A stretch of 64,000 nt of DNA from Vulcanisaeta moutnovskia 768-28 (GTDB lineage Archaea > Thermoproteota > Thermoprotei > Thermoproteales > Thermocladiaceae). The stretch's first letter is position 1, and each line of letters opens with the position of its first letter. The stretch spans positions 1,550,001-1,614,000 of the forward strand of contig NC_015151.1 of NCBI RefSeq assembly GCF_000190315.1, given 5' to 3'. This document shows positions 1-64,000 of the stretch, one piece after another. Under the pieces are notes generated by a model. The model was given only the letters and a program-made list of their open reading frames with translations, had not been told where the DNA came from and ran no database searches. Both the position numbers and the translations under genes were made by a program.

Positions 1-830
1 CATTAAACCACCCAATGAACTGGCCACGTGGTACGAGACACCAGCACCAACATGCTTAATATCGCCTCTAAATAGTGATACTAGGTATAGTGATTGCGGT
101 GTGTATGCTATTGCGTCGGCCATACCGAAGAGTGCGAAGAGTAGTAATGGGTTTATCCTGAACATGAACGCATTTATTAGCGAGAAAATCACATAACTAA
201 GCATCAACACCTTGGTAGGCTTCACCCTGGTCATGACGGCTGACATTATTAATGTGAGGATTAGTAGGGATATCGTGGACGTAATTATTAGGTCGGGAAC
301 CTCATGCGCATTGAAGTATATGAGAATTACGGAGGTGTATGCATAGAAGCTTGAACTCTCACCGAACTTAACCCCAATGGCCCTAATGACCTTCTTAACA
401 TCCTCAATACGGAAAGCGAACCTCCAATTAATGGGCCTGGCACCCTGAGCAAGCGTTAAGATTACGATCGCCGATAAAAGACTTAATAACGACCCCGTCA
501 ATAATGCCAATCGCCATTGAATAACCATAAGGCCCACTCACCGCCAAGAGCTAATCCCTGAGCTATCCTGAGCATTAATAATTCATACGTTGCATACCAC
601 GTCTTCTCGATCGTCGATATTAACATTGTTGAGATGCCCATGATGATTAGGGTTAGCGCCAGTGATGACTTGCTTGAGTACTTATCACCGATTAAGCCAA
701 AGACGTAGGCTCCGATGGGTCTTGCAATGAATGCCACGAATATTGATGCAATAACATTATGGGCTAGGAAGTTGAACCAAGTTGATACCGTACCCACCGC
801 ACTAAACAACGCCACCACTAGATTTCTCAT
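1..830 (-). pseudogene. Decayed MFS permease (metabolite:H+ symporter type), runs off the window
   Basis: From 830 down to about 500 the minus strand encodes the N-terminal half of an MFS transporter, with loop motif GLIGDKYSSKSS and the TM4 entry RIAQGLALGGEW, then stops at 498. The next frame, reached by adding one G in the GGG near 533, continues as MFS sequence to the window edge (for example FALFGMADAIAYTPQSLYL). Compared with the family as remembered, about 30 residues are missing between TM1 and TM2 and more around TM4-TM5, and the second-half loop lacks the usual D-R-G-R motif. Several independent lesions point to a pseudogene rather than one sequencing error. The real 3' end lies outside the window. 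Confidence 0.7.
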
Positions 831-882
831 GCGTCTAATTCCATCTATGCATTTGGATTCTTGAATATTTATGGTTAAGCAA

Positions 883-1248
883 TCACGGATTTATTATTAA
901 TAATAGGGCGGTCAATAATAAAATAACGTCTGTGGTTAGGCAATACATGCAATAGGCATTGTGGCTTACCTGTAGGTATATGCCGTAAACGCCAATTATT
1001 AGCCCAATGATTGATAGGGCCAGTGCAATCATTAATGCGTTCATTATTATTAAGAGTCCTGTTAGGAATAGGGCGATGACGGCCCCGACGGATAGCAATA
1101 ACCTAGTCCTCCTCGGCACTATGAAATTAAACCTATCGCAATGAAATATGCCAGGTAAGCACGCATTCACGTATTTGACATTCTCATACGTATAATATAT
1201 CATCAATCCTGAACCCGCCAGTGGCACTATGGCTAGTAACGGTGCCAT
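883..1248 (-). CDS. VKOR-family membrane thiol oxidoreductase
   Basis: A 121-residue protein with about four membrane segments. It carries the arrangement expected of vitamin K epoxide reductase homologues: an early cysteine pair in the first loop (NACLPGIFHCD, about residues 29-39) and a late CxxC in the last helices (YCMYC, about 98-102). In the family, the CxxC passes electrons to a quinone while the loop cysteines oxidise a thioredoxin-like partner, making disulfides at the membrane or cell exterior. Crenarchaea rich in disulfide proteins carry such genes. It is short but within the archaeal range. It stands alone, with no thioredoxin-fold gene beside it; the nearest is at 18889-19317. 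Confidence 0.6.
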   Translation of the reverse strand: MAPLLAIVPLAGSGLMIYYTYENVKYVNACLPGIFHCDRFNFIVPRRTRLLLSVGAVIALFLTGLLIIMNALMIALALSIIGLIIGVYGIYLQVSHNAYCMYCLTTDVILLLTALLLIINP

Positions 1249-1338
1249 TAATGAGCTAATGCATTAAGGCGTTAAAATTAATGAGAATTGGTGCAAAATA
1301 TGCATTTTAATTTAGTTATAATATAGTGAATGCTCTAA

Positions 1339-1863
1339 TCATGACCGAATTATGTAAAGTATGTGGGGTAGTTCCTGAAGTATTATTTCAAGTCCAGTCC
1401 TAACGCCGTCTGGTGAGCCGGGTAGTGCCACTATTAACTTGCCCCTGGTGACCCCAGCCGTAGCCCTCGTCATTATGACCCCGGTACCAATCTTCTGATA
1501 ACTGACCTGCCTAAATAACTCACCGAATCCCTCAAGCTCCTTCTCAAAGAGTGGCCTAACGGCCTCTATTGTAACGTCACTCCTGGCGAGACCAGTACCA
1601 CCGGTAAGCACTATCACGTCAACATCATCACGAAGGAGGAGGGAGTCAACGAGTGAACGTATCATGACAAGGTCATCCTTAATCAACTCACTACCAACAA
1701 CCCTATGCCCAGCCTGCCTAAGCATGGACTCGGCGAGGTCCCCTGACTCATCCGTGTATGGCTGACCACTCACCTTAGCGTTGTATCGTGACGTAGACAC
1801 AGTTATCACGAAGAAATTAGCCGTCTTAGGACCAGCCTCCCTATGCATTGTCCTTGGCACACT
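1339..1863 (-). CDS. moaB: Molybdenum cofactor biosynthesis protein MoaB/MogA family
   Basis: The protein has the MoCF/MogA fold signature: FFVITVSTSRY strand, the TDESGD motif, DVIVLTGGTGLARSDVT (substrate-binding GGTG) and the ALPGSPDG motif near the C-terminus. The family adenylylates molybdopterin before molybdate insertion. The frame opens 14 codons upstream at 1905, but the in-frame ATG at 1863 (MSVPRTMHREAG) fits the family's usual N-terminus better, so I chose it. It lies just before an XdhC-like gene and a molybdenum hydroxylase operon, and MoeA is at the other end of the window, so the cofactor role fits the context. Confidence 0.88.
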   Translation of the reverse strand, partial: SVPRTMHREAGPKTANFFVITVSTSRYNAKVSGQPYTDESGDLAESMLRQAGHRVVGSELIKDDLVMIRSLVDSLLLRDDVDVIVLTGGTGLARSDVTIEAVRPLFEKELEGFGELFRQVSYQKIGTGVIMTRATAGVTRGKLIVALPGSPDGVRTGLEIILQELPHILYIIRS

Positions 1864-1974
1864 CATTAAGAAGAGTATTTTTGTATTGATATTTAAGGAC
1901 TTCATTTAGTTTACGTATAATTATTCATTAACCGTGTAAAAACACTTATTTAACCTGGTTAGTTGATAGGCCCA

Positions 1975-2781
1975 ATGTCTTCATGTGAATTCTTTAGGGC
2001 TTTAACTAGGATTAGTTCAGAGGGTGGTAAGATCGTCACTGTTAAAATTATTGTTAATGATAATGTACTATCTGATATAATCGTTAATGGAAAGCCCCTA
2101 CTCGGTATTGCAACTAGTGGGGAAGTTTTGGAGTTAGCTAATAGGGCATTAACTGAGGATAGGGTGATTGAGACAACAATAGGTAATGCCAGGATTGTTC
2201 TAGAGCCTATAGAACCAAGACCAACCATCATTGTCGTGGGTTCAGGACTAATAGCCAAGGCCTTGGTTGATGTCAGTAATTCCATCGGTTACTACGTGGC
2301 TGTGGTAGGTAATAATGACGTGAATAAGGACCTATTTAGTAATGCTTATTTCGTGAGTAATGACCTTAGGGACCTCGAGAAGCTCATTGACGAGGATTCC
2401 ATAGTAATAATTGCGAATGAAGGTGGTAAGCCCTATGACTCAGAGGCACTTTACATAGCCCTTAAGCATAATGCCAAGTTTGTTGGTGTGCTCGCGAGTC
2501 AGAGGAGGGCTGCGGTGATTATTGCCGACATGGTTAGGAGGGGGTTGAACCTCGATTATGTGTTGGAGAAGCTTCATTCACCTGTTGGGCTTGACATTGG
2601 TGCTAAGACTGCTGGTGAGATAGCCCTTAGTATACTCGCTGAGGTAATGATGTTCATGAGAAGCGCAAGCGGTAAACCAATGCATGAAATTAAGGATCCG
2701 AGGAAGTTCATTAAGGATGCCCTAGAAGGTAGATTGCAGGAACAATCGTGTTCCTGGAGACCTACTGAATTTAAGATATGA
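1975..2781 (+). CDS. XdhC/CoxI-family molybdenum-enzyme maturation factor
   Basis: About 268 residues. The N-terminal part is XdhC/CoxI-like. The C-terminal part is a Rossmann-type domain starting at PTIIVVGSGLIAKALVDV and ending with the characteristic LHSPVGLDIGAKTAGEIA segment. XdhC-family proteins bind molybdenum cofactor, help its terminal sulfuration and insert it into hydroxylases of the xanthine dehydrogenase family. The frame also opens at a TTG (1963), but the ATG at 1975 sits about 25 nt after a TATA-like ACTTATTTAA, the usual leaderless spacing here. It is convergent with the small-subunit gene of the aldehyde oxidoreductase, its likely client. Confidence 0.82.
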   Translation: MSSCEFFRALTRISSEGGKIVTVKIIVNDNVLSDIIVNGKPLLGIATSGEVLELANRALTEDRVIETTIGNARIVLEPIEPRPTIIVVGSGLIAKALVDVSNSIGYYVAVVGNNDVNKDLFSNAYFVSNDLRDLEKLIDEDSIVIIANEGGKPYDSEALYIALKHNAKFVGVLASQRRAAVIIADMVRRGLNLDYVLEKLHSPVGLDIGAKTAGEIALSILAEVMMFMRSASGKPMHEIKDPRKFIKDALEGRLQEQSCSWRPTEFKI

Positions 2782-2789
2782 AAAATCCA

Positions 2790-3311
2790 TTACACAGCCT
2801 TCAATTCCTTCAGTTTCTGAATAGCTAATTTAACGGCCTCAATAATATTCTGGTAGCCAGTGCACCTGCACAAATTCCCTGACAGACCCCTCCTAATATC
2901 CTCCTCCGTTGGATTTGGATTCTCGCTTAATAACCAATAGGTCTCCATTACGAAGCCCGGTGTACAATAACCACACTGTAGTGCATGCTTCTCCCAAAAA
3001 GCCTCCTGTATTGGGTGTAACTTACCATCCTTAGTCAGGCCCTCAAGCGTCAGTATTTCAGCACCATCAGCCTGAACGGCAAGTACTTGGCAGGACTTAA
3101 CACTAATGCCATTCATTATAACCGTGCATGCACCACAATGCCCAGTATCGCAACCAACATGCACGCTCGTAAGCCCAAGGTCCTCCCTCAGGAAGTGGAC
3201 AAGCAATTTTCTAGGCTCTACATCCCTCTCATACCAAACACCATTAACCTTAACCCTAATCCTAACCCTCTCCTCAGGTCCAACCTTAAGTGTTGTTGCC
3301 ATGCCCATCAC
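2790..3311 (-). CDS. cutC: Molybdenum hydroxylase small subunit, 2x[2Fe-2S]
   Basis: 173 residues with two iron-sulfur domains. The plant-type ferredoxin cluster ligands are in [13 protein letters not shown] plus the downstream cysteine in SVKSCQV; the second, helical [2Fe-2S] domain has QCGYCTPGF and [10 protein letters not shown]. This is the electron-transfer subunit of CO dehydrogenase/aldehyde oxidoreductase-type enzymes. The last codons of the upstream medium-subunit gene overlap its start by 4 nt, so the two are translationally coupled. In Sulfolobales and Thermoproteales the closest characterised enzyme is glyceraldehyde oxidoreductase of the non-phosphorylated Entner-Doudoroff route; the true substrate cannot be read from sequence. 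Confidence 0.92.
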
Positions 3312-4165
3312 CTCGACAGGGCATTCTTAATCGCCCTCCTAGTAATTACCTTAACCATCGCCCTCTTATACTCGGCTGAACCCCTAATGTCACTTATTGG
3401 ACTCGACTCCTTCATAGCCCTCTCAGCAGCTTCTTCAATAACATCATCCGTTAATTTACGCCCAATCAAGGCCTTCTCAGTCTCACGAGCCCTAAACGGC
3501 CTAGGGCCTGCAGCCGTAATGCCAATGCTTGCGTCCTCTACGTAACCCTCAGAACTAAGTCTAAGCGTTACTGCGACGCCTACCACTGCGAAATCACCTG
3601 CCTTACGCTCAAGCTTCACGTACGACGACTTAATATTACCACTAAGCCTCGGTATCACTATTTCACTAATCACCTCGCCTTTACCCAATGCGGTGGTGAA
3701 TGGACCTGTTATGAAGTCCTCAACAGGAACCTCCCTAGTCCCTGATGAGCCGAGTATCTTTACGGATGCCCTAAGCGCAATTAAAGTTGCCGGCCAATCA
3801 GCCGCTGGGTCTGCGTGGGCTAAGGAACCAGCCATTGTGCCGAGATTCCTGATCTGTGGGTCGCCAATCTGCACCGCCGTTTCAAGCAGTGCTGGGTATA
3901 TCTTCCAAAGATCCCTATTAACCTCTACTTGGTGATGCCTAGCCAATGCGCCAATCCGTATTTTATCGCTCTCAATGCTTATATACGATAGGTTAGATAC
4001 CCTGTTAATATCCACTAAATACGAAGGTCTAATTAACCTGAACTTGAGCATGGGCATGAGACTCTGCCCTCCAGCAAGTATTTTCGCATTTTCGTCAGTC
4101 TCAAGGACCTTTACGGCCTCATCCAATGATGCGACCCTTATATAACCGAATTTTGGAGGATACAC
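3308..4165 (-). CDS. cutB: Molybdenum hydroxylase medium subunit, FAD-binding
   Basis: 285 residues of the CoxM/CutB type. FAD-binding signatures are [17 protein letters not shown] (about residues 28-44) and [24 protein letters not shown] (about 101-124; the family motif with the TMAG pyrophosphate loop). The C-terminal CO_deh_flav_C domain follows. The start is a GTG with a TATA-like GCTTAATTAG about 25 nt upstream on the minus strand. It is co-transcribed with the small subunit and divergent from the large subunit gene at 4265, an unusual split for a trimeric enzyme that is often encoded in one operon. Confidence 0.92.
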
Positions 4166-4231
4166 GAGAGCGTGATTACGGCAATACTAATTAAGCATTA
4201 CTTTGGCATTCAGTTAAAGTACAAGGAGGAT

Positions 4232-4246
4232 ATTGCTTAAAGCAAT
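4232..4246. promoter_or_regulatory. 15-nt palindrome over the TATA box of the large-subunit gene
   Basis: ATTGCTT-A-AAGCAAT is a perfect palindrome with 7-bp arms. Its centre GCTTAAAG lies 22-28 nt before the ATG at 4265, where the TATA box should be. A dimeric regulator bound here would block TBP, which is a common archaeal repression mode. The operator role is inferred. Confidence 0.45.
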
Positions 4247-4264
4247 GATTATTAAGCTGCATTA

Positions 4265-6460
4265 ATGCCATACGTCGGTGCACGTATTAAGAGGATTGAG
4301 GATCCTAAGTTCATCACGGGTAGCGCTAGGTATGTTGATGATATGGTGGTTCCAGGGACACTCTACATGGCGATATTGAGGAGCACCGTCCCCCATGCAA
4401 GGCTGTTGAGGATTGATTATGAAGATGCATCAAGAATTCCGGGCGTTGTTGGTGTTATAACGGGGTTGAATATTAAGGTTGAGAATAGGCCGAGGAACTT
4501 CCCGATGGCTAAGGATGAGATCCTATATGTTGGTCAACCAATAGCTGCGGTGATTGCTGAGGATAGGTATAAGGCCTATGATGCCCTCGATTACATCCAG
4601 GTTGATTATGAGCCATTACCCACCGTTATTGATCCTGAGAAGGCACTAACCGATGATGTTAAGGCTGTCGAGGGAGAAAACAATCTCGGTTATAGGAAGA
4701 CCTACAGAGCCGGTAATCCCGAGGTTGAGTTTTCAAGGAGCGATGTGGTGATAGAGACCAAGCTTGAAATTGGCAGGGTTTACCCAGCGGCGATGGAGCC
4801 CAGGGGATTATTGGCTGTGTATCAGGAGGGTAGGTTAACAGTTTATGCATCAACACAGGCGCCGCATTATATGCGTAAGTTCCTCCTTAATGCGTTCAGG
4901 GATCATGTTAGCGATATAAGGGTTATACAGGCAGACACAGGTGGTGCCTTTGGCTCAAAGATGTTCCCATACCCTGAGGACTACATAGTTGCCTATGCAA
5001 GCATTATTTATAGAAGGCCCGTTAAGTGGGTCGCCACTAGGCGTGAGGACTTACTAAGCACGTACCATAGCAGGGCCCAGATACATAGGATTAAGGCTGG
5101 GTTCACAAGGAGAGGTGAGTGGAGGGCATTAATTGATGAATTAATAATAGACCTGGGCGCTGCGACTCATGGTTATTACTTAGCTGATATAACATCCACG
5201 TTAATAAGTGGGCCTTACAAGGTTAGGGATATCCTGGTTGAGGTTTATGGCGTTAGGACGAATAAGACCCCACTCGATCAGTATAGGGGTGCAGGTAGGC
5301 CTGAGGCTGCCTTTGTGTATGAGCGGATAATGGATATGGCAGCTGATGAACTTAAAATGGACCCAATAGAGATTAGGAGGAGGAATTTAGTGACGGAGTT
5401 ACCGTACACAAATCCCTTCGGTCATAAGTATGATAGTGGTAATTACCTACATCTACTTAGTATTGCTGAGGGTTATTACAGGGATTTTGAGAGGAGGGTT
5501 GAGGAGTTGAGGAAACAAGGTAGGAGAGTTGGTGTTGGCTTATCATTTTACATAGAACAGAACAACTTTGGGCCGTGGGAATCGGCCTCCATTAGAGTTA
5601 AGTCTGATGGCAAGATCCTCGTTATAATAGGCGCGGCACCTCATGGACAGGGCGATGCAACAGCAATAGCTCAGATAGTCGCTGATGAACTCGGCATTGA
5701 CATGAACCAGGTGGAGGTTTCGTGGGGTGACACTGAGTTGATTGGCGAGGGCTTTGGCACGTTTGGTAGTAGGACGCTTACTTTGGCTGGTAATGCCGCG
5801 TTGCTTGCCGTGAGGAAGCTTAAGGATAGGTTAAGGAGGGTTGGTGCAGCATTGATGGGCATTAATTATGAGGATGTAATCTACGAAAGCGGCTATGTCA
5901 AGGATACCAAGACTGGGAAATCCCTTAGCATTAGAGATATAGCTAATGCGTTGACGGCGAGTGTTGGTGGTACGTGGTCTTACGGAGTTGAACCATCGTT
6001 AGAGGACTCGGCATACTTCGGTTTAAGTAATTATACGTATCCATACGGCTCGCACATAGCCCTTGTTGAAGTTACTGAGGAAGGTTTGGTTAAGGTTCTT
6101 GATTATGTGGCTATTGATGATATTGGTTTTGTGATTAATCCAATGCTTGCCGAGGGTCAGGTAATTGGTGGGGTTGTTCAGGGCTTTGGTGAGGTCGCTC
6201 TCGAGGAGGTTAAGTATGATAATGATGGTAACCCACTAACGCAAACCTTTAGTGAGTACTGGATACCAAGCATAATGGAGTCCTTCAATGCCAAGTGGCA
6301 TTACCTTGAGGAGGGAAAATCCAATGCACCATTACCCACTAAGGGCATTGCTGAGGGACCGTTAATCGGAGTATTACCAGCATTAACGAGGGCTGTGGAG
6401 AATGCCGTGGGCAGGAGAATCACGAAAATACCCATTGATCCATCATTATTGATTAAGTAA
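4265..6460 (+). CDS. cutA: Molybdenum hydroxylase large subunit (aldehyde/glyceraldehyde oxidoreductase type)
   Basis: 731 residues, the Mo-cofactor-binding subunit. The N-terminal Ald_Xan_dh domain (GSARYVDDM, SPHAR-like VPHARLLRI) is followed by the cofactor-binding domains with DTGGAFGSKM and, late, the KGIAEGPLIGV segment holding the catalytic glutamate expected in xanthine-oxidase-family enzymes. The active-site loop reads YRGAGRPEA, as in form II/aldehyde oxidoreductases, and lacks the CSFR of true aerobic CO dehydrogenases, so CO oxidation is unlikely. It is slightly shorter than typical members. It is transcribed alone, divergent from cutBC, with a palindrome over its TATA box. Confidence 0.9.
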   Translation: MPYVGARIKRIEDPKFITGSARYVDDMVVPGTLYMAILRSTVPHARLLRIDYEDASRIPGVVGVITGLNIKVENRPRNFPMAKDEILYVGQPIAAVIAEDRYKAYDALDYIQVDYEPLPTVIDPEKALTDDVKAVEGENNLGYRKTYRAGNPEVEFSRSDVVIETKLEIGRVYPAAMEPRGLLAVYQEGRLTVYASTQAPHYMRKFLLNAFRDHVSDIRVIQADTGGAFGSKMFPYPEDYIVAYASIIYRRPVKWVATRREDLLSTYHSRAQIHRIKAGFTRRGEWRALIDELIIDLGAATHGYYLADITSTLISGPYKVRDILVEVYGVRTNKTPLDQYRGAGRPEAAFVYERIMDMAADELKMDPIEIRRRNLVTELPYTNPFGHKYDSGNYLHLLSIAEGYYRDFERRVEELRKQGRRVGVGLSFYIEQNNFGPWESASIRVKSDGKILVIIGAAPHGQGDATAIAQIVADELGIDMNQVEVSWGDTELIGEGFGTFGSRTLTLAGNAALLAVRKLKDRLRRVGAALMGINYEDVIYESGYVKDTKTGKSLSIRDIANALTASVGGTWSYGVEPSLEDSAYFGLSNYTYPYGSHIALVEVTEEGLVKVLDYVAIDDIGFVINPMLAEGQVIGGVVQGFGEVALEEVKYDNDGNPLTQTFSEYWIPSIMESFNAKWHYLEEGKSNAPLPTKGIAEGPLIGVLPALTRAVENAVGRRITKIPIDPSLLIK

Positions 6461-6501
6461 TCCACAGTCTAGTTTTTAAGTAGTTAACAATGTATTTAAT
6501 T

Positions 6502-6555
6502 CAGGGGGCGGATGATGGCGAGCCACCAAGGCGGCTACTCGCCTGACACCCCCTG
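6502..6555 (+). ncRNA. Compact box C/D-type kink-turn RNA hairpin
   Basis: Between two convergent genes lies a 54-nt element closed by a perfect 7-bp stem (CAGGGGG 6502-6508 with CCCCCTG 6549-6555). Inside, a C-box-like ATGATGG (6512-6518) faces a D box CTGA (6543-6546). The pairing follows a canonical k-turn: 3-nt bulge GAU (6511-6513), sheared G6514-A6546 and A6515-G6545, U-U, then a 6-bp stem GGCGAG/CTCGCC. There is no D'/C' pair and only about 24 nt lie between the boxes, so it is not a standard double guide. It could be a minimal L7Ae-binding RNA or a structured terminator for the convergent genes. Confidence 0.5.
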
Positions 6556-6563
6556 GTTCTATT

Positions 6564-9500
6564 TTATCGACCTTCTTCTGCAGTCTCCACATAAATGGCG
6601 GGCCTACCTGGCAATGAATTTCTAGCCCTATTGCCAGGGTCGTAGGTTGGGCTTATGGCGTCTTGCATAATGACCTCAGCGCCAATCCTGGACTTAATGT
6701 AGTTGCTCAATTCCTTAAAGACCCTTAGTTCCATTTCTCTACTAACTATTTTCCTAGGTATTGTTCCATCAACGACCTTAGAAACAAGGTTAGCTACCCT
6801 ATCAGCCATACGTCTATACTCAGGCTTATTGACGATTGCCCTTATCGTCTCGCCCATCGTCTTACCCTCATTAATGAGCTTAATAGCCTCATCAACAATT
6901 TTGTAATACTCACTTGATGGCCCTACGTAAAGATGCACGGCTTTAGGCGTTATTTTAGTAACCCTGAGTATCTCCTGGATATCCTCTATAGTCCTCTCAA
7001 CCAGGTCTAAGGCTATGTCCAGTTCATCATTTATCAATTCCTCATTATACTCAGGCCAGGGTTCCAGGGATACGAATGTTTCATTACCCATTCTATGCCA
7101 AAGCTCCTCAGCAATATGAGGCATCACTGGCTGTAACAACTTAACCCAGCGCTCAAGGACGTACCACAAGGCCCATCTAACCTCGTCCTTACTGACATTA
7201 ATAACGCCCGTAATTTCCAGGTACTTCTCAACGGACGAGAGTAGGTCAAAGAATGCCTTAAGAGTGTAACCCCTAATGTTCTCATTATCCATGTCAATCG
7301 TTGAGTCACGAATCGCCTTATTCACCTTAGAAATTAGCCACTGCGTGATCAATGATGAATTCTTAACATTGACATTACTTAACGATCTTCCCTCCTTAAT
7401 AATATCATTCGTGAGATCCCAGAACCTAGAGAACCTACTCGCGACGCTGGTCACGTCATCCTCCCTCCAATCAAGTGTTGAATCAAGGTCTGTGGCTGAG
7501 GCTAGGTAAAGCCTCGCAAGGTCACTGCTGTACTTCCTTGGTATATAGGGTAACGGAAGTACGTTACCTAATGACCTACTCATCTTCATGCCTTCCCTAA
7601 TCACGTACTCATTAAAGGTTATTGACCTTGGCCAATACTTCTCTGGGAATATGGCAACATGATGAAACACGAAGAAGCTCAGGTGACTACTTATTAAATC
7701 AGGACCACTATGTCTCTCATCCACTGGGTACCAGTAATCAAACTCATTTCTCATGTCCTCAATTAACTCCTTACTAACATCAAACACCTCTGCAACACGA
7801 CCTGGATCGCCCTCACCTAGGAATATGTAATTAAAGAAGGTCATTATTGCGTTTAGGGCCTCCTTATCATTACCCTTACTGCTTATGACCCTTTTAGCAA
7901 ATTCCCCAAGCTTTTTGTCAAGACCACTTGACCTTATTTTATGGGCAATTGTGTAGTAAGCCATGTATATTGTTGAGTCACTTAGGGACTCTATTATCCA
8001 GTCGGGATCCCAGGGCAGTCTCGTACCGAGCCCCCTCTTCCTCGCGCACGGTCTCATGGATAACCAATTAAATACGTCCTCAAAGTTCTTCCTGTACTTC
8101 TCGGGTATTATCCTCATGGAGTTAAGGCACTTAAACGCTTTCGCCTTCCACTCTGGGTTTCCATAATTAAGGAACCACTGATCCTTAATCACGGCCGCAA
8201 TGACTGGGTTACCACTCCTCGTATATACATTCCTAGGCTCTAACTCATACATCCTACCCCACGCCCCCTGCTCGCTCAGTGCCTTTATCGTCCTCTCCCT
8301 AGCCTCATTAACACTAAGCCCAGGGAATAATGTGTTCTCCTTCATAACACCATTGTAAAACTCCTCCCTATACACAATCCTCGTTGCCTCATCAAGTCTC
8401 TCCCTATCGCTCTGACCCTTAACACCGAGCTTCTCAACCACGTCCTTGGCGGGGTACTTACCATAATTGGGCAGTTTAATGATGCTTATGGGCTCTATTG
8501 ACTCTACGATTTCCTTAATGCCGTACTCACTCAATGTCTTCTCATCCTTCTTAAGGTCCATTAGGGCTACATAGTCGTAGGGCGCGTGGGCGGGTACACT
8601 ATAGACAACCCCCGTGCCTGTGTTCTCATCAACAAAGTTTGCAGGTAATACTGGAACCTTTCTATTAATGAGCGGCGTAATTACGTATTTACCTATCAAC
8701 TCCTCACCACGTATTGAACCGACCAACTTAACATCATAACCCTGATAACTTAATTTCCATGCCGCTGGCTTTGAAATTATCCACCTCTCACCATTAACCT
8801 CAGCAATCACATACCCAACACTTGGATGAATCCACACGTTTGTGATCCCATAAATTGTTTCGGGCCTTAGCGTAGCCGCGACTAGGTACTCATTGGAATT
8901 CTCCAGTCTAAACTTCACGAGGTTGAACTCGAGTATGTCTATGGTCATTTCGTCACCGCCCTTAATGTCATGCTCACCCACCGCCTGGTTCTCGTCAGGT
9001 GAGTAGAGCACTACGTGGCTTCCCTGTGTTATGTAACCAGTCTCCCTTAACCTGTAGTACTGCCAAATAATGAATGCGTTATAGTCTGGATCACCAGTCG
9101 TGAATTGCCTCCTGAAGTCCATTGAGTATCCCATGGACATGAAGTCCCTAATGTAGACTGAGGCGAAGAATTGGGCTATGTTCCAGGGATTAGTGAATGT
9201 GCCTAGTACTTCCTTAACCTTACTTGGGTCATCAATGTATAAACTCACGTACCAGGAATACAGCCTTATATCATCCGGGTCACCCTTCATTATTCTGTCA
9301 GCCACTGACTGTATTGGTGTCCCGGTTATGTGCCATGCAATTGGGAATAATACATTGAAGCCCCTGGCTCTCTTATACCTGGCTATTATGTCGCCTATCG
9401 TGTATGTTCTACTGTGACCAATGTGCGGTGAACCTGATACGTATGGGTATGGCACCGTTATGAAGTACTTGGGTTTACCTGGCTTTGGATCAGCATTGAA

Positions 9501-9605
9501 CATTCCTTTATCATACCACTCCCTCTGCCATTTTCGCTCAATTTCCCTAATCTCCCTCAAAAAATCGCTATACAGCTCTTCAACCTTTGATTTAAACGAT
9601 TCCAT
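6564..9605 (-). CDS. leuS: Leucyl-tRNA synthetase
   Basis: 1013 residues, the length of archaeal/eukaryotic-type LeuRS. The class Ia signatures are present: PYVSGSPHIGHSRTYTIGD (HIGH motif) near residue 60 and KMSRSLGNV (KMSKS motif) about residue 650. Between them lies the long CP1 editing domain with the ATLRPETIYG threonine-rich motif. The C-terminal anticodon-binding domain ends in an archaeal-type extension. It charges tRNA-Leu in the cytosol; a tRNA-Leu(UAG) gene is in this window at 52167-52251. It stands as a single gene, convergent with the oxidoreductase large subunit. Confidence 0.97.
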   Translation of the reverse strand: MESFKSKVEELYSDFLREIREIERKWQREWYDKGMFNADPKPGKPKYFITVPYPYVSGSPHIGHSRTYTIGDIIARYKRARGFNVLFPIAWHITGTPIQSVADRIMKGDPDDIRLYSWYVSLYIDDPSKVKEVLGTFTNPWNIAQFFASVYIRDFMSMGYSMDFRRQFTTGDPDYNAFIIWQYYRLRETGYITQGSHVVLYSPDENQAVGEHDIKGGDEMTIDILEFNLVKFRLENSNEYLVAATLRPETIYGITNVWIHPSVGYVIAEVNGERWIISKPAAWKLSYQGYDVKLVGSIRGEELIGKYVITPLINRKVPVLPANFVDENTGTGVVYSVPAHAPYDYVALMDLKKDEKTLSEYGIKEIVESIEPISIIKLPNYGKYPAKDVVEKLGVKGQSDRERLDEATRIVYREEFYNGVMKENTLFPGLSVNEARERTIKALSEQGAWGRMYELEPRNVYTRSGNPVIAAVIKDQWFLNYGNPEWKAKAFKCLNSMRIIPEKYRKNFEDVFNWLSMRPCARKRGLGTRLPWDPDWIIESLSDSTIYMAYYTIAHKIRSSGLDKKLGEFAKRVISSKGNDKEALNAIMTFFNYIFLGEGDPGRVAEVFDVSKELIEDMRNEFDYWYPVDERHSGPDLISSHLSFFVFHHVAIFPEKYWPRSITFNEYVIREGMKMSRSLGNVLPLPYIPRKYSSDLARLYLASATDLDSTLDWREDDVTSVASRFSRFWDLTNDIIKEGRSLSNVNVKNSSLITQWLISKVNKAIRDSTIDMDNENIRGYTLKAFFDLLSSVEKYLEITGVINVSKDEVRWALWYVLERWVKLLQPVMPHIAEELWHRMGNETFVSLEPWPEYNEELINDELDIALDLVERTIEDIQEILRVTKITPKAVHLYVGPSSEYYKIVDEAIKLINEGKTMGETIRAIVNKPEYRRMADRVANLVSKVVDGTIPRKIVSREMELRVFKELSNYIKSRIGAEVIMQDAISPTYDPGNRARNSLPGRPAIYVETAEEGR

Positions 9606-9661
9606 TTCACTTCCTGAGAAAATCCATCGTTTTTAATAATTACTACCCATATTTAAGCTTT

Positions 9662-10102
9662 TTAATCAGCACCGCTAACTTCGGCTTCAGAGGACCTGGC
9701 TTCGGCGAGTTCGGCTAGTCTCGAAATAACCCTCTCCTCACTAATTATGTCCCTAATGGAGATGACACCGCGTAATTTATCACCATCCATAACCACTAGA
9801 TGCCTTATCTTATGGTCATTCATTAGCAGGGCAGCCCTATAAATGCTGTCCTTGGGACCCACTGTTATTAAATTCCCTACAGTACCAACCTCGGTTACCT
9901 TAGCATTAAGGTCCTTGCCACGGGCCAACGCCTTTATTACGTCTCTCTCAGAAATAACACCAATTGGCTTACCTGCATTATTAACAATTACTAATATACC
10001 CACATTCTCCCTACTCATTATGTTAACTGCATCCTTAACCCTGGCATTCTCACTTATTACGAGCGGTTCCCTTTTTATTACTTTGTCAACGGTAAAGCTC
10101 AT
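9662..10102 (-). CDS. Tandem CBS-domain protein
   Basis: About 146 residues made almost wholly of two CBS domains: the first around VISENARVKDAVNIM to KPIGVISERDVIKAL, the second around VGPKDSIYRAALLM to LRGVISIRDII. Such stand-alone Bateman modules bind adenosine nucleotides and regulate partner proteins; nothing here identifies the partner. The frame can open at 10117, but the ATG at 10102 is 23-31 nt after TTTATAAA on the minus strand, the spacing of a leaderless mRNA, so I prefer it. The tail is short and charged. Confidence 0.85.
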   Translation of the reverse strand: MSFTVDKVIKREPLVISENARVKDAVNIMSRENVGILVIVNNAGKPIGVISERDVIKALARGKDLNAKVTEVGTVGNLITVGPKDSIYRAALLMNDHKIRHLVVMDGDKLRGVISIRDIISEERVISRLAELAEARSSEAEVSGAD

Positions 10103-10227
10103 CGACAAATGTCGCATATAATCATTTATAAACTTTATGCGTTATTTAAAATGATAAACCATTATAAATAAGAGCTGAAGGAAAATGATAAAATAATTTA
10201 AAAAGAGAATGCGATCATTATTAAGTA

Positions 10228-11118
10228 ATGGCATATTTAATAAACCAGTTCATAATTGGAATCATGATCTTCGTAATATTGCTCATTATGTCAATAATAG
10301 GATTGAGAATTAAGACCGTGATTATTCATGAACTAACAAGGCATTCCCGCACTGGCGATACCTGCCCACTCTCTATGGATTTAATCATAGTGAATACCCT
10401 GAGACGGGCAACAATTGTACTAAGGGGTTTTTATGCATACATTACCATGTACTTCATTAGGGATGATGGTTCCGTAATACAATTCTTTAGGGGTTACATA
10501 CCCTCATTGAGCAATACTTGGAGAATAATGGATTTCTCACCAAGCATTAGGCTGTTTAACCTTGCCGTGAGCAGTGATGGAATAGGCATTACCGATATAT
10601 TGATACCATATCCATCATCCCTAGAATTACCTGGCAGTTTAATATCACCATTTGACATAAGGACTGGGGAGCCGACGGGTGTGGTTAATTTCCTCAGCAT
10701 TAGGAGGGCTTTGTCATCAGAACTTGGTGAAAAGCTTGTTCAGTCAATGAGCCTCGCTGAGATTGTTAGGAGGATTAAGTTAGACATATCATTTTATAAC
10801 GGTGTTAATCTCACGAAATACTCCACGTCATTACTAAGGCTTCTGGCTAATGCCGGCATTCAGGTTGATGGTGAGGTTAGGGTCATTGAGGGTTCTGTGG
10901 ATACGAACCTGAGAAAAGTAATTAATTGTCCATATCTCTTTAGTCATGTGGCGTGCCTAGGTAAGGCGTTTAGGACTACGTGGGTTTGGTTAACGATCAT
11001 TGAGGCAATCCTCGGTCTTGCCTATGCATTCATTCCCTCCCTATTTGTATTATTGATAGGTGCACCAATAATATACGTGTTAGTGATATTACTGCTATCA
11101 TTACCAAGAATTACCTAA
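10228..11118 (+). CDS. Membrane-anchored protein of unknown function
   Basis: 296 residues with one strong N-terminal membrane segment (about 6-26, IIGIMIFVILLIMSIIG) and two at the C-terminus (about 250-290), enclosing a domain of some 210 residues. I do not recognise the middle domain; it is mixed alpha/beta in appearance, with few cysteines and no obvious catalytic motif. The last 8 nt overlap the convergent Cas4-like gene. It is the only gene on this strand between the CBS protein and pyruvate kinase, so context gives no function. Confidence 0.65.
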   Translation: MAYLINQFIIGIMIFVILLIMSIIGLRIKTVIIHELTRHSRTGDTCPLSMDLIIVNTLRRATIVLRGFYAYITMYFIRDDGSVIQFFRGYIPSLSNTWRIMDFSPSIRLFNLAVSSDGIGITDILIPYPSSLELPGSLISPFDIRTGEPTGVVNFLSIRRALSSELGEKLVQSMSLAEIVRRIKLDISFYNGVNLTKYSTSLLRLLANAGIQVDGEVRVIEGSVDTNLRKVINCPYLFSHVACLGKAFRTTWVWLTIIEAILGLAYAFIPSLFVLLIGAPIIYVLVILLLSLPRIT

Positions 11119-11983
11119 CAACACTGTATGGGCAATACCTCCTATGCTCACAGCCTGAGCATAATCCCCTACTGGGTGATGGCCTTGGATTTCTAAGCCC
11201 AAGCCAATAATCGAGGGAATAATCCACATCCTTAAGGAAATCATTGAAGTCTCTAACGTTGATCCTATGGATAACAACGTACTTCGTCAATCTCACAAAA
11301 TCCTCACCACCATCCAAGGATCTAATGATTAGGTCTATATTATCAATTATTCGAAATTCTGATCCCCTAACAATCTTTATGATGGCTGCACCCCGTGGGT
11401 TAAGCCCCAGGTAATTCATCATATGGAAGTACGACTCTGCCTGTAGCGCCTCCCTACCCCTCATGAATTTCAGATTTGTCGAATTATTAGTGGTCTTTAA
11501 CTCTAATATGTACGTGGGCTTATTATCCAGGTTTATTATTAAGTCGGGAAGACCGAGGATTGGTACGTTTCTTCTAATCATTACAAGCGAAGCCTCCTGA
11601 ATAAAAGGCTTACTAAAGTCTGCATAGCCAATCCAGTTCTTCATTTTAGAATTGAAGAAGTAGACGCCCTCCTCACCGCGATTAACTATGATGGGGTTCC
11701 AACCAAGCTCAAGCCCAAGCCCATCCTCATTAACACCAAGCTGCCTTGAATGTTCCTGGAGCCCATTAATTACGCCTTCATTAACAATCCTACCCCTCAA
11801 GTAGTCTAGGTGTATCCTGTATTCACAACCATGTATTTGTGAACCAACGTAACCTGACATTAAAAAGAGCACTCCATGCTTAAGCCTGGGTATGGTAAAT
11901 TCCTCATTACCCCAATGAAGCACGGCATATTTACCAACTAATTCCATGCATGGCACAGTGTCGAGCCTGGGCAAATGAATCAC
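11111..11983 (-). CDS. Orphan Cas4/RecB-like PD-(D/E)XK nuclease with Fe-S cysteines
   Basis: 290 residues. The nuclease core is visible as GLPDLIINL (metal-binding Asp), then ILELKTTN (ELK motif) and QAESYFHMMNY (QxxxY motif), about residues 135-200. The C-terminus carries CSGCEHRRYCPYS, a cysteine cluster that in Cas4 and AddB-type nucleases holds a [4Fe-4S] cluster together with an upstream cysteine; CEYRIH near residue 47 could supply it. No cas genes or CRISPR repeats are in the window. It may act in DNA repair or replication as other solitary archaeal Cas4-like proteins are thought to. Confidence 0.72.
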   Translation of the reverse strand: MIHLPRLDTVPCMELVGKYAVLHWGNEEFTIPRLKHGVLFLMSGYVGSQIHGCEYRIHLDYLRGRIVNEGVINGLQEHSRQLGVNEDGLGLELGWNPIIVNRGEEGVYFFNSKMKNWIGYADFSKPFIQEASLVMIRRNVPILGLPDLIINLDNKPTYILELKTTNNSTNLKFMRGREALQAESYFHMMNYLGLNPRGAAIIKIVRGSEFRIIDNIDLIIRSLDGGEDFVRLTKYVVIHRINVRDFNDFLKDVDYSLDYWLGLRNPRPSPSRGLCSGCEHRRYCPYSVVR

Positions 11984-12107
11984 CTAAGTAACTTATACTA
12001 TGAAATACACATAGCGCTAACTATAAAGTATTACCCTGGCAATGCAATTATGAAGAATGAATCAGTAGACCCGCGTTCTCTAAGGTTTATAATCCCAGTA
12101 ATATGGC

Positions 12108-13475
12108 GTGGTTGTGGGTAAAGTAAAGATTGTGGCGACCATAGGACCGACCTCGGAAAAAACAGAGGTGTTAAAGGAGCTCATTAAGTATGTTGATGGA
12201 ATAAGGATAAACTTCTCCCACGGTAATACCGAGGAGTGGAAGTCCAGGATATTAAACGCCAGGGAACTTAGGAGTGATATCGCCGTACTTGGTGATTTAA
12301 GAGGCCCTGGAGTTAGAACAGGAAGCATGAAACCCCTAACACTCAATACTGGCGACTCTGTGGAATTCAGACTCGCTGAGGAGGCAGTTGGGAATTTCGT
12401 GCCAATACCTAATCCATCATTCTTTAGGGTTATAACGATTGATGATATTATCGTGATGAATGACGGCAGATTAAGACTGCGTGTTGATAGGGTTTCGGGA
12501 AATAATGCGGTTCTCACGGCATTAACTGCTGGGATTATTGCCCAGGAGAAGGCCGTGGTTATTAAGGGTAAGGATTACCCATTACCAATACTTGATGATT
12601 ATGATAGAGAGGTCCTTAAGTTCGCTGTGGAGGTTGGGATGGACTACGTGGGTGTGAGCCACGTTAGGAGTTCTGACGATATTGAGGAAGTTAGGACCGA
12701 GTTGAGGAGGCTTGGTGGTGATTGGATAAAGCTTGTGGCTAAGATTGAGGGTCCCGACGCTGTTAGGAACATGAAGGATGTTGTTTGCTCGAGTGATTAT
12801 GTGATGGTGGCCAGGGGTGACCTAGGTATGCACTTTGACCTTGAGGAAATACCCAGGATACAGACGGCAATAATTAAGGAGGCCCAAAAATGCGGTAGAC
12901 CTGTGATGGTAGCAACACAGTTATTGGAGTCAATGATTGAGCAACCAGTGCCGACTAGGGCTGAGGTTGTGGATATAACGAATGCGGTCACGGAGGGCGT
13001 TGATTCATTATTATTAACTGGCGAGACCGCCGTTGGTAAATACCCTGTTGAGGCTGTGCAATGGTTGAGGAGGGTTGCCAGTGAGTATGAGGATGAGGTC
13101 CATGTCGAGAGGGATGTGATGGCGAATATAACCGATAGGCTCGCCCTGGGCATCGTTCAGTTGGCTGAGGATATTGGTGCAAAGATAGTCATTTACTCGA
13201 GGGGTGGTAGATTCGTCGAGGCCATTTCTAGGTATAGGCCTAGGGTGCCTACCTACGTTGGTGTCAGTGATGAGAGAATAATGAGGAGGTTAAGGCTTTA
13301 TTGGGGTGTGGAGCCTATACTAATTGGGAATATTAGGGAATACGATGAGGGCGAGAGGGAGACACTGAATCAGTTAATAAGGGGTGGCTTGATTGCTAAG
13401 GGTGACCTTGTCCTTCTGACACATGGGGTTATAGACACATACAATGACTATAGTATAAGGATACTCAGAGTCTAA
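12108..13475 (+). CDS. pyk: Pyruvate kinase
   Basis: 455 residues. The protein has KIVATIGPTSE at the start, RINFSHGN, the catalytic KIEGPDAVRNM lysine region, the MVARGDLGMHF nucleotide/metal motif and MVATQLLESM. It transfers phosphate from PEP to ADP, ending glycolysis; enolase (24704) and PEP carboxykinase (30911) act at the same node. The start is GTG at 12108 (or GTG 12114), with TTTATAAT about 20-25 nt upstream; the nearby ATG at 12103 is out of frame. The C-terminal domain is of usual archaeal length. Confidence 0.96.
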   Translation: MVVGKVKIVATIGPTSEKTEVLKELIKYVDGIRINFSHGNTEEWKSRILNARELRSDIAVLGDLRGPGVRTGSMKPLTLNTGDSVEFRLAEEAVGNFVPIPNPSFFRVITIDDIIVMNDGRLRLRVDRVSGNNAVLTALTAGIIAQEKAVVIKGKDYPLPILDDYDREVLKFAVEVGMDYVGVSHVRSSDDIEEVRTELRRLGGDWIKLVAKIEGPDAVRNMKDVVCSSDYVMVARGDLGMHFDLEEIPRIQTAIIKEAQKCGRPVMVATQLLESMIEQPVPTRAEVVDITNAVTEGVDSLLLTGETAVGKYPVEAVQWLRRVASEYEDEVHVERDVMANITDRLALGIVQLAEDIGAKIVIYSRGGRFVEAISRYRPRVPTYVGVSDERIMRRLRLYWGVEPILIGNIREYDEGERETLNQLIRGGLIAKGDLVLLTHGVIDTYNDYSIRILRV

Positions 13476-13870
13476 ACTTGATCTAGGCAATGCCTTCTAC
13501 GCGTGATTAAGTAAATGACATAGGCGAGACCCGCGCTAATGGCTAGGAAGAATACACCGATTAATGCGTAACCCATGATTAATGACCTTATTGATAGGTA
13601 TAGGAACAATAATGGTATTAGCGATGCCAGTACTAGGCATAGGTAATTCATGTAATTGGGCTTGCCATGGGAAGTACTTGTTAAGCCGGTTATCCTCAAT
13701 GCATCGCCGATCCTCTTACCATTTGGCTCAAGGTAAAGCTTAACATAACCAAGCCTTACTAATTCATCAACGACCCTTCTCTCATCCTCGTTCAATGAAT
13801 CGTAGGCAATCCTACCCCTACTCAAAACCTTCCTAAGCAACTCCTTACCCTTCTCACTTAATTCATCCAT
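13472..13870 (-). CDS. Small membrane protein with helical N-terminal domain
   Basis: 132 residues. The first half (about 1-55) looks like a small helical, possibly winged-helix domain ending in LVRLGYVKLYL, and the second half has two membrane segments (about 74-95 and 98-120) followed by a basic RRRH tail. I do not recognise a family. Its start overlaps the end of the upstream gene by 13 nt, so the two form an operon, and its stop overlaps the convergent pyruvate kinase by 4 nt. The gene pair probably makes interacting membrane proteins; this is inference. Confidence 0.65.
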   Translation of the reverse strand: MDELSEKGKELLRKVLSRGRIAYDSLNEDERRVVDELVRLGYVKLYLEPNGKRIGDALRITGLTSTSHGKPNYMNYLCLVLASLIPLLFLYLSIRSLIMGYALIGVFFLAISAGLAYVIYLITRRRHCLDQV

Positions 13871-14388
13871 CTCAGTATCACCTCATTAATTATATCAGAT
13901 GATGATAGCTGCCTAAATAGGACATTACGGGATTTAAGTAGCTCAATTGCCGTATTGAGTTTAACGGAAACATCATCAACGCTTTCACCGTAAATTACCA
14001 GGTAATGATTATTATTATCACTAATTACGGCTCCGAGACCAATAATATCACGAAGCAATGAGTAGTCCAAGGTACTAATTAATAATGCCGAGATCCACCT
14101 ATCACCAATGCGTACTACCCCTTCGCCAACACCAACACTGAGACAGACCCTGCTCAACCTTAAATCATTAACTCCCTGAGAGGACACACTCCTTAATACC
14201 CTAACCCTAGTCGTGACAACCCCCTCCGCATTCACACCACCCCTCCTACGCCTAATAACAAGGAAGTAAATTGCTAAAATAACGGCAAACACGATAATAA
14301 ATAGTACGGGACTTATTATGAATAGCAGGAAAGACGCTAAAGCACCTAGGATCCAATACCAATTTTTCCTTAAAAAATCACTAAACAT
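13858..14388 (-). CDS. Membrane-anchored hypothetical protein
   Basis: 176 residues. Two adjacent hydrophobic segments at the N-terminus (about 10-50) end with the basic stop IRRRRGG, leaving a soluble C-terminal domain of about 120 residues, probably cytoplasmic, which I cannot assign. It is the first gene of a two-gene operon with the protein at 13472-13870. The 13-nt overlap suggests coupled translation. Confidence 0.65.
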   Translation of the reverse strand: MFSDFLRKNWYWILGALASFLLFIISPVLFIIVFAVILAIYFLVIRRRRGGVNAEGVVTTRVRVLRSVSSQGVNDLRLSRVCLSVGVGEGVVRIGDRWISALLISTLDYSLLRDIIGLGAVISDNNNHYLVIYGESVDDVSVKLNTAIELLKSRNVLFRQLSSSDIINEVILRWMN

Positions 14389-14656
14389 TATTGCCTTCAG
14401 AAATTAGCGGTCGAAGAATCTAATTAATTAATTGGATAAAAAGAGAGAGAAACATTGGGAGAAAAACATCATTAGACGCGAGTTAATGACTCTAAACTCA
14501 TACAAATCCACGTGAGGCATGACGAAGCAAGCAGATAAATGCTTTATTAGGCATGTATTGAATCAACGTAGCTAAACACCTGCCACAATCCAACTTTTAC
14601 ACTATAAATTAAAATTACAACCTTTATAAGAAACCGCAATATAAATCAAGAACAGT

Positions 14657-14719
14657 ATGTCCAAGAAGGAGAAGAAGGAAGAGGGAAAGAAGGAAGAGAA
14701 GAAGGAAAAGAAGAAATAA
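14657..14719 (+). CDS. Candidate 20-residue Lys/Glu microprotein
   Basis: A complete ATG-to-TAA frame of 20 codons in which all but three residues after the initiator are Lys or Glu. A TATA-like CCTTTATAAG lies 17-26 nt before the ATG, roughly the leaderless arrangement used by its neighbours. It stands alone between a divergent membrane-protein operon and the RNase P RNA. Such low-complexity frames can arise by chance from purine-rich DNA, so its expression is only suggested by the promoter. It has no recognisable family. Confidence 0.35.
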   Translation: MSKKEKKEEGKKEEKKEKKK

Positions 14720-14846
14720 GCCGATACGTTAGTTACGAAAGCGATACTCATTAAAAATAAATCTATATTTTCTTCCCTTTAATCTTCAATAATTTCCTAA
14801 GTCACTATGAATAAATAAAAATAATACCTAAAATAATTGCCTTGGC

Positions 14847-15073
14847 CAGCCATACACCCAGCCACGGCATAACTCCCCTTCTGTACCATTCGTCTAAGGC
14901 CCTACCCGGACCTCACCCGTGGAGATCACAGGTCCCTATTTGGGCCATTATCCCCTGACGACCTCTCGGTCGGCGGGTTGCCCCGCGGGGATCCACGGTA
15001 TTGTGGGGAAGTTTCCTCAGGCGAGCCGTTGCCGGGCTCGCCCGGTTATTGGCCGTGGCTGGGTGTATGGCCG
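14847..15073 (-). ncRNA. rnpB: RNase P RNA, reduced (type T-like)
   Basis: Read on the minus strand, the RNA is closed by a perfect 20-bp P1 (15052-15071 with 14849-14868). It contains the CR-I core GAGGAAACUUCCCC and near the 3' end the CR-IV/V core AGACGAAUGGUACAGAAGG followed by GGAGUUAUGCC. The two cores pair as P4, AACU-CCCC with GGGGAGUU, with one unpaired U, the bulge conserved in all RNase P RNAs. Between the cores is a 7-bp stem (CCGUGGA/UCCACGG) enclosing two hairpins with GCAA and GAGA loops; only a short remnant is seen where the specificity domain should be. A TATA box (15096-15105) is 23-32 nt upstream. The length of about 225 nt fits the minimised form of Thermoproteaceae. Confidence 0.88.
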
Positions 15074-15095
15074 CAGACTAATTATTGCCTTGCCC

Positions 15096-15105
15096 GATAT
15101 AAAAC
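15096..15105 (-). promoter_or_regulatory. TATA box of the RNase P RNA gene
   Basis: On the minus strand GTTTTATATC lies 23-32 nt upstream of the start of helix P1, the correct spacing for transcription to begin at or just before the mature 5' end. The divergent aIF2-gamma gene uses its own TATA (CTTATTAAACC near 15151). Confidence 0.6.
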
Positions 15106-15181
15106 TTATTCCATTCGATAATGGTTTTGTACCTTTCATATGCTGAAATCTTATTAAACCCTTAATGCCAGTTCGATTTGA

Positions 15182-16426
15182 ATGAGTAAATACATCTACC
15201 CGGATGCCATTATTGCGACTGCTGGTCATGTGGATCACGGTAAGACAACACTGGTACATGCGCTTAGTGGCGTTTGGGTTGCTAGGTATAGTGAGGAGAT
15301 TAAGAGGGCCATGACTGTTAAGCTTGGCTACATAACAATTGGCCTTTATGAGTGCCCATCAATGGATAGTGAGTTTAGGATAATTAGTGATGGTTTGCTT
15401 AAGGATGGTAAGTGCCCTAATGGTGATGAACCTGCACTTAAGAGGAAGGTGTCAATACTTGATGTGCCTGGCCACGAAGTCCTAATAAGCACCATGATAT
15501 CCGGTATTTCCTACATCGATGCCGCTCTCCTAGTGATTGACGCATCAATGCCAGTACCTCAGCCACAGACTGAGGAGCACTTCACGGCATTGACGATAAT
15601 GGGCCTTAACAAATTAATTGTCGTTCAGAACAAGCTCGACCTAGTGAACAAAGAGCAGGCGCTTGAGAATTATAAGCAAATTAAGCAGTTTCTTGGTAAT
15701 ACGTGGGCCAAGAACTCGCCGGTAATACCCATATCCTCACTACATAAGGTCAATATAGAGGTCATATCCACATTAATCGATAAGCTAGTACCACCTAGGG
15801 AGGCCTCTGGTGGTGATTTCAGGATGTTTGTCCTTAGGAGCTTCAACGTTAATAAGCCAGGCACTTCACCAGATAAGTTGGTTGGTGGTGTGCTTGGTGG
15901 TACGGTTATTAAGGGCTCAGCAAAGGTAAATGATGAAATCGAGATAAGACCAGGCCTTAAATTGGGTAATAAGTATGAACCGATAATCACAAGGATCGTT
16001 AGCATAGCAATCGGTAATGAACGTATTGAGGAGGCTAGACCAGGTGGCTTAGTGGGTATTGGTACAGAGCTTGATCCGGCGTTAACGAAGGCTGACTCTC
16101 TCGTTGGTAGTGTTGTTGGTAAGCCTGGCACATTACCACCTGTATGGAGTGAGTTAACCCTTGAGTTTCATAGGATTGAGAAACCTGGTGATCAAGCGTT
16201 AAGGGATGTGACGTTTAAGCCCAGGGATATTGTAATGGTGCATGTGGGTTCAGCAGCAGTGATGGGTATTGTGAAGGGATTCCATGGTGGTAAGCTCGAT
16301 ATAACGTTGAGGAAGGCGGTCTCTACAGAGCAGAATTCCAAGGTGGTCATTACTAAGCAGGTTAATAATAGATGGAGGATTGTTGGTTATGGAATACTTA
16401 AGGATGGTAATACGGTCCTTGAGTGA
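15182..16426 (+). CDS. eif2g: Translation initiation factor aIF2, gamma subunit
   Basis: 414 residues, normal for aIF2-gamma. GTPase motifs are complete: GHVDHGKTT (G1), DVPGHEVL (G3), NKLD (G4) and SSLHK (G5), followed by the two beta-barrel domains. It carries initiator tRNA to the ribosome with the alpha and beta subunits. An oddity is the insert after switch 1: where the family has a four-cysteine zinc knuckle, this protein shows only CPS and CPNG, so two of the four expected ligands are absent. It is followed 6 nt later by a PIN-domain gene, an association common in archaea. Confidence 0.96.
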   Translation: MSKYIYPDAIIATAGHVDHGKTTLVHALSGVWVARYSEEIKRAMTVKLGYITIGLYECPSMDSEFRIISDGLLKDGKCPNGDEPALKRKVSILDVPGHEVLISTMISGISYIDAALLVIDASMPVPQPQTEEHFTALTIMGLNKLIVVQNKLDLVNKEQALENYKQIKQFLGNTWAKNSPVIPISSLHKVNIEVISTLIDKLVPPREASGGDFRMFVLRSFNVNKPGTSPDKLVGGVLGGTVIKGSAKVNDEIEIRPGLKLGNKYEPIITRIVSIAIGNERIEEARPGGLVGIGTELDPALTKADSLVGSVVGKPGTLPPVWSELTLEFHRIEKPGDQALRDVTFKPRDIVMVHVGSAAVMGIVKGFHGGKLDITLRKAVSTEQNSKVVITKQVNNRWRIVGYGILKDGNTVLE

Positions 16427-16432
16427 GTTTTA

Positions 16433-16828
16433 ATGGATTTTAAAATAGAGTGTGCAGTCTTTGACACCAGTGCGTTATTACTTATGTTTACTGAGGGTGT
16501 GCGAGCAATTGACCAGGTCCTTAAAATTATCAATACACTAGTAATACCGGTAATACCATACCCAGTATTTAATGAGTTGGTAAAGTTGAGTAGGGGTAGG
16601 CCTAGGACAGCTAGGGCGTCAAGTAACGCCCTTAATTACGTTATTAATAACTTCTCAATTGCTAAGGCTTATGGCTCACCAGATGATTCTGTAATCGAGG
16701 TGTCTAGGGCGTATGGTTGTGTTGCCGTGACATGCGACATGAAGTTACTAAGGAGGCTGAGAAATGCGGGTGTTAGAACGATTTATTTAAGGGCGAGTTC
16801 AGGTAGATTAGAGGCTGATTTTGAGTAA
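16433..16828 (+). CDS. PIN-domain protein, Fcf1/Utp24-like (COG1412 type)
   Basis: 131 residues covering one PIN domain. Acidic residues expected for metal-dependent RNase activity are at AVFDTSALL (Asp, residue 10), PVFNEL (Glu), and the late AVTCDMKLLRRL (Asp). It begins 6 nt after aIF2-gamma, so the two are co-transcribed. Relatives next to aIF2-gamma in many archaea resemble the eukaryotic 18S-processing nucleases Fcf1/Utp24, so a ribosome-maturation role is plausible but not shown here. Confidence 0.8.
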   Translation: MDFKIECAVFDTSALLLMFTEGVRAIDQVLKIINTLVIPVIPYPVFNELVKLSRGRPRTARASSNALNYVINNFSIAKAYGSPDDSVIEVSRAYGCVAVTCDMKLLRRLRNAGVRTIYLRASSGRLEADFE

Positions 16829-16833
16829 GGTGA

Positions 16834-18162
16834 TTATGCCGTAACTAGGTATTTGCTGTACTCCCAATCAGTTATTACATTCCAAGTCCTTTCCCAGGGA
16901 CCAACCCTAGTTAGGTAATCCTCCCACTCATTCTGTTTAGCCCTCAGGTACGCATTCATCAAATCACTTGGAAACTCACTAAATAGGAAGCTTTTAGAAA
17001 GCTCCTTAAGCGCATCCTCCAATGTAGTCGGTGTTTCCAAGGTATTGACTAATTCATACGCCACATCCTCTGTCGGTGATGGTGGCTCCCTCCTCTCCTC
17101 AAAACCCCTCAGTATCGTCTTTATCATAGCTGCGAAGGCTAGGTATGGGTTCATGCTTGGGTCCGGGTGCCTATACTCAATCCTGTTTATCCTCATTTTA
17201 TACTGCGGTATCCTAACCATGGCACTCCTATTTGCATAACCCCAAACAATCCTAGTCGGTGCCTCATAATGAGGCACTAACCTCTTGTATGAATTAACGA
17301 GTGGGGCAACAAAACTGCTTAATGCCCTTGCATTGCCCAGTATTGAACTTATTGCGTAGCCGCACTCCTCAGTTATCTTCCCCGTATTACTTAGGAATAG
17401 GTTCTCGCCATTCCTCCAAACACTAATGTGCGTGTGGGCACCACTACCGTTAACACCCCAGAAGGGCTTTGGCATGAATGTGGCTATTAAGCCGTATTTC
17501 TTCGCCATGTCCTTAGCCATAATCTTAAAGTATATCATTTGATCTGCAAGTCTTAATGGATCAATAGCACCTATGTTTACTTCATACTGGCTTGGGGCGA
17601 CTTCATGGTGAATCTTGGTGTAGTTAATTCCTGCCTTAGCTATTGCCGTTATTAGTTCCTTCATGAATTGAGATTGCGCCGTAGTATTCCAACCATCAAA
17701 GTAAATACCAGAATCTGCAAAGACTGGTTTACCACCATCTTCCTTAACCACGAAGAACTCAACCTCAACACCCATTAGGAAATTATAACCCTTAGACTTG
17801 GCTTGTTCAAGCGTGTCGTTAAGAATCCTCCTTGGGTCAAGTAGTGATGGTTTATTGGCTATGTCGGAAACCATTGTGAATACGTCAGCCACCTTACCAT
17901 CCTGCCAATACTCCACGTACACAGCCCTTGGATCCACATATGCAATGAAGTCGCTTTTATTCACTGTTGAGTATGATGGTATTGATGAAGCGTCAAAGGG
18001 CATTCCATCGATGAATAGGTCCTTGGCCATGTCTATTGGGACTATTTCTGATCTTGGTGCACCATTGATGTCAATAACTATGAACTTGACATACTTTATG
18101 CCCGAGGCCTTTAGGATTCTCCATAAATCGCTTGGTTCGATTTCTAGGTTATTAGTGGGCAC
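16834..18162 (-). CDS. glnA: Glutamine synthetase, type I
   Basis: 442 residues. The protein includes the GS beta-grasp N-terminal domain (VKFIVIDINGAPRSEIVP), the ATP/metal segment VEVEFFVV, the NGSGAHTHIS motif and the substrate motif YANRSAMVRIP. It makes glutamine from glutamate, ATP and ammonia and is a dodecamer in the family. The start is a GTG (18162) with CTTAAAAAAC about 25 nt upstream. I see no adenylylation-site signature, which agrees with a GSI-alpha type. It is convergent with the PIN gene, 6 nt away. Confidence 0.96.
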   Translation of the reverse strand: MPTNNLEIEPSDLWRILKASGIKYVKFIVIDINGAPRSEIVPIDMAKDLFIDGMPFDASSIPSYSTVNKSDFIAYVDPRAVYVEYWQDGKVADVFTMVSDIANKPSLLDPRRILNDTLEQAKSKGYNFLMGVEVEFFVVKEDGGKPVFADSGIYFDGWNTTAQSQFMKELITAIAKAGINYTKIHHEVAPSQYEVNIGAIDPLRLADQMIYFKIMAKDMAKKYGLIATFMPKPFWGVNGSGAHTHISVWRNGENLFLSNTGKITEECGYAISSILGNARALSSFVAPLVNSYKRLVPHYEAPTRIVWGYANRSAMVRIPQYKMRINRIEYRHPDPSMNPYLAFAAMIKTILRGFEERREPPSPTEDVAYELVNTLETPTTLEDALKELSKSFLFSEFPSDLMNAYLRAKQNEWEDYLTRVGPWERTWNVITDWEYSKYLVTA

Positions 18163-18367
18163 GAATAATGTACAAAAGGAGTTTTTTAAGCTTTATTCTT
18201 ATTATACTTAGTCTTACCATGATTATATATAGAATAAGGGCATTAATAGGTATATTAAATAACCCTAAGCCACTGAACAATGCGGTAATTATTTCGGTCT
18301 TGAAACCATGACCCATTTAAAGGAAAGCAAAAGGTTTTATTAATGGGTTTCCTTAGTTGGCGTTGAT

Positions 18368-18892
18368 ATGATGCAGATAAAACTTGGATTTGAGGAGTGG
18401 CGTAAATTGGGTAAGGAGATTGAGAGGATTGCTCAGAATGAGGAGCTTGAGTTGATAATTAGTATGACCTTTGGTTTTAGTGGTGTTGAAGGCAATGAGG
18501 GGGAGAACGAGGAGGAAGAGGGAGTTGAGGAGGGGCATGAGCATCATCACCATCACATAACGGAATTACCTAAGGAAGTTATTGAGGAGCTTGGTTATTT
18601 CATGGACACATTAAGGACTAAGTATAATGCGAAGATGGACCATCATGTACATGGTGATCATGCGGGTGTTGTGGCTTCAATAATGATTAATGGTAAGGAT
18701 GCCATTAGCATATTTAGGAATATAATTGATGATGCCAGGAACTGCGAGAACTGTATCCTGGCCGGTATTGATGGGGAGCTTCACCTTGGTAATGATGTCA
18801 GTGTAATATTCTTTGGCGATAGTTATAAGTTGACATTCATATTACCGGCGCAGGATGGCAGGCGATTAATAATTAGTGAGGTAAATACCTAG
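18368..18892 (+). CDS. Hypothetical protein with acidic and His-rich insert
   Basis: 174 residues of unknown family. An N-terminal helical part (about 1-40) is followed by a Glu/Asn/Gly-rich stretch (about 41-58) running straight into HEHHHHH (about 59-65). A second histidine cluster, DHHVHGDHAG, follows near residue 92, and two cysteines (CENC) near 121. This suggests binding of a transition metal such as Ni, Zn or Co, or a storage/chaperone role; none of this is tested. The start has GGTTTTATTAATG about 25-35 nt upstream. Its stop overlaps the convergent thioredoxin gene by 4 nt. Confidence 0.65.
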   Translation: MMQIKLGFEEWRKLGKEIERIAQNEELELIISMTFGFSGVEGNEGENEEEEGVEEGHEHHHHHITELPKEVIEELGYFMDTLRTKYNAKMDHHVHGDHAGVVASIMINGKDAISIFRNIIDDARNCENCILAGIDGELHLGNDVSVIFFGDSYKLTFILPAQDGRRLIISEVNT

Positions 18893-19317
18893 GGTTTAAC
18901 ACCGAGGTAAATCTCAATATACCTCCTCATTGTGTTATAATCAACGGCACCAATTACCCTATAAACCTCCTCATCATTCCTAAGCAATATCGTGGTTGGT
19001 ATGGACATGACACCATACCCAGCAGCCACCTCTGGGTACTCATCAACATCAACTCTACCAAAGAATACCTTACCAGCAAATACCTGGGCCAACTTATTAA
19101 GTATGGGCTCCATTATTCGGCATGGTACGCACCAATCAGCGTAGAAATCAATCACGGACACAAGGCATTTCTTAATCATTGAGTTTAGATTATTATTATC
19201 AAGAGATATGATGCCGGTAGGACACATTACTGACTTAGCGCCTATTGACTGCTCCTTGGTACTCATTAACATCCTCCTATACATACGTTCAATTAATTCC
19301 CGCTCCTCGTCACTCAT
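18889..19317 (-). CDS. Thioredoxin-like protein
   Basis: 142 residues. The thioredoxin fold spans about residues 35-140 with active site FYADWCVPCRIMEP, the DVDEYPE strand and the cis-proline motif SIPTTILL. It reduces or exchanges protein disulfides in the cytosol. The N-terminal 35 residues extend beyond a minimal thioredoxin and contain one more cysteine (VMCPTG). I see no signal peptide. It stands alone, convergent with the His-rich protein. Confidence 0.9.
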   Translation of the reverse strand: MSDEERELIERMYRRMLMSTKEQSIGAKSVMCPTGIISLDNNNLNSMIKKCLVSVIDFYADWCVPCRIMEPILNKLAQVFAGKVFFGRVDVDEYPEVAAGYGVMSIPTTILLRNDEEVYRVIGAVDYNTMRRYIEIYLGVKP

Positions 19318-19381
19318 TCAATCAATAGAATATTATGCCTTTAAAAACCACTAGCGCCTATTCATTAATTACTGACTATGG

Positions 19382-20254
19382 CTATGAATACGTAATGCCA
19401 TACACCCTACCAATATTATCTACACAAATCCTATATAGGAAATCATCATTAATAATACCATTAACCACGTAACCCCTCAACTTCTTAACCAAGGTCCACG
19501 GCGGTATCACGGCGCCTGGCCTCTTTGGATCATCAATGAAGTCACTCTCCACAACAAAACTCGGCCCATGCTTAACGGCATCCTCAAACTCCCCTCTCCT
19601 ACCCATGGGTATTGATGGCATTACGTTACTATTATATGCTGTGTCAATGGTTACGGGCTCTGCATGATGCATAACAACGCTATAGGGCCTATTACCCACC
19701 CTCCTCATCATATCCGTGATTGACAACGCTGTCCTAACACCATTCCTCTCCAGGTGTAGGTGCAAAACTGCGTTAACGTCCTTAGCAACCCTAAACGCAT
19801 ATTCTATTAGCTCGTTGAAGAAATTAACAACGTCATTAGGCGCCTCCCAATGAGGTCTACCAATCTCACCAATCCCCACGGCCTTACCCTCCCTAACATA
19901 CTCAGCTGCCAAGTCGATGCCCTTCTCCATGAATTTACGTACATCCTCCCTGGACCAACCCCTCCTAAGTAATTCATAACCCTCAGCTGGGTGTAAGCCG
20001 ACAATGGCTACGGACTTAACACCCTCCTCATTAATTATCCTGGTGGATTCCACGGTTATATCGTACATCCTCCTAACACTATCAAGATCCCCAGGTGTTA
20101 ACCCCAGGCTCCAGGTTAATAGGGCTACTATTACGATGAACTTACCACCCTCCCTCCTAAACCTCCTGGCCAACTCCCTAGGGCCCATACCGATTACTGG
20201 GTTTGTATGTGCATGGTTATCGCAGAGTGGTAAGTCCTTATTCCGCATAGTCAT
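19382..20254 (-). CDS. TatD-like metal-dependent hydrolase
   Basis: 290 residues with an amidohydrolase/TatD TIM barrel: DNHAHTNP near the N-terminus (HxH metal ligands), GEIGRPHWE (metal-bridging Glu), LHLHLERNG and the MHHAEP and VVESDFIDD segments supplying later His and Asp ligands. It belongs with archaeal COG1099-type proteins, whose substrate is not known; DNase activity is possible from TatD homology. The start is ATG 20254 or ATG 20248. Only 45 nt separate it from the divergent Trm10 gene, so both promoters are packed into that gap. Confidence 0.82.
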   Translation of the reverse strand: MTMRNKDLPLCDNHAHTNPVIGMGPRELARRFRREGGKFIVIVALLTWSLGLTPGDLDSVRRMYDITVESTRIINEEGVKSVAIVGLHPAEGYELLRRGWSREDVRKFMEKGIDLAAEYVREGKAVGIGEIGRPHWEAPNDVVNFFNELIEYAFRVAKDVNAVLHLHLERNGVRTALSITDMMRRVGNRPYSVVMHHAEPVTIDTAYNSNVMPSIPMGRRGEFEDAVKHGPSFVVESDFIDDPKRPGAVIPPWTLVKKLRGYVVNGIINDDFLYRICVDNIGRVYGITYS

Positions 20255-20299
20255 TATGAGTTCATGTTTTTATTAGCCTAAATTAATAATCCTTCCGTA

Positions 20300-21367
20300 G
20301 TGTTACTCGGTAATCAATTATTGAATGCCCTAAGGGACCTCGGCATTCACAGACTGTGCATACCCCGTAAACTCAAATGCAATTATTACTTACCGCAGTG
20401 CATTGCCGTGAATTTATTGCTAGGTAAGTACGTACTTTGCCTAGGTGGTTTTGGTGGTAATGTTATTTCGAGAATTAATGACCTAGAGATACTATCGTTA
20501 TTATCAATGGGGGCATTACCATGTGATGCCTACCTAGCCAAGCCAAGTGATTGTACGGCATCACTGGACCTACTCATGGATATTCCCCAGAAGCCTCGCT
20601 TCATAGTTGATCTATCCCTTTGGAATGAGCATACGGATTCTGAGAAGAATGAACTCATAGAGCAGGTATTAACCTCAATAAATACAATAAGGAGATATCT
20701 CTGGGACTCTAACCTGGAATTAACGAGTACACCTAGTGAGTTTCTCGAGAGAATCGGCAAATTTGCTAGGGGATTTAGGCACGGTGTAGTTATTAGACGG
20801 GATAAACCGATTATTCATGATAACGCCGTAATGCTTGACCCGGAGGGTGATTGCGTACTTAGTGAGCAATTAATTACTAGGATCTCCACCTTCGTGATAG
20901 GCGGTATTGTGGATAAGGAAAGAAGGATTAAGGATGGGACAGGTAGGTTGTATGGATTGTTGGGATTAAATGTACCTAGGTGTAGGATTGAGCTTAGGGG
21001 CTCGGTGATTGGTGTTCCTGATAGGATAAATAAGATAATTGAGATAATATTAATAGCACTCCTTGAGACGGGCAGTATTGAGGAGGCAATAATTAGGATG
21101 ATGTCAAAAAGAGATAGGGTGAATAGGCTGTTCTATGAATTACAGAGGGCGGCCTATAGATTACGTGGGGAGGGTAGCACCGTGTTCGTGATACCAAGGT
21201 CCTTGATTAATAGGATTAATTGGGTCAATGCTTCCGATAAGGAGGTGGAACTTGTGTTGAGGAAATCCCATATTTACGTGATTGATGATGAGGAATTAAG
21301 TAAGTACTTATTACTTGGTATGGCTAGGCCTGGCCCTCTAACGTATAAGTACGTAAGTAAAGCATAA
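20300..21367 (+). CDS. Trm10-family tRNA (position 9) methyltransferase
   Basis: 355 residues. The SPOUT methyltransferase core follows the Trm10 order: FIVDLSLWNEHTDSEKNELI (strand plus helix), the central segment up to LDPEGD, and YVIGGIVD-like VIGGIVDKERRIKDGTG leading into a trefoil-knot end with RIELRGSVIGV. Family members methylate N1 of A9 or G9 in tRNA; Sulfolobus makes m1A9 and Thermococcus both. The purine used here cannot be read off. The start is GTG 20300 with TTTTATTAG 25-33 nt upstream. An extra C-terminal domain of about 70 residues ends in KYVSKA. Confidence 0.78.
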   Translation: MLLGNQLLNALRDLGIHRLCIPRKLKCNYYLPQCIAVNLLLGKYVLCLGGFGGNVISRINDLEILSLLSMGALPCDAYLAKPSDCTASLDLLMDIPQKPRFIVDLSLWNEHTDSEKNELIEQVLTSINTIRRYLWDSNLELTSTPSEFLERIGKFARGFRHGVVIRRDKPIIHDNAVMLDPEGDCVLSEQLITRISTFVIGGIVDKERRIKDGTGRLYGLLGLNVPRCRIELRGSVIGVPDRINKIIEIILIALLETGSIEEAIIRMMSKRDRVNRLFYELQRAAYRLRGEGSTVFVIPRSLINRINWVNASDKEVELVLRKSHIYVIDDEELSKYLLLGMARPGPLTYKYVSKA

Positions 21368-21395
21368 AAACTAACTAGGTGTTTGACGATCAATT

Positions 21396-21662
21396 ATGCC
21401 AAGACCAGCATTAAGGTCAAGGAAATTAAGGAGGACGCAAACCAGGACGCCAGGCGGTAGACACGTGGTTCATTATAAAAAGAGATTTGCATCTAAGCCT
21501 AGGTGTGCTATCTGTGGTAGGCCACTGCAGGGCGTTGATGAGACCAGGGTTAAGGCGAGACGCGTTGCTGGTTTAACAGTGTCAAGGCCATACGGTGGTT
21601 ACATTTGCCATAGGTGTTTGGCGTTGGCTCTTAGGACGGCTGTACGATTATCAGCGACGTGA
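21396..21662 (+). CDS. rpl34e: 50S ribosomal protein eL34
   Basis: 88 residues, typical length. It opens with the basic MPRPALRSRKLRRTQTRTPG and has the zinc-ribbon cysteines CAICGRPLQG and, later, CHRC. It belongs to the large ribosomal subunit. The last codons overlap the cytidylate kinase start by 4 nt (GTGA), and the pair eL34-cmk is a known archaeal gene order. It begins 28 nt after Trm10. Confidence 0.95.
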   Translation: MPRPALRSRKLRRTQTRTPGGRHVVHYKKRFASKPRCAICGRPLQGVDETRVKARRVAGLTVSRPYGGYICHRCLALALRTAVRLSAT

Positions 21663-22213
21663 TTAAGATGGGCGTTATAGCCATTAGTGGACAAGCAGCT
21701 AGTGGGAAGACCACAGTGGCTAGGGAATTAGCTAATAGACTGAATTATAGGTTTGTGTCCATTGGTGAGTTATTTAGGAAAATCGCTATTCAAAGGGGTG
21801 TTTCATTGCTTGAGCTTCATAGGATTGCTGAGACTGATTTTAGTATTGATAGGGTTGTTGATGAGGAAACCATTAGGGAGGCTAAGAAGGATAATGTAGT
21901 TATTGAGGGTCACTTAGTTGCTTGGATGCTTAAGGATGTGGCTGATGTACGTATTTACCTGAAGGCCGACATTAGGGCTAGGTCACAGAGACTGTTAATT
22001 AGGGATGGTAAATCAATTGAGGAGGCACTGAATGAGATTAAGACCCGTGAGGAGTCCAATAGGAGGAGGTACCTGGCTATTTATGGGATTGATATCAATG
22101 ATATCTCTATCTTCGACTTAATCATTGATACTACGTACATAGATGCCAAGAAGGTTGTCGATATTATCTACGAATACGTATATAATGTATTACGTAACAA
22201 GGGTAAATTTTAG
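21659..22213 (+). CDS. cmk: Cytidylate kinase
   Basis: 184 residues. The Walker A loop reads ISGQAASGKTTVAREL, and the family's archaeal form shows GELFRKIA and the lid region with RDGKSIEEALNEIKTREESN. It phosphorylates CMP and dCMP. The GTG at 21659 overlaps the eL34 stop; an ATG at 21668 (MGVIAISGQ) is an equally good start. It is translationally coupled to eL34, an arrangement shared with many archaea. Confidence 0.94.
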   Translation: MIKMGVIAISGQAASGKTTVARELANRLNYRFVSIGELFRKIAIQRGVSLLELHRIAETDFSIDRVVDEETIREAKKDNVVIEGHLVAWMLKDVADVRIYLKADIRARSQRLLIRDGKSIEEALNEIKTREESNRRRYLAIYGIDINDISIFDLIIDTTYIDAKKVVDIIYEYVYNVLRNKGKF

Positions 22214-22238
22214 ACTGTGACCCTCCAACCACACCTGC

Positions 22239-22604
22239 TTAACCTAGTATTTTTCGATACGCCCTTAGCCATGTATAAATTGACTCACCGCCAGCCACGT
22301 ACTTGTCCTTCATGAGCCTATAGGCAGATACGTAGCCCTTATAGACAAGATATGCATAGTAACTGTTGAGTTTTGCCTTAATTACGTTTGGTTTATCTGA
22401 CTTAGCCATTAGGAGCGCCATGTGATACGCGTAGTATTCCCTGGTCTTTACATCACCATTCCACCACTTATCATACAATGTGTCGAGAAAGCCCAGGTAC
22501 TCATCAATCTTGTCCTTGAATGGATCCCTCACATACTTCGTCAGCACGTCCTTCAACTCATCCTTCCATGTCCTAACCTCCTTAGGTTGTATAACGCTCA
22601 TCAA
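22239..22604 (-). CDS. Hypothetical helical protein
   Basis: 121 residues, nearly all helical in appearance and rich in Tyr, Lys and Trp (for example LDTLYDKWWNGDVKTREYY). No membrane segment or catalytic motif is visible and I do not recognise it. The start is ATG 22604 or 22601. It is convergent with cmk and not obviously in an operon with the small membrane protein upstream. Length and composition resemble small archaeal lineage-specific proteins. Confidence 0.6.
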   Translation of the reverse strand: MMSVIQPKEVRTWKDELKDVLTKYVRDPFKDKIDEYLGFLDTLYDKWWNGDVKTREYYAYHMALLMAKSDKPNVIKAKLNSYYAYLVYKGYVSAYRLMKDKYVAGGESIYTWLRAYRKILG

Positions 22605-22676
22605 AGTAATTAATTGTTTTTCTTTCTATTTAAATCTTTCTCTTTTTCATACAAAGAGAAAATGATTGCGGCACTC

Positions 22677-22958
22677 TCAATTACTTAATAATAGACTTGT
22701 TTTAACCCCTGAATTGCTTAATAAATATTGTACTGCTTGGTATGAGTACTTAGCTATAATTTTTAGTAATGTATATGATAAGTAACCTAATTTATAAACA
22801 ACGTAGCCCCCTACATACAGTAACTCGCTTACTTGCTTATTACCAATACTGAGTATATACGCCTTTAACTCAGTCTTAAAGGGCGCGACTATTGAGTATA
22901 TTAGGGCTAGGGCGACTATTATCAGTAATATCTCGAAGAATATCCTAACCGCACTCAT
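22677..22958 (-). CDS. Small membrane protein
   Basis: 93 residues with an N-terminal membrane segment (about 6-24, FEILLIIVALALIYSIV), a short Lys-containing loop and a second, weaker hydrophobic stretch near 45-70 rich in Tyr. No family is recognised. It may be expressed alone; a 68-nt gap separates it from MEMO upstream and 72 nt from the next gene. Coding status rests on length, start and lack of overlap. Confidence 0.5.
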   Translation of the reverse strand: MSAVRIFFEILLIIVALALIYSIVAPFKTELKAYILSIGNKQVSELLYVGGYVVYKLGYLSYTLLKIIAKYSYQAVQYLLSNSGVKTSLLLSN

Positions 22959-23026
22959 ATTAATTACTCCATGTTTATTCTTAAAATAAATTAATTAAAT
23001 ATTTTGATTGAATATAGGATGTCGCA

Positions 23027-23887
23027 TCATAGGTAGAATGCTATTGATGCATAGCCCACGGTTTCTAACGTATATCCACTAGTATCACCAGACGTAGCGT
23101 GCCTGAGGAGGATAACGTTCCTAACACCAAGTTTCTTAGCTGCAATTATTGCCGTTGCGATGGCGCCATAACCGCAGGCTGATACGTCATAACGCTCAAT
23201 AGCATCGAAGAACGAATCCTCATCAAGCCTAAGGACTGGGTCGATAGCCCTCATGTCCTTTTCCGTTGTTATTTCATGAGGTTCATAGTGATTCCAATCA
23301 CTTGAGGCTACATAAACTATGGAGCCAAGTTCATGACCCGAGATTACATCAGCTATTGCATTACCAAGATCCCTAGCAACCTCCTTCGTCTGTCTCCAAA
23401 TGATTATTGGCACGATCTTCACGTCATTACCGAATATATATTGAATAAAGGGTAATTGAACCTCAATAGAATGCTCCTGAGTGAAGGCGTACACGTCAGG
23501 TTCCAGGTACTTAACCCTGCTCATTAATTCCTTAGTCACATCCGAATCAACCTCAACCACTCCAAGTGGCGTCTCCCAAGTACCTTCTGGATATATAGCC
23601 ACTGGCGCACCAACGCCATAGTGATTAGGTCCAATTAATATGAAGGTCTTTGGTTTGTGAAACCTATAGATCTCGACGAAGGACATGGCGGCTACAGGGC
23701 CTGAGTATATATAACCAGCATGTGGAACTATTACAATTGGTACGGCCTTATACCCCTCACGGGGCTGCCTAATCAGTTGACCTGGCCCTAATGAGTGACT
23801 TATCGACCACTCAATCTGCTTAATTAATTTATCCTTATCAGCCTCATAGAATGCACCTGCAACCGCTGGTTTACGCACCCGAACCAT
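23027..23887 (-). CDS. MEMO1-family protein
   Basis: 286 residues matching the MEMO/AmmeMemoRadiSam family: VPHAGYIYSGPVAAM near residue 55, LIGPNHYGVGAPVAIYPEGT, then SSDWNHYEP and a late YDVSACGYGAIA. The fold resembles class III extradiol dioxygenases, and human MEMO1 binds metal at the equivalent histidines and cysteine. The archaeal role is unknown. The gene follows enolase and uS2 on the same strand, an order conserved in many archaea. Confidence 0.93.
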   Translation of the reverse strand: MVRVRKPAVAGAFYEADKDKLIKQIEWSISHSLGPGQLIRQPREGYKAVPIVIVPHAGYIYSGPVAAMSFVEIYRFHKPKTFILIGPNHYGVGAPVAIYPEGTWETPLGVVEVDSDVTKELMSRVKYLEPDVYAFTQEHSIEVQLPFIQYIFGNDVKIVPIIIWRQTKEVARDLGNAIADVISGHELGSIVYVASSDWNHYEPHEITTEKDMRAIDPVLRLDEDSFFDAIERYDVSACGYGAIATAIIAAKKLGVRNVILLRHATSGDTSGYTLETVGYASIAFYL

Positions 23888-23955
23888 ACAGTGATTTAGA
23901 CTAGACCGGAAAATAAACGCTTTACTTTATAATGATTAGGCAAATAATCAGTGTT

Positions 23956-24633
23956 TTATTGGGTAATTCCCTCAAGCGATACCTTGACCTCGAATTCTTC
24001 AGGTGATACGGGCAGGTCCTCATTCTCCTTCAGCTCGCCTCTAATCCTAAGTACCTGCCTAGCCAGTAACCAGTAAACTAGGGCTAGACTTCTTCTTCCC
24101 TTGTTATTGCATGGTATTATTAGGTCTACATAGGATATTGGCGTGTCAGTATCCACAAGAGCAATGACTGGTATACCCATTGTGGCTGCTTCTTCAATTG
24201 CCTGCGCATCTGCCTTCGGGTCTGTGGATATGAGTAAGTCAGCCTCTATGTAGTGGTTAAGGTTTGGGTTTGTGAATGTTCCTGGTATGAACCTACCCGT
24301 TATTGCCTTGCAGTTAACGAACTTGCAGAACATCTCCACAGGCTTGAAGCCGTATGGCTTAGCCGAGTATGCAACTACCTTCTCGGGGTCATACATGGCG
24401 ATCATCTTAGCTGCAATCCTAATTCTCTCATCAATCTTCCTCAGGTTAAGTATCCTAAGCCCATCAGGTCTTACTGAGAATACAAAACCTCTCCTCTGCA
24501 GATATGCATTTGACACCCTAGTACCAAGCCTAACACCAGCCGCTAGGTAACGCTCAATGGCAATCAATAATTCCTCCTGTGGTGGAACCGGAGCTAATCC
24601 CTCCTCACGTGTCTCCTTACGTTCCTCACCCAT
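23956..24633 (-). CDS. rps2: 30S ribosomal protein uS2
   Basis: 225 residues. The family motifs are clear: YLAAGVRLGTRVSN near the N-terminus, GRFIPGTFTNP, and ADLLISTDPKADAQAIEEA leading into IPVIALVDTDTPISYVDLI. It is part of the small subunit platform. The short acidic N-terminal and C-terminal extensions are usual in Thermoproteales. It lies between enolase and MEMO on the minus strand; the gaps (68-70 nt) allow a promoter for each gene. Confidence 0.97.
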   Translation of the reverse strand: MGEERKETREEGLAPVPPQEELLIAIERYLAAGVRLGTRVSNAYLQRRGFVFSVRPDGLRILNLRKIDERIRIAAKMIAMYDPEKVVAYSAKPYGFKPVEMFCKFVNCKAITGRFIPGTFTNPNLNHYIEADLLISTDPKADAQAIEEAATMGIPVIALVDTDTPISYVDLIIPCNNKGRRSLALVYWLLARQVLRIRGELKENEDLPVSPEEFEVKVSLEGITQ

Positions 24634-24703
24634 TGAGAACTACGGTGAAGAATCTGATTAATAAGTATTTCACCACTGAGCACTCACGGTATATCATAGA
24701 GAA

Positions 24704-25969
24704 CTAATGCCTAAGTCTCTGGGTCAGTGTTTGATTCATCCTGGCAGCCTTACCCATGTAATCCTGAATTCTAATTAACTCATTGAGCTTAGTAATCCTC
24801 TCACCACCAAGTACTCCGCTCTTAATTATTGGTGCTCCAAACCCAACGGCTATGTGAGCCAGCGTCTCATACTCAGTGTCCCCAGACCTATGGGATACCA
24901 CTGGTACGTAGCCGTTGGATACGGCTAACCTAACGGCTTCCCAAGCCCTCGATAATGTCCCTATTTGGTCGGGCTTTATTATTATGGCATTTGCAGCACC
25001 CTCCTTAATACCCCTCGATAACCTGGATGGATTAGTTGTGAATAAGTCATCACCAACGATTAGGCACTTGTCGTTAACGGAGTCCGTTAATTCAGCGAAG
25101 GATTGGAAGTCCTCCTCATGGAATGGATCCTCAACATAAATAAGTCCGTACTTATCAATCAATCCCTTAACAAACTCAAGCTGTTCCTTAGGTGTTCTCG
25201 AGACTCCCTCATTTGTATATACGTACTTCTCACCATTCCAGAGTGTCGATGCGGCCATATCAACGCCAATACCTATTTCAAAACCCACCCTACTACTGAC
25301 CTCCTTAACGGCCCTACTCAGGATATCCAATGCGGTATTCGTTGAAATCCTTGCTGACCAGGCTCCTTCGTCATTACGACCGCCCGTGAACGTTGGATCA
25401 GCCTTAACCAACTCCTTAAAGACAGTCCTATGGACCTCAATGTTTGCCTTAAGTGCCATGTAAATGTCTGGAGCTCCGTATGATAATACGAGGAATTCCT
25501 GAATATCAGGGCCAAGGCCACGGCTATGCTTACCACCACCAATAACATTACCCAGTGGGTATGGTAAATCCCTCGCATTAGCGCCGCCGAGGTGTTGATA
25601 AAGCGGTATTTCCAACGCGTTAGCAGCCGCCCTTGCCACGGCCATTGAAGTGGCTATGGCCACCGCACCACCAATTCTAGAGAAGTTCTCTGTACCATCA
25701 ATTTCCTCAAGCCTAGCATCTACCTCACCCTGTATTGACGCGTCCAGACCCATTAGGTCAGGCGCAACGTTTTTCTCAAACGTACTTATTGCAAGATCAA
25801 CATTGTCATTGGGGAAGTAAACAACTTCATGAGAACCCCTTGAGGCACCGGCAGGTGCTGCTGCTCTACCATAACCATCCGTTAAGTAAACCTCAACCTC
25901 AACAGTCTCCTCACCCCTTGAATTAAAAATTTTCCTGATGCCCAAGTCCTCCATTGTAGTGTCCGGCAT
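24704..25969 (-). CDS. eno: Enolase
   Basis: About 421 residues. Catalytic and metal residues sit in standard motifs: IFNSRGEETVEVEV at the N-terminus, YVEDPFHEEDF, VGDDLFTTN, IIKPDQIGTL (catalytic Lys) and SHRSGDTEYETLAH. It interconverts 2-phosphoglycerate and PEP, feeding pyruvate kinase or taking PEP from PEP carboxykinase. The frame opens at TTG 25978, but ATG 25969 has TTAATTA about 25 nt upstream. A long inverted repeat (26020-26042) lies just upstream of this promoter. Confidence 0.97.
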   Translation of the reverse strand: MPDTTMEDLGIRKIFNSRGEETVEVEVYLTDGYGRAAAPAGASRGSHEVVYFPNDNVDLAISTFEKNVAPDLMGLDASIQGEVDARLEEIDGTENFSRIGGAVAIATSMAVARAAANALEIPLYQHLGGANARDLPYPLGNVIGGGKHSRGLGPDIQEFLVLSYGAPDIYMALKANIEVHRTVFKELVKADPTFTGGRNDEGAWSARISTNTALDILSRAVKEVSSRVGFEIGIGVDMAASTLWNGEKYVYTNEGVSRTPKEQLEFVKGLIDKYGLIYVEDPFHEEDFQSFAELTDSVNDKCLIVGDDLFTTNPSRLSRGIKEGAANAIIIKPDQIGTLSRAWEAVRLAVSNGYVPVVSHRSGDTEYETLAHIAVGFGAPIIKSGVLGGERITKLNELIRIQDYMGKAARMNQTLTQRLRH

Positions 25970-26019
25970 AAATCTCAAGTAATTAATGCGATCCAGTATT
26001 AATGCATTATTGTATGCAA

Positions 26020-26042
26020 GTATACGTTTACTTTACGTATAC
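26020..26042. promoter_or_regulatory. Inverted repeat GTATACGT-N7-ACGTATAC upstream of enolase
   Basis: Perfect 8-bp arms (26020-26027 and 26035-26042) with a 7-nt spacer, about 50-70 nt upstream of the enolase start. A related palindrome occurs before gar1 (46080-46094) and before the gene at 56680-57018 (57061-57074). It is probably a binding site for a dimeric regulator; the function is inferred. Confidence 0.45.
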
Positions 26043-26049
26043 ATCTCAT

Positions 26050-26670
26050 TTACTTAAGAATAGCCTTAACAAGATCAATAAGTGGATATAACGTATCGGA
26101 ATTAATTACGATCCTCGCCGCATTGGCAACCTCCTCATTAACAGGATTATAGGCTATGGAATACCTAGCCCTCCTGAGCATTGGTAAGTCCATATCACTA
26201 TCACCAACGGCCATCACATAATCCCAATCAAGTCCCAGCCTATTAATTAGATCATTAACTATGTTCTTATTCTCTACATTAACCTTAACAGATATTAATG
26301 AGTCATCATTATCAAGCACTAACTCATTACTAATGAAGTAATTAATATACTCCCTAATGGGGATTCCCGTGTAATTCAAGCCACCGCTTACGGCTATTAC
26401 CAATACGTCATTATCCCTAAGGAATTTTAGTAATTCCAGTGTACCTCTCCTTAGGGTTACAGGGACCTCAACCCAGCTCCTCGGTACACCCATCCAGAGA
26501 AGCGCATCGACAAGTGCCCAATCCCTATAATTAATAAGCCCTGATGCATAGGCCTCCCTATTCAATGAAGCCCATTCCTCGGTGCCGAGTACCCTATGTA
26601 GGTGCTGCCATGCTGACCTGAAGTACGTTAGAACTCCATCAACATCAAGTATCGCAGCCCTAATCATCAC
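26050..26670 (-). CDS. HAD-family phosphatase, phosphoserine/phosphoglycolate type
   Basis: 206 residues with all four HAD motifs: I AAILDVDGVLT (nucleophile Asp and Asp+2), II IAVSGGLNY, III the Lys in VENKNIV, IV MAVGDSDMDLPML. The all-helical cap after motif I is of the SerB type (C1). The substrate could be phosphoserine, phosphoglycolate or another small phosphomonoester. Its start overlaps the end of the Hsp20 gene by 4 nt (ATGA), so the two are co-translated; I see no functional reason for the pairing. Confidence 0.82.
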   Translation of the reverse strand: MMIRAAILDVDGVLTYFRSAWQHLHRVLGTEEWASLNREAYASGLINYRDWALVDALLWMGVPRSWVEVPVTLRRGTLELLKFLRDNDVLVIAVSGGLNYTGIPIREYINYFISNELVLDNDDSLISVKVNVENKNIVNDLINRLGLDWDYVMAVGDSDMDLPMLRRARYSIAYNPVNEEVANAARIVINSDTLYPLIDLVKAILK

Positions 26671-26990
26671 TCAACACCAATACTCACGCCCTTAATTAGT
26701 AATTTAATTATGAGAAGTCCATTCCTATACTCCGCGTGGGAGCCTTCCACGGTGACTGACACAGGCAACTCCCTAATGAGTAGGTACTTCCTATTGTTAC
26801 CCTCAGCCTTAATGAAGAGTTTATCATCATCGAGAAGTTTTACGATTATACTCTCCTTACTAACGCCTGGAACTTCCACCTCAGCAATTACGTGATCACC
26901 CTCAATCCTAATCACGTGCTTAGGCTCCCTATATTCACCATGTTCAGGTATTTCCCAATTACCCAAGTCAATCCTAATTGCTATATTCAT
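26667..26990 (-). CDS. Small Hsp20-like protein
   Basis: 107 residues that form one alpha-crystallin/CS-type beta sandwich: VIAEVEVPGVSKESI, then KLFIKAEG and the late strand YRNGLLIIKLLI, where family members have the GxLxI/V motif. N- and C-terminal arms are very short and no IxI tail is obvious, so it may form smaller oligomers than typical Hsp20s or act as a co-chaperone. It is the first gene of a pair with the HAD phosphatase. It shares a 60-nt upstream gap with the divergent Nnr gene. Confidence 0.7.
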   Translation of the reverse strand: MNIAIRIDLGNWEIPEHGEYREPKHVIRIEGDHVIAEVEVPGVSKESIIVKLLDDDKLFIKAEGNNRKYLLIRELPVSVTVEGSHAEYRNGLLIIKLLIKGVSIGVE

Positions 26991-27050
26991 GTTTCTTCAT
27001 TAAGTCTTGCATAAAAGCGTTTTTAAAGGCATAATACGTCATTCTCGAGT

Positions 27051-28661
27051 ATGCCCATTGACTTCAGGGATTGGTCCTCAGGTGCGATAACGACACTTGA
27101 GATGCGTGTTATAGATAGGAATGCTGCCTACATGGGTGTTGATAGGCACATACTCATGGAAAATGCGGGCAGGTCTGTGGCCACTACGGTTATTGAGAGG
27201 TACCCGAAGGTCCGGAGGATACTTGTTGTTGCTGGATTGGGTGATAATGGTGGTGATGGTATTGTGGCTGCCAAGTACCTGCATTCATGGGGCAGGGAAG
27301 TTAAGGTGGTTCTCCTGGGCCGCATTAGTGATGCTAGGGAGGAGCTTGTTGTGGATAATTTAGGAATTCTTAGGGGACTAAACATAGAGATAATGGAGGC
27401 CCCAACGCCCTATGACTTACTTGCCTACCAAGACATTTTTCATCCATGGGCTGAGGTAATAATCGACGCAATAATAGGGACTGGGATAAAGGGTGTTCTT
27501 AGGGAGCCGCAGGCCACGGCTATTGAGTTAATTAATAAGTCATCGGCGTATAAGGTGGCTGTTGACATACCCAGTGGGTTGGACCCTGACACTGGTGAGG
27601 TTAGGGATATTGCGGTTAAGGCGCACGTCACCGTAACAATGCACAGACCGAAGGTTGGCCTGATTAAGGAGGGCGTTTCCCAGTATGTTGGCGATTTAGT
27701 GATTGCTGATATAGGTATTCCCGAGGAGATAGAGCATATAATTGGCCCTGGAGACTTATACTACCTGGGTTATGCCAGAAAACCTGATTCTAAGAAGGGT
27801 GATAATGGCCGTGTACTATTCATTGGCGGTTCCAGGGAGTTCACCGGCGCCATTTACCTAGCGGCTAAGGCGTCGCTTAGGACTGGTGTTGACTTGTCGA
27901 TAGTCATGGCCCCAAGGGATGTGGCTAGGGATATCAGGGCTCATGATCCAAGCATAATAGCGATACCCCTTGATGGTGACTACCTAATGCTTAATCATGT
28001 GGATCAAATAATGGAGCAGGTCGGTAAGTCCCATGTGATAGCCATCGGCCCTGGGCTTGGGCTTAGGGAGGAGACTATGAAGGCTGTTGTTGAGTTGGTT
28101 TCTAGGGCTGTTGATGTTGGTAAGAAGGTAGTAATTGATGCTGATGCCATTAAGGCGATTGGTGAGTTGAAGAGGCAGGACTTAATCACAAAAAATGTTA
28201 TTGTAACTCCACACGCTGGTGAGTTTAAGTGGTTGACTGGAATAGACGTGACTAAGGAGGGGAATACATGGTCGAGGGCTTTGATGGTGCGTGATGTGGT
28301 TAAGTCTTCATTGAGGGGTGGCATCGTCCTGCTTAAGGGTAATGTTGATGTAATAACTGATGGGCAGAGGTATAAGGTTAATTTCACTGGTAATCCTGGG
28401 ATGACCGTTGGAGGTACTGGGGATGTACTCACTGGTGTTGTTTCGGCATTAATGGTTAAGGTTCAGGATTCACTTGAGGCAGCTGCAATTGGCGCCTTCA
28501 TAACGGGACTTGCAGGTGACTTGGCGGCTAAGGACCTTGGTTATCACATAACACCCACTGATGTTATAGAGAACATACCCAAGGTATTTAGGAGGTTAGT
28601 GAGTGTTGATGAGATCGTTAACTCATCAATTCATCCACAAGCCCTAAGACTGATTGGTTAG
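27051..28661 (+). CDS. nnr: Bifunctional NAD(P)HX epimerase/dehydratase
   Basis: 536 residues with two fused enzymes. The N-terminal YjeF_N epimerase domain (about 1-220) has LMENAGRSVA, VVAGLGDNGGDG and VAVDIPSGLDPDTG. The C-terminal ribokinase-like ADP/ATP-dependent dehydratase domain (about 235-520) has VLFIGGSREFTGAIYLAA, VVIDADAIKAI, NVIVTPHAGEF and GGTGDVLTGVV. Together they repair hydrated NADH and NADPH, a load that rises with heat. It is divergent from hsp20, with TTTTTAAAGG about 20-28 nt before the ATG. Confidence 0.95.
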   Translation: MPIDFRDWSSGAITTLEMRVIDRNAAYMGVDRHILMENAGRSVATTVIERYPKVRRILVVAGLGDNGGDGIVAAKYLHSWGREVKVVLLGRISDAREELVVDNLGILRGLNIEIMEAPTPYDLLAYQDIFHPWAEVIIDAIIGTGIKGVLREPQATAIELINKSSAYKVAVDIPSGLDPDTGEVRDIAVKAHVTVTMHRPKVGLIKEGVSQYVGDLVIADIGIPEEIEHIIGPGDLYYLGYARKPDSKKGDNGRVLFIGGSREFTGAIYLAAKASLRTGVDLSIVMAPRDVARDIRAHDPSIIAIPLDGDYLMLNHVDQIMEQVGKSHVIAIGPGLGLREETMKAVVELVSRAVDVGKKVVIDADAIKAIGELKRQDLITKNVIVTPHAGEFKWLTGIDVTKEGNTWSRALMVRDVVKSSLRGGIVLLKGNVDVITDGQRYKVNFTGNPGMTVGGTGDVLTGVVSALMVKVQDSLEAAAIGAFITGLAGDLAAKDLGYHITPTDVIENIPKVFRRLVSVDEIVNSSIHPQALRLIG

Positions 28662-28666
28662 GCATT

Positions 28667-28729
28667 ACTTATCAGAAGCCTGGAAGCTCATCAATTACTG
28701 ATCAGGGTCCACCATGATCATCACTTGGA
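28667..28729 (-). ncRNA. Box C/D guide sRNA (two 12-nt guides)
   Basis: On the minus strand the order is complete: C box GTGATGA (28724-28718), guide TCATGGTGGACC (28717-28706), D' box CTGA (28705-28702), 8-nt spacer, C' box TGATGA (28693-28688), guide GCTTCCAGGCTT (28687-28676), D box CTGA (28675-28672). Both guides are exactly 12 nt, as usual for archaeal sRNAs that direct 2'-O-methylation through L7Ae, Nop5 and fibrillarin. By the N+5 rule the targets would be the fifth base of GGUCCACCAUGA and of AAGCCUGGAAGC. It sits just after the nnr stop codon on the other strand. Confidence 0.85.
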
Positions 28730-28758
28730 TTTATACTATAATCGTTAAATTATTAAAC

Positions 28759-29034
28759 TTACGCTAATGGTGCATTTACTACCCTTTTACTCCGTGGTGA
28801 ATGTTCACGCTTACCTCTCTCACGGGTTTTCTTAATGTCCAGGGCAATGTCCAATGGGTTGTAGGTTATTGTTACGTTTACAGCATCACCATCGGTGCAA
28901 GCGACAATGTGTATCTTTGGATCATTAATTAGTAGCACTTCACAGTCAAAGTCTAGGTTTCCATAATCACCAGTTAATTGCTTCCTTAGGGCTAACCACA
29001 GCGTTTTTCTTATCACTATTGTTTCCCTTATCAT
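28759..29034 (-). CDS. Small hypothetical protein
   Basis: 91 residues. The first 65 look like a compact alpha/beta domain with alternating strands (CEVLLIND, KIHIVACTDGD, VNVTITYNP), followed by a strongly basic tail (KKTRERGKREHSPRSKR). The basic tail could bind nucleic acid; no family is recognised. It lies between the C/D sRNA and a divergent membrane-protein gene. Confidence 0.5.
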   Translation of the reverse strand: MIRETIVIRKTLWLALRKQLTGDYGNLDFDCEVLLINDPKIHIVACTDGDAVNVTITYNPLDIALDIKKTRERGKREHSPRSKRVVNAPLA

Positions 29035-29197
29035 TCTATTTCAATAATTCAACTCCAGATAAATAAAAGTTTCCCCTCAATTCTTCAAAAACATACTAAG
29101 TAAAGATTAATTTTGTTCTTGATGCAGATTGCGATTAATCCTACGAGACCTGTAATGAGTGAAATGTTTATTCCTAAGGTAACTAGATTTATGTTCA

Positions 29198-29971
29198 ATG
29201 AATAGTAAATTGATTGGTAGGAGGATCCATACAGACACTGGCGCATTATCGCTATTAATAACTAATTACCTATTTTCCTTAATAACCCTATTAATTATCG
29301 AGAAATACCAAGTTAACATCACTAGGTTAACTCTAACGGCAGGCCTTGCCTTATTGAATATCATGAGCCTCGTGAGAGCTCATCTAGGCTTGGCTTCCAG
29401 GAGAGGTTTACGTGATTACTTACTATTCCTAATAAACACAGCCCCATACCTAGTGCTTATTCCGTACCTGGGAATTTGGTTATTGATACCCCTAACACCA
29501 CTTGCATTATTCATGACTGAGGTAGTGCGTAGGAAGGGTAGGTCTGTGGTAACCAATGTTTCTGGAACTGCGCTAATAGCATCGACATACTTGGCGTGGT
29601 ACATCCTCATGGGCGGTGATTTGGTGGCTAAGGTAATAGTGGCGTCGTTAGCATGGATTATTTACCACGCGTTCTCTGCGCTGTACGTGGAGGGTAAGTT
29701 ACCGTTTAGGCAGGGTGTTAAGCCATACCACTCATCACTTCTTTGGTTCATAAGCCTGCCAGCCCTGGCCTACGGACTTTACACCGCTGATGGATTATTG
29801 TCTTTAATTGTGCTTATTGAGCCGACGATTAGGGCGTTTATTGCCGTTAGGGAAGGTAAATTACCGATGAATGATTTGAGGCGTAGTATTAGGAGGATTG
29901 GTATTTGTTTATTAATTGAATCACTGGTCTTAGCTGGTTTAATACTGGTCCTTGTCTATGGATTACCATGA
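29198..29971 (+). CDS. Polytopic membrane protein (possibly YwiC-like)
   Basis: 257 residues with seven to eight predicted membrane segments and an Arg/Lys pattern in the loops that puts the N-terminus in the cytoplasm. A loop with RAHLGLASRRGLRDY and a late REGKLPMNDLRRSIRRIG recall the YwiC-like/UbiA-like membrane proteins, but I cannot confirm the match and no prenyltransferase Asp motif is obvious. It stands alone and ends just before the convergent surface protein, with no gap. Confidence 0.6.
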   Translation: MNSKLIGRRIHTDTGALSLLITNYLFSLITLLIIEKYQVNITRLTLTAGLALLNIMSLVRAHLGLASRRGLRDYLLFLINTAPYLVLIPYLGIWLLIPLTPLALFMTEVVRRKGRSVVTNVSGTALIASTYLAWYILMGGDLVAKVIVASLAWIIYHAFSALYVEGKLPFRQGVKPYHSSLLWFISLPALAYGLYTADGLLSLIVLIEPTIRAFIAVREGKLPMNDLRRSIRRIGICLLIESLVLAGLILVLVYGLP

Positions 29972-30787
29972 TCATCCCTGATAGAGAATCACGCCGGAGT
30001 ACCAATTAAGGGTTGAGCCTGGTGCCTGAATTACTAATTTCCAACATGGGTAATTACTAATACTTGCAGTTATTGTCTCTGAGGTTGTTGATATTGCTGA
30101 GTATACTGGAGTACTTATTTGTGTACCGGGTACTGTGTAGCAGTAAATAGTTACATTACCGCCGGCTGGAATACTTAGGTTTATAAGCAGGGTCTCCACA
30201 AGCGTTAAATTACTGAACATAAATAATGTGTAGGTCTGTTGTATTACCATGTAAGGCGCGCCATACAGTTGATAATACATAACCGTCCTACCTGTTATTT
30301 CATTAAGTAAATTAATGATCTTAGTATTATTACTGGCCACATAATTACTAACATTAGTTATAGCATTATATATCGAATTCCCCACATTATTTATTGTTGA
30401 TGTAACGTTTACTTCAATATTACTTTGGGTCGTTTTAATCGAGTTAATGATTGTTGAGTTTACCCTAGATAATGCGTTAATTACCTTAGTATTACTACGG
30501 TTTACCGCATTTATTATATTTGTCGTATTAACACGTTGATAATAATAAATATTCTCTAGATTCATGATTACCAAACCTAAGTGGTCATATATGCTCCTTG
30601 TGTAATTTAATACCGATCCTATTGTTAGGTTAATCGGTACAAGGTACTGTTGTTGCATTGTGTTTTCCTGAGTCAGTATGTTGCCTGTATTCGTCATTAT
30701 GGGATTAAGATAAATAATTATTGATATTGCTAACAACACAATTACTATCGCTAGCAACACCAGGGTATACCTGGTGTCCCATGCCAT
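29972..30787 (-). CDS. Membrane-anchored extracellular protein with coiled coil
   Basis: 271 residues. One N-terminal signal anchor (about 8-28) is followed by a long helical, heptad-like region (about 70-160) with repeated Asn-Ser/Thr-Ile-Ile units, then a beta-rich C-terminal domain. It has many N-x-S/T sequons, as in glycosylated archaeal surface proteins, and almost no charged residues, which suits an acidic exterior. It is likely an S-layer stalk-like or adhesion component; no family is recognised. Confidence 0.6.
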   Translation of the reverse strand: MAWDTRYTLVLLAIVIVLLAISIIIYLNPIMTNTGNILTQENTMQQQYLVPINLTIGSVLNYTRSIYDHLGLVIMNLENIYYYQRVNTTNIINAVNRSNTKVINALSRVNSTIINSIKTTQSNIEVNVTSTINNVGNSIYNAITNVSNYVASNNTKIINLLNEITGRTVMYYQLYGAPYMVIQQTYTLFMFSNLTLVETLLINLSIPAGGNVTIYCYTVPGTQISTPVYSAISTTSETITASISNYPCWKLVIQAPGSTLNWYSGVILYQG

Positions 30788-30910
30788 ACATTAGATAATT
30801 AATACCTCGAATTTATATGAGTTGCTGAGGGTTAAATGGGTTTACCCAATTGTTATGGTATTGTGACTTATAGAGAAATAGTTATAAGGACATGAGTAGT
30901 AATAGGTCTA

Positions 30911-32791
30911 ATGGGACCGAGCGCATTAGATGAGGTTGATCAAATCCTCCGAAGTAAAATGAGTGATGAAATGTATCGAAGATTAATGAACATAAAGAAT
31001 CCCGAACTCCACAAGTTTATAGCCTGGGCAATAGACCTCTGTAAACCCGACTCCGTGTTTATAAACACGGGTAGTTCCGAGGATTTCGACTACATTAGGA
31101 AGAAGGCCATAGAAATTGGTGAGGAAATGCCACTGAAGATTCCTGGGCATACTGTGCATTTCGATAGTCCCTACGACCAGGCTAGAGCCCGTGAGGACAC
31201 GGCTATATTACTGCCTGGTGGTCAGAAGCTACCGTTTATAAGGACGAAGGATCGTGATGAGGGATTGAAGGAAATGTACTCACTGCTTGACGGAGTAATG
31301 AAGGGTAGGGAGATGCTGGTAGGCTTTTACTCACTTGGACCTAAGGGTTCCCCATTCAGTATATTGGCTGTTCAAATAACGGATTCCTACTACGTAATGC
31401 ATAACGAGAACATACTCTATAGGGCTGCCTACGATGAATTTGTCAAGCAGGGCGAGAGGGCCAGGTTCCTTAGGTTTCTTCATTCTCAGGGAGAATTGAA
31501 TGAAATGAAACAAAGCAAGAACATTAAGCAAAGGAGGATTTACATAGATCTCCCTGGCGAGACCGTATACTCAGTAAATACGCAATACGGCGGTAACAGC
31601 ATTGGTCTCAAGAAACTAGCCCTTAGGCTCACGATAAAGAGGGCAATGGAAGAGGGCTGGCTCAGTGAGCACATGTTCCTAATCGGTGTTGAGGGGCCGA
31701 GGGGTAGGGTCACATACTTCACTGGGGCGTTTCCCTCGTACTCAGGCAAGACATCAACTGCAATGATTGGTAGGTTACTTGGGGATGACCTAGCATTCCT
31801 AAGGAATGTCAATGGTGAGGTCAAGGCAGTCAATCCTGAAGTGGGTGTTTTTGGAATTATTGAGGGTATAAACCCCATTGATGATCCATTAATATACGAG
31901 GTACTAACCAGGCCTAATGAGATAATATTCTCCAATATATTGATTACAGAGAATGGTGAGGTTTACTGGAATGGAATGGGCAAACCAGAGCCTGAGAGGG
32001 GTATTAATTACACGGGTAAGTGGTGGAAGGGTAAGACGGATGAGAAGGGTAATCCAGTACCACCATCACATCCGAATGCCAGGTTCACGGTATCATTAAA
32101 GGCATTTAAGAACCTGGATCCAGCCTATGATGATCCTAATGGTGTTGTCGTTGGTGGAATAATCTTCGGTGGCAGAGACCCCGACACACTGGTGCCTGTC
32201 TTTGAATCCTTTAATTGGGAGCATGGTGTAGTAACGATAGCCGCATCACTTGAGTCGGAGAGGACTGCCGCAGTGATAGGCAAACCCGGCGAGAGAGAGT
32301 TTAACCCAATGGCTAACCTGGACTTTCTGTCTGTGGATCTTGGTGTTTACATATCGAATTACCTAAAGTTTGGTGAGGTGCTTACAAGGCCTCCGAAGAT
32401 ATTCGGCGTTAATTACTTCCTTAGGGATGAACAAGGAAGATTCCTAAATAGTAAGGAGGATAAGAGGGTCTGGCTTCAGTGGATGGAGAGGAGGATCCAT
32501 AATGAGCTTAATGCCATAACGACACCCATAGGCTATATACCGAGGTATGAGGACTTAAGGATATTGTTCAGGGAGGTACTCAATAGGGATTATGGGCTTG
32601 AGGACTATACAAAGCAATTTGCAATAAGGACCACTAAGCTCCTTGAGAAGATAGATAGGATTTGGAAGATATACTCGGAAATACCAACAATACCGAAGAG
32701 GTTCTTTGATGTGCTTGAGGAACAGAAACAAAGATTGCTGGACGCCAGGAGTAAGTATGGTGATGTAATACCACCACAAAAGTTTGAGTGA
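30911..32791 (+). CDS. pck: Phosphoenolpyruvate carboxykinase (GTP)
   Basis: 626 residues, the length of GTP-type PEPCK. The phosphate-binding loop is GAFPSYSGKTSTAM (the family usually has FPSACGKTN). Other family signatures are KKLALRLTIKRAMEEGWLSEH, NPEVGVFGIIEGIN, FGGRDPDTLVPVFESFNWEHGV and NYFLRDEQGRFL. It makes PEP from oxaloacetate for gluconeogenesis. Enolase and pyruvate kinase are encoded in the same window, so the PEP node is covered. It is transcribed alone, 123 nt from the divergent surface protein. Confidence 0.96.
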   Translation: MGPSALDEVDQILRSKMSDEMYRRLMNIKNPELHKFIAWAIDLCKPDSVFINTGSSEDFDYIRKKAIEIGEEMPLKIPGHTVHFDSPYDQARAREDTAILLPGGQKLPFIRTKDRDEGLKEMYSLLDGVMKGREMLVGFYSLGPKGSPFSILAVQITDSYYVMHNENILYRAAYDEFVKQGERARFLRFLHSQGELNEMKQSKNIKQRRIYIDLPGETVYSVNTQYGGNSIGLKKLALRLTIKRAMEEGWLSEHMFLIGVEGPRGRVTYFTGAFPSYSGKTSTAMIGRLLGDDLAFLRNVNGEVKAVNPEVGVFGIIEGINPIDDPLIYEVLTRPNEIIFSNILITENGEVYWNGMGKPEPERGINYTGKWWKGKTDEKGNPVPPSHPNARFTVSLKAFKNLDPAYDDPNGVVVGGIIFGGRDPDTLVPVFESFNWEHGVVTIAASLESERTAAVIGKPGEREFNPMANLDFLSVDLGVYISNYLKFGEVLTRPPKIFGVNYFLRDEQGRFLNSKEDKRVWLQWMERRIHNELNAITTPIGYIPRYEDLRILFREVLNRDYGLEDYTKQFAIRTTKLLEKIDRIWKIYSEIPTIPKRFFDVLEEQKQRLLDARSKYGDVIPPQKFE

Positions 32792-32806
32792 TTATAGGAC
32801 ATTAAT

Positions 32807-33901
32807 TCATTCATTCAAAACCATTAATTTATATCGAGAACCACTAAGATTAGCCGCAGCATTTATTACCTGCAACTCATTCTTTGTGGCCAGTGTTACT
32901 GCACGCCCTCTTCTATCAAGCCTTGCGGTCCTACCTATCCTGTGAATGTAAGTTTCTGGGTTGTTCGGTACATCGAAATTAATTATTAACTCCACATCAA
33001 TTATGTCTAAACCCCTAGAGGCTAAATCCGTAGTTACTAATACGATATTTCCATCCTCATCCCTAAACCTTCTTAATACTCTCTCCCTCATGTACTGTTT
33101 CATGCCGCCATGAAGTAACAACGCATAGTACTCCCGGGACAACTGTCTATGAAGTTTATACGCCCTCTCCCTAGTGTTTGTAAAGACTATGGACTTACCC
33201 GCTAACTCCTTCGTCATAACGCTATATTTCTCACTCCAAAATCCATTAATTAAGTACACAATCTGCTCCACATGTGGTAATTCATACTCGTGACTACCCG
33301 TCCTTAAGAAGACGGGATTTCTCATAATACTACGCAATAACTCATACACCTCCCTGGGCAGTGTCGCAGTGGCAGCATAGGCTTGTTTCCTATTGTGAGC
33401 TAGGCTCGATATTACACGAACATCATCTATAAAACCCATATCCAGCATCCTATCCACCTCATCAATAACGAAGTAATTAACACGACCTAAATCAATGTAA
33501 GACTTCCTCACCAAATCTAGTAATCGACCAGGCGTCGCCACAACAAGAGATGCATCCCTTACAGAGCTTATTTGCTCATCATAAGGCACACCACCATAAA
33601 CAACAGCATGCCTAAACCCAAGGTACTTATTGAAGTAGGTAAATTGTGAAGCAACCTGCAGTGCCAATTCGCGGGTTGGCACGATAACTAGAGATTCCGT
33701 CACCTTACCAACCATGGAATTCATGATAGGCAGTAGGTAGGCTGCAGTCTTACCACTACCTGTTCGAGCCTGCATAGCAATATTAACACCTTTCAAAGCC
33801 CTGGGAATAACCAAACACTGAATCTCTGTAGGTCTCTCAAATCCAAAATCAAAAAGGGCCCTTCTAAGCTCTTCCCTCAGTTCGTTAAATACCCCACTCA
33901 T
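32807..33901 (-). CDS. DEAD-box RNA helicase
   Basis: 364 residues with the two RecA-like domains and nearly no extensions. The motifs are Q (GFERPTEIQ), I (ARTGSGKT), Ia (PTRELALQ), Ib (TPGRLLDL), II (DEVD in place of DEAD), III (ATATL), IV (SIVFTNTRERA), V (TTDLASRGLDI) and VI (HRIGRTARLDR). It unwinds short RNA duplexes with ATP. The DEVD variant should still bind Mg-ATP. It is convergent with PEPCK and borders the accessory island. Confidence 0.95.
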   Translation of the reverse strand: MSGVFNELREELRRALFDFGFERPTEIQCLVIPRALKGVNIAMQARTGSGKTAAYLLPIMNSMVGKVTESLVIVPTRELALQVASQFTYFNKYLGFRHAVVYGGVPYDEQISSVRDASLVVATPGRLLDLVRKSYIDLGRVNYFVIDEVDRMLDMGFIDDVRVISSLAHNRKQAYAATATLPREVYELLRSIMRNPVFLRTGSHEYELPHVEQIVYLINGFWSEKYSVMTKELAGKSIVFTNTRERAYKLHRQLSREYYALLLHGGMKQYMRERVLRRFRDEDGNIVLVTTDLASRGLDIIDVELIINFDVPNNPETYIHRIGRTARLDRRGRAVTLATKNELQVINAAANLSGSRYKLMVLNE

Positions 33902-34019
33902 TCAGCACCGATAAACTGGGTATTAATAAAACGGAGCATAGAAGAATCCACGTATCCTGGAGTAATGCATAATTACGGCGTAAATATAAATATCCGGGTG
34001 TGAATTAATACTGGCGTAA

Positions 34020-34260
34020 ATGGCATCACGATGGTACGCCAGGGCTGAGCGATATAGGGCATTAAGTCAGGACATGCTCAGTAGGGGCTTTTATCCAGAG
34101 TGCCCCGTTTTCCCGCATCCCTGCGATTCAAATCATTGTTCATCCTTCGTCGGGTCTTTGCCCCATCCTCGGGGTGTCATCTTATCACGTGCCCACGGGG
34201 CTGGGGCCGGTGGGTTCATTGCCTTTCGCTCCCACCGCCGGCTTATCAGGGGTGTTTTTT
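34020..34260 (-). ncRNA. GC-rich structured RNA with a TnpB-like 3' tail (omegaRNA-like remnant)
   Basis: This stretch is far richer in G+C than its surroundings and full of inverted repeats: CGGTGGG/CCCACCG, CCCC/GGGG, GGGGC/GCCCC and CTGAGC/GCTCAG. On the minus strand a frame ending at 34185 reads a Pro/Gly-rich tail (TPDKPAVGAKGNEPTGPSP) of the kind that ends many archaeal TnpB proteins, and the structured RNA follows directly. That is the layout of a TnpB guide RNA, which overlaps and extends the tnpB 3' end. The rest of that tnpB is missing. It may be a relic scaffold or a surviving RNA. Another structured RNA class is possible. Confidence 0.42.
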
Positions 34261-34321
34261 GCTAATTTATAAGCTTTTTGTTAGCAAAAGGTTTAAATAA
34301 TAGTTTGGCTAAACCCTCCTA

Positions 34322-34486
34322 ATGGCGAGGGTGTATACGGTCTTTGGTACTGTGATGGTTGACCAGAGGAAGCACGGCTACGAGTACTTGAAGATATGGA
34401 TTGGGAATAAGCCAGTGTTGAAGGAGCTGGTTGGGAAGAGGGTCATTGTGATCGTGGTGGTTCCAGATGAGGAGGTTAGTTCATAG
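34322..34486 (+). CDS. Small protein encoded ahead of, and overlapping, the TnpB-like gene
   Basis: 54 residues, starting at an ATG that has AAGGTTTAAATAA about 20-34 nt upstream, so it has its own promoter. It is predicted mostly beta-strand (VYTVFGTVMVD, YLKIWIG, KRVIVIVVVP), somewhat like an AbrB or OB-type mini-fold. Its last 20 nt overlap the start of the TnpB-like gene, so translation is coupled. The function is not recognised; it could regulate the downstream protein or bind its nucleic acid. Confidence 0.6.
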   Translation: MARVYTVFGTVMVDQRKHGYEYLKIWIGNKPVLKELVGKRVIVIVVVPDEEVSS

Positions 34487-35573
34487 AACCCTTTTGATTA
34501 AGAGACCACTGAGACTCTTCAGCGCCGAGGAGCAGGATGCCTTAGTTAAGGTGCTTAACCGTGTTGATGCTTTAGGTAATTTGTGGGCTAGGGGGTTTGA
34601 GGTCTATCCCGTGGATTTAGACTCAAGGTTTGTTGACAAATTCAACTACTTTAAGAATGAGTTAAAGCTCGTTAACGCAAAGAGGTGGTTGGCTAGGGTT
34701 CACGCAATATTTAATGTCAGTGTGAGGTTCACTAACGAGCGTGATATGGGTCAAGGCGTCTTCATTGACTTGACCAGGAATGCCCTAAGGCTTAGGTGGG
34801 TTATCAAGGGGAGGGCCATTGTTATTCAACTAACCCCCAGCGAGGTGAAGTACATTAAGGAGAGACTTAGCGAGGGTGGCAAGCCTAAACTAGCCAGGGC
34901 CTGGGTCGATGGCGAGAATCTGTACATAGCCATAACTTTCGAACGTGAAGTTGAGCCGATTAAGCCGAGCAACTATAGGCTAGTTATTGATGTGAACTCG
35001 TGGAAGAATGGCATTGTTTGGGCATTAATCAATGGTGGAGTGGGCTCAATGGGTAGGGAGAGACCAGACCTAGGTTACATTGAAATGCTTTACAACCATG
35101 TGACTATGCTTGAGCATAAATACGGCACTTTAAGGAGACTTGGCATGCATAAGTCCCTCTATGGGAAGAGATTGTGGAGGGAGATTAAGGCCACTAGGCG
35201 TAGGCTATACGCCTATATTAGGGACTTCGCGCAGAAGGCGGCCCACAAGTTGGTTATGAAGGCTTTGAAGTACAGGGCTATGGTGGTTATTGATGACGTG
35301 ATTGAGGAGTCCAGAAGGGAGTTAATGGAGGAGAAGCTACCCAATGGGTTGGCCAAGGCCTATGTGCTCTACCTGAGGCGTTTCGTGAAGCTTCTAACGA
35401 ATCAATTAGCCTGGTACGGTATTCCCTACGAGTTCAAACGCCTACCAAGCACAATATGCCCAGTTTGTGGTAATGAACTGACACAATTACCCAATAGGGT
35501 AATGCAATGCCCAAAATGCGGATTCAAAGCAAACAGAGATGAAATACCAATAAAATGGGCACTCCTACATTAA
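34467..35573 (+). CDS. TnpB-like RuvC protein with altered catalytic site
   Basis: 368 residues. The C-terminal half is TnpB-like: RuvC-I LVIDVNSWKNGIVW (about 172-185), the RuvC-II region AMVVIDDVIEES (about 270-281) and a zinc ribbon CPVCG...CPKCG (about 331-352) followed by RuvC-III FKANRDEIPIK. In canonical TnpB, RuvC-II has a catalytic Glu (IVVEDL type) and RuvC-III reads DRDxxA; here the Glu position appears to be Asp and the last motif is changed. No GC-rich guide RNA follows its 3' end. It may be a catalytically weakened or repurposed TnpB. It has no TnpA next to it. Confidence 0.72.
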   Translation: MRRLVHRTLLIKRPLRLFSAEEQDALVKVLNRVDALGNLWARGFEVYPVDLDSRFVDKFNYFKNELKLVNAKRWLARVHAIFNVSVRFTNERDMGQGVFIDLTRNALRLRWVIKGRAIVIQLTPSEVKYIKERLSEGGKPKLARAWVDGENLYIAITFEREVEPIKPSNYRLVIDVNSWKNGIVWALINGGVGSMGRERPDLGYIEMLYNHVTMLEHKYGTLRRLGMHKSLYGKRLWREIKATRRRLYAYIRDFAQKAAHKLVMKALKYRAMVVIDDVIEESRRELMEEKLPNGLAKAYVLYLRRFVKLLTNQLAWYGIPYEFKRLPSTICPVCGNELTQLPNRVMQCPKCGFKANRDEIPIKWALLH

Positions 35574-35608
35574 CATAAGGCTTAAGGCAACCATGAAGCT
35601 AGGCTTTA

Positions 35609-36115
35609 ATGAAGAGATACTCCAAGCCAAACTACATGCAGTGGCTTAGGGATAGGCGCATTTTGAGTAGGGTTGGGTGTTTCCACTCAAGGGCCAGGAG
35701 GACTGCAGTGTAGATTGTTAAGTACGCCAGGGAGAACCAGGCGTTAATCGTTAGGGAGGATTTGAATGGATTAATCAAGGCATTGAGGAGACTACCCAAG
35801 AACCATAGGGTAAAACTAATCATGCTTGGCTATGGGAGGTTGGCCTACTGGATTGACTGGGAGGCTGAAAAACACGGCATACCCATTAAGGTGGTTAATC
35901 CAAGGGGTACCTCAACCAAATGCCCAATGTGCGGAGTTAAAATGATTAAAGTTGGCTATAGGAGGCTCAAATGCCCAAGATGCAGATTCGAAGAGGATAG
36001 AGACGTAATCACCGTGATTAACCTATCAAAAATGGGGTCAATGACCAATGAAACCACGAGCAAGGGCAGGAACCACCCCCCAAAAAAAAGGAGGAGGTCA
36101 GAAAACAATATATAG
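35609..36115 (+). pseudogene. Second TnpB, 5'-truncated and interrupted by TAG
   Basis: One reading frame from 35609 to 36115 encodes the C-terminal part of a canonical TnpB: a helical segment with REDLNGLIKALRR (RuvC-II, the Glu-Asp-Leu motif), the zinc ribbon CPMCG...CPRC and RuvC-III EEDRDVITVINL. A TAG at 35711-35713 interrupts it, and no N-terminal half precedes it. Unlike the intact gene upstream it keeps normal catalytic residues. The piece is a decayed insertion; it also abuts the truncated HEPN gene. Confidence 0.8.
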
Positions 36116-36210
36116 GATTCAGGTACCCAGATGTTCGAATGCTTGATTATGATAAGGATGATGCCGAGGATTGTCTTAGATGTATGGAAATGGTGATGAT
36201 CTACGTCTAG
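36109..36210 (+). pseudogene. C-terminal remnant of a HEPN-domain toxin
   Basis: The frame from 36109 to the TAG at 36210 reads RYPDVRMLDYDKDDAEDCLR and then CMEMVMIYV, the typical end of small HEPN proteins (PD-x-Y-x-x-x-A-x-x-C/A-L...). The first two thirds, including the R-x4-6-H catalytic motif, are missing; TnpB remnant sequence lies there instead. The complete MNT nucleotidyltransferase partner follows 16 nt later. This is a broken HEPN-MNT toxin-antitoxin operon. Confidence 0.6.
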
Positions 36211-36226
36211 GGAGATACTCCTTAAG

Positions 36227-36580
36227 ATGCACCGTGAGATTGAGGAGTGGATAAGGGAGTTATGCGGTAAGGGTTACATAGTCGTATTATTCGGCTCGAG
36301 AGCTCGCGGTGAAGCCAGGATAGATAGTGACTGGGATTTATTGATCATTGGTGACAAGCCACCAACTGAACCGCCGAATGACCTAGCCCAGGTACATTAT
36401 GCCGATGAATTAACTGCCGAGGAGGAAATCAGGAACTTCAACACATTATTCCTCGACGCATTCTACGAGGGTAAATTACTGTGCGGTGACTCAGTGACAT
36501 TCAACAGACTAAAAGACCTAGTACTTAGCATCACAAGAGGTTTCCTAAAAACAAAAGATGGATGGATAAGGACAAGGTAA
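36227..36580 (+). CDS. MNT-type minimal nucleotidyltransferase (antitoxin of HEPN-MNT pair)
   Basis: 117 residues. The nucleotidyltransferase motif is complete: VVLFGSRARGEARIDSDWDL (G-S-x-R plus D-x-D), with a third acidic residue expected near EEEIRNFN. In HEPN-MNT modules the MNT protein neutralises the HEPN RNase, in studied cases by adding AMP to it. The HEPN gene upstream is reduced to its tail, so this antitoxin now has no partner here; it may persist by drift or protect against other HEPN proteins. Confidence 0.82.
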   Translation: MHREIEEWIRELCGKGYIVVLFGSRARGEARIDSDWDLLIIGDKPPTEPPNDLAQVHYADELTAEEEIRNFNTLFLDAFYEGKLLCGDSVTFNRLKDLVLSITRGFLKTKDGWIRTR

Positions 36581-36584
36581 GGCA

Positions 36585-36878
36585 TTAAGAATTAAGTTGG
36601 GTACGTATTTCAAGGGCTGAATCCTTTTTCGTGTTTGTGGAAATGTTTTTATTCGTTTCTTTGGGATATGCCTTAGTGACAAAGCCGTAGCCACTTCTAC
36701 TAAAACTGAATATGTATATCCAGGGAGATACATTGCTTGGTAACTCGTAGATGTATTCATCATCCTCATGCTTAATCAATTTACTAACCTCAGAGACGTG
36801 GACAAGCTCATTACCGATAAGGACATAGGCGTACCAAGAACCACGAGTACCACCACGTCTCCCCTCACGAACAAGCAT
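36585..36878 (-). CDS. Small hypothetical protein
   Basis: 97 residues. The first half is beta-rich with GSWYAYVLIGNELVHVSEV and YIYELPSNV, the second polar and low-complexity (TNKNISTNTKKD). I do not recognise it. It ends 4 nt from the convergent MNT gene and has only an AT-rich stretch of about 175 nt between it and tRNA-Lys. Codon use is unremarkable. It may be part of the same accessory island. Confidence 0.45.
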   Translation of the reverse strand: MLVREGRRGGTRGSWYAYVLIGNELVHVSEVSKLIKHEDDEYIYELPSNVSPWIYIFSFSRSGYGFVTKAYPKETNKNISTNTKKDSALEIRTQLNS

Positions 36879-37054
36879 AAATCAATACGCTAAATTAAGA
36901 GCACAAATTGAGCAATAAATTAAAGTTTTGCGACATGAACCTCATGATTAATCATAATTACATTTAGTCCAATGTTAATTTGCAATAATTGTTTTACGGC
37001 CTTATTCCTGAAAAGAGTCATGGCATAATGAGGAAGAATAAAATACGAAATTAG

Positions 37055-37128
<74 letters not shown>

Positions 37129-37206
37129 GATTTATTTGCTAATGCCTGTGCCTTTTAAGGTTTTATGTCGCCTTAGTTTTTTAATTGGCAATATTTTAAT
37201 TATGTC

Positions 37207-37551
37207 GTGACCTCGATCGTCAATGCCAGGCTTGGCGATTATCACGGTGAGTGGGCTTTGGATGGTGGTACTGTTAGGTATGTTGAGTATATAGGTGGTG
37301 ATGTTATTGAGGCTGAGCTTGAGGGTTGTGGTGAGGACTATACTGATTGTGTTGTTGAGGATGTTGTTAAGAGGCTTGGTGATGAGCTTAAGCTTCCCAG
37401 GTCAGTCCTTGGTTCAGTGAAGGCTAGGCTTAAGGTTCTCGGTTTCCCATTGGTGATTACGCTGCGTGAGGAGGTTAATGCTTCGATTATTGAGTTTAGG
37501 GGTAAGAATGGTAGTGCCCAGTTAATAATTCGTTACCAACTTATCTCCTAA
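37207..37551 (+). CDS. Hypothetical acidic protein
   Basis: 114 residues starting at GTG. The N-terminal part is strand-rich with GEWALDGGTVRYVEYIGG and the middle is acidic with two cysteines (CGEDYTDC). No membrane segment or recognised motif. A TATA-like ATATTTTAATT is just upstream of the start. The last 11 nt overlap the convergent MFS gene. The length and lack of frame conflict support it as real. Confidence 0.55.
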   Translation: MTSIVNARLGDYHGEWALDGGTVRYVEYIGGDVIEAELEGCGEDYTDCVVEDVVKRLGDELKLPRSVLGSVKARLKVLGFPLVITLREEVNASIIEFRGKNGSAQLIIRYQLIS

Positions 37552-38707
37552 AGAGGATTGCCCTGAGTACCGCGTATAGTATGAATGCGGCTATGAATAT
37601 TATTAAGGCCAGAAGCGCTATTCCACCGAGCCCCAACTTCACGTATGAGTAACTACCCAGGATACTGCCTAAGCCCATGCCGAATCCAAGTACTAGGCTG
37701 TATAGGCCCATTGCCGAGCCCCTCATGCTTATTAATGCCTCATCACCCGTTAATGCGAGTATTGATGGTACCACGGCGGATGCCATGAATATGAAGGGGG
37801 CTGAGGCGGCGACGGCGATTATCGGGTTAACACCCAATAGGAGCAGTACTGTTAGTATTATGAGACCGATACTTACACCTATAACTCCAATACTCATTGT
37901 TTTTAACCTACCAAGCCTGTCCGATACGTAACCAAAGAATACAGAGCCTAGGCCAACCACGAGTGTTGCGCCTAGGAATAGGGCACCAACATGTATCGGC
38001 ATAACACCCTTAATACTTCCTATGGCCCTGCCTGAGTATATTGCGGCGCCGAGTATCATTGTTATTGAGAACCAAATGGGTAGTGTCGGTATGGCCTTCC
38101 TTGAAACACCCCTTAACGGGTTTAGGTATACAGCGCCTATGGTTGGCTTGGTCTCGATTATGTAATTAAGGACTATTGCGTAGAGTATGACCAGTAGTAT
38201 TAGTAGTATTATGAATGCTATCGGCCCCCTAACCACCTGGTAAAGTATTGAGCCAATCATGTAGCCAAGTGCGTAGCCAAATATGTTCATGAAGTCAAAG
38301 ACACCCATGCCCAATCCCCTATATCCCTTCTCTGTTAGATCCGTTATCATTGCAAGCGTGGATACGAGGACCAAGGCTGCACCGAAGCCCATTGCGCCAT
38401 TAAATGCAGCAGTGGCCATTGGATTTCTCAGCAGGGCTATTGCTAGGTATATTAATGCCATGAATATTAAGATCCAAGTGTACCCAAGTATCAGTGTTAA
38501 TTTCCTGCCTAGCCTATCAGCCATGTACCCTGCTATGAAGGAGCTTAAGGCTTCGACAAATGGGTATGAGGCCAGTATCAAGCCGATCATTATGTTATTA
38601 CCTGGTGATAGGTAGGATATTAGGAATGTATTGGCTCCTGATCCAACCCTGATCATTAGTATTGGTAGGTACGGCAGTAACGCCCTTGTATTCCTCATTA
38701 GAATCAA
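37541..38707 (-). CDS. MFS transporter
   Basis: 388 residues with about 12 membrane segments and the MFS loop-2/3 motif GYMADRLGRK (about 60-69) repeated in the second half as GYVSDRLGRLK (about 259-269), each the mark of an intact MFS half. The substrate is not evident; the sequence has the look of small drug or sugar-type permeases. Unlike the MFS remnant at the start of the window it is complete. It is divergent from the E1-like gene, with 45 nt between starts. Confidence 0.85.
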   Translation of the reverse strand: MILMRNTRALLPYLPILMIRVGSGANTFLISYLSPGNNIMIGLILASYPFVEALSSFIAGYMADRLGRKLTLILGYTWILIFMALIYLAIALLRNPMATAAFNGAMGFGAALVLVSTLAMITDLTEKGYRGLGMGVFDFMNIFGYALGYMIGSILYQVVRGPIAFIILLILLVILYAIVLNYIIETKPTIGAVYLNPLRGVSRKAIPTLPIWFSITMILGAAIYSGRAIGSIKGVMPIHVGALFLGATLVVGLGSVFFGYVSDRLGRLKTMSIGVIGVSIGLIILTVLLLLGVNPIIAVAASAPFIFMASAVVPSILALTGDEALISMRGSAMGLYSLVLGFGMGLGSILGSYSYVKLGLGGIALLALIIFIAAFILYAVLRAILFRR

Positions 38708-38752
38708 CGAGGTACTTAATCCTTATTAATTTATTAAGTAGTAGTTCTCGGT

Positions 38753-39499
38753 ATGAGTACCATACAATTAATCGATAGGTACTCAAGACAGGTTGCTGTC
38801 ATTGGTAAGGAGGGTCAGGAAAAGTTATCGAGGGCTCATGTGGCGGTTATTGGCCTTGGTGGTCTCGGGACTCTTGTGTCCATGTACCTAGTTGGTGCTG
38901 GTATTGGTGAATTAACAATAGTTGATTACGATACGGTTAGCCTAACGGATCTTCATAGGCAACTACTCTATAGGGAGGAGGACGTGGGTAAGCCTAAGGT
39001 TGAGGTTGCTGTCAGGAGACTTCGTGATCTAAACTCAACCGTAAAGATAAAACCAATTAATGAGGCGTTAACCGACGAGAATTCAGAACTAATCGTTAAG
39101 AATGTAGATGTTGTAGTTGACGCCCTCGATAATTGGATAGGTAGGCAAGTACTTAATGAGGCAATTGTTAAGTTGAGGAAGCCCCTAGTCCATGGCGCAG
39201 TAAATGGTTGGTACGGACAAGTATCAACAATAATACCAGGCAAGACGCCCTGCCTCTACGAATTGGTTCAGGTTAGGTCATTACCCCAGTGCGTGGGCTA
39301 TTGTCCTGTTGTTGGTCCAGTGGTTGGTGTCGTAGCATCAATAGAGGCAACCGAAGTCGTTAAATTGATAACGGGCATTGGTGAGCTCCTCACCAGTAAA
39401 TTATTAATTATTGATGGTAAGAATTGGGTCATTGATGAGATAAAGCTTAGTAGAGTTGAAAATTGCCCTGTCTGCTCAAGATACCTTAAAGAAAAATAA
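38753..39499 (+). CDS. E1-like activating enzyme, MoeB/ThiF/HesA family
   Basis: 248 residues. The ATP-binding Rossmann motif is VIGLGGLGTLVSMYLVGAG, followed by the SLTDLHRQLLY segment (Arg contacts ATP) and VDALDNW. Zinc-type cysteine pairs are at QCVGYCP and CPVCS. The family adenylylates the C-terminal Gly of small sulfur carriers such as MoaD, ThiS or archaeal SAMPs. With MoaB and MoeA in the window, supply of sulfur to molybdopterin is the simplest role. No rhodanese domain and no carrier gene beside it. Confidence 0.88.
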   Translation: MSTIQLIDRYSRQVAVIGKEGQEKLSRAHVAVIGLGGLGTLVSMYLVGAGIGELTIVDYDTVSLTDLHRQLLYREEDVGKPKVEVAVRRLRDLNSTVKIKPINEALTDENSELIVKNVDVVVDALDNWIGRQVLNEAIVKLRKPLVHGAVNGWYGQVSTIIPGKTPCLYELVQVRSLPQCVGYCPVVGPVVGVVASIEATEVVKLITGIGELLTSKLLIIDGKNWVIDEIKLSRVENCPVCSRYLKEK

Positions 39500-39530
39500 T
39501 TTTAAGGAATTAATTAGCGGTTTTCTGCTC

Positions 39531-40469
39531 ATGAGGAGGTTTTTATCAGCATTATGGGCTAAACTGAGTAATAGGCCATTGGCGCTTTGTGATAGTGGTG
39601 ATGTTGATGGTATAACAAGCGCCGCCCTATTCCTAAGGAAGTACTCAAATGGTATTGTTGTCCTTGCAGCACCCAGTGAGGTTAATAGGTCTTGGTGGAT
39701 TAAACGCCTTTCCTGGACCTTCGTGGCCGACCTTCCATGCCCAGGTAAAGTATTGATTAGGGCTGATCACCATAGAACAAATAAGCCCTGTGCAAAGGTT
39801 GAGTTTTATGACCCTGAGGCACCATGTTCGGCATTAATGGCCATGAAGGCCCTTGGCCTCGAGAATGATACCGTAGCAAATGGCTTGGTCAAAGTCGCAA
39901 TAGAGACGGATACCGCGAACATAACGAGTAAGGAGGCCGAGAATCTTGACTTAGCGGTTAGGTTCGCCTCATACCCTGAGAAAATATACATAGTAAGGAA
40001 CCTGGCAATTAATGGTCTTCAAGCATTAAGCAATGCTAAGATACGCAACCTAGTGGAGAGGGGTTATAGGGCTAAGAAGCTCATGCTTGAGATTGCGGAT
40101 AAAATACCTATTAAGGAGATAATTAATATTTATAGTCCAATAGACCTCGGTATATCCTATAGGCAATTAACCATTGAGCTTCAGCACAGGGGTGCCAAAA
40201 TGGTAAATGTACTACTGAGACTGAGTAGGAGGACCTTCAGGTACTACTGCGGTGCTGATAAGAATAGTCCCTATGACTGTACACAAGTCGCCACTAAGCT
40301 TGGCGGTGGTGGTCATAAATACGCCTCGGGCGCGCAATATAAGTCGCCGCTCCTCAATCCAGGGTGGGGTGTTGAAGCTTTCATAAACGTGTTAAAGGCC
40401 TACTTAAATATTGATAGACTTGAGGTACTTGAGCTATCGAGGAATTCCATAAGGGTTATAACGTACTAA
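39531..40469 (+). CDS. DHH/DHHA1 phosphoesterase
   Basis: About 312 residues. The DHH domain shows LCDSGDVDGITSAALFL (DxD metal site) and IRADHH (the DHH motif); the DHHA1 domain ends in TKLGGGGHKYASGAQY. Family members hydrolyse oligonucleotides, pAp or cyclic dinucleotides with Mn2+. The sequence could be an archaeal single-strand or nanoRNase; which cannot be told. The frame opens at 39456, overlapping the E1 gene, but the ATG at 39531 has a TATA-like ATTTTAAGG upstream, and gives the normal N-terminus. Confidence 0.82.
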   Translation: MRRFLSALWAKLSNRPLALCDSGDVDGITSAALFLRKYSNGIVVLAAPSEVNRSWWIKRLSWTFVADLPCPGKVLIRADHHRTNKPCAKVEFYDPEAPCSALMAMKALGLENDTVANGLVKVAIETDTANITSKEAENLDLAVRFASYPEKIYIVRNLAINGLQALSNAKIRNLVERGYRAKKLMLEIADKIPIKEIINIYSPIDLGISYRQLTIELQHRGAKMVNVLLRLSRRTFRYYCGADKNSPYDCTQVATKLGGGGHKYASGAQYKSPLLNPGWGVEAFINVLKAYLNIDRLEVLELSRNSIRVITY

Positions 40470-40528
40470 TTCTCATCAGCGCTTTGGACCTTCGTCACTA
40501 TTCAGTGGCTACCATTCTCATCACAGGT
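40470..40528 (-). ncRNA. Box C/D guide sRNA (two 12-nt guides)
   Basis: Minus-strand order: C box GTGATGA (40524-40518), guide GAATGGTAGCCA (40517-40506), D' box CTGA (40505-40502), 4-nt spacer, C' box TGACGA (40497-40492), guide AGGTCCAAAGCG (40491-40480), D box CTGA (40479-40476). Both guides are 12 nt. By N+5 the predicted targets are the fifth base of UGGCUACCAUUC and of CGCUUUGGACCU. It lies antisense in the gap after the DHH gene, touching its stop. Confidence 0.85.
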
Positions 40529-40591
40529 AGTACTAAGGCTTACTAGAGAAAGCCCTTTAAATGTGAGTTTTCACGATATTGGCGGGTCTTC

Positions 40592-41251
40592 TTGGGTAAA
40601 GTTGTCGTTATTGATCACCCATTGGCTCAAGCCATCTTAACGACACTTAGGGATAGGAATACGAAACAGATTGAGTTTAGGAAGGGCCTCGTTAGGCTTG
40701 GCAGGTTAATGGGTTATGAAATAGTGAAGTCAATGGATATAGAAACAGTAGAAGTAGAAACACCACTTGGTGTTAAAGCCAAGGGAGTTAGGATTAGGGA
40801 CCTTGATCATATAGTCATTATTCAAGTGCTTAGGGCAGCCATGCCCCTTGTTGAGGGTCTCGTTAAGATCTTTGCAAATGCCAGGATGGGTGTTGTCAGT
40901 GCCAGGAGAGTTGAGGAATCACATGTACCTGGTTCGCTGGATTTTGATATCGAGATTACGTATGTTAAGGTGCCGAGGATATTCGACGACGATATATTAA
41001 TAATTGCCGATCCAATGCTAGCGACCGGGTCTACAATAATCTCCGTATTAAGGCAAGTCCTTAAATATGGGGCTCCCAAGAGAACGATTATAGCCAGCGT
41101 CATAGCCACTAAGTACGGCATAGACAGAGTGCTTAGGGAATACTCATTTGCCGAGATATACACAGTAGCCATAGACCCTGAAATAAACGAGAAGGGCTAT
41201 ATAGTACCTGGGCTAGGCGATGCTGGGGATAGGGCGTTTGGTGGTCCTTAA
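40592..41251 (+). CDS. upp: Uracil phosphoribosyltransferase
   Basis: 219 residues. The PRPP-binding loop is [16 protein letters not shown] (about 133-148) and the uracil-binding C-terminus reads [18 protein letters not shown]. It salvages uracil to UMP; archaeal enzymes are usually activated by GTP and inhibited by CTP. The start is a TTG (40592), there being no nearer ATG. The NCS1 permease at 43348 could import the base, though that is a guess. Confidence 0.95.
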
Positions 41252-41261
41252 ATTAAATCTC

Positions 41262-41918
41262 CTAATTACGAGATGAAATCCTTCTCATTACATAATTCAA
41301 AGCCTCATCAACCAAGCCCTTCCTAGCCAACTCATTAAACTTCTCATCGTTATCCAACTCCATGTATAGGCTCAACCTGGTCCTCACATCACTAACCACC
41401 TCCTTAAGTCTACTCTTAACTGCGTACCAAACCCTCGCCATATTCATTAATTCCTCATCCTCCCTGAGGAAATTCATTATCTTATCCAGGGCCCTCCTTG
41501 CCACAATACCACTTAGTCCCTCGGTGGTTACGGCAATCCTTATACCATTAATCTCACTCTCGAAGGGAACAACGACCTCAGTTTCCTCAGCATTAGTAGC
41601 ATCATTAAAGAACTTCCGTAAATCCCTAGCAACCTCCCTAACTCTTTCATTAATTGCTGGGTCATTAGTAGCAATAACCACTAGGTCGGCCCACTCAATG
41701 CTTTTTCTGAGTAATTCCTCGTTATTTACATCACCCCTCATTAGCTCTATTTTTCCCTGCTCTGCATAGTGCATTAGCTCATTACTAAATTCAAGGCTTA
41801 AGACCCTAACATTGGCACCTGCCAGGAGGAATTTAATGGCCCTCCTCGTACCAACACCACCACCCCCGATCACTAGTACATTCCTGCCGTTAAACTCAAT
41901 GAAGAGTGGTATCCTCAC
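41262..41918 (-). CDS. Siroheme-type precorrin-2 dehydrogenase (CysG N-terminal/Met8p family)
   Basis: 218 residues. The Rossmann NAD motif is VLVIGGGGVGTRRAIKFLLAG, followed by LVVIATNDPAIN and a dimerisation segment with VPFESEINGIRIAVTTEGLSG that corresponds to CysG's AxxxxxxxxxxVST(G)G(A)xSP. It oxidises precorrin-2 to sirohydrochlorin, used for siroheme or alternative heme b synthesis. No other heme-pathway gene is nearby. It is convergent with upp and followed by an unknown gene on the same strand. Confidence 0.85.
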   Translation of the reverse strand: MRIPLFIEFNGRNVLVIGGGGVGTRRAIKFLLAGANVRVLSLEFSNELMHYAEQGKIELMRGDVNNEELLRKSIEWADLVVIATNDPAINERVREVARDLRKFFNDATNAEETEVVVPFESEINGIRIAVTTEGLSGIVARRALDKIMNFLREDEELMNMARVWYAVKSRLKEVVSDVRTRLSLYMELDNDEKFNELARKGLVDEALNYVMRRISSRN

Positions 41919-41938
41919 ATACTTAATCTCTTAGGGGG

Positions 41939-42472
41939 TCATTTATTTTTACTTGCACCTTTTAAATGCAAGATTCTTTTTATAGTGAGATCCCTAATAT
42001 TAATGATGGTATTAAGCGACGGCACTTCCTCATTAACCCTCAAATCAGAATCCTTAATACTATTCTTAATCCACGTGCATTCATTGATTAGGAGGCTATG
42101 GACGGACCCAGGTACATCAGACCTAGTTAATTGCCTAATTATATAATCATCACTAAATTCAACAACTAACCTGGGCCTATTAACATTACCCACATCAAAG
42201 CCAAGCATTAGGGCTAAGTCATGTTCATATTTCTTAGAAAAGCCATTAATGACTTCCTCAAGTCTTGTTCGATTACATGGTAATGGTAACCTAGGCATTA
42301 TAACCTCAATTCCCGATTTAGCGAGTAATACTGCCAATATTGAATAGAACTGAGGCTTAACACCTGGTGGTGTTAACATAAGTACCCGCGCATTGGTATT
42401 GCTGGGTGTTAGTGTCATTATTTCGTAATTAATGCGTACGTGATAGTCATCACCATCAAATATCCTAAGCAT
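41939..42472 (-). CDS. Hypothetical protein
   Basis: 177 residues with alpha/beta character (ARVLMLTPPGVKPQFYSIL, EVIMPRLPLPCNRTRLEEV, DLALMLGFDVG). The early TPPGV plus serine-containing helix recalls Rossmann-like binding proteins, but I do not recognise a family. It lies 20 nt upstream of the dehydrogenase gene and 32 nt downstream of the enoyl-CoA hydratase on the same strand, so the three may be co-transcribed. No membrane segment. Confidence 0.6.
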   Translation of the reverse strand: MLRIFDGDDYHVRINYEIMTLTPSNTNARVLMLTPPGVKPQFYSILAVLLAKSGIEVIMPRLPLPCNRTRLEEVINGFSKKYEHDLALMLGFDVGNVNRPRLVVEFSDDYIIRQLTRSDVPGSVHSLLINECTWIKNSIKDSDLRVNEEVPSLNTIINIRDLTIKRILHLKGASKNK

Positions 42473-42504
42473 TAGTGAAGCGCATGAAGAAATGCTTAAT
42501 AGTA

Positions 42505-43248
42505 TTACTTTTTGAGGAATTCCTCGAGCCTCGCCTTGACCTCAGGCTTCAGCGATTCCTCGGCTAGAGTATTTAGTAATTCATCCCACCTATCACTAAC
42601 CTCATTAATCATTGAGGATATCATTAGTTTCTTAATGATTGAGTAAACACCGTGAGGCACGGAACCTATCTTATTGATTAATTCCAGGGACGTCTTTAAG
42701 CCATCATTAACATCACCAACAACCCTATGGACAAGACCCCACGCAACAGCATCATCAGTGCTCAACCTAAAGTCCCTATCCAGAAAGAACCTAGACCTCA
42801 GAATGCCGAAGAGGTATGGCGCAAAGGCTGGTGTGACAGGCACGAGACCATACCTAATACCTGGTAATGAGAATTCCGAGCCCCTAACAGCGACTACCTG
42901 ATCAACGAAGTATAAAAGCTCCGTTGCGAAGCCATACGCTGAACCATTGACCAGGGCTATCACTGGCCTCTCGCATTTTGCAATAGTAATGACTAAATCC
43001 CTAATGGCTGAGAAGTACCTCCTTGATTCATCAATTGTTTTGAAGCCGTAAATCTCAGCAAGGTCAAGACCCGCGGAGAAGTTTCTGCCCTCGCCAGTTA
43101 TTATGACACCCCTATAATCCCTACAGCCCAGGGCCACGGCATCCTTAGCCCTCAAAGTCAACTCGAGACTAAACGCGTTCCTCTTTTCGGGTCTGTTTAA
43201 CTTTACGATTAATGCATCTTCCATGGGTGCGGTAATTACAATGTTCAT
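42505..43248 (-). CDS. Enoyl-CoA hydratase/isomerase family protein
   Basis: 247 residues. The crotonase fold motifs are KLNRPEKRNAFSLEL, ITGEGRNFSAGLDLAEI (oxyanion hole) and PVIALVNGSAYGFATELLY, where the second oxyanion-hole region and usual Glu (here after GSAYGFATE) sit. The second catalytic Glu position is GIRYGLVPV, where the usual Glu is not visible, so isomerase rather than hydratase activity is possible. It acts on acyl-CoA thioesters. No other fatty-acid genes are close. Confidence 0.85.
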   Translation of the reverse strand: MNIVITAPMEDALIVKLNRPEKRNAFSLELTLRAKDAVALGCRDYRGVIITGEGRNFSAGLDLAEIYGFKTIDESRRYFSAIRDLVITIAKCERPVIALVNGSAYGFATELLYFVDQVVAVRGSEFSLPGIRYGLVPVTPAFAPYLFGILRSRFFLDRDFRLSTDDAVAWGLVHRVVGDVNDGLKTSLELINKIGSVPHGVYSIIKKLMISSMINEVSDRWDELLNTLAEESLKPEVKARLEEFLKK

Positions 43249-43347
43249 AATCTCTCATTGCATATAGGCTTAATATAATTTAACTTATCCTGTTCTTAAA
43301 TTACAAGTAACCCTTATAAGAGTACTTTAAGACGTTGTGAGGGCATC

Positions 43348-44964
43348 TTGGTATACCCAACGGATAGGGTCGAGGCCGTGAATTACAACTCAAAAAGAGG
43401 CCAGGTTGAACTGACCAAGGGATACCCAGAGGAAAAGTTTCTGTGGAATGTTGATTTCCACCCAACACCAATAAGGAAGAGGAATTGGGATTGGTACACA
43501 TACGCAGCCATTTGGTTTAGTATGGCGTTCATAGTACCCAGCTGGTCACTAGCAAGTGTTGGTTTGTCCTTTGGCTTAGGAACTCTTGACTCAATATTAC
43601 TCGTATTCCTGGGCAACGTCATAGTCCTAATACCAATGATAATTCAGAGCCACGGTGGCGCCAGGTATGGAGTGCCAGAGCCCGTCCTAACCAGGACTAG
43701 GTGGGGTGTTTATGGCGCAATCTTCCCAAGCTGGATTAGGGCTATCATTGGGGCTGGTTGGTGGGGAATAGAGACTTACATAATGACTGAGGCTGCTGTG
43801 GGGATATACGCAATACTGACCCATAAATTAAGCGTAATAGGAAGCTATGTGGCCAAGGGCGTGGCAAGCCCATACACATTAAGCCTAGCATTTCCTCAAG
43901 TCTTTTGGATAACCTTCACATTAATAATAATGCTACAAATACTACTTCTCTACTTCTCGCCAGTACCCGAGGCACAGCCAGCCCTTAAGTGGTTTGCAAG
44001 ATTAGCAGCGCCCTTAGTCCTACTTGGCTTTGTAATACTGTGGTATAACTTCATGGGAATCTCTCACTGGAACTTCGGTGGTGTGTTCTCCATAAGGCCT
44101 GCTGTTACTGGCATTAACTACTGGATCATGTGGTTCGCCTTCCTCAATGCTAACATAGCCTATTGGGCAACAATGGCATTGTCAATGCCCGACTACACCA
44201 GGTTCGCTAAAAGTCAATTTGCGCAAACAATTGGTCAAATACCCATGCCATTCATGATGCTTGTGATTGCATTGCTTGGTGTCATGACTACGGGAGCCAT
44301 AGAGCAGGTATACCACGTGGCCATTTGGGACCCAATACTTGCATCAACACTATACCTACAGCCAACGCTTGCAGTACTACTGAATGCATTATTCCTATTA
44401 GCGACATTCTCTGTGAATGTATTCGCAAATACTGTTGGTCCGGCATATGACTTCGCAAATACATTCCCAAGGAAATTCACTTGGTTTAGGGGAGCGTTAT
44501 TGGTTATAGCTATCTCAATTATTCTTGGTGCATGGACGTTCTACAGCTCAGCCTATGGCTACCTATATAACTGGCTATTGACGTATGGCGGATTACTGGG
44601 TTCCGTTGAGGGCGTAATAATCTTTGATTACGCATTGATTAGGAGGTTTAAGTTTGAATTAACGGACGTATTTTGGAGTAGGGGTAGGTTTAGGTATTGG
44701 AGAGGTATTAACCCAGCCGCCTTTATAACCTTCGCCATTGTGGATTTCATAATCTACGCACCCTTCATACCATACCACAGCATAATATTTAGTAACTCAT
44801 GGTTAATATCCTTCCTACTCTCGGGCTTGATATATGTACCATTAATGACTCAGTGGATAATACCCAGGTACCAACCTGAATTAAAAGGTTCAATATTCAG
44901 GGAAGGGTATGCAAGTAGGGAGGTATCGATGGTATTTAATAATGAGGAGAACGTGAAAAGGTGA
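43348..44964 (+). CDS. NCS1-family nucleobase/allantoin/thiamine permease
   Basis: 538 residues with about 12 membrane segments. NCS1 features are the conserved N-terminus before TM1 (NWDWYTYAAIWFSMAF), TM3 GARYGVPEPVLTRTRWG, and the WWGIETYIM motif (related to the SWFGIQ-type substrate site). The family imports uracil, cytosine, hydantoin, allantoin or thiamine. The start is a TTG at 43348. A carbamate kinase gene is convergent at its end, and UPRTase lies 2 kb upstream, which suggests a pyrimidine or ureide role. Confidence 0.88.
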   Translation: MVYPTDRVEAVNYNSKRGQVELTKGYPEEKFLWNVDFHPTPIRKRNWDWYTYAAIWFSMAFIVPSWSLASVGLSFGLGTLDSILLVFLGNVIVLIPMIIQSHGGARYGVPEPVLTRTRWGVYGAIFPSWIRAIIGAGWWGIETYIMTEAAVGIYAILTHKLSVIGSYVAKGVASPYTLSLAFPQVFWITFTLIIMLQILLLYFSPVPEAQPALKWFARLAAPLVLLGFVILWYNFMGISHWNFGGVFSIRPAVTGINYWIMWFAFLNANIAYWATMALSMPDYTRFAKSQFAQTIGQIPMPFMMLVIALLGVMTTGAIEQVYHVAIWDPILASTLYLQPTLAVLLNALFLLATFSVNVFANTVGPAYDFANTFPRKFTWFRGALLVIAISIILGAWTFYSSAYGYLYNWLLTYGGLLGSVEGVIIFDYALIRRFKFELTDVFWSRGRFRYWRGINPAAFITFAIVDFIIYAPFIPYHSIIFSNSWLISFLLSGLIYVPLMTQWIIPRYQPELKGSIFREGYASREVSMVFNNEENVKR

Positions 44965-44999
44965 AGCGAGCTTAGGTTATTCTCAAAAATTCCTCAAAA

Positions 45000-45920
45000 T
45001 CAATCTCTAGGTATTACCTTTGTCCCTATCCTACCCCTAATAATATCCTTGGCCCTACCCAACGGCCCTACGTATGCCGCCCTTCCGCCATTTTTTATGA
45101 ACCTGATGGCAGCCAGGACCTTAGGCCCCATACTACCTAGTGGAAATTGTCCCTCATTATAGTGCCTCTCAAGCTCATTGACAGCGACCTCCACTAACCT
45201 AGACTGATTGGGCTTCTTGTAATTAATGTATACGTAATCCACATCAGTTAGTATTAGTAGGTAATCGGCATTAATGGCATTAGCCAATACCTGGCTGGCC
45301 AGGTCCTTATCAATGACCGCATCAATACCTTGAATCTCACCATTGCTAATAATGGGTATTCCACCACCACCCACAGCTATTGGTACATAACCCTCCCTTA
45401 TCAATAACCTTATTAAGTCAAGTTCCATAACACCCATTGGTTCTGGTGATGGCACGACTCTTCTATAACCACCACGCGCATCCCACCTGAAAACCCAACC
45501 CCTCTCCCTCGATATTTTATCCGCGGTCTCCTTATCATATATTGGTCCTATGTACTTCGTGGGGTTTTGAAAGGCTGGGTCGTTTTTATTAACTATTGAC
45601 CGTGAAATAACAATGACGGGGTTCCGCCGGATACCCCGCCGCAGGAACTCATTAGTTAGGGCATTGACTATTAAGTAACCCATCCAACCCTCAGTGGCAG
45701 CATCGATCATATCAAGGCTCAGGTAATCACCAACCCTCTCAGCAAGCAGGCCTGCCTGTGGCCCGTTGCCATGGGTAACAACTACGTCGAATCCCTCCTC
45801 AATCATGTCAGCCACGTCACCCGCCGCCAACCTAACTCTTTCCCACTGCTCCTCGGGTGAGCCAACCCTAGCACCCTCCCTAGTAAAGGCATTTCCACCC
45901 AGTGCTATTACGGCGAGCAC
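45000..45920 (-). CDS. arcC: Carbamate kinase
   Basis: 306 residues with the amino-acid kinase fold: VIALGGNAFTREG at the N-terminus, VVTHGNGPQAGLL (carbamate-binding loop), VAVGGGGIPI, and DKDLASQVLANAI. It converts carbamoyl phosphate and ADP to ATP, carbamate, or in archaea the reverse. With a NCS1 permease next to it, energy from allantoin/ureide breakdown is a reasonable idea, but no ring-opening enzyme is in the window. Confidence 0.93.
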   Translation of the reverse strand: MLAVIALGGNAFTREGARVGSPEEQWERVRLAAGDVADMIEEGFDVVVTHGNGPQAGLLAERVGDYLSLDMIDAATEGWMGYLIVNALTNEFLRRGIRRNPVIVISRSIVNKNDPAFQNPTKYIGPIYDKETADKISRERGWVFRWDARGGYRRVVPSPEPMGVMELDLIRLLIREGYVPIAVGGGGIPIISNGEIQGIDAVIDKDLASQVLANAINADYLLILTDVDYVYINYKKPNQSRLVEVAVNELERHYNEGQFPLGSMGPKVLAAIRFIKNGGRAAYVGPLGRAKDIIRGRIGTKVIPRD

Positions 45921-46079
45921 GCATCAAAGTCATTGCACGTATTTATATTTATTTCGTATTATCATACGTACTACACATTATCTTTAAACTTAAGTATATA
46001 CATAACTTACTATTCCTCACCTGATATTGTTGTAATACAACCGTATTCTCCATGACGAAAAGTATTACTTTTAAATATT

Positions 46080-46094
46080 GTATACGACGTATAC
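46080..46094. promoter_or_regulatory. Palindrome GTATACG-A-CGTATAC between TATA and start of gar1
   Basis: Perfect 7-bp arms around one base, placed directly after the TATA-like ACTTTTAAATA (about 46067-46077) and 6 nt before the gar1 ATG, so it would span the transcription start. A bound dimer would block initiation of the gar1-tfb operon. It is the tightest of the three related sites in this window. The function is inferred. Confidence 0.5.
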
Positions 46095-46099
46095 GTTAG

Positions 46100-46378
46100 A
46101 TGCTCAAGAAGGTGGGCGATATCATGCATGTATCTCACGATAGGAGACTCGTAATTAAGTTATCATTTACGCCTCCAATTAATATCACGGTTTATGACTA
46201 TGCAATGAAGAGACTGGGAACTCTCTACGACATTATTGGTCCCGTAAATTCACCGTACGGTCTCGTTAAGCCGGATCCGCAATTATCAAGACCTGAGAAT
46301 TTCGTAGGTAAGTCCGCATACGTTAGGGATGTTGATTTAAGAAGGAGGAGGGGTGGTGGTCATGGTCACAGCAAATAA
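46100..46378 (+). CDS. gar1: H/ACA RNP protein Gar1
   Basis: 92 residues: a small six-strand beta barrel with KRLGTLYDIIGPVNSPYGLVK and a basic end (RDVDLRRRRGGGHGHSK). Gar1 binds Cbf5 and helps substrate loading and release in pseudouridylating H/ACA RNPs. It overlaps the TFB gene by 17 nt or more; this gar1-tfb order is common in archaea. A palindrome covers its presumed transcription start. Confidence 0.92.
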   Translation: MLKKVGDIMHVSHDRRLVIKLSFTPPINITVYDYAMKRLGTLYDIIGPVNSPYGLVKPDPQLSRPENFVGKSAYVRDVDLRRRRGGGHGHSK

Positions 46379-47297
46379 GCTCATTAAGACTGAGAAGCTG
46401 GTATGCCCTAATTGTGGATCCACAGATATAGTCTTTGACCCAGAGAGGGCTGAATTAGTGTGTAGGCATTGTGGTTTGGTTCTTGAGGAGCATGTTATGG
46501 ATTTAGGACCTGAATGGAGGGCATTCAATGGTGAGGAGACCCTTGTTCATGAAAGGGCTAAGCCAATAAGCCCTGCCCTACCTGGACAGGGACTCGGTAA
46601 CTCAGTCATTAGTATAAAGCATAATATCCTACTTCATAATAAGTTAAGGGCTCTAATTAGGCTTAACAGGTTTAATCAGTATCAATACACAGAGAGGAGG
46701 ATTGCTGAACTCCTTGATGTTATTAAGCCCGTTAAGTACGAATTAAACCTACCCGACAGTGCTATTGAGGAGGCCCTAGTCCTCTTTAGGCAGTTAGCGA
46801 GTAGGTATGATCTTAGGGGTGTCAGGACAAAGGACCTGGCCCTTGTACTACTTTACGTCGCATGTAAGAGGTCTAGGATTGTTTGTCCACTTCGTGAATT
46901 AAGAAGTACCCTAAACATCGAGAGGAGTAAGAGGATTAGTAGGCTCCTTGGCCTTGTTAGGCAAGTGGTTGGTAATAATGACGTTATCATGAAAAGCCAG
47001 GAGGAGCTTGGTAGGTTTCTCCAAAGGGTAATTAATACGCTTAAGCTTAATGAGGATGTTAGGTACCACGTGACTAAGTTAGCTATGGAGATAATTAATG
47101 AGGGTCAGCGTAAGCGCCTAACTAATGGTAGGACGTTCTATGCGCTCGTTGCTTCGGCTGTTTACATAGCCGTAACCCTAATGGGTATTAGGAAGAGACA
47201 GCGTGATGTTGCTGAGGCCTCTGGTGTTACTGATGTGACCATTAGGAATCGCTATAAGGAGGTCATATCTAAAATCGACATTATAATTGAGGTTTAG
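46362..47297 (+). CDS. tfb: Transcription initiation factor TFB
   Basis: About 311 residues. The N-terminal zinc ribbon is LVCPNCGSTDIVFDPERAEL...CRHCG, followed by the B-finger segment with GPEWRAF, then two cyclin-fold repeats, the second ending with RQRDVAEASGVTDVTIRNRY (helix-turn-helix that reads the BRE). It recruits RNA polymerase to TBP-TATA. The start is ATG 46362 or GTG 46353, both inside gar1. TFE-beta follows 105 nt later, so three basal transcription or RNA genes are grouped. Confidence 0.95.
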   Translation: MVTANKLIKTEKLVCPNCGSTDIVFDPERAELVCRHCGLVLEEHVMDLGPEWRAFNGEETLVHERAKPISPALPGQGLGNSVISIKHNILLHNKLRALIRLNRFNQYQYTERRIAELLDVIKPVKYELNLPDSAIEEALVLFRQLASRYDLRGVRTKDLALVLLYVACKRSRIVCPLRELRSTLNIERSKRISRLLGLVRQVVGNNDVIMKSQEELGRFLQRVINTLKLNEDVRYHVTKLAMEIINEGQRKRLTNGRTFYALVASAVYIAVTLMGIRKRQRDVAEASGVTDVTIRNRYKEVISKIDIIIEV

Positions 47298-47408
47298 TTC
47301 GCTAGTATTACTTCATTATAACGATTAAAATTTCATATTTTTCCCTAGATTTTTCAAGAACTGGTGTGAGGTCATAAGTTTTTAAAGGGTAGTTTTATTG
47401 TTTTGTTC

Positions 47409-47843
47409 GTGGATAGCGACGTATCTTCATTAATTAAGGAGCTGAATGAGAAAGAAACAAGGATTCTTGAGGAAATATACAAGGCAGGTGGAGAGATAAT
47501 GCTTAGGGATATTTGGAGGGTTATGGGCATAAAGAGCAAGGCTGGAATGCCATTCATAAACAAACTGGAGAAGAGGGGTCTACTTACTAAGGAAAATATA
47601 GGCAGTGGTAAGAGGGTCATGTATAAGGTCAAGTTAACGGAGCTCGGCTTAGCAGTGGCTAAGGAGCTCGTAGAGACTGGGTCTCTAATGAAGGTGTTAA
47701 CCTATGACCTACTAACGAAGATTCCCTGTTTCTACTGTCCATACATTGATGTTTGCGGAACTACCGATGAAATAACACCAGAGAAGTGCGAGTACCTTAA
47801 CAAGTGGATATATGAAATGATTAAAGAACGTAGTGAGCAGTAA
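47409..47843 (+). CDS. TFE-beta (archaeal RPC39/RPC34-like transcription factor)
   Basis: About 144 residues. An N-terminal winged helix (about 8-75, LNEKETRILEEIYKAGG to LLTKENIGSG) is followed by a C-terminal cysteine domain PCFYCPYIDVCG...CEYLNKW, which matches the [4Fe-4S] domain of the archaeal homologue of human RPC39. TFE-beta pairs with TFE-alpha and helps open the promoter. The start is GTG 47409 (or TTG 47403), with TTTTTAAAGGG about 25 nt upstream. Its place next to TFB supports the call. Confidence 0.88.
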   Translation: MDSDVSSLIKELNEKETRILEEIYKAGGEIMLRDIWRVMGIKSKAGMPFINKLEKRGLLTKENIGSGKRVMYKVKLTELGLAVAKELVETGSLMKVLTYDLLTKIPCFYCPYIDVCGTTDEITPEKCEYLNKWIYEMIKERSEQ

Positions 47844-47877
47844 AATTAAATTATCACTTAATCAATAAGGGTAATAA

Positions 47878-48441
47878 ATGTCCAAGGAAATATATAGGGT
47901 ATTCATTGCCGTGGATTTAACGGACCAATTAAAGGAACCAATAATAAGAATGCAGAAGGAACTAATGAGCACTGGTGTAGATATGAAGCCCGTGGAACCA
48001 GAAAACATGCACATAACCCTTAGATTCATTGGTGAGATAGGTAGGGATCTCGTTGAGGAGGTCAAGAAGAGACTAAGCAGCATTAAGTATAATCAATTCA
48101 CAATGCACGTTAGGGGAGTTGGCGCATTTCCAAACATAGAGAGACCAAGGGTTATCTGGGTGGGTATTGAGGAAGGCGCCAGGGACTTGATGAACCTTCA
48201 TGAATTATTAATGAAGTTCACGGGAGACATCGGTGAGAGGGATGAGAGAGGTTTCGTACCGCACCTAACCATTGCAAGGGTTAAATACGTGAGGAATAGG
48301 GATAGGTACATGGAGGTGATTAGGAAATACGAGAACATGGACTTCGGGACTCAATTAGTTGATTCAATAAAGCTCAAGAGAAGTATATTAACGCCAAAGG
48401 GCCCAATATACAGCGATTTAATGACAATAAAACTGTCATGA
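47878..48441 (+). CDS. thpR: RNA 2',3'-cyclic phosphodiesterase (ThpR/LigT)
   Basis: 187 residues. Both catalytic HxT motifs are present: MHITLRFIGE (about 43-52) and VPHLTIARVK (about 125-134). The family opens 2',3'-cyclic phosphates at RNA ends and was first described as a 2'-5' RNA ligase; archaeal members may take part in tRNA ends after intron removal. It starts 34 nt after TFE-beta on the same strand. Confidence 0.93.
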   Translation: MSKEIYRVFIAVDLTDQLKEPIIRMQKELMSTGVDMKPVEPENMHITLRFIGEIGRDLVEEVKKRLSSIKYNQFTMHVRGVGAFPNIERPRVIWVGIEEGARDLMNLHELLMKFTGDIGERDERGFVPHLTIARVKYVRNRDRYMEVIRKYENMDFGTQLVDSIKLKRSILTPKGPIYSDLMTIKLS

Positions 48442-48576
48442 TTAATTAACCCTAACCTCTACACCTGCCTTACTGACTATGTTAAATACGTTAAATTGAT
48501 GAAGAAGACGTTATTAATGTCGCTGAGTTTATGATTATGGTAATTATTGGATTAATAGCGCAAGTACCTAACGATC

Positions 48577-48639
48577 ATGAGAGATATAAGTAGAACTTAA
48601 TTTTCAGGTACGTAACGCAACACTTATATCCTCTCATCA
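48577..48639. repeat. Imperfect inverted repeat with a TATA in each arm
   Basis: The left arm ATGAGAGATATAAGTAG (48577-48593) is repeated in reverse complement by the right arm CACTTATATCCTCTCATCA (48621-48639), with one bulged base and one mismatch. The right arm's TTATATCC lies 25-33 nt before the ATG at 48656 and is probably its promoter; the left arm would point the same promoter towards the minus strand, where no gene starts. It could also be an operator or an RNA hairpin. Confidence 0.5.
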
Positions 48640-48655
48640 CCGTATTAACCCCTGA

Positions 48656-50167
48656 ATGGCCAGGTCAAAGTTCCTCATCATTGCATTAATTCCATTCACC
48701 CTGGCCGTATTCATGACGTACGCGTATCTTTACCTAAGTCCATTACCGTATACCTGGTCTACGAGCAATATAAATGACCTATATGGAATCGCGACTTGTG
48801 GCAATTATGCAGTGCTGAGTTACATAAACATTAGTAATATGCAATTTTGGAGGTTCATAATCGTTGATTTGAGTAATGGGCATGTAATGAGGATATATCC
48901 GCCGGTAGCAACGAATGCAACAATGAATACCGAGGGTATAGCCTTACCTCAAATAGGCGTTAGTTGTGCAAATGAGGCATTGAACATAATATATACGTGC
49001 GTAAATAAGAGCGGCATTGTTAATAATTATGTCCCTGGAATATGCCTACTTAGAATTAATGAGAGTAATGGAAGAATAATGAGTTACTACTTCTTTAGCC
49101 CGATCTATAGCTATAAAGGTATCATACATGGACTTTTAATTGGCGCCTCCAGTTTAATCTTCATAAATAATAATAGTATATATGCAATATCAATGGGGTC
49201 AGTCTTTAATTCTAGCAGCACTAATAATGTAACCTTAACCTGGTACTTAGTGAAGTTAATCATTAGTGAAAATGGATCACTTAGACTTAGTTGGGAGACA
49301 CCGGTAGCGCTTGGGTTAGGAGGTATATATATTTCAGGAGCATTTGGAAGAACCTCACCTATGCTGAGTGTGGTTGATAATCACGTTTCCCTGCTTTACA
49401 GTGGGTATGGTAATAATGGGTCGTATAATGCACTATTACTTATTAATGATTCGGATGGTTCGGTGATATACCGTGAAAACATAACAGACATTGTAAGTGA
49501 TTATATTTACTACTCCGCGGTCGTGAATAACGTACTCGTGTACCCCTGCAGTGGCTCATCCCTATGCGGTATTGATTTAATGAGTGGTAAGCCGAGGACT
49601 GGTTTTCCAATTAACAACTTAGGTGGTGTTGTGTATAATGTGAATGATTATGGCGTGGTACTTAGCCAAGGTAATCATGGCGTTAATTTAACGGTGATAG
49701 ATAATAACGGCATGATTATCAGAAGAATAGTGATACCAATAGACCTATACGTCGAATTGGGCGGGCACTGCTCGAGCCTTAGTCCTATGGATAAAGGCAT
49801 AGCCGTACTCGTGGTGTATCCATGCAGTGTATCTTATGGTGTTTATGGGTATAAGGAGTTAGTAGCGATCGTAAACGTAACAAGCGGTTCCGTGATTCGT
49901 GAATTCATAAAACCACTGAAGCTGCCCATAATAAACTCACCAAGTCCAGACTCTATACTACCATATATAACACCAGTATTCCTAGTCAATGATAAATACT
50001 TCCTTTACTTCTTTGATGATTCACTATTTATAGTCAGTGAATCACAATTAATTAATGACTCCTGGTACTACATATTCTTTGATAACATATATACAGTGAT
50101 TACACTGTGGATCATTATCGCCATCATTATAGTCATTACAATGATTACATATAGACAGAAGAGATAG
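48656..50167 (+). CDS. Membrane-anchored surface protein with beta-propeller-like repeats
   Basis: 503 residues. An N-terminal membrane segment (about 6-26) and a C-terminal one (about 474-497), the latter followed by RQKR, frame a large extracellular region rich in Tyr, Ser, Asn and N-x-S/T sequons. The repeated pattern of a hydrophobic strand followed by Gly/Asn-Asp-Gly turns (LINDSDGSVIYREN, INESNGRIMSYY, VNVTSGSVIREF) suggests a beta-propeller of PQQ/WD type. Several cysteines may form disulfides outside. The role is unknown. Confidence 0.65.
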   Translation: MARSKFLIIALIPFTLAVFMTYAYLYLSPLPYTWSTSNINDLYGIATCGNYAVLSYINISNMQFWRFIIVDLSNGHVMRIYPPVATNATMNTEGIALPQIGVSCANEALNIIYTCVNKSGIVNNYVPGICLLRINESNGRIMSYYFFSPIYSYKGIIHGLLIGASSLIFINNNSIYAISMGSVFNSSSTNNVTLTWYLVKLIISENGSLRLSWETPVALGLGGIYISGAFGRTSPMLSVVDNHVSLLYSGYGNNGSYNALLLINDSDGSVIYRENITDIVSDYIYYSAVVNNVLVYPCSGSSLCGIDLMSGKPRTGFPINNLGGVVYNVNDYGVVLSQGNHGVNLTVIDNNGMIIRRIVIPIDLYVELGGHCSSLSPMDKGIAVLVVYPCSVSYGVYGYKELVAIVNVTSGSVIREFIKPLKLPIINSPSPDSILPYITPVFLVNDKYFLYFFDDSLFIVSESQLINDSWYYIFFDNIYTVITLWIIIAIIIVITMITYRQKR

Positions 50168-50190
50168 GAAACAATACATAAACCACCTAA

Positions 50191-50343
50191 TTAGATCCGA
50201 ACTTCTAACATATTCCTTAATCTCCTCACTATTTCAATCACTATTTCCCTATGTAACAAGATCTCCTCTCTTGGCATGAAGTTATGGTGAAGATTTGCAT
50301 GAAGACCCTCAGCAAGGCGGAATAGTATCAGAGTCTCAGGACA
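50191..50343 (-). pseudogene. C-terminal remnant of a PaREP1/HEPN-like protein
   Basis: Between two unrelated genes, the minus strand holds an open stretch of 50 codons ending at 50191 and preceded by a TAA. It reads LILFRLAEGLHANLHHNF, then MPREEILLHREIVIEIVRRL, closely like the end of PaREP1 proteins (A-E-x-LHANFYH-N-x-LP...). PaREP1 is a Thermoproteales gene family with a HEPN-type fold. The N-terminal two thirds and any start codon are lost. Confidence 0.6.
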
Positions 50344-50489
50344 TTATGAACTAATTCTAAACTATAGAGAAAGGATTTTTTTATATATATATATTTGCTA
50401 ATTTTTAAGTAAATATTATAAATTTTATTCTCCAAGGTTAAAAGAATAAATTAATTACTTTATTACTTTAATGCAAAGTGAGAAGTGGT

Positions 50490-51926
50490 ATGAAAATTCC
50501 AACATGCAAATTTGTTTTGGTATGGGCATTTAGTTGGGCGTTGGGTCTAACAGCACTAGTTCCTATAGTGAACTATTTGACTCCACTTCTTAACCCTGCC
50601 TATAATAATGCCTATACACCTGATGTATATTGGCGCCTAGTTCTTTACTGGCACGGTATGATATTTATGCCTCTTATAATTTCTCTTTCTGCTCTGGGGT
50701 GTTCTATCTTTGGTCTGTATAAAGAAGAAATGGGTTTTCCAGGTCGTCTTATAAAGGAATCCATTCTTATAGGTGGGCCTATAGCAATAGTTCTGGCCGG
50801 TATAGGAGGGTTATTTGATATCTATGACAGATTCATTTTCGGGATTCCCCTTTGGACACAAATAACGGCTTTCTTAATAGGGGATGAAATAGCTATAGCT
50901 CTTATAGTGGCGTTCATAGCAAAGGCATTTAAGGCAAGATTAAGCTCTTTAAAGATAATATATTTATTCATGGCATATGCAGTCTTCCTTACTCTGATAT
51001 CAGCTATTCTGGGGCACATAGCAGGATGGATCACATGGTTTGGGCCATGGCCTTCATTCGTAGCCAGTTATATAAATCAGACCATGTACCCTGTTTTAGG
51101 TTTCTACAACGTAACAACTGTTATAACGTGGACAGAGAACGTAACATCCTCCCATTCGCACTTAATGCTTCCCGTAATAATGGCGGGCATAGTAGTCCTC
51201 GTTGCCTATGTATACGGTCTCCTAGGCACCTCTATCTCCAGACGTGTGAAGTACTTGACATATGCCGGTATTGCGATCATGGCTGGAGCCATGCTTGCAG
51301 CCACCGTGATCTACATTATTTCCGGAGTCGGGAACTACTCGATACCCACGCTCTTCTCATCAGGTCCTAACGACATAAATGGACTGGCGATGGATGACGT
51401 GATAACAGGGACTATCGGGTGGGGCGCTCTTCTAATTCTGGTAGCATTTATCGGGTACGCAAAAGCAAATCGTAGGCTGAATGATCCATTTATTATAAGT
51501 CTGATAACTGCAGCCATTTTGATATACCTTACTATACCTGTTACAGGTTATTGGATAGAGTTTCATGAAACATTCTACGGAGCTGCAGGGGCCTTACCAA
51601 GTGCTCCAGGGGCTGCCTTTGATGCTGCGTATACAAGGTTTCACCAAGACTTTGGGTTCTTCCTACTACCTGCACTTATAACCGCAATAGTAACCTTTGA
51701 AGTATTTAGAATAAGTGGAAGAGATAGAGTGCTTATAGGTTATCTCTTTACCACTGGAGAAATAATATCCTTCATCGCCGGAGAACTTTATTCAATGGTC
51801 TTTATCTCTCAATCTCTTCTTATTCTTGCTGGTTTTGGGTTGGCTTTAATGGCTGTCGGGGGAATAATGGGAATAAGATACATCATTAAGTATGGGACAG
51901 CATGTCCAGAGATCCCTTGGAGTTAA
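50490..51926 (+). CDS. Polytopic membrane protein of oxidase-like appearance; foreign-looking
   Basis: About 478 residues with roughly 12 membrane segments. Histidines are placed at helix ends in a way that recalls heme-copper oxidase subunit I (YWHGMIFMPL, LGHIAGWI, SSHSHLMLPVIM, EFHETFYG, TRFHQDFGFF), but the standard ligand sets of cytochrome oxidase or NorB are not clear, so the function is open. Codon use (CTT, TCT, CGT) and wording differ from neighbours, and a decayed PaREP1 gene lies upstream, so it may be acquired. The start could also be GTG 50478. A second gene of a complex is not present. Confidence 0.6.
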   Translation: MKIPTCKFVLVWAFSWALGLTALVPIVNYLTPLLNPAYNNAYTPDVYWRLVLYWHGMIFMPLIISLSALGCSIFGLYKEEMGFPGRLIKESILIGGPIAIVLAGIGGLFDIYDRFIFGIPLWTQITAFLIGDEIAIALIVAFIAKAFKARLSSLKIIYLFMAYAVFLTLISAILGHIAGWITWFGPWPSFVASYINQTMYPVLGFYNVTTVITWTENVTSSHSHLMLPVIMAGIVVLVAYVYGLLGTSISRRVKYLTYAGIAIMAGAMLAATVIYIISGVGNYSIPTLFSSGPNDINGLAMDDVITGTIGWGALLILVAFIGYAKANRRLNDPFIISLITAAILIYLTIPVTGYWIEFHETFYGAAGALPSAPGAAFDAAYTRFHQDFGFFLLPALITAIVTFEVFRISGRDRVLIGYLFTTGEIISFIAGELYSMVFISQSLLILAGFGLALMAVGGIMGIRYIIKYGTACPEIPWS

Positions 51927-52166
51927 TAATTAAAAACTTAAAACAAACTTAAATTTTTCTGTTTATTACCTTATAATTAAACTAAATTTTAAGTATTTTT
52001 ACGGCATCGAACCTTAAGCACTTAAGCCCTGCCTTAAGGTGACGTATCCTAAGAGGAAAAGGCAAGCCTATTTAATAGGTTCATACAATAATCTTATCCC
52101 ATACTTATATGCACGATAAGTTGAAGCCTATTATGTACGACAAATCACATAATGTTTAATCTTTGG
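51927..52166. other. AT-rich gap, one small hairpin
   Basis: This gap between the oxidase-like gene and tRNA-Leu holds one inverted repeat (ACCTTAAG 52011-52018 with CTTAAGGT 52033-52040), perhaps a terminator. A short frame after it (about 26 codons, VTYPKRKRQAYLIG) is of doubtful meaning. I found no complete gene. Confidence 0.4.
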
Positions 52167-52251
52167 TGCGGGGGGTGGGATTTGAACCCACGCAGGCCTT
52201 CGCCAACGGGACCTAAACCCGTCCCCTTTGACCTGGCTCGGGCACCCCCGC
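52167..52251 (-). tRNA. tRNA-Leu (anticodon UAG)
   Basis: The minus strand folds into an 85-nt class II tRNA: acceptor GCGGGGG/CCCCCGC with discriminator A, D arm with GCCCGAGCC and GGTC, anticodon stem ACGGG/CCCGT with loop TTTAGGT (anticodon TAG), a long variable arm of Leu type, and T arm GTGGG TTCAAAT CCCAC. No intron and no encoded CCA. The LeuRS that charges it is at 6564-9605. Confidence 0.95.
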
Positions 52252-52364
52252 AGGTTTAATTTAATTTCATGGTCTTTTTTAATTTTTTGTGCGTGCTTTT
52301 TCATCGATATCTATTCGATAACTGAGAATGTTTTTTAAAGGGGTTGTTTGTTTGGTGTGTTTCG

Positions 52365-54203
52365 ATGGACCCGATATCACTATCTATAATAATACTGGCG
52401 CATTGGTTGTTGAATCAACCCGTGGCACCTGGTGAGGATTCATACTTAGTATTTACTGTGTTTAATCCAACGCAGGCGTACTTATTTAATATGACCATAA
52501 CGATCAATTCCTCGTTAATAAAACCCATATACTACGTCAATTCATCATCGAATTACTGCCAAATACCTGTTGTACCGCCTGAGGGTAATAGTTCATGCAT
52601 TGTCTATGTTCAGGTTGATCCTAATACGCCCATGGGTATTTACCAAGTCCCCATTACTGTTAATTACACCGAGGTTAATATAACAACAAGTATCAAACCG
52701 TTAATTACCTACCAAACAATCTCAATACCCGTGACCACCCTAGTGACGACAACACTTTATAATGGTGAGCCCATAATAACGGGTGTTAAGACGGTGCCAG
52801 TCACTATACAAATACCCACTGTGATGGGTTCAATACCCTCAATATCAACTTCCCAAACCTCGGAGAGCGTTAATACAAACGTCTCAGTACCCATACTTGG
52901 TTATACTGGTTTTGAGGCTACTGCAATGATAGGCACGCCAGATAATGTGGTCCAGGCATTACCGAATTCATACGTGCCATTAACAATATACCTCACTAAT
53001 TACGGAAACACGCCAGTTTACAATGTTACGGTTACGTTGCTCTCAACACCACCACAAATCAACATAATAAACACTACACAGCACCTACCTGCCCTACCAC
53101 CTGGTCAACCAGTGCCATTAACATTTTATGCATATGTTCCCAGCTACATCTCCCAGGGTAATTACACGCTGGAGCTCAGGGTTGATTACTTCACGGGTGT
53201 TGATGACGTAATCAATGCAACATTGATAGTGCCCCAGGAACCCATTGTTTATGTTCAGTCAGTGGCTACGAACCCGCCTGAGGTGTTTCAGGGTTACCCA
53301 ATGGCTCAGTTAATACTAAGCATTGTCAATATAGGGTCTGGGATGGCCTATGACGCCGAGTTATTCATCAACGGTACGGGGGCCTCACCATTAATAAGCA
53401 TGCCATTAATACTTGGTGCTATACCGCCTGGTCAACCAATCCAGTTAACGGTACCCATAAGCCTACCGAGCAACTCCGGTAATTACACAATGAGTATAAC
53501 GGTAACCTACGATGGCGGATCAATAACCAGGTACTACCAACTTAATGTAAGGCCTAAGGCAAACCTAGCCATAGTAAGTATTAGTTATCCACAACCACCA
53601 AACCCAAGTCTATCAAACCTGGGTGCGATGCTCAGTACAATAACATCACCAACACTATCACCAGGCGCATCTAAGGTCCCCATAACAATAACAATAATGA
53701 ATGAAGGACCTGTTGAGGCTAAGAACATAATGGTGGCAATATCCACAGGCCAGGTAATACAGCCACACGTATCCTCGAGTAACCCACTCTCGGCATTAAC
53801 AGCGTCGCAAGCATTCATTGGCGATTTAAAGCCTGGTCAGGAAATAAACGTGACATTCCTAGTTGATGTTGATTCAAACGCTAGGCCAGGTAATTATCCA
53901 TTAGTGTTGACATTTGTATGGAATCAGACGGGTTCTTTATACCCATTGTCTGAGTCCGTGACGACCTACGTAACTGTGAAGCCAGCACCAAATGTGCTGC
54001 TCTGGGTAGTGCTCATACTAATAATAATCGTTGTCATAATAGGCATAATTGCAGCCATAAGAAGGCGTAGATTAGGTAATAATAACCGTGGATTTCAAGT
54101 AAATAATACTAATCAGGGATCAGGTAATTACCAGGGTAGGCTCGTGTATTATGAGGTGCTTTGTGGCGGTGATGATAGGTGCGTGGAGGTGGAGTTAGTT
54201 TAG
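52365..54203 (+). CDS. Extracellular NEW3/CARDB-type (COG1361-like) membrane protein
   Basis: About 612 residues. Several Ig-like beta domains share the pattern of G-N/T-P-V-Y-N-V-T-V followed by PPGQPVPLTFYAYVP and PGNYTL, typical of CARDB/NEW3 repeats in S-layer-related archaeal proteins; a C-terminal membrane segment (about 560-582) ends in RRRR. The N-terminal hydrophobic stretch is weak but could serve as signal. ATG 52365 is about 25 nt after TTTTTTAAAG. Its end overlaps the MFS gene by 25 nt, so the two are made together and probably work together at the envelope. Confidence 0.75.
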   Translation: MDPISLSIIILAHWLLNQPVAPGEDSYLVFTVFNPTQAYLFNMTITINSSLIKPIYYVNSSSNYCQIPVVPPEGNSSCIVYVQVDPNTPMGIYQVPITVNYTEVNITTSIKPLITYQTISIPVTTLVTTTLYNGEPIITGVKTVPVTIQIPTVMGSIPSISTSQTSESVNTNVSVPILGYTGFEATAMIGTPDNVVQALPNSYVPLTIYLTNYGNTPVYNVTVTLLSTPPQINIINTTQHLPALPPGQPVPLTFYAYVPSYISQGNYTLELRVDYFTGVDDVINATLIVPQEPIVYVQSVATNPPEVFQGYPMAQLILSIVNIGSGMAYDAELFINGTGASPLISMPLILGAIPPGQPIQLTVPISLPSNSGNYTMSITVTYDGGSITRYYQLNVRPKANLAIVSISYPQPPNPSLSNLGAMLSTITSPTLSPGASKVPITITIMNEGPVEAKNIMVAISTGQVIQPHVSSSNPLSALTASQAFIGDLKPGQEINVTFLVDVDSNARPGNYPLVLTFVWNQTGSLYPLSESVTTYVTVKPAPNVLLWVVLILIIIVVIIGIIAAIRRRRLGNNNRGFQVNNTNQGSGNYQGRLVYYEVLCGGDDRCVEVELV

Positions 54204-55639
54204 AGGGTGAGTATGACGTTGCCTATGCGTGGCGTGCAACCGCGATACTGGTCACACTGGCGCTCGTTGTTATGTATACAGAGGGGATGCTTGTACCGTC
54301 ATTACCAACAATTCAAAGGGATATGAACATATCCACTGCTGACGCCTCCTGGATACTATCAATATACATACTGATGGGTACTCTATCCTCGGCAATAATG
54401 GGTAAGCTGGGTGATATGTATGGTAAGAAGAGGATGCTCATAATAACAATGATAACATACACAATTGGCGCCCTCATCACGGGTTTCTCGACAAGTTACG
54501 GAATGCTCCTTGTAGGTAGGGCATTGCAGGGTGTTGGCATGGCCATGATGCCACTAGCCTTCGCCCTAGTTAGGGAGGAGTTCCCGCCGCGCATGATACC
54601 GCAGGTCCAGGGATTGATAAGTGCCATGTTCGGTGTCGGTATGGCGGTATCACTACCACTTGGTGCTTATGTATCCCAAACCCTTGGTTGGCAAGCCACC
54701 TATCACACAGTCTATCCATTCATAATCATAGAGGACCTAATGGTATACCTATACATTAGGGAGAGTAGGGTAAGGAATCCACAACCAATTGACTGGGTTG
54801 GTCTGTTCCTACTATCTACATCCCTAGCCAGTGGCTTGATAGCCGTCACTGACGCACCCACTTACGGTTGGACAGACCCCACAATTATGTCCCTCCTAAT
54901 GCTCTTCGTGCTTGGCTTTGGGGTATTCATACTATACGAAACAACTGTTAATCACCCACTCGTACCAATAAACCTACTGGGTAATAGGAATGTCATGGCG
55001 GCTAACATTGGTGTTGCCCTGGCAGGATTTGCCCTATTCCTAATGGCTCAAGCCCTAACCTACCTACTTGAGTCACCTGAGCCACTTGGTTATGGCCTGT
55101 CAATACTGGATGCGGGTATTATGATGATACCAATGGCTGTGGTTCAAATGATTATTGCGCCAATAGCTGGTAGGATCATTACAAACATTGGCGCCAAGAA
55201 ACTAGCCATCATTGGTTCCTCAATAGCAATAATAGGCCTTTTAATGCTGACTTATACCTCGTTCTACGGCTTATCATACGTGATAGGATCAATGTCAGTA
55301 CTATCTGCTGGCATTAGTATGGTTAATGTAGCCGTGATAAACATACTCGTGTTCTCAGTGGGTAGGAGGAATATGGGCCTAGCCACGGGCTTGAACTCAG
55401 TCTTTAGGAACATAGGTGGTGCTTGGGGACCTGCCGTTGCTGGTTCATTAATGAGTATGTACCAAGCATCAGTACTCGTTTCATTAAAGCCATTACTATG
55501 GATAACACTACCCGCTAAGTTCTCGTATCAATTAATGTTCATCATAACCACAGCCCTCTATGTAATGGCGATAATAGTTATAGTCTCACTAACACGTGAG
55601 ATATTCGTGAAGGGTGAAATAAGGGCTTTAGAGGCCTAG
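54179..55639 (+). CDS. MFS exporter, DHA2/EmrB-QacA type
   Basis: 486 residues with 13-14 membrane segments. DHA2 traits are the TM1 end PSLPTIQRDMNIS, GKLGDMYGKKRM (motif A) and GRALQGVGMAMMPL (motif B/C region). The family exports drugs, dyes or organic acids with proton exchange. The start is GTG 54179, inside the coupled surface-protein gene. The pairing of an exporter with an extracellular NEW3-type protein is unusual for MFS and is noted as a finding. The 3' end overlaps thiL by 4 nt. Confidence 0.88.
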   Translation: MRGGGVSLEGEYDVAYAWRATAILVTLALVVMYTEGMLVPSLPTIQRDMNISTADASWILSIYILMGTLSSAIMGKLGDMYGKKRMLIITMITYTIGALITGFSTSYGMLLVGRALQGVGMAMMPLAFALVREEFPPRMIPQVQGLISAMFGVGMAVSLPLGAYVSQTLGWQATYHTVYPFIIIEDLMVYLYIRESRVRNPQPIDWVGLFLLSTSLASGLIAVTDAPTYGWTDPTIMSLLMLFVLGFGVFILYETTVNHPLVPINLLGNRNVMAANIGVALAGFALFLMAQALTYLLESPEPLGYGLSILDAGIMMIPMAVVQMIIAPIAGRIITNIGAKKLAIIGSSIAIIGLLMLTYTSFYGLSYVIGSMSVLSAGISMVNVAVINILVFSVGRRNMGLATGLNSVFRNIGGAWGPAVAGSLMSMYQASVLVSLKPLLWITLPAKFSYQLMFIITTALYVMAIIVIVSLTREIFVKGEIRALEA

Positions 55640-56622
55640 GTACTTGCCCAACCAATGAAGTAATCCCAACCTCTGTACCTAAGTATCGAATCCTTAAAAT
55701 ATACGCCACTACCTTCCTCGACCGTTGCGAATGACTTAAAACCAAGCCTTTCAAACTCAGGTACGCATTCTCTCCTTATTGAGAAGATTGGTAGGAACTC
55801 CTCACCCCCATTAAACACTACCTCCTCAATATTAACACCTGGAATACCACTTAATGAATCGAGGAAATCCTCACTAATTGGTAATTCATTAATGCTTATT
55901 CTTACCTTACCGTCAATTGACATTGTCCATAGGACCTTGCCAAGCCCATCACTTGAGTCCATACTCGCTGAAATACAGTCCCTGTACTGCTTGAGATAAT
56001 CTAGCATGCTCATCTCTGGTTTAGGTCTTCTTAGTATTTCAATGCCCTCCTTAACAGCCCTTGCGTCAATCCACCTATTTAACTCGTTGTTATAATATAG
56101 TTTGAAGACTAGGCCCGTATAACCAAAGAGGGGCTTAGTGACTAATGTATCGCCGACCCTGGGATTTCTACCTATAATACCCACCAATGGCTTGCCCACG
56201 GCTGCAACATCAATGACATCATCTAATCCCTCATTTAGGTCACCACCTAGGTATTTCATACCGAAGTAATTAGCTCCATCACCCAAGCCCTTCACTATTT
56301 CCCTAAACTCATCAATTGTTGAGTTATTCCTCATTGTTATGGAGACTACTGCGTAAAGTGGTTTACTAAGTTTTACGAGAAAGTCGCTGGCTACGGATGC
56401 CATAACCTTCCAACCCATATCGAAGTAGGTCATGAAGGGCATTCTAGATGTTGATAGTGATAAGCCATCAATCTTAATCGCTAAAGTGCTTCCATCGATC
56501 TCTAGGTACTCCAAGTCATTATCCTCAGTGGAATTAATAATACCCCTAATGATACCTATCAAGTTCGTTTCTCCAAATCCCCTTAATTCTCTCCTTACCT
56601 GGTCATTATCCTCTCTTGACAT
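55636..56622 (-). CDS. thiL: Thiamine-monophosphate kinase
   Basis: About 328 residues of the PurM/ThiL superfamily: KIDGLSLSTSRMPF (metal-binding N-terminal Asp region), MGWKVMASVASD, LGGDLNEG, MDSSDGLGK and FNGGEEFLPIF (usually GGEDYEL). It phosphorylates thiamine monophosphate to the diphosphate cofactor. The frame opens at TTG 56643, but ATG 56622 has CTTATAATAC about 30 nt upstream. Some motifs are diverged, so a related selenophosphate/AIR synthetase-like function cannot be ruled out. Confidence 0.78.
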   Translation of the reverse strand: MSREDNDQVRRELRGFGETNLIGIIRGIINSTEDNDLEYLEIDGSTLAIKIDGLSLSTSRMPFMTYFDMGWKVMASVASDFLVKLSKPLYAVVSITMRNNSTIDEFREIVKGLGDGANYFGMKYLGGDLNEGLDDVIDVAAVGKPLVGIIGRNPRVGDTLVTKPLFGYTGLVFKLYYNNELNRWIDARAVKEGIEILRRPKPEMSMLDYLKQYRDCISASMDSSDGLGKVLWTMSIDGKVRISINELPISEDFLDSLSGIPGVNIEEVVFNGGEEFLPIFSIRRECVPEFERLGFKSFATVEEGSGVYFKDSILRYRGWDYFIGWAST

Positions 56623-56679
56623 TGAGATAATTATGTAATTCAAAGGTATTATAAGTGTGTATTTCAGTGAGGAATTGAA

Positions 56680-57018
56680 TTATTGAGTAACCTCCTCAAG
56701 GAATTTTAAGATATCCTCAGGACCACTACTCTGCTTAATTAGGCCCCAAAGCTTTGAATCCTTGCATAGTTTGTACCTAACAACACTCCTACTACTATCA
56801 ACCTGTAAATAACCCTCATCGCTAAGTTGCTTAAGAACATGCTTAACCAGCGTGAGTACCACGGGTATTGCGTCATTAAACTCCGCATACTCAAGGATCT
56901 TCTTCGGTGTAAAGCTCACGCAGGTACCCCTTGCGTACTTAACGGCCACCCACAAACCCCTCGCAACCAGCTCCTCAATCTTCCTAAAGTCCGCGTAAAT
57001 ATTTGTTATTTGGGTCAT
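56680..57018 (-). CDS. Winged-helix-like hypothetical protein
   Basis: About 112 residues. The second half (about 55-90) resembles a winged helix: a recognition helix VVLTLVKHVLKQLSDEGYL followed by a wing strand (SVVRYKL). It is likely a small DNA-binding regulator or an adaptor. The frame opens at 57054, but ATG 57018 is 22-30 nt after CCTTTAAATC. A perfect TTACGTATACGTAA palindrome lies just upstream and could be its own operator. Confidence 0.55.
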   Translation of the reverse strand: MTQITNIYADFRKIEELVARGLWVAVKYARGTCVSFTPKKILEYAEFNDAIPVVLTLVKHVLKQLSDEGYLQVDSSRSVVRYKLCKDSKLWGLIKQSSGPEDILKFLEEVTQ

Positions 57019-57060
57019 TAAGTAGACGTAGACAGCTGGATTTAAAGGGTTCATGGTTAA

Positions 57061-57074
57061 TTACGTATACGTAA
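57061..57074. promoter_or_regulatory. 14-nt perfect palindrome TTACGTATACGTAA
   Basis: It lies just upstream of the TATA box of the winged-helix-like gene (56680-57018), on the side away from the start. It contains ACGTATACGT, related to the sites before enolase (26020-26042) and gar1 (46080-46094). The function as an operator is inferred. Confidence 0.45.
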
Positions 57075-57159
57075 TAGCCCTGTATATCCAGGCATAAATA
57101 TGCAATAAATATGCCTGTACTTATGTTTGCTCGTAAGACCTATTACTTACCTACTTGCT

Positions 57160-58074
57160 TTATAAATCAGTAATGACAACGTGAGGACCAAACAATAACA
57201 GCAGTACTACTATGGATGCCGCAGCTATTATCGCTGATACGAGTAGGTTTACATCCTCATTCTCAAGGTCATAACTGCCCATTACCCTTATAGTCCTCTC
57301 ACCGCATACATGAACCTCCCTATCAGTCATTATACCACACCTTGGGCATTTATACTTAGGTTGAAACAAAGCCCCAAAAATACTGTCAAGAACCTCACCC
57401 AAATAACCAAGAATTAAAACAATAATTACAAACCAAATGTTTACGGAATCAATATAGCCCAGGAACTTGAGTAGGTACTGAATGCCGAGGTACGTCAGCG
57501 CTATTGTGGATGAACCGAGGAGCGAACTCGCCTCACCCAATAACGTAACACCACCAGACACGCCTGGATCGACTACGGTCCAAGGCCTTATTATTAACCT
57601 CGGCCTTGAATTACTGAGAACACCCAACTCTGAGGCCCATGTATCTGCGTTTGAGTAGGCAATGCTCGTAATAGCGGCTGTGGAGAGTAATTGGTACATC
57701 ACCATACTATGATTAAAATAGGCTATACCCGCCAATAATGCCAGGGTACTGGGTACTAAACCCACAGCCAATACCTGCTTCCAATTCCTTCCCTTAACAT
57801 CCTCCGCAGTACCGAGTTCCTCCTTCCTCTCAACACCAACCTTAGTAAGGACGCTCGAGCTACCTAGAAACACTATGAATGGTAGTATTGAGGATGGCCC
57901 ACCGAGGAGTATCATTGAACCTACGAGTATTGACGGTATGATCGCATCCCTTGTTATAACCCTAATCCTCAATGCAGCATAGGCCAATATTAATGAGATT
58001 ATCAGCGCCGCAATTGCAATTAATGAATAAGCAATTACTGTATCATTAATACTCATGATTATTCCATGCATCAA
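57160..58074 (-). CDS. DUF92/TMEM19-family membrane protein
   Basis: 304 residues, about six to seven membrane segments. The DUF92 core SNADTWASELGVLS and the later DPGVSGGVTLLGE are clear, as is a short cysteine motif CPRCGIMTDREVHVCG before the last helices. Plant and cyanobacterial relatives (VTE6) phosphorylate phytyl phosphate; in archaea an isoprenoid-phosphate kinase role is possible, and it lies near GGGP synthase, an ether-lipid enzyme. That link is inference. Confidence 0.85.
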   Translation of the reverse strand: MMHGIIMSINDTVIAYSLIAIAALIISLILAYAALRIRVITRDAIIPSILVGSMILLGGPSSILPFIVFLGSSSVLTKVGVERKEELGTAEDVKGRNWKQVLAVGLVPSTLALLAGIAYFNHSMVMYQLLSTAAITSIAYSNADTWASELGVLSNSRPRLIIRPWTVVDPGVSGGVTLLGEASSLLGSSTIALTYLGIQYLLKFLGYIDSVNIWFVIIVLILGYLGEVLDSIFGALFQPKYKCPRCGIMTDREVHVCGERTIRVMGSYDLENEDVNLLVSAIIAAASIVVLLLLFGPHVVITDL

Positions 58075-58145
58075 TTAATTGCTCGATAAGGTTTTTTAAG
58101 TATTATTTCGATATTTTATGAGGAGATAGGGCGTTACACGGTCTG

Positions 58146-58204
58146 GTCATGTGATGATACAGAGTTACGCAGATCGATGACGATAACTTACCCGACTGAT
58201 TAAA
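58146..58204 (+). ncRNA. Box C/D guide sRNA, predicted 23S rRNA target
   Basis: Order: C box GTGATGA (58151-58157), guide TACAGAGTTACG (58158-58169), D' variant CAGA (58170-58173), 4-nt spacer, C' box TGACGA (58178-58183), guide TAACTTACCCGA (58184-58195), D box CTGA (58196-58199). Both guides are 12 nt. The second guide pairs with UCGGGUAAGUU, which I recognise as the universal 23S rRNA segment near the GGUAGCGAAAUUCCUUG stretch; the N+5 rule selects the last G of UCGGG. It is a free-standing gene before elf1. Confidence 0.87.
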
Positions 58205-58311
58205 CCTAGGTATATACTTAATCCCTGATTGTTCGTGGCAGGAATTCATTGACTAGAAATTCATTAGTATTAAGAAAAAGGTATTTATATTAAGACTTAG
58301 TTGTGGCTTCG

Positions 58312-58749
58312 ATGGGTCGTAGAAGGAAAAGTCGTAAGAAATTACTACTTAGGCCTAAGAAGACCCTGCCCAAGATATTCACATGCCCACATTGTGGTGC
58401 GCCATTGGTTAATGTAAAGCTCGATAAGAAGGAAGGGAAGGTATTGGTTAACTGTGGTAATTGCGGTCTTGAGGCCGAGTTCAATTACATACCTGGCTTA
58501 CTTCCCGTGGATTACTTCAATAAATTCGTTGACCTTTATTACCAGGGACAGATAAAGCCTAAGAAGGAGGTTACGGTATCATTATCACAATTAGCGCCTA
58601 AGACGAATCCACTACTTAATGAGGATCAGGAATCAAGTGAGTCATTTAATGAAAGTAGTGAGGAGCTCAGTGGGGGGATTGGTTCTGAGGAGGTTTATGG
58701 AGAGGGAGAAGGCGAGTATTCAGAGGGTACTGAATATACCGAGGAGTGA
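58312..58749 (+). CDS. Elf1-like transcription elongation factor with acidic tail
   Basis: About 145 residues. It starts MGRRRKSRKKLLLRPKK, then has the zinc ribbon FTCPHCGAPLV...NCGNCGLEAEF and the VDYFNKFVDLYYQG segment that ends Elf1 proteins. Elf1 binds RNA polymerase near Spt4/5 during elongation. About 60 acidic and Ser-rich residues follow (up to YTEE), longer than in the eukaryotic factor as remembered. The ATG at 58312 follows TATTTATATTAAG by about 25 nt; the frame itself could open at GTG 58303. Confidence 0.85.
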   Translation: MGRRRKSRKKLLLRPKKTLPKIFTCPHCGAPLVNVKLDKKEGKVLVNCGNCGLEAEFNYIPGLLPVDYFNKFVDLYYQGQIKPKKEVTVSLSQLAPKTNPLLNEDQESSESFNESSEELSGGIGSEEVYGEGEGEYSEGTEYTEE

Positions 58750-58781
58750 TATTTAAAATTCAATAGGGTTTCTCATTATTA

Positions 58782-59555
58782 ATGGGTATTAAGGATTACC
58801 TATTAGGTCGTATTACTGAGCTTGGTACAATACACATGACATTACTTGACCCAGACAAGGTGAGTGCTAGGGAGTTTAGGGAATTGGCGTTAATGGTTCA
58901 GGAATACGGTAGTGATGCATTAATGGTTGGTGGTTCCCTGGGGATATCCGAGGGCCAGTTAGATGAGTATCTAGGGGCTGTTAAGGATTCGTTGAAGATA
59001 CCCGTTATCCTATTCCCAGGTAGCGTGGCAAACCTGAGTAGGCACGCCGATGCCGTATTCTTCCTCAGCGTACTCAATAGCGCCGATCCATACTTCATAG
59101 TCGGTGCCCAAATACAAGCCTCGGTACTGCTTGTGAAGAGGTTCAGGAACCTGGAACCAATATCACTGGCTTACATCATTATCGGTGATGGTGGCGCAGT
59201 TGGTTATGTGAGTCACGCCAGGCCAATACCCTATGACAGGGATGACATTGCGCTGGCCTACGCATATACTGCACAGTTAATGGGGTTTGACATGATATAC
59301 CTCGAGGCTGGTAGTGGTGCCCGTGAGCCCGTGAGGCCAAGGATGGTTTCCAGGGTGAAGCAGTTGGTTAGTAAGCCATTGATAGTTGGTGGTGGTATTA
59401 GGGATCCTGAGAAGGCCGGTGAGTTGGCTTTGGCGGGTGCTGATGCGGTGGTTACGGGGACTATAATTGAGGAAAAGCCTGAGTTAATTAAGGATATAAT
59501 AAGAGCGGTGCATGAAGGAGGAATTACGAGAAGGAGGAACTCAAAGAGGAACTAG
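58782..59555 (+). CDS. Geranylgeranylglyceryl phosphate synthase
   Basis: 257 residues of the PcrB/GGGPS TIM-barrel family: HMTLLDPDKVS near the start, MVGGSLGISEGQLDEYLGAV, PVILFPGSVANLSRHADAVF, the YLEAGSGA motif and KPLIVGGGIRDPEKAGELA (phosphate-binding). It joins geranylgeranyl diphosphate to glycerol-1-phosphate, the first committed step of archaeal ether lipids. It is transcribed after elf1; 15 nt of its end overlap the convergent Sec61-beta gene. Confidence 0.96.
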   Translation: MGIKDYLLGRITELGTIHMTLLDPDKVSAREFRELALMVQEYGSDALMVGGSLGISEGQLDEYLGAVKDSLKIPVILFPGSVANLSRHADAVFFLSVLNSADPYFIVGAQIQASVLLVKRFRNLEPISLAYIIIGDGGAVGYVSHARPIPYDRDDIALAYAYTAQLMGFDMIYLEAGSGAREPVRPRMVSRVKQLVSKPLIVGGGIRDPEKAGELALAGADAVVTGTIIEEKPELIKDIIRAVHEGGITRRRNSKRN

Positions 59556-59714
59556 GAACTTCAATATTATTACTAGCAATGAAATTGCAATACCAAGGAA
59601 TACCACGGCCTGCGGGCTTATTTTAATTTTCTCGATTTCCTTAGCCTCATTAAACTTGACTAATCCAGCGGCAATGAATGGTGACATCCCCGATGTACGT
59701 CTACGCCTAGGCAT
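59541..59714 (-). CDS. secG: Preprotein translocase subunit Sec61-beta (SecG)
   Basis: 57 residues, fully visible on the minus strand: basic start MPRRRRTSGMSPFIAAGL, the central KFNEAKEIEKIKISPQAVVF, and a single membrane segment (about 36-53) reaching the C-terminus LKFLVPL. This is the standard pattern of archaeal Sec61-beta, a tail-anchored partner of SecYE. GTTTTTAATT lies about 20-30 nt before the ATG at 59714. The gene is easily missed because of its length; its last 15 nt overlap the convergent GGGP synthase. Confidence 0.9.
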   Translation of the reverse strand: MPRRRRTSGMSPFIAAGLVKFNEAKEIEKIKISPQAVVFLGIAISLLVIILKFLVPL

Positions 59715-59761
59715 CAACTATTGGCATAGCTAGGAAATTAAAAACTTAACTCAAAGGGTTA

Positions 59762-60343
59762 TCACGTCATTGGGTTAAGCGGTTCAATGCGAACACTCGA
59801 GTCACGACCTGGTGGTGGTTTAATCATTGAATTACCGTTTGGGTCCTCAATAATTATCCTAAACCTAAAACCACCCTGGAGGGCTCTCTGCACCTTATCC
59901 TTGAACTCCCTCAGCCTGCGTATACTCTCCTCATCACCCTCATTCAGAACCTCCATCCTCTCAGCAACATCGATCATCCTCAACAATAGGCCTTCTACAG
60001 TCGTTATCATGGCCTCCGCATCAGGCCCTGGATCAATGTCAAAACCAAGTTCGGGGCTACTTATCCTCGCACTCCTTGACCTAAATATGTAGGTCTTATA
60101 CACATCAACATCGTCTTTAACATCGTAGGTAATCCTCGAAGGGCCCTTTGAATTAAGGTACTGAATATCAACTCTCCTATAGCCACAGTAATCGCATTGA
60201 TTACTATACAGTATTAAATCACCAAAGGCTGGGTCACTATATAGTATCTCAATTACGTGGAGCGCATCCCTACCGCACACAGGGCATTTCTCAATCCCAG
60301 AGTATAGCACCTTACCATGAATGCTCACATCATTATCATTCAT
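59762..60343 (-). CDS. ZPR1-type zinc-finger protein
   Basis: About 193 residues. One C4 zinc finger KCPVCG...NQCDYCGYRRVDI (about 17-55) is followed by a beta-rich domain with RISSPELGFDIDPGPDAEAM, as in ZPR1, including the later GGFRFRIIIEDPNGNS. Eukaryotic ZPR1 has two such units and acts as an EF1A chaperone; archaeal copies have one. The ATG at 60343 follows TTTAAATAC by about 25 nt, so I use it rather than the TTG at 60364. Confidence 0.88.
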   Translation of the reverse strand: MNDNDVSIHGKVLYSGIEKCPVCGRDALHVIEILYSDPAFGDLILYSNQCDYCGYRRVDIQYLNSKGPSRITYDVKDDVDVYKTYIFRSRSARISSPELGFDIDPGPDAEAMITTVEGLLLRMIDVAERMEVLNEGDEESIRRLREFKDKVQRALQGGFRFRIIIEDPNGNSMIKPPPGRDSSVRIEPLNPMT

Positions 60344-60433
60344 TAGGCTTTGATGATAATCCAAGTATTTAAAGCATATTACTTACGTTAGTGTATAATC
60401 TTTAAAAGGGGGTTGTTCCAGGTACGTACCTTG

Positions 60434-60745
60434 ATGAGCTCAGTAACACCAAGTAAGTGGCTTACGATCCTTGGTATAATAGCAGCATTAATACTTGTAT
60501 TATTCATAATGGGTTTTTGGTATGCAGTCTATACACCTGGTGTTCTCTCGACATGTTCAGGCCCCTTCACATTAATGGAGATCCTAGCCCTAATATTATC
60601 AATTTCTGGAGTGTACTTATTAATGAGTTACCTGAGTAGGGGTAGTGTCAGTGACTTATTACTGATAGTCTTTGTAGTGGTGCTTGCAATATTTGCAGTG
60701 AGTTTCTACTTGCTGTCAGTTTCGTCGTATGGCGCCATATGTTAA
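60434..60745 (+). CDS. Small three-segment membrane protein
   Basis: About 103 residues with three membrane segments (about 9-32, 47-66 and 76-97) and short loops. The frame opens at TTG 60413, but ATG 60434 is 28 nt after TTTAAAAGG. I do not recognise a family. It may be co-transcribed with the HIT gene 36 nt downstream, although no link is evident. Confidence 0.6.
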   Translation: MSSVTPSKWLTILGIIAALILVLFIMGFWYAVYTPGVLSTCSGPFTLMEILALILSISGVYLLMSYLSRGSVSDLLLIVFVVVLAIFAVSFYLLSVSSYGAIC

Positions 60746-60781
60746 GTCTTAAAAGTGATGATTATTATGGGCATTTATCAT

Positions 60782-61198
60782 ATGGATTGCGTGTTCTGTA
60801 GGATAGTTAGGAGTGAGGAACCTGCCTATGTGGTTTATGAAGATGACCATGTAATCGCAATACTCGATAAGTACCCAATAAGTAGGGGTCACACACTCGT
60901 CATGCCAAAGAGGCATTATAGGGATATAACGGAGATACCGAGTGATGAATTGTGCCGTGTAATCACGGTTACGAAGACAGTGGCCATGGCAGTAATCAAG
61001 GCTTTGAATGTACCTGGCGTGAGGATTATTCAGAACAATGGTGCTGAAGCTGGTCAGGTTGTCTTCCACATGCACTTCCATGTAATACCAATGACTGGTC
61101 ACATCGTTGGTAGGCACTACCTAACTGAGGAGGAGGGTCGTGAAGTATCTGAATTATTGTCCGGCGCCATTAAGGAAATACTTAGCAATAAGAGTTAA
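60782..61198 (+). CDS. HIT-family nucleotide hydrolase
   Basis: About 138 residues. It opens MDCVFCRIVRSEEPAYVVYE, has the FPLL-like DKYPISRGHTLVMPKRH and the histidine triad HMHFHVIPM. HIT enzymes cleave adenosine 5'-phosphoramidate, Ap4A or related AMP conjugates. Zinc-type Cys are near CVFC. In-frame ATGs upstream (60767, 60755) are possible; the one at 60782 gives the usual N-terminus and best TATA spacing. Confidence 0.92.
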   Translation: MDCVFCRIVRSEEPAYVVYEDDHVIAILDKYPISRGHTLVMPKRHYRDITEIPSDELCRVITVTKTVAMAVIKALNVPGVRIIQNNGAEAGQVVFHMHFHVIPMTGHIVGRHYLTEEEGREVSELLSGAIKEILSNKS

Positions 61199-61233
61199 CT
61201 TTTTTATACCATTTTCGCTAATAAATTCTCACT

Positions 61234-61533
61234 ATGGAAGTATTTGGCTTAACACTAACACAGATTGTTAGTATAATAGGGCTCTTCGTACTAGGCCTAT
61301 TAGTGGGTATATTAATAAGGAAGTTAGTCGGTGTTGCCCTAGTACTACTGGCCATAGTAATACTCGCAATAGCCCTAGGCTACCTAAGCCCATCAACCCT
61401 AGTCTCAATACTTCACTATGCAGGCTACGCAATGAGTGCTGCCTACGCAAAGACACAGCAGTTCGTAGGGGCCATCCCATACTCATCACTGGCTTTCATA
61501 ATAGGTCTCGTTATTGGTCTCATAAAAGGTTAG
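61234..61533 (+). CDS. Small membrane protein
   Basis: 99 residues with three hydrophobic segments (about 8-28, 30-53, 75-96) and very few charged residues. The arrangement recalls short channel-like or holin-like proteins but no family is recognised. It begins 36 nt after the HIT gene and ends at the convergent gene's stop, with 4 nt overlap. Confidence 0.6.
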   Translation: MEVFGLTLTQIVSIIGLFVLGLLVGILIRKLVGVALVLLAIVILAIALGYLSPSTLVSILHYAGYAMSAAYAKTQQFVGAIPYSSLAFIIGLVIGLIKG

Positions 61534-62600
61534 TTAAGATAAATAACTCTTAGGTTCGACCTATATAGGAAATCGAGGAATGAGTCAAAGGCCCTATCCA
61601 GGGATTGAGGTTTATAGACCATTGTCTCATTACCGCTTATGAATACAAATCCTGTGTGAGGTGGTAAATCACTAACATGCTTGTTCATTATATCCGTAAA
61701 CTCCTCACCAGGCCTATGCATTATTATGATGACCCTATCCTCCCGTGAGTGGTAATCCAGAATCCTCCTACTTGGTAAAATCCATGGATAAAGCATTATC
61801 AATTCCCTACCGCCCTCACCAAACACTGTATATACAATGCCGCACCTTGCAATCCTGCTATAGGTGTACTGACCATGAGGGCTGATGATCCTCCTCATAG
61901 ACCTAGCGCTGGAGTCCTTCATTTCATGAATCACGGTCCTAAGTTCCCTCAAATCAATGACTGGGTTAAGTATGGGTTCACCAATGGAGCCATCAAGTAT
62001 ATTGCCAATTCTCGTTTTAAGTACAAACTCCTTAAAATCAATTCCATAAATAGCCCTAAACAACCAACTAATGGGTTTTGAGCCAAAGGCCGCGGATTCC
62101 ACGGCAACCAGCTCAAGGGCATCTAAGTCACCCAGTGATTCCCTAATGTTGGGTATTGGAATATCCCCACTCATCTCAAGGAGTCTGGGTATTAGGTATT
62201 CAGGTACGAACAATACACCCCTCCTCCTATGCATTAAAACCCCAGCCCTTATTAGCTCAGTAATAATATCCTCGTTAAAACCCATGAGGGTGAATTGAAC
62301 CTTAAGAACGTTCTCATCACCACCAAGCCCCATGTACTTAACCAAAGCGTAAGCCGCATTACCGAAACCCCTAACCTTGCTCATTGAGTGGTCGGCCAAT
62401 GTCTCATAAAATCTCTTAATCCTATTACCCACATCCTCCCCAATTGATGATATGAACTCTCTAACTCTATTAAGCACATCCATATACCTATCGCCATACC
62501 TCAAACTAAAGTCCTGAATCAAGGTCTCCTCTCTCTCATCATCATAATTAATCAGTTGATACACACCCTCCAGTACCTCAGTATTTAATTGTTCACCCAC
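61530..62600 (-). CDS. Hypothetical soluble protein
   Basis: About 356 residues. The first two thirds are helical, with a stretch around residues 115-165 (MGFNEDIITELIRAGVL, then MHRRRGVLFVPEYLIPRLL) like a winged helix; the end is alpha/beta. Such a layout could belong to an archaeal DNA-binding or ATPase-linked protein, but I do not recognise it. The frame opens as far as 62723, overlapping moeA; the GTG at 62600 has a TATA 23-32 nt upstream and removes the overlap, so I prefer it. Confidence 0.6.
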   Translation of the reverse strand: MGEQLNTEVLEGVYQLINYDDEREETLIQDFSLRYGDRYMDVLNRVREFISSIGEDVGNRIKRFYETLADHSMSKVRGFGNAAYALVKYMGLGGDENVLKVQFTLMGFNEDIITELIRAGVLMHRRRGVLFVPEYLIPRLLEMSGDIPIPNIRESLGDLDALELVAVESAAFGSKPISWLFRAIYGIDFKEFVLKTRIGNILDGSIGEPILNPVIDLRELRTVIHEMKDSSARSMRRIISPHGQYTYSRIARCGIVYTVFGEGGRELIMLYPWILPSRRILDYHSREDRVIIIMHRPGEEFTDIMNKHVSDLPPHTGFVFISGNETMVYKPQSLDRAFDSFLDFLYRSNLRVIYLN

Positions 62601-62622
62601 ACCAATTATTAATGCTGCTAGA

Positions 62623-62632
62623 GTTTTAAATA
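62623..62632. promoter_or_regulatory. Shared TATA box for two divergent genes
   Basis: GTTTTAAATA lies 22-31 nt before the GTG of moeA (62654) and 23-32 nt before the GTG at 62600 on the other strand. Its core TTTAAA is self-complementary, so one element could drive both leaderless transcripts. Transcription in both directions is inferred. Confidence 0.5.
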
Positions 62633-62653
62633 GCGCATTGCCCTTTAAGCCAC

Positions 62654-63922
62654 GTGAAGCCTCATGAATATAAGTTCGTGATACCACATGAACTTGAGGA
62701 ATTAACCAATGCAGTAAATACATTAAGTACTGTTAATGAGGAGCCAGTACCCGTGTGGGACTCAATGGGTAGAGTACTTTCGAGGGACATAATTGTACCC
62801 ATAGACATACCACCACGCCCTAAGGTGGCTTATGACGGCTACGCCGTTAGAAGTCAAGACATTACCAAGGTACCCACTAAGTTAAGGTTTGTTGGTTCAG
62901 TAAGTATTGGTGAGGTCCCAAGTATTAAGGTAGGCCCCATGGAGACGACCTACGTAACCACCGGCGCCTACTTACCAGATGGCACCGACGCTGTTGTCCC
63001 TGAGGAGTTTGTTGATGTTGTTGGCAATAATGAGGTCATTATTAATAAGGCGGTTAAGCCCTGGGAAAACGTAGACCCAGCAGGTAGTTTCGCCAGGAAA
63101 GGCGAGGTGGCACTCAGGGAAGGCACGGTTATAATGCCCTGGGACATACCAGCACTGCTGGAACTTGGCATCGGCGAGGTTTGGGTTAGGAGGAAGGTTA
63201 GGATTTACGTGATCGCCACAGGTTCCGAACTCGTAGAGGCAAGGGAACCAGGCGATGTTATTAATGCAATAGTCAATGGAAAGGTTATAGAAAGCACGGC
63301 ATCAATGATCAAAGATTATGTCAACATGTACGTTCCCTACGCCGAGGTTATCGGCAAAACAATAGTACCCGACAATCCAGACGCAATACGAAGTGCCATA
63401 CTTCACGGTCTCGACCAGGCAGATATAGTAATAACCACGGGGGGTACGGGGCCGAGTGGTATAGATTACGTGTACGAGGTCACACAATCCCTAAAGCCCA
63501 GGGCATACATTAGGGGCCTAAGAATGAGGCCAGGTAAACCCACAGGCCTAGCCGTACTGAGTAATAATAAGGTCATCATAAACCTCTCCGGCCACCCAAT
63601 ATCAACGTTAAATGCACTCACGGTAGTTGTTAATGATGTTATTAAGCGAATGGCTGGCGTCAAGATAGGTATGCCGGAACCCAGGGTTACCGCTAAACTG
63701 GCTAAGGGCTCGCTAGGTGATGAGGAGATTGCAAGGCAGTACAGGGTTAGGGTTAGGAGGGTTGGTAATGAGTACCTTATTGGGAACATACCGAGACAAG
63801 GTAGTTCACTGACGCACACGCTTCTAATGATAAATGGGCTAGTGTTCACGAGAAGGGGGCAAATAATTAGGGAGGGCGATTACGTTGAGGTGCTGCTCCT
63901 GAGAGAGCCGCCTCGCGAGTGA
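62654..63922 (+). CDS. moeA: Molybdopterin molybdenumtransferase MoeA
   Basis: 422 residues with the four MoeA domains: PVWDSMGRVLSRDIIVPIDIPP at the start, PRPKVAYDGYAVRSQD (the usual PxFDxSxMDGYA region), TGAYLPDGTDAVVP, the MogA-like domain with VITTGGTGPSGIDYV, and the C-terminal beta domain. MoeA inserts molybdate (or tungstate) into adenylylated molybdopterin. With MoaB and XdhC at the other end of the window it serves the aldehyde oxidoreductase. The GTG start at 62654 is supported by the TATA box at 62623-62632. Confidence 0.95.
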   Translation: MKPHEYKFVIPHELEELTNAVNTLSTVNEEPVPVWDSMGRVLSRDIIVPIDIPPRPKVAYDGYAVRSQDITKVPTKLRFVGSVSIGEVPSIKVGPMETTYVTTGAYLPDGTDAVVPEEFVDVVGNNEVIINKAVKPWENVDPAGSFARKGEVALREGTVIMPWDIPALLELGIGEVWVRRKVRIYVIATGSELVEAREPGDVINAIVNGKVIESTASMIKDYVNMYVPYAEVIGKTIVPDNPDAIRSAILHGLDQADIVITTGGTGPSGIDYVYEVTQSLKPRAYIRGLRMRPGKPTGLAVLSNNKVIINLSGHPISTLNALTVVVNDVIKRMAGVKIGMPEPRVTAKLAKGSLGDEEIARQYRVRVRRVGNEYLIGNIPRQGSSLTHTLLMINGLVFTRRGQIIREGDYVEVLLLREPPRE

Positions 63923-64000
63923 TTTCAATTTTACAAAATATTTCAACCCAAACACTGAAAGTAATTTATAAATCAAGTGGATAAAATAATTATGTGAAGC

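What the first reader, a model, noticed from the sequence alone, without database searches (positions are those of the whole stretch)
34322..35573. TnpB-like protein with altered RuvC residues and a coupled 54-residue leader protein
The intact TnpB-like protein seems to have Asp for the RuvC-II catalytic Glu and a changed RuvC-III (NRDEIP in place of DRDxxA), while its neighbour relic keeps EDL and DRDV. A small beta-rich protein with its own TATA box overlaps its start by 20 nt, and no guide-RNA-like structure follows the gene. Nuclease-weakened TnpB proteins have become RNA-guided regulators in bacteria; this pair could be an archaeal case with an accessory protein.
Basis: partly seen in the sequence, partly recalled or inferred. 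Interest (0 to 1): 0.62.

Follow-up and report, generated by a model that had tools for sequence, protein, structure and literature searches.

The report
TnpB-like nuclease with divergent guide-RNA-like gene
A mobile gene pair in a heat-loving archaeon encodes a variant of the RNA-guided DNA-cutting protein TnpB together with an always-present tiny partner protein, and the guide-like RNA that normally follows such a gene is instead written in front of it, on the opposite strand, from its own promoter.

Summary
The ORFs, their 20-nt overlap and the RuvC-II Glu-to-Asp change are real. The RuvC-III change is not: the catalytic Asp (D358, second D of 'NRD') is kept. D175, D276 and D358 are invariant in 19 homologues, so D-D-D is a clade-wide trait under purifying selection, not decay. 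The small protein is co-conserved, in divergent form, in every full-length copy examined that carries the RNA.

No RNA structure is conserved after this gene, but a ~145-nt structured RNA is encoded just upstream on the opposite strand. It has its own TATA box and covarying stems, and a pseudoknot ends one nucleotide before the sharp left boundary of the element. That topology matches the ISDra2 TnpB omega-RNA. The RNA lies divergently beside a TnpB-like gene or remnant at 17 of 28 left-end or solitary loci, in Vulcanisaeta, Caldivirga and two other Thermoproteales lineages.

Best reading: a mobile OMEGA-type element whose guide RNA is transcribed separately and divergently, with a coupled small accessory protein. 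Whether the D-D-D enzyme cuts is open. No published description was found in the searchable library.

The parts
34101..34245 (-). Predicted omega-RNA-like gene: about 145 nt, read outward to the element boundary at 34101; core 34101-34205
   Evidence: Covariance model R1: 98.6 bits here, 29 hits in 14 of 81 genomes; covariation and strand test
34208..34237 (-). Hairpin P1 of the RNA (CGGTGGG / CCCACCG)
   Evidence: Arms differ between copies but keep pairing; arms pooled over copies: WC 112, G.U 13, A.C 1
34195..34201 (-). Pseudoknot partner GCCCCGU in the loop of the 3-bp hairpin P2 (analogue of ISDra2 stem 1)
   Evidence: Pairs with 34102-34108; compensatory changes in other copies
34102..34108 (-). 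3'-terminal pseudoknot strand ACGGGGC; then -1A at 34101, then flanking DNA
   Evidence: same topology as the ISDra2 omega-RNA (PMC10097598)
34081..34100 (-). Predicted guide: 3' extension of the RNA into flanking host DNA (CUCUGGAUAAAAGCCCCUAC)
   Evidence: Inferred; flank differs in every non-orthologous copy
34265..34273 (-). TATA-like box for the RNA (CTTATAAAT), about 30 nt upstream of P1
   Evidence: TATA-like box 18-36 nt (usually 24-30) upstream of P1 in all 18 copies examined
34292..34300 (+). TATA-like box (TTTAAATAA) for the ORF pair, divergent from the RNA promoter
   Evidence: Sequence; A/T-rich palindromic dual promoter region also in relatives
34322..34486 (+). 54-aa small beta-rich accessory protein
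   Evidence: Homologous small ORF, overlapping or abutting the TnpB-like start, in 12 of 12 full-length RNA-bearing copies; no Pfam, NCBIfam or PHROG family
34467..35573 (+). TnpB-like protein, 368 aa; RuvC-I D175, RuvC-II D276, zinc ribbon C331/C334/C348/C351, RuvC-III D358
   Evidence: dN/dS 0.10-0.15 among close copies
35556..35561 (+). Right-end sequence TGGGCA inside the last codons, mirroring left-end TGCCC
   Evidence: Identity between paralogues ends here
35554..36103 (+). Internally deleted, conventional TnpB fused to the right end; moves as part of the unit
   Evidence: the same right flank but a different left flank in G041

Best explanation
This is a mobile OMEGA-type element. A divergent A/T-rich promoter region drives two transcripts. 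One, rightward, is a translationally coupled pair: a ~54-aa accessory protein and a TnpB-like RuvC protein. The other, leftward, is a ~145-nt omega-RNA-like RNA whose pseudoknotted 3' end reaches the element boundary, so the transcript continues into host DNA and takes up a flank-derived 3' guide. The TnpB-like protein binds this RNA through the guide-adjacent pseudoknot and is directed to the sequence matching the flank, that is, the empty donor site or sister copies, helping the element persist. Shown: protein fold and conserved residues, co-conservation of three parts, RNA strand, pairing and 3'-end position, mobility. Inferred: transcription, RNA binding, guide use, and cleavage by a D-D-D site rather than binding only.
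For: RNA upstream and divergent: 17 of 28 left-end or solitary loci have a TnpB-like gene or remnant beside them, all in this orientation; one more has only a small-ORF trace. Hits in the G065 and G069 lineages were not used to build the model. RNA rather than DNA, and minus strand: stems covary and G.U outnumbers A.C 13 to 1; pseudoknot score 477 against a permuted mean of 430, reached in 0 of 2000 permutations; TATA-like box about 29 nt upstream of P1. Omega-RNA topology: the ISDra2 pseudoknot joins -5..-3 with -105..-103 in the loop of stem 1, with -1A before the guide (PMC10097598); here -8..-2 pair with the P2 loop about 95-101 nt upstream, with -1A before the boundary. The left boundary is exact against empty sites for all three own copies and for L090 and L102. 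Protein: TnpB/Cas12f fold, triad positions invariant, purifying selection. Small protein in every full RNA-bearing copy, not found in the Pyrobaculum-type copies without the RNA.
Against: No expression data. No shared motif (TAM) next to the junction in five empty sites, although each also lost target sequence. One relative (L091) also has a conventional hairpin right after the stop codon, so a second, downstream RNA is possible there. RNA stems other than P1, P2 and the pseudoknot are weakly supported; RNAalifold on the core alignment found little covariation. An Asp in RuvC-II fails to coordinate the second metal in Cas12m2. Shuffled labels ignore relatedness, so the permutation value is not a probability.
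Confidence: 0.62

Rival explanations
1. RNA-guided DNA binder rather than cutter: the D-D-D site has lost efficient cleavage and the RNP works by occupying its target, as Cas12m2 and TldR do, with the small protein modulating binding.
For: RuvC-II Glu is Asp in all 19 homologues; no alternative Glu six residues before the zinc ribbon, where Arg325 is invariant; Asp there fails to coordinate the second Mg in Cas12m2 (PMC10442227); E281 is conserved in the ten proteins compared closely but not in all 19.
Against: Cas12m2 also lost the first Asp, whereas here D175 and D358 are invariant; strict conservation of all three acids suggests metal catalysis or at least metal binding; copies are mobile with variable flanks.
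Confidence: 0.3
2. The upstream motif is only a transposition end: its hairpins act as DNA and no RNA function exists; any guide RNA is made from the 3' end of the gene as usual.
For: The left end and TGGGCA form short terminal inverted repeats; one copy (L090) has a second outward copy at its right end, a 19/20-bp inverted repeat; internally deleted copies keep both ends.
Against: A pseudoknot with compensatory changes, G.U rather than A.C bias and a TATA box at a regular distance fit a transcribed RNA; no conserved structure at the 3' end of this gene.
Confidence: 0.2
3. Domesticated archaeal regulator (TldR-like) with a fixed target.
For: Purifying selection and altered RuvC-II.
Against: Several copies per genome at unrelated sites, different guide-side flanks, decayed and internally deleted copies, intact acidic triad.
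Confidence: 0.05
4. The leftward RNA is a regulatory or antisense RNA that controls element expression, not a guide.
For: Shared promoter region with the ORFs.
Against: It does not overlap the ORF transcript; its structure is positioned exactly at the element boundary, as in TnpB omega-RNAs.
Confidence: 0.08

Closest known systems
IS200/IS605 TnpB with reRNA/omega-RNA (ISDra2 TnpB)
   Same: Protein fold, zinc ribbon between RuvC-II and RuvC-III, guide-adjacent pseudoknot in the loop of a 5' stem, -1A before the boundary, RNA 3' end at the element boundary
   Different: [quoted passage not shown] D-D-D instead of D-E-D; obligate small coupled ORF; no transposase gene in the element
IS607 TnpB (ISFba1) with RAGATH-18 reRNA
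   Same: TnpB fold (8iaz among the top fold matches) and a structured RNA beside the gene
   Different: ISFba1 RNA is downstream on the same strand (PMC11061315)
Cas12m2 (type V-M)
   Same: Asp at the RuvC-II position
   Different: H-D-D triad, CRISPR crRNA; here RuvC-I Asp is kept and there is no CRISPR array at the locus
TldR, TnpB-derived RNA-guided repressors
   Same: TnpB-derived, altered RuvC
   Different: TldR lost nuclease residues and sits in fixed contexts (own knowledge); here the acids are kept and copies are mobile
Fanzor / E-alt TnpB
   Same: RuvC-II differs from canonical TnpB
   Different: E-alt has Glu six residues before the zinc finger (PMC10711439); here that position is invariant Arg325
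IscB/IsrB
   Same: Guide RNA gene located upstream of the protein gene (own knowledge)
   Different: IscB/IsrB RNA is on the same strand with a 5' guide (own knowledge); here divergent with a presumed 3' guide and a Cas12f-type zinc ribbon

Membership tests
TnpB / Cas12f protein superfamily | Split RuvC with TNB zinc ribbon and TnpB fold | tested here: met
   Pfam Cas12f1-like_TNB above cut-off; AlphaFold pLDDT 85, Foldseek matches to Cas12f and TnpB
TnpB / Cas12f protein superfamily | D-E-D catalytic triad | tested here: not met
   D175, D276, D358, all invariant in 19 homologues
IS200/IS605 TnpB-omegaRNA system | omega-RNA overlaps the 3' end of tnpB and the right end, same strand | tested here: not met
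   No conserved sequence beyond the last codons; the RNA is upstream on the opposite strand
IS200/IS605 TnpB-omegaRNA system | Guide-adjacent pseudoknot in the RNA | tested here: met
   topology compared with PMC10097598
IS200/IS605 TnpB-omegaRNA system | 3' guide taken from flanking DNA | tested here: inconclusive
   RNA 3' structure ends one nt before the boundary and flanks vary; no RNA data
IS200/IS605 TnpB-omegaRNA system | Conserved TAM next to the target | tested here: inconclusive
   Five empty sites show no shared motif, but each lost target sequence
IS200/IS605 TnpB-omegaRNA system | RNA-guided DNA cleavage | not testable with these tools
   Needs biochemistry
TldR | Loss of RuvC catalytic acids | tested here: not met
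   All three positions acidic and invariant
TldR | Fixed genomic context and guide | tested here: not met
   Mobile copies with differing flanks
Fanzor / E-alt TnpB | Glu six residues before the first CxxC | tested here: not met
   Position 325 is invariant Arg
Known small-protein family for the 54-aa ORF | Match to a curated family | tested here: not met
   No significant Pfam, NCBIfam or PHROG match

The most novel reading that the evidence does not exclude
A three-part RNA-guided system in which a D-D-D TnpB relative works with a separately and divergently transcribed omega-RNA and an obligate small protein subunit, and acts on its target by nicking or tight binding rather than by a double-strand cut.
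Probability: 0.25. Interest if true: 0.82.

Novelty: new variant of a known kind. Interest (0 to 1): 0.66.

Why it matters
In the TnpB systems for which I found descriptions, the guide RNA is tied to the protein's own gene: it overlaps or follows it on the same strand, and one TnpB was reported to cut its guide out of its own mRNA (PMC10278001, title and abstract). A divergent, independently promoted guide RNA would separate guide and protein production. It would also explain the RNA-only and internally deleted copies seen here, and it resembles the step towards separately transcribed guides in CRISPR systems. The obligate small protein is a candidate protein cofactor for a TnpB. The D-D-D site makes it testable whether the RuvC-II Glu is needed for cutting.

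Tried and rejected
Single-protein search of GTDB contigs found nothing; the profile search found 13. Viral contigs: none. Rfam: no family. Downstream RNA structure at 35474-35700: shuffle z about -2, not conserved between copies, rejected. Folding energy of the upstream region alone is equivocal on both strands; comparative evidence decided. RNAalifold on the core alignment captured little covariation, so stems were parsed by hand and tested by permutation. TAM search at junctions: no motif. DUF2080 (a transposon-associated small protein, from memory) for the 54-aa ORF: no Pfam match even at E up to 10. Model of the small protein too weak to search (pLDDT 62). Upstream and downstream flanks of the Pyrobaculum-type relatives are conserved over hundreds of bases on both sides, so they sit in larger repeats and say nothing about the RNA.

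Full report
Setting. The window lies at 1,550,001-1,614,000 of a single-contig genome of 2,298,983 bases; that size matches Vulcanisaeta moutnovskia 768-28 from memory, not from a record. Contig lengths let me name several relatives: Vulcanisaeta sp. JCM 14467 (G055), Vulcanisaeta sp. JCM 16159 (G056), Caldivirga sp. MU80 (G039) and Pyrobaculum oguniense TE7 (G067).

The protein. The 368-aa ORF carries the Cas12f1-like TNB zinc ribbon. In 19 homologues the invariant acids at the catalytic positions are D175, D276 and D358. The profile-to-structure alignment puts D276 on the catalytic Glu and D358 on the second Asp of the 'RD' motif; ISDra2 uses D191, E278 and D361 (PMC10097598). The alternative Glu of Fanzor-like TnpBs, six residues before the first CxxC (PMC10711439), is absent: that position is invariant Arg325. 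E281 is common but not invariant. dN/dS among the three own-genome copies and the G041 copy L088 is 0.10-0.15, so the gene is maintained.

The small protein. It lies beside all three own-genome copies. In relatives, a small ORF of the same pattern overlaps or abuts the TnpB-like start in all 12 full-length RNA-bearing copies examined; a few of those TnpB-like genes are themselves frameshifted. It was not found in front of the Pyrobaculum-type relatives that lack the RNA. Its sequence diverges fast and matches no family.

The RNA. Comparing copies showed that identity begins sharply at TGCCCC (34101) and ends in the last codons. The upstream 105 nt are about 75-81% identical across genera, higher than the proteins. 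A covariance model from 16 copies found 29 hits in 14 of 81 genomes of the class; 16 hits are its training set, the rest are new. At 17 of 28 left-end or solitary loci a TnpB-like gene or remnant lies beside the RNA, always divergently; one more has only a trace of the small ORF, and the others are solitary. One further copy lies at the right end of the G054 element, reading outward in the gene's direction. The G065 and G069 copies, outside the training set, belong to another family of the order.

Strand and structure. Hairpin P1 has different sequences in different copies but keeps pairing; pooled arms give 112 Watson-Crick pairs, 13 G.U and one A.C when read on the strand opposite the gene, which favours an RNA on that strand. 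The loop of a 3-bp hairpin (P2) pairs with the last seven nucleotides before the terminal A. Compensatory changes occur in several copies (GUCCCG/CGGGAC in L184, GACCCC/GGGGUC in L186, GCCCCGC/GCGGGGC in L106 and L179). The summed pairing score, 477, was not reached in 2000 permutations, mean 430; this ignores relatedness and, for L186, I took the tail from beyond the model hit. A TATA-like box lies upstream of P1 in all 18 copies examined, at 18-36 nt and mostly near 29. In the ISDra2 omega-RNA the pseudoknot likewise joins the guide-adjacent bases to the loop of stem 1, with one A between pseudoknot and guide (PMC10097598). The match in topology is the main reason for reading this as an omega-RNA.

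Mobility. In six Vulcanisaeta genomes the site of the window copy is occupied by HEPN-gene sequence without the element (the gene is intact in G051, and damaged by small frameshifts in some others); here the composite element interrupts it and 181 bp are missing. L090 likewise replaces about 163 nt. Left boundaries are exact, right sides are not, and no target duplication was seen. The window copy and the G041 copy share a fused, internally deleted conventional TnpB at the right but have different left flanks, so the unit has moved with it. No transposase gene is present in the element. Five empty sites gave no shared motif next to the junction.

Mechanism. I think the TnpB-like protein uses the leftward RNA with a flank-derived 3' guide and acts at the empty donor site, as conventional TnpB does (PMC8612924, for the guide from the flank). 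The RNA, its strand and its boundary are supported comparatively; transcription, binding, guide use and cleavage are inferred. An Asp in the RuvC-II position prevents second-metal binding in Cas12m2 (PMC10442227), so binding without cutting is a serious rival.

Novelty. Nothing in the searchable library describes a divergent omega-RNA, but subscription papers and most preprints are not held. I file it as a variant of the TnpB/OMEGA kind: membership in the canonical IS200/IS605 arrangement fails on RNA position and on the D-E-D triad.

Noticed in passing
34020-34100 and about 36113-36211, with 36227-36580: The element interrupts a HEPN-domain gene next to an intact nucleotidyltransferase (MNT) gene, so a likely MNT-HEPN toxin-antitoxin pair has a broken HEPN partner here while relatives lack the insertion.
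   Followed up: partly
L090 (G054) 785-2385: An element bounded by two outward-reading RNA copies forming a 19/20-bp inverted repeat; the target lost about 163 nt and shows no duplication.
   Followed up: partly
L102, L104, L101, L122: Internally deleted copies keep a well-preserved RNA and the last codons of the gene, like miniature non-autonomous elements.
   Followed up: partly
L186 (G044:C162) 331-460: A solitary RNA of this family with an extra terminal hairpin followed by AAGGGGTCA, resembling the right ends of conventional TnpB elements in the window's genome (hairpin plus GGAGGTCA).
   Followed up: no
L092 and L104 left flanks: Orthologous sites in G039 and G042 differ by an inversion of the segment next to the element's left end.
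   Followed up: no
34162-34665 against G000:C1:1859350-1859860: Two own-genome copies are identical over much of the RNA, promoter, small ORF and gene start, then diverge, suggesting recent recombination or gene conversion.
   Followed up: no
G065 (about 24 TnpB-like matches): A large family of distant TnpB-like relatives in one genome, nearly all without this RNA.
   Followed up: no
14859-15061: Truncated-type archaeal RNase P RNA (RNaseP-T), Rfam hit above gathering score.
   Followed up: no
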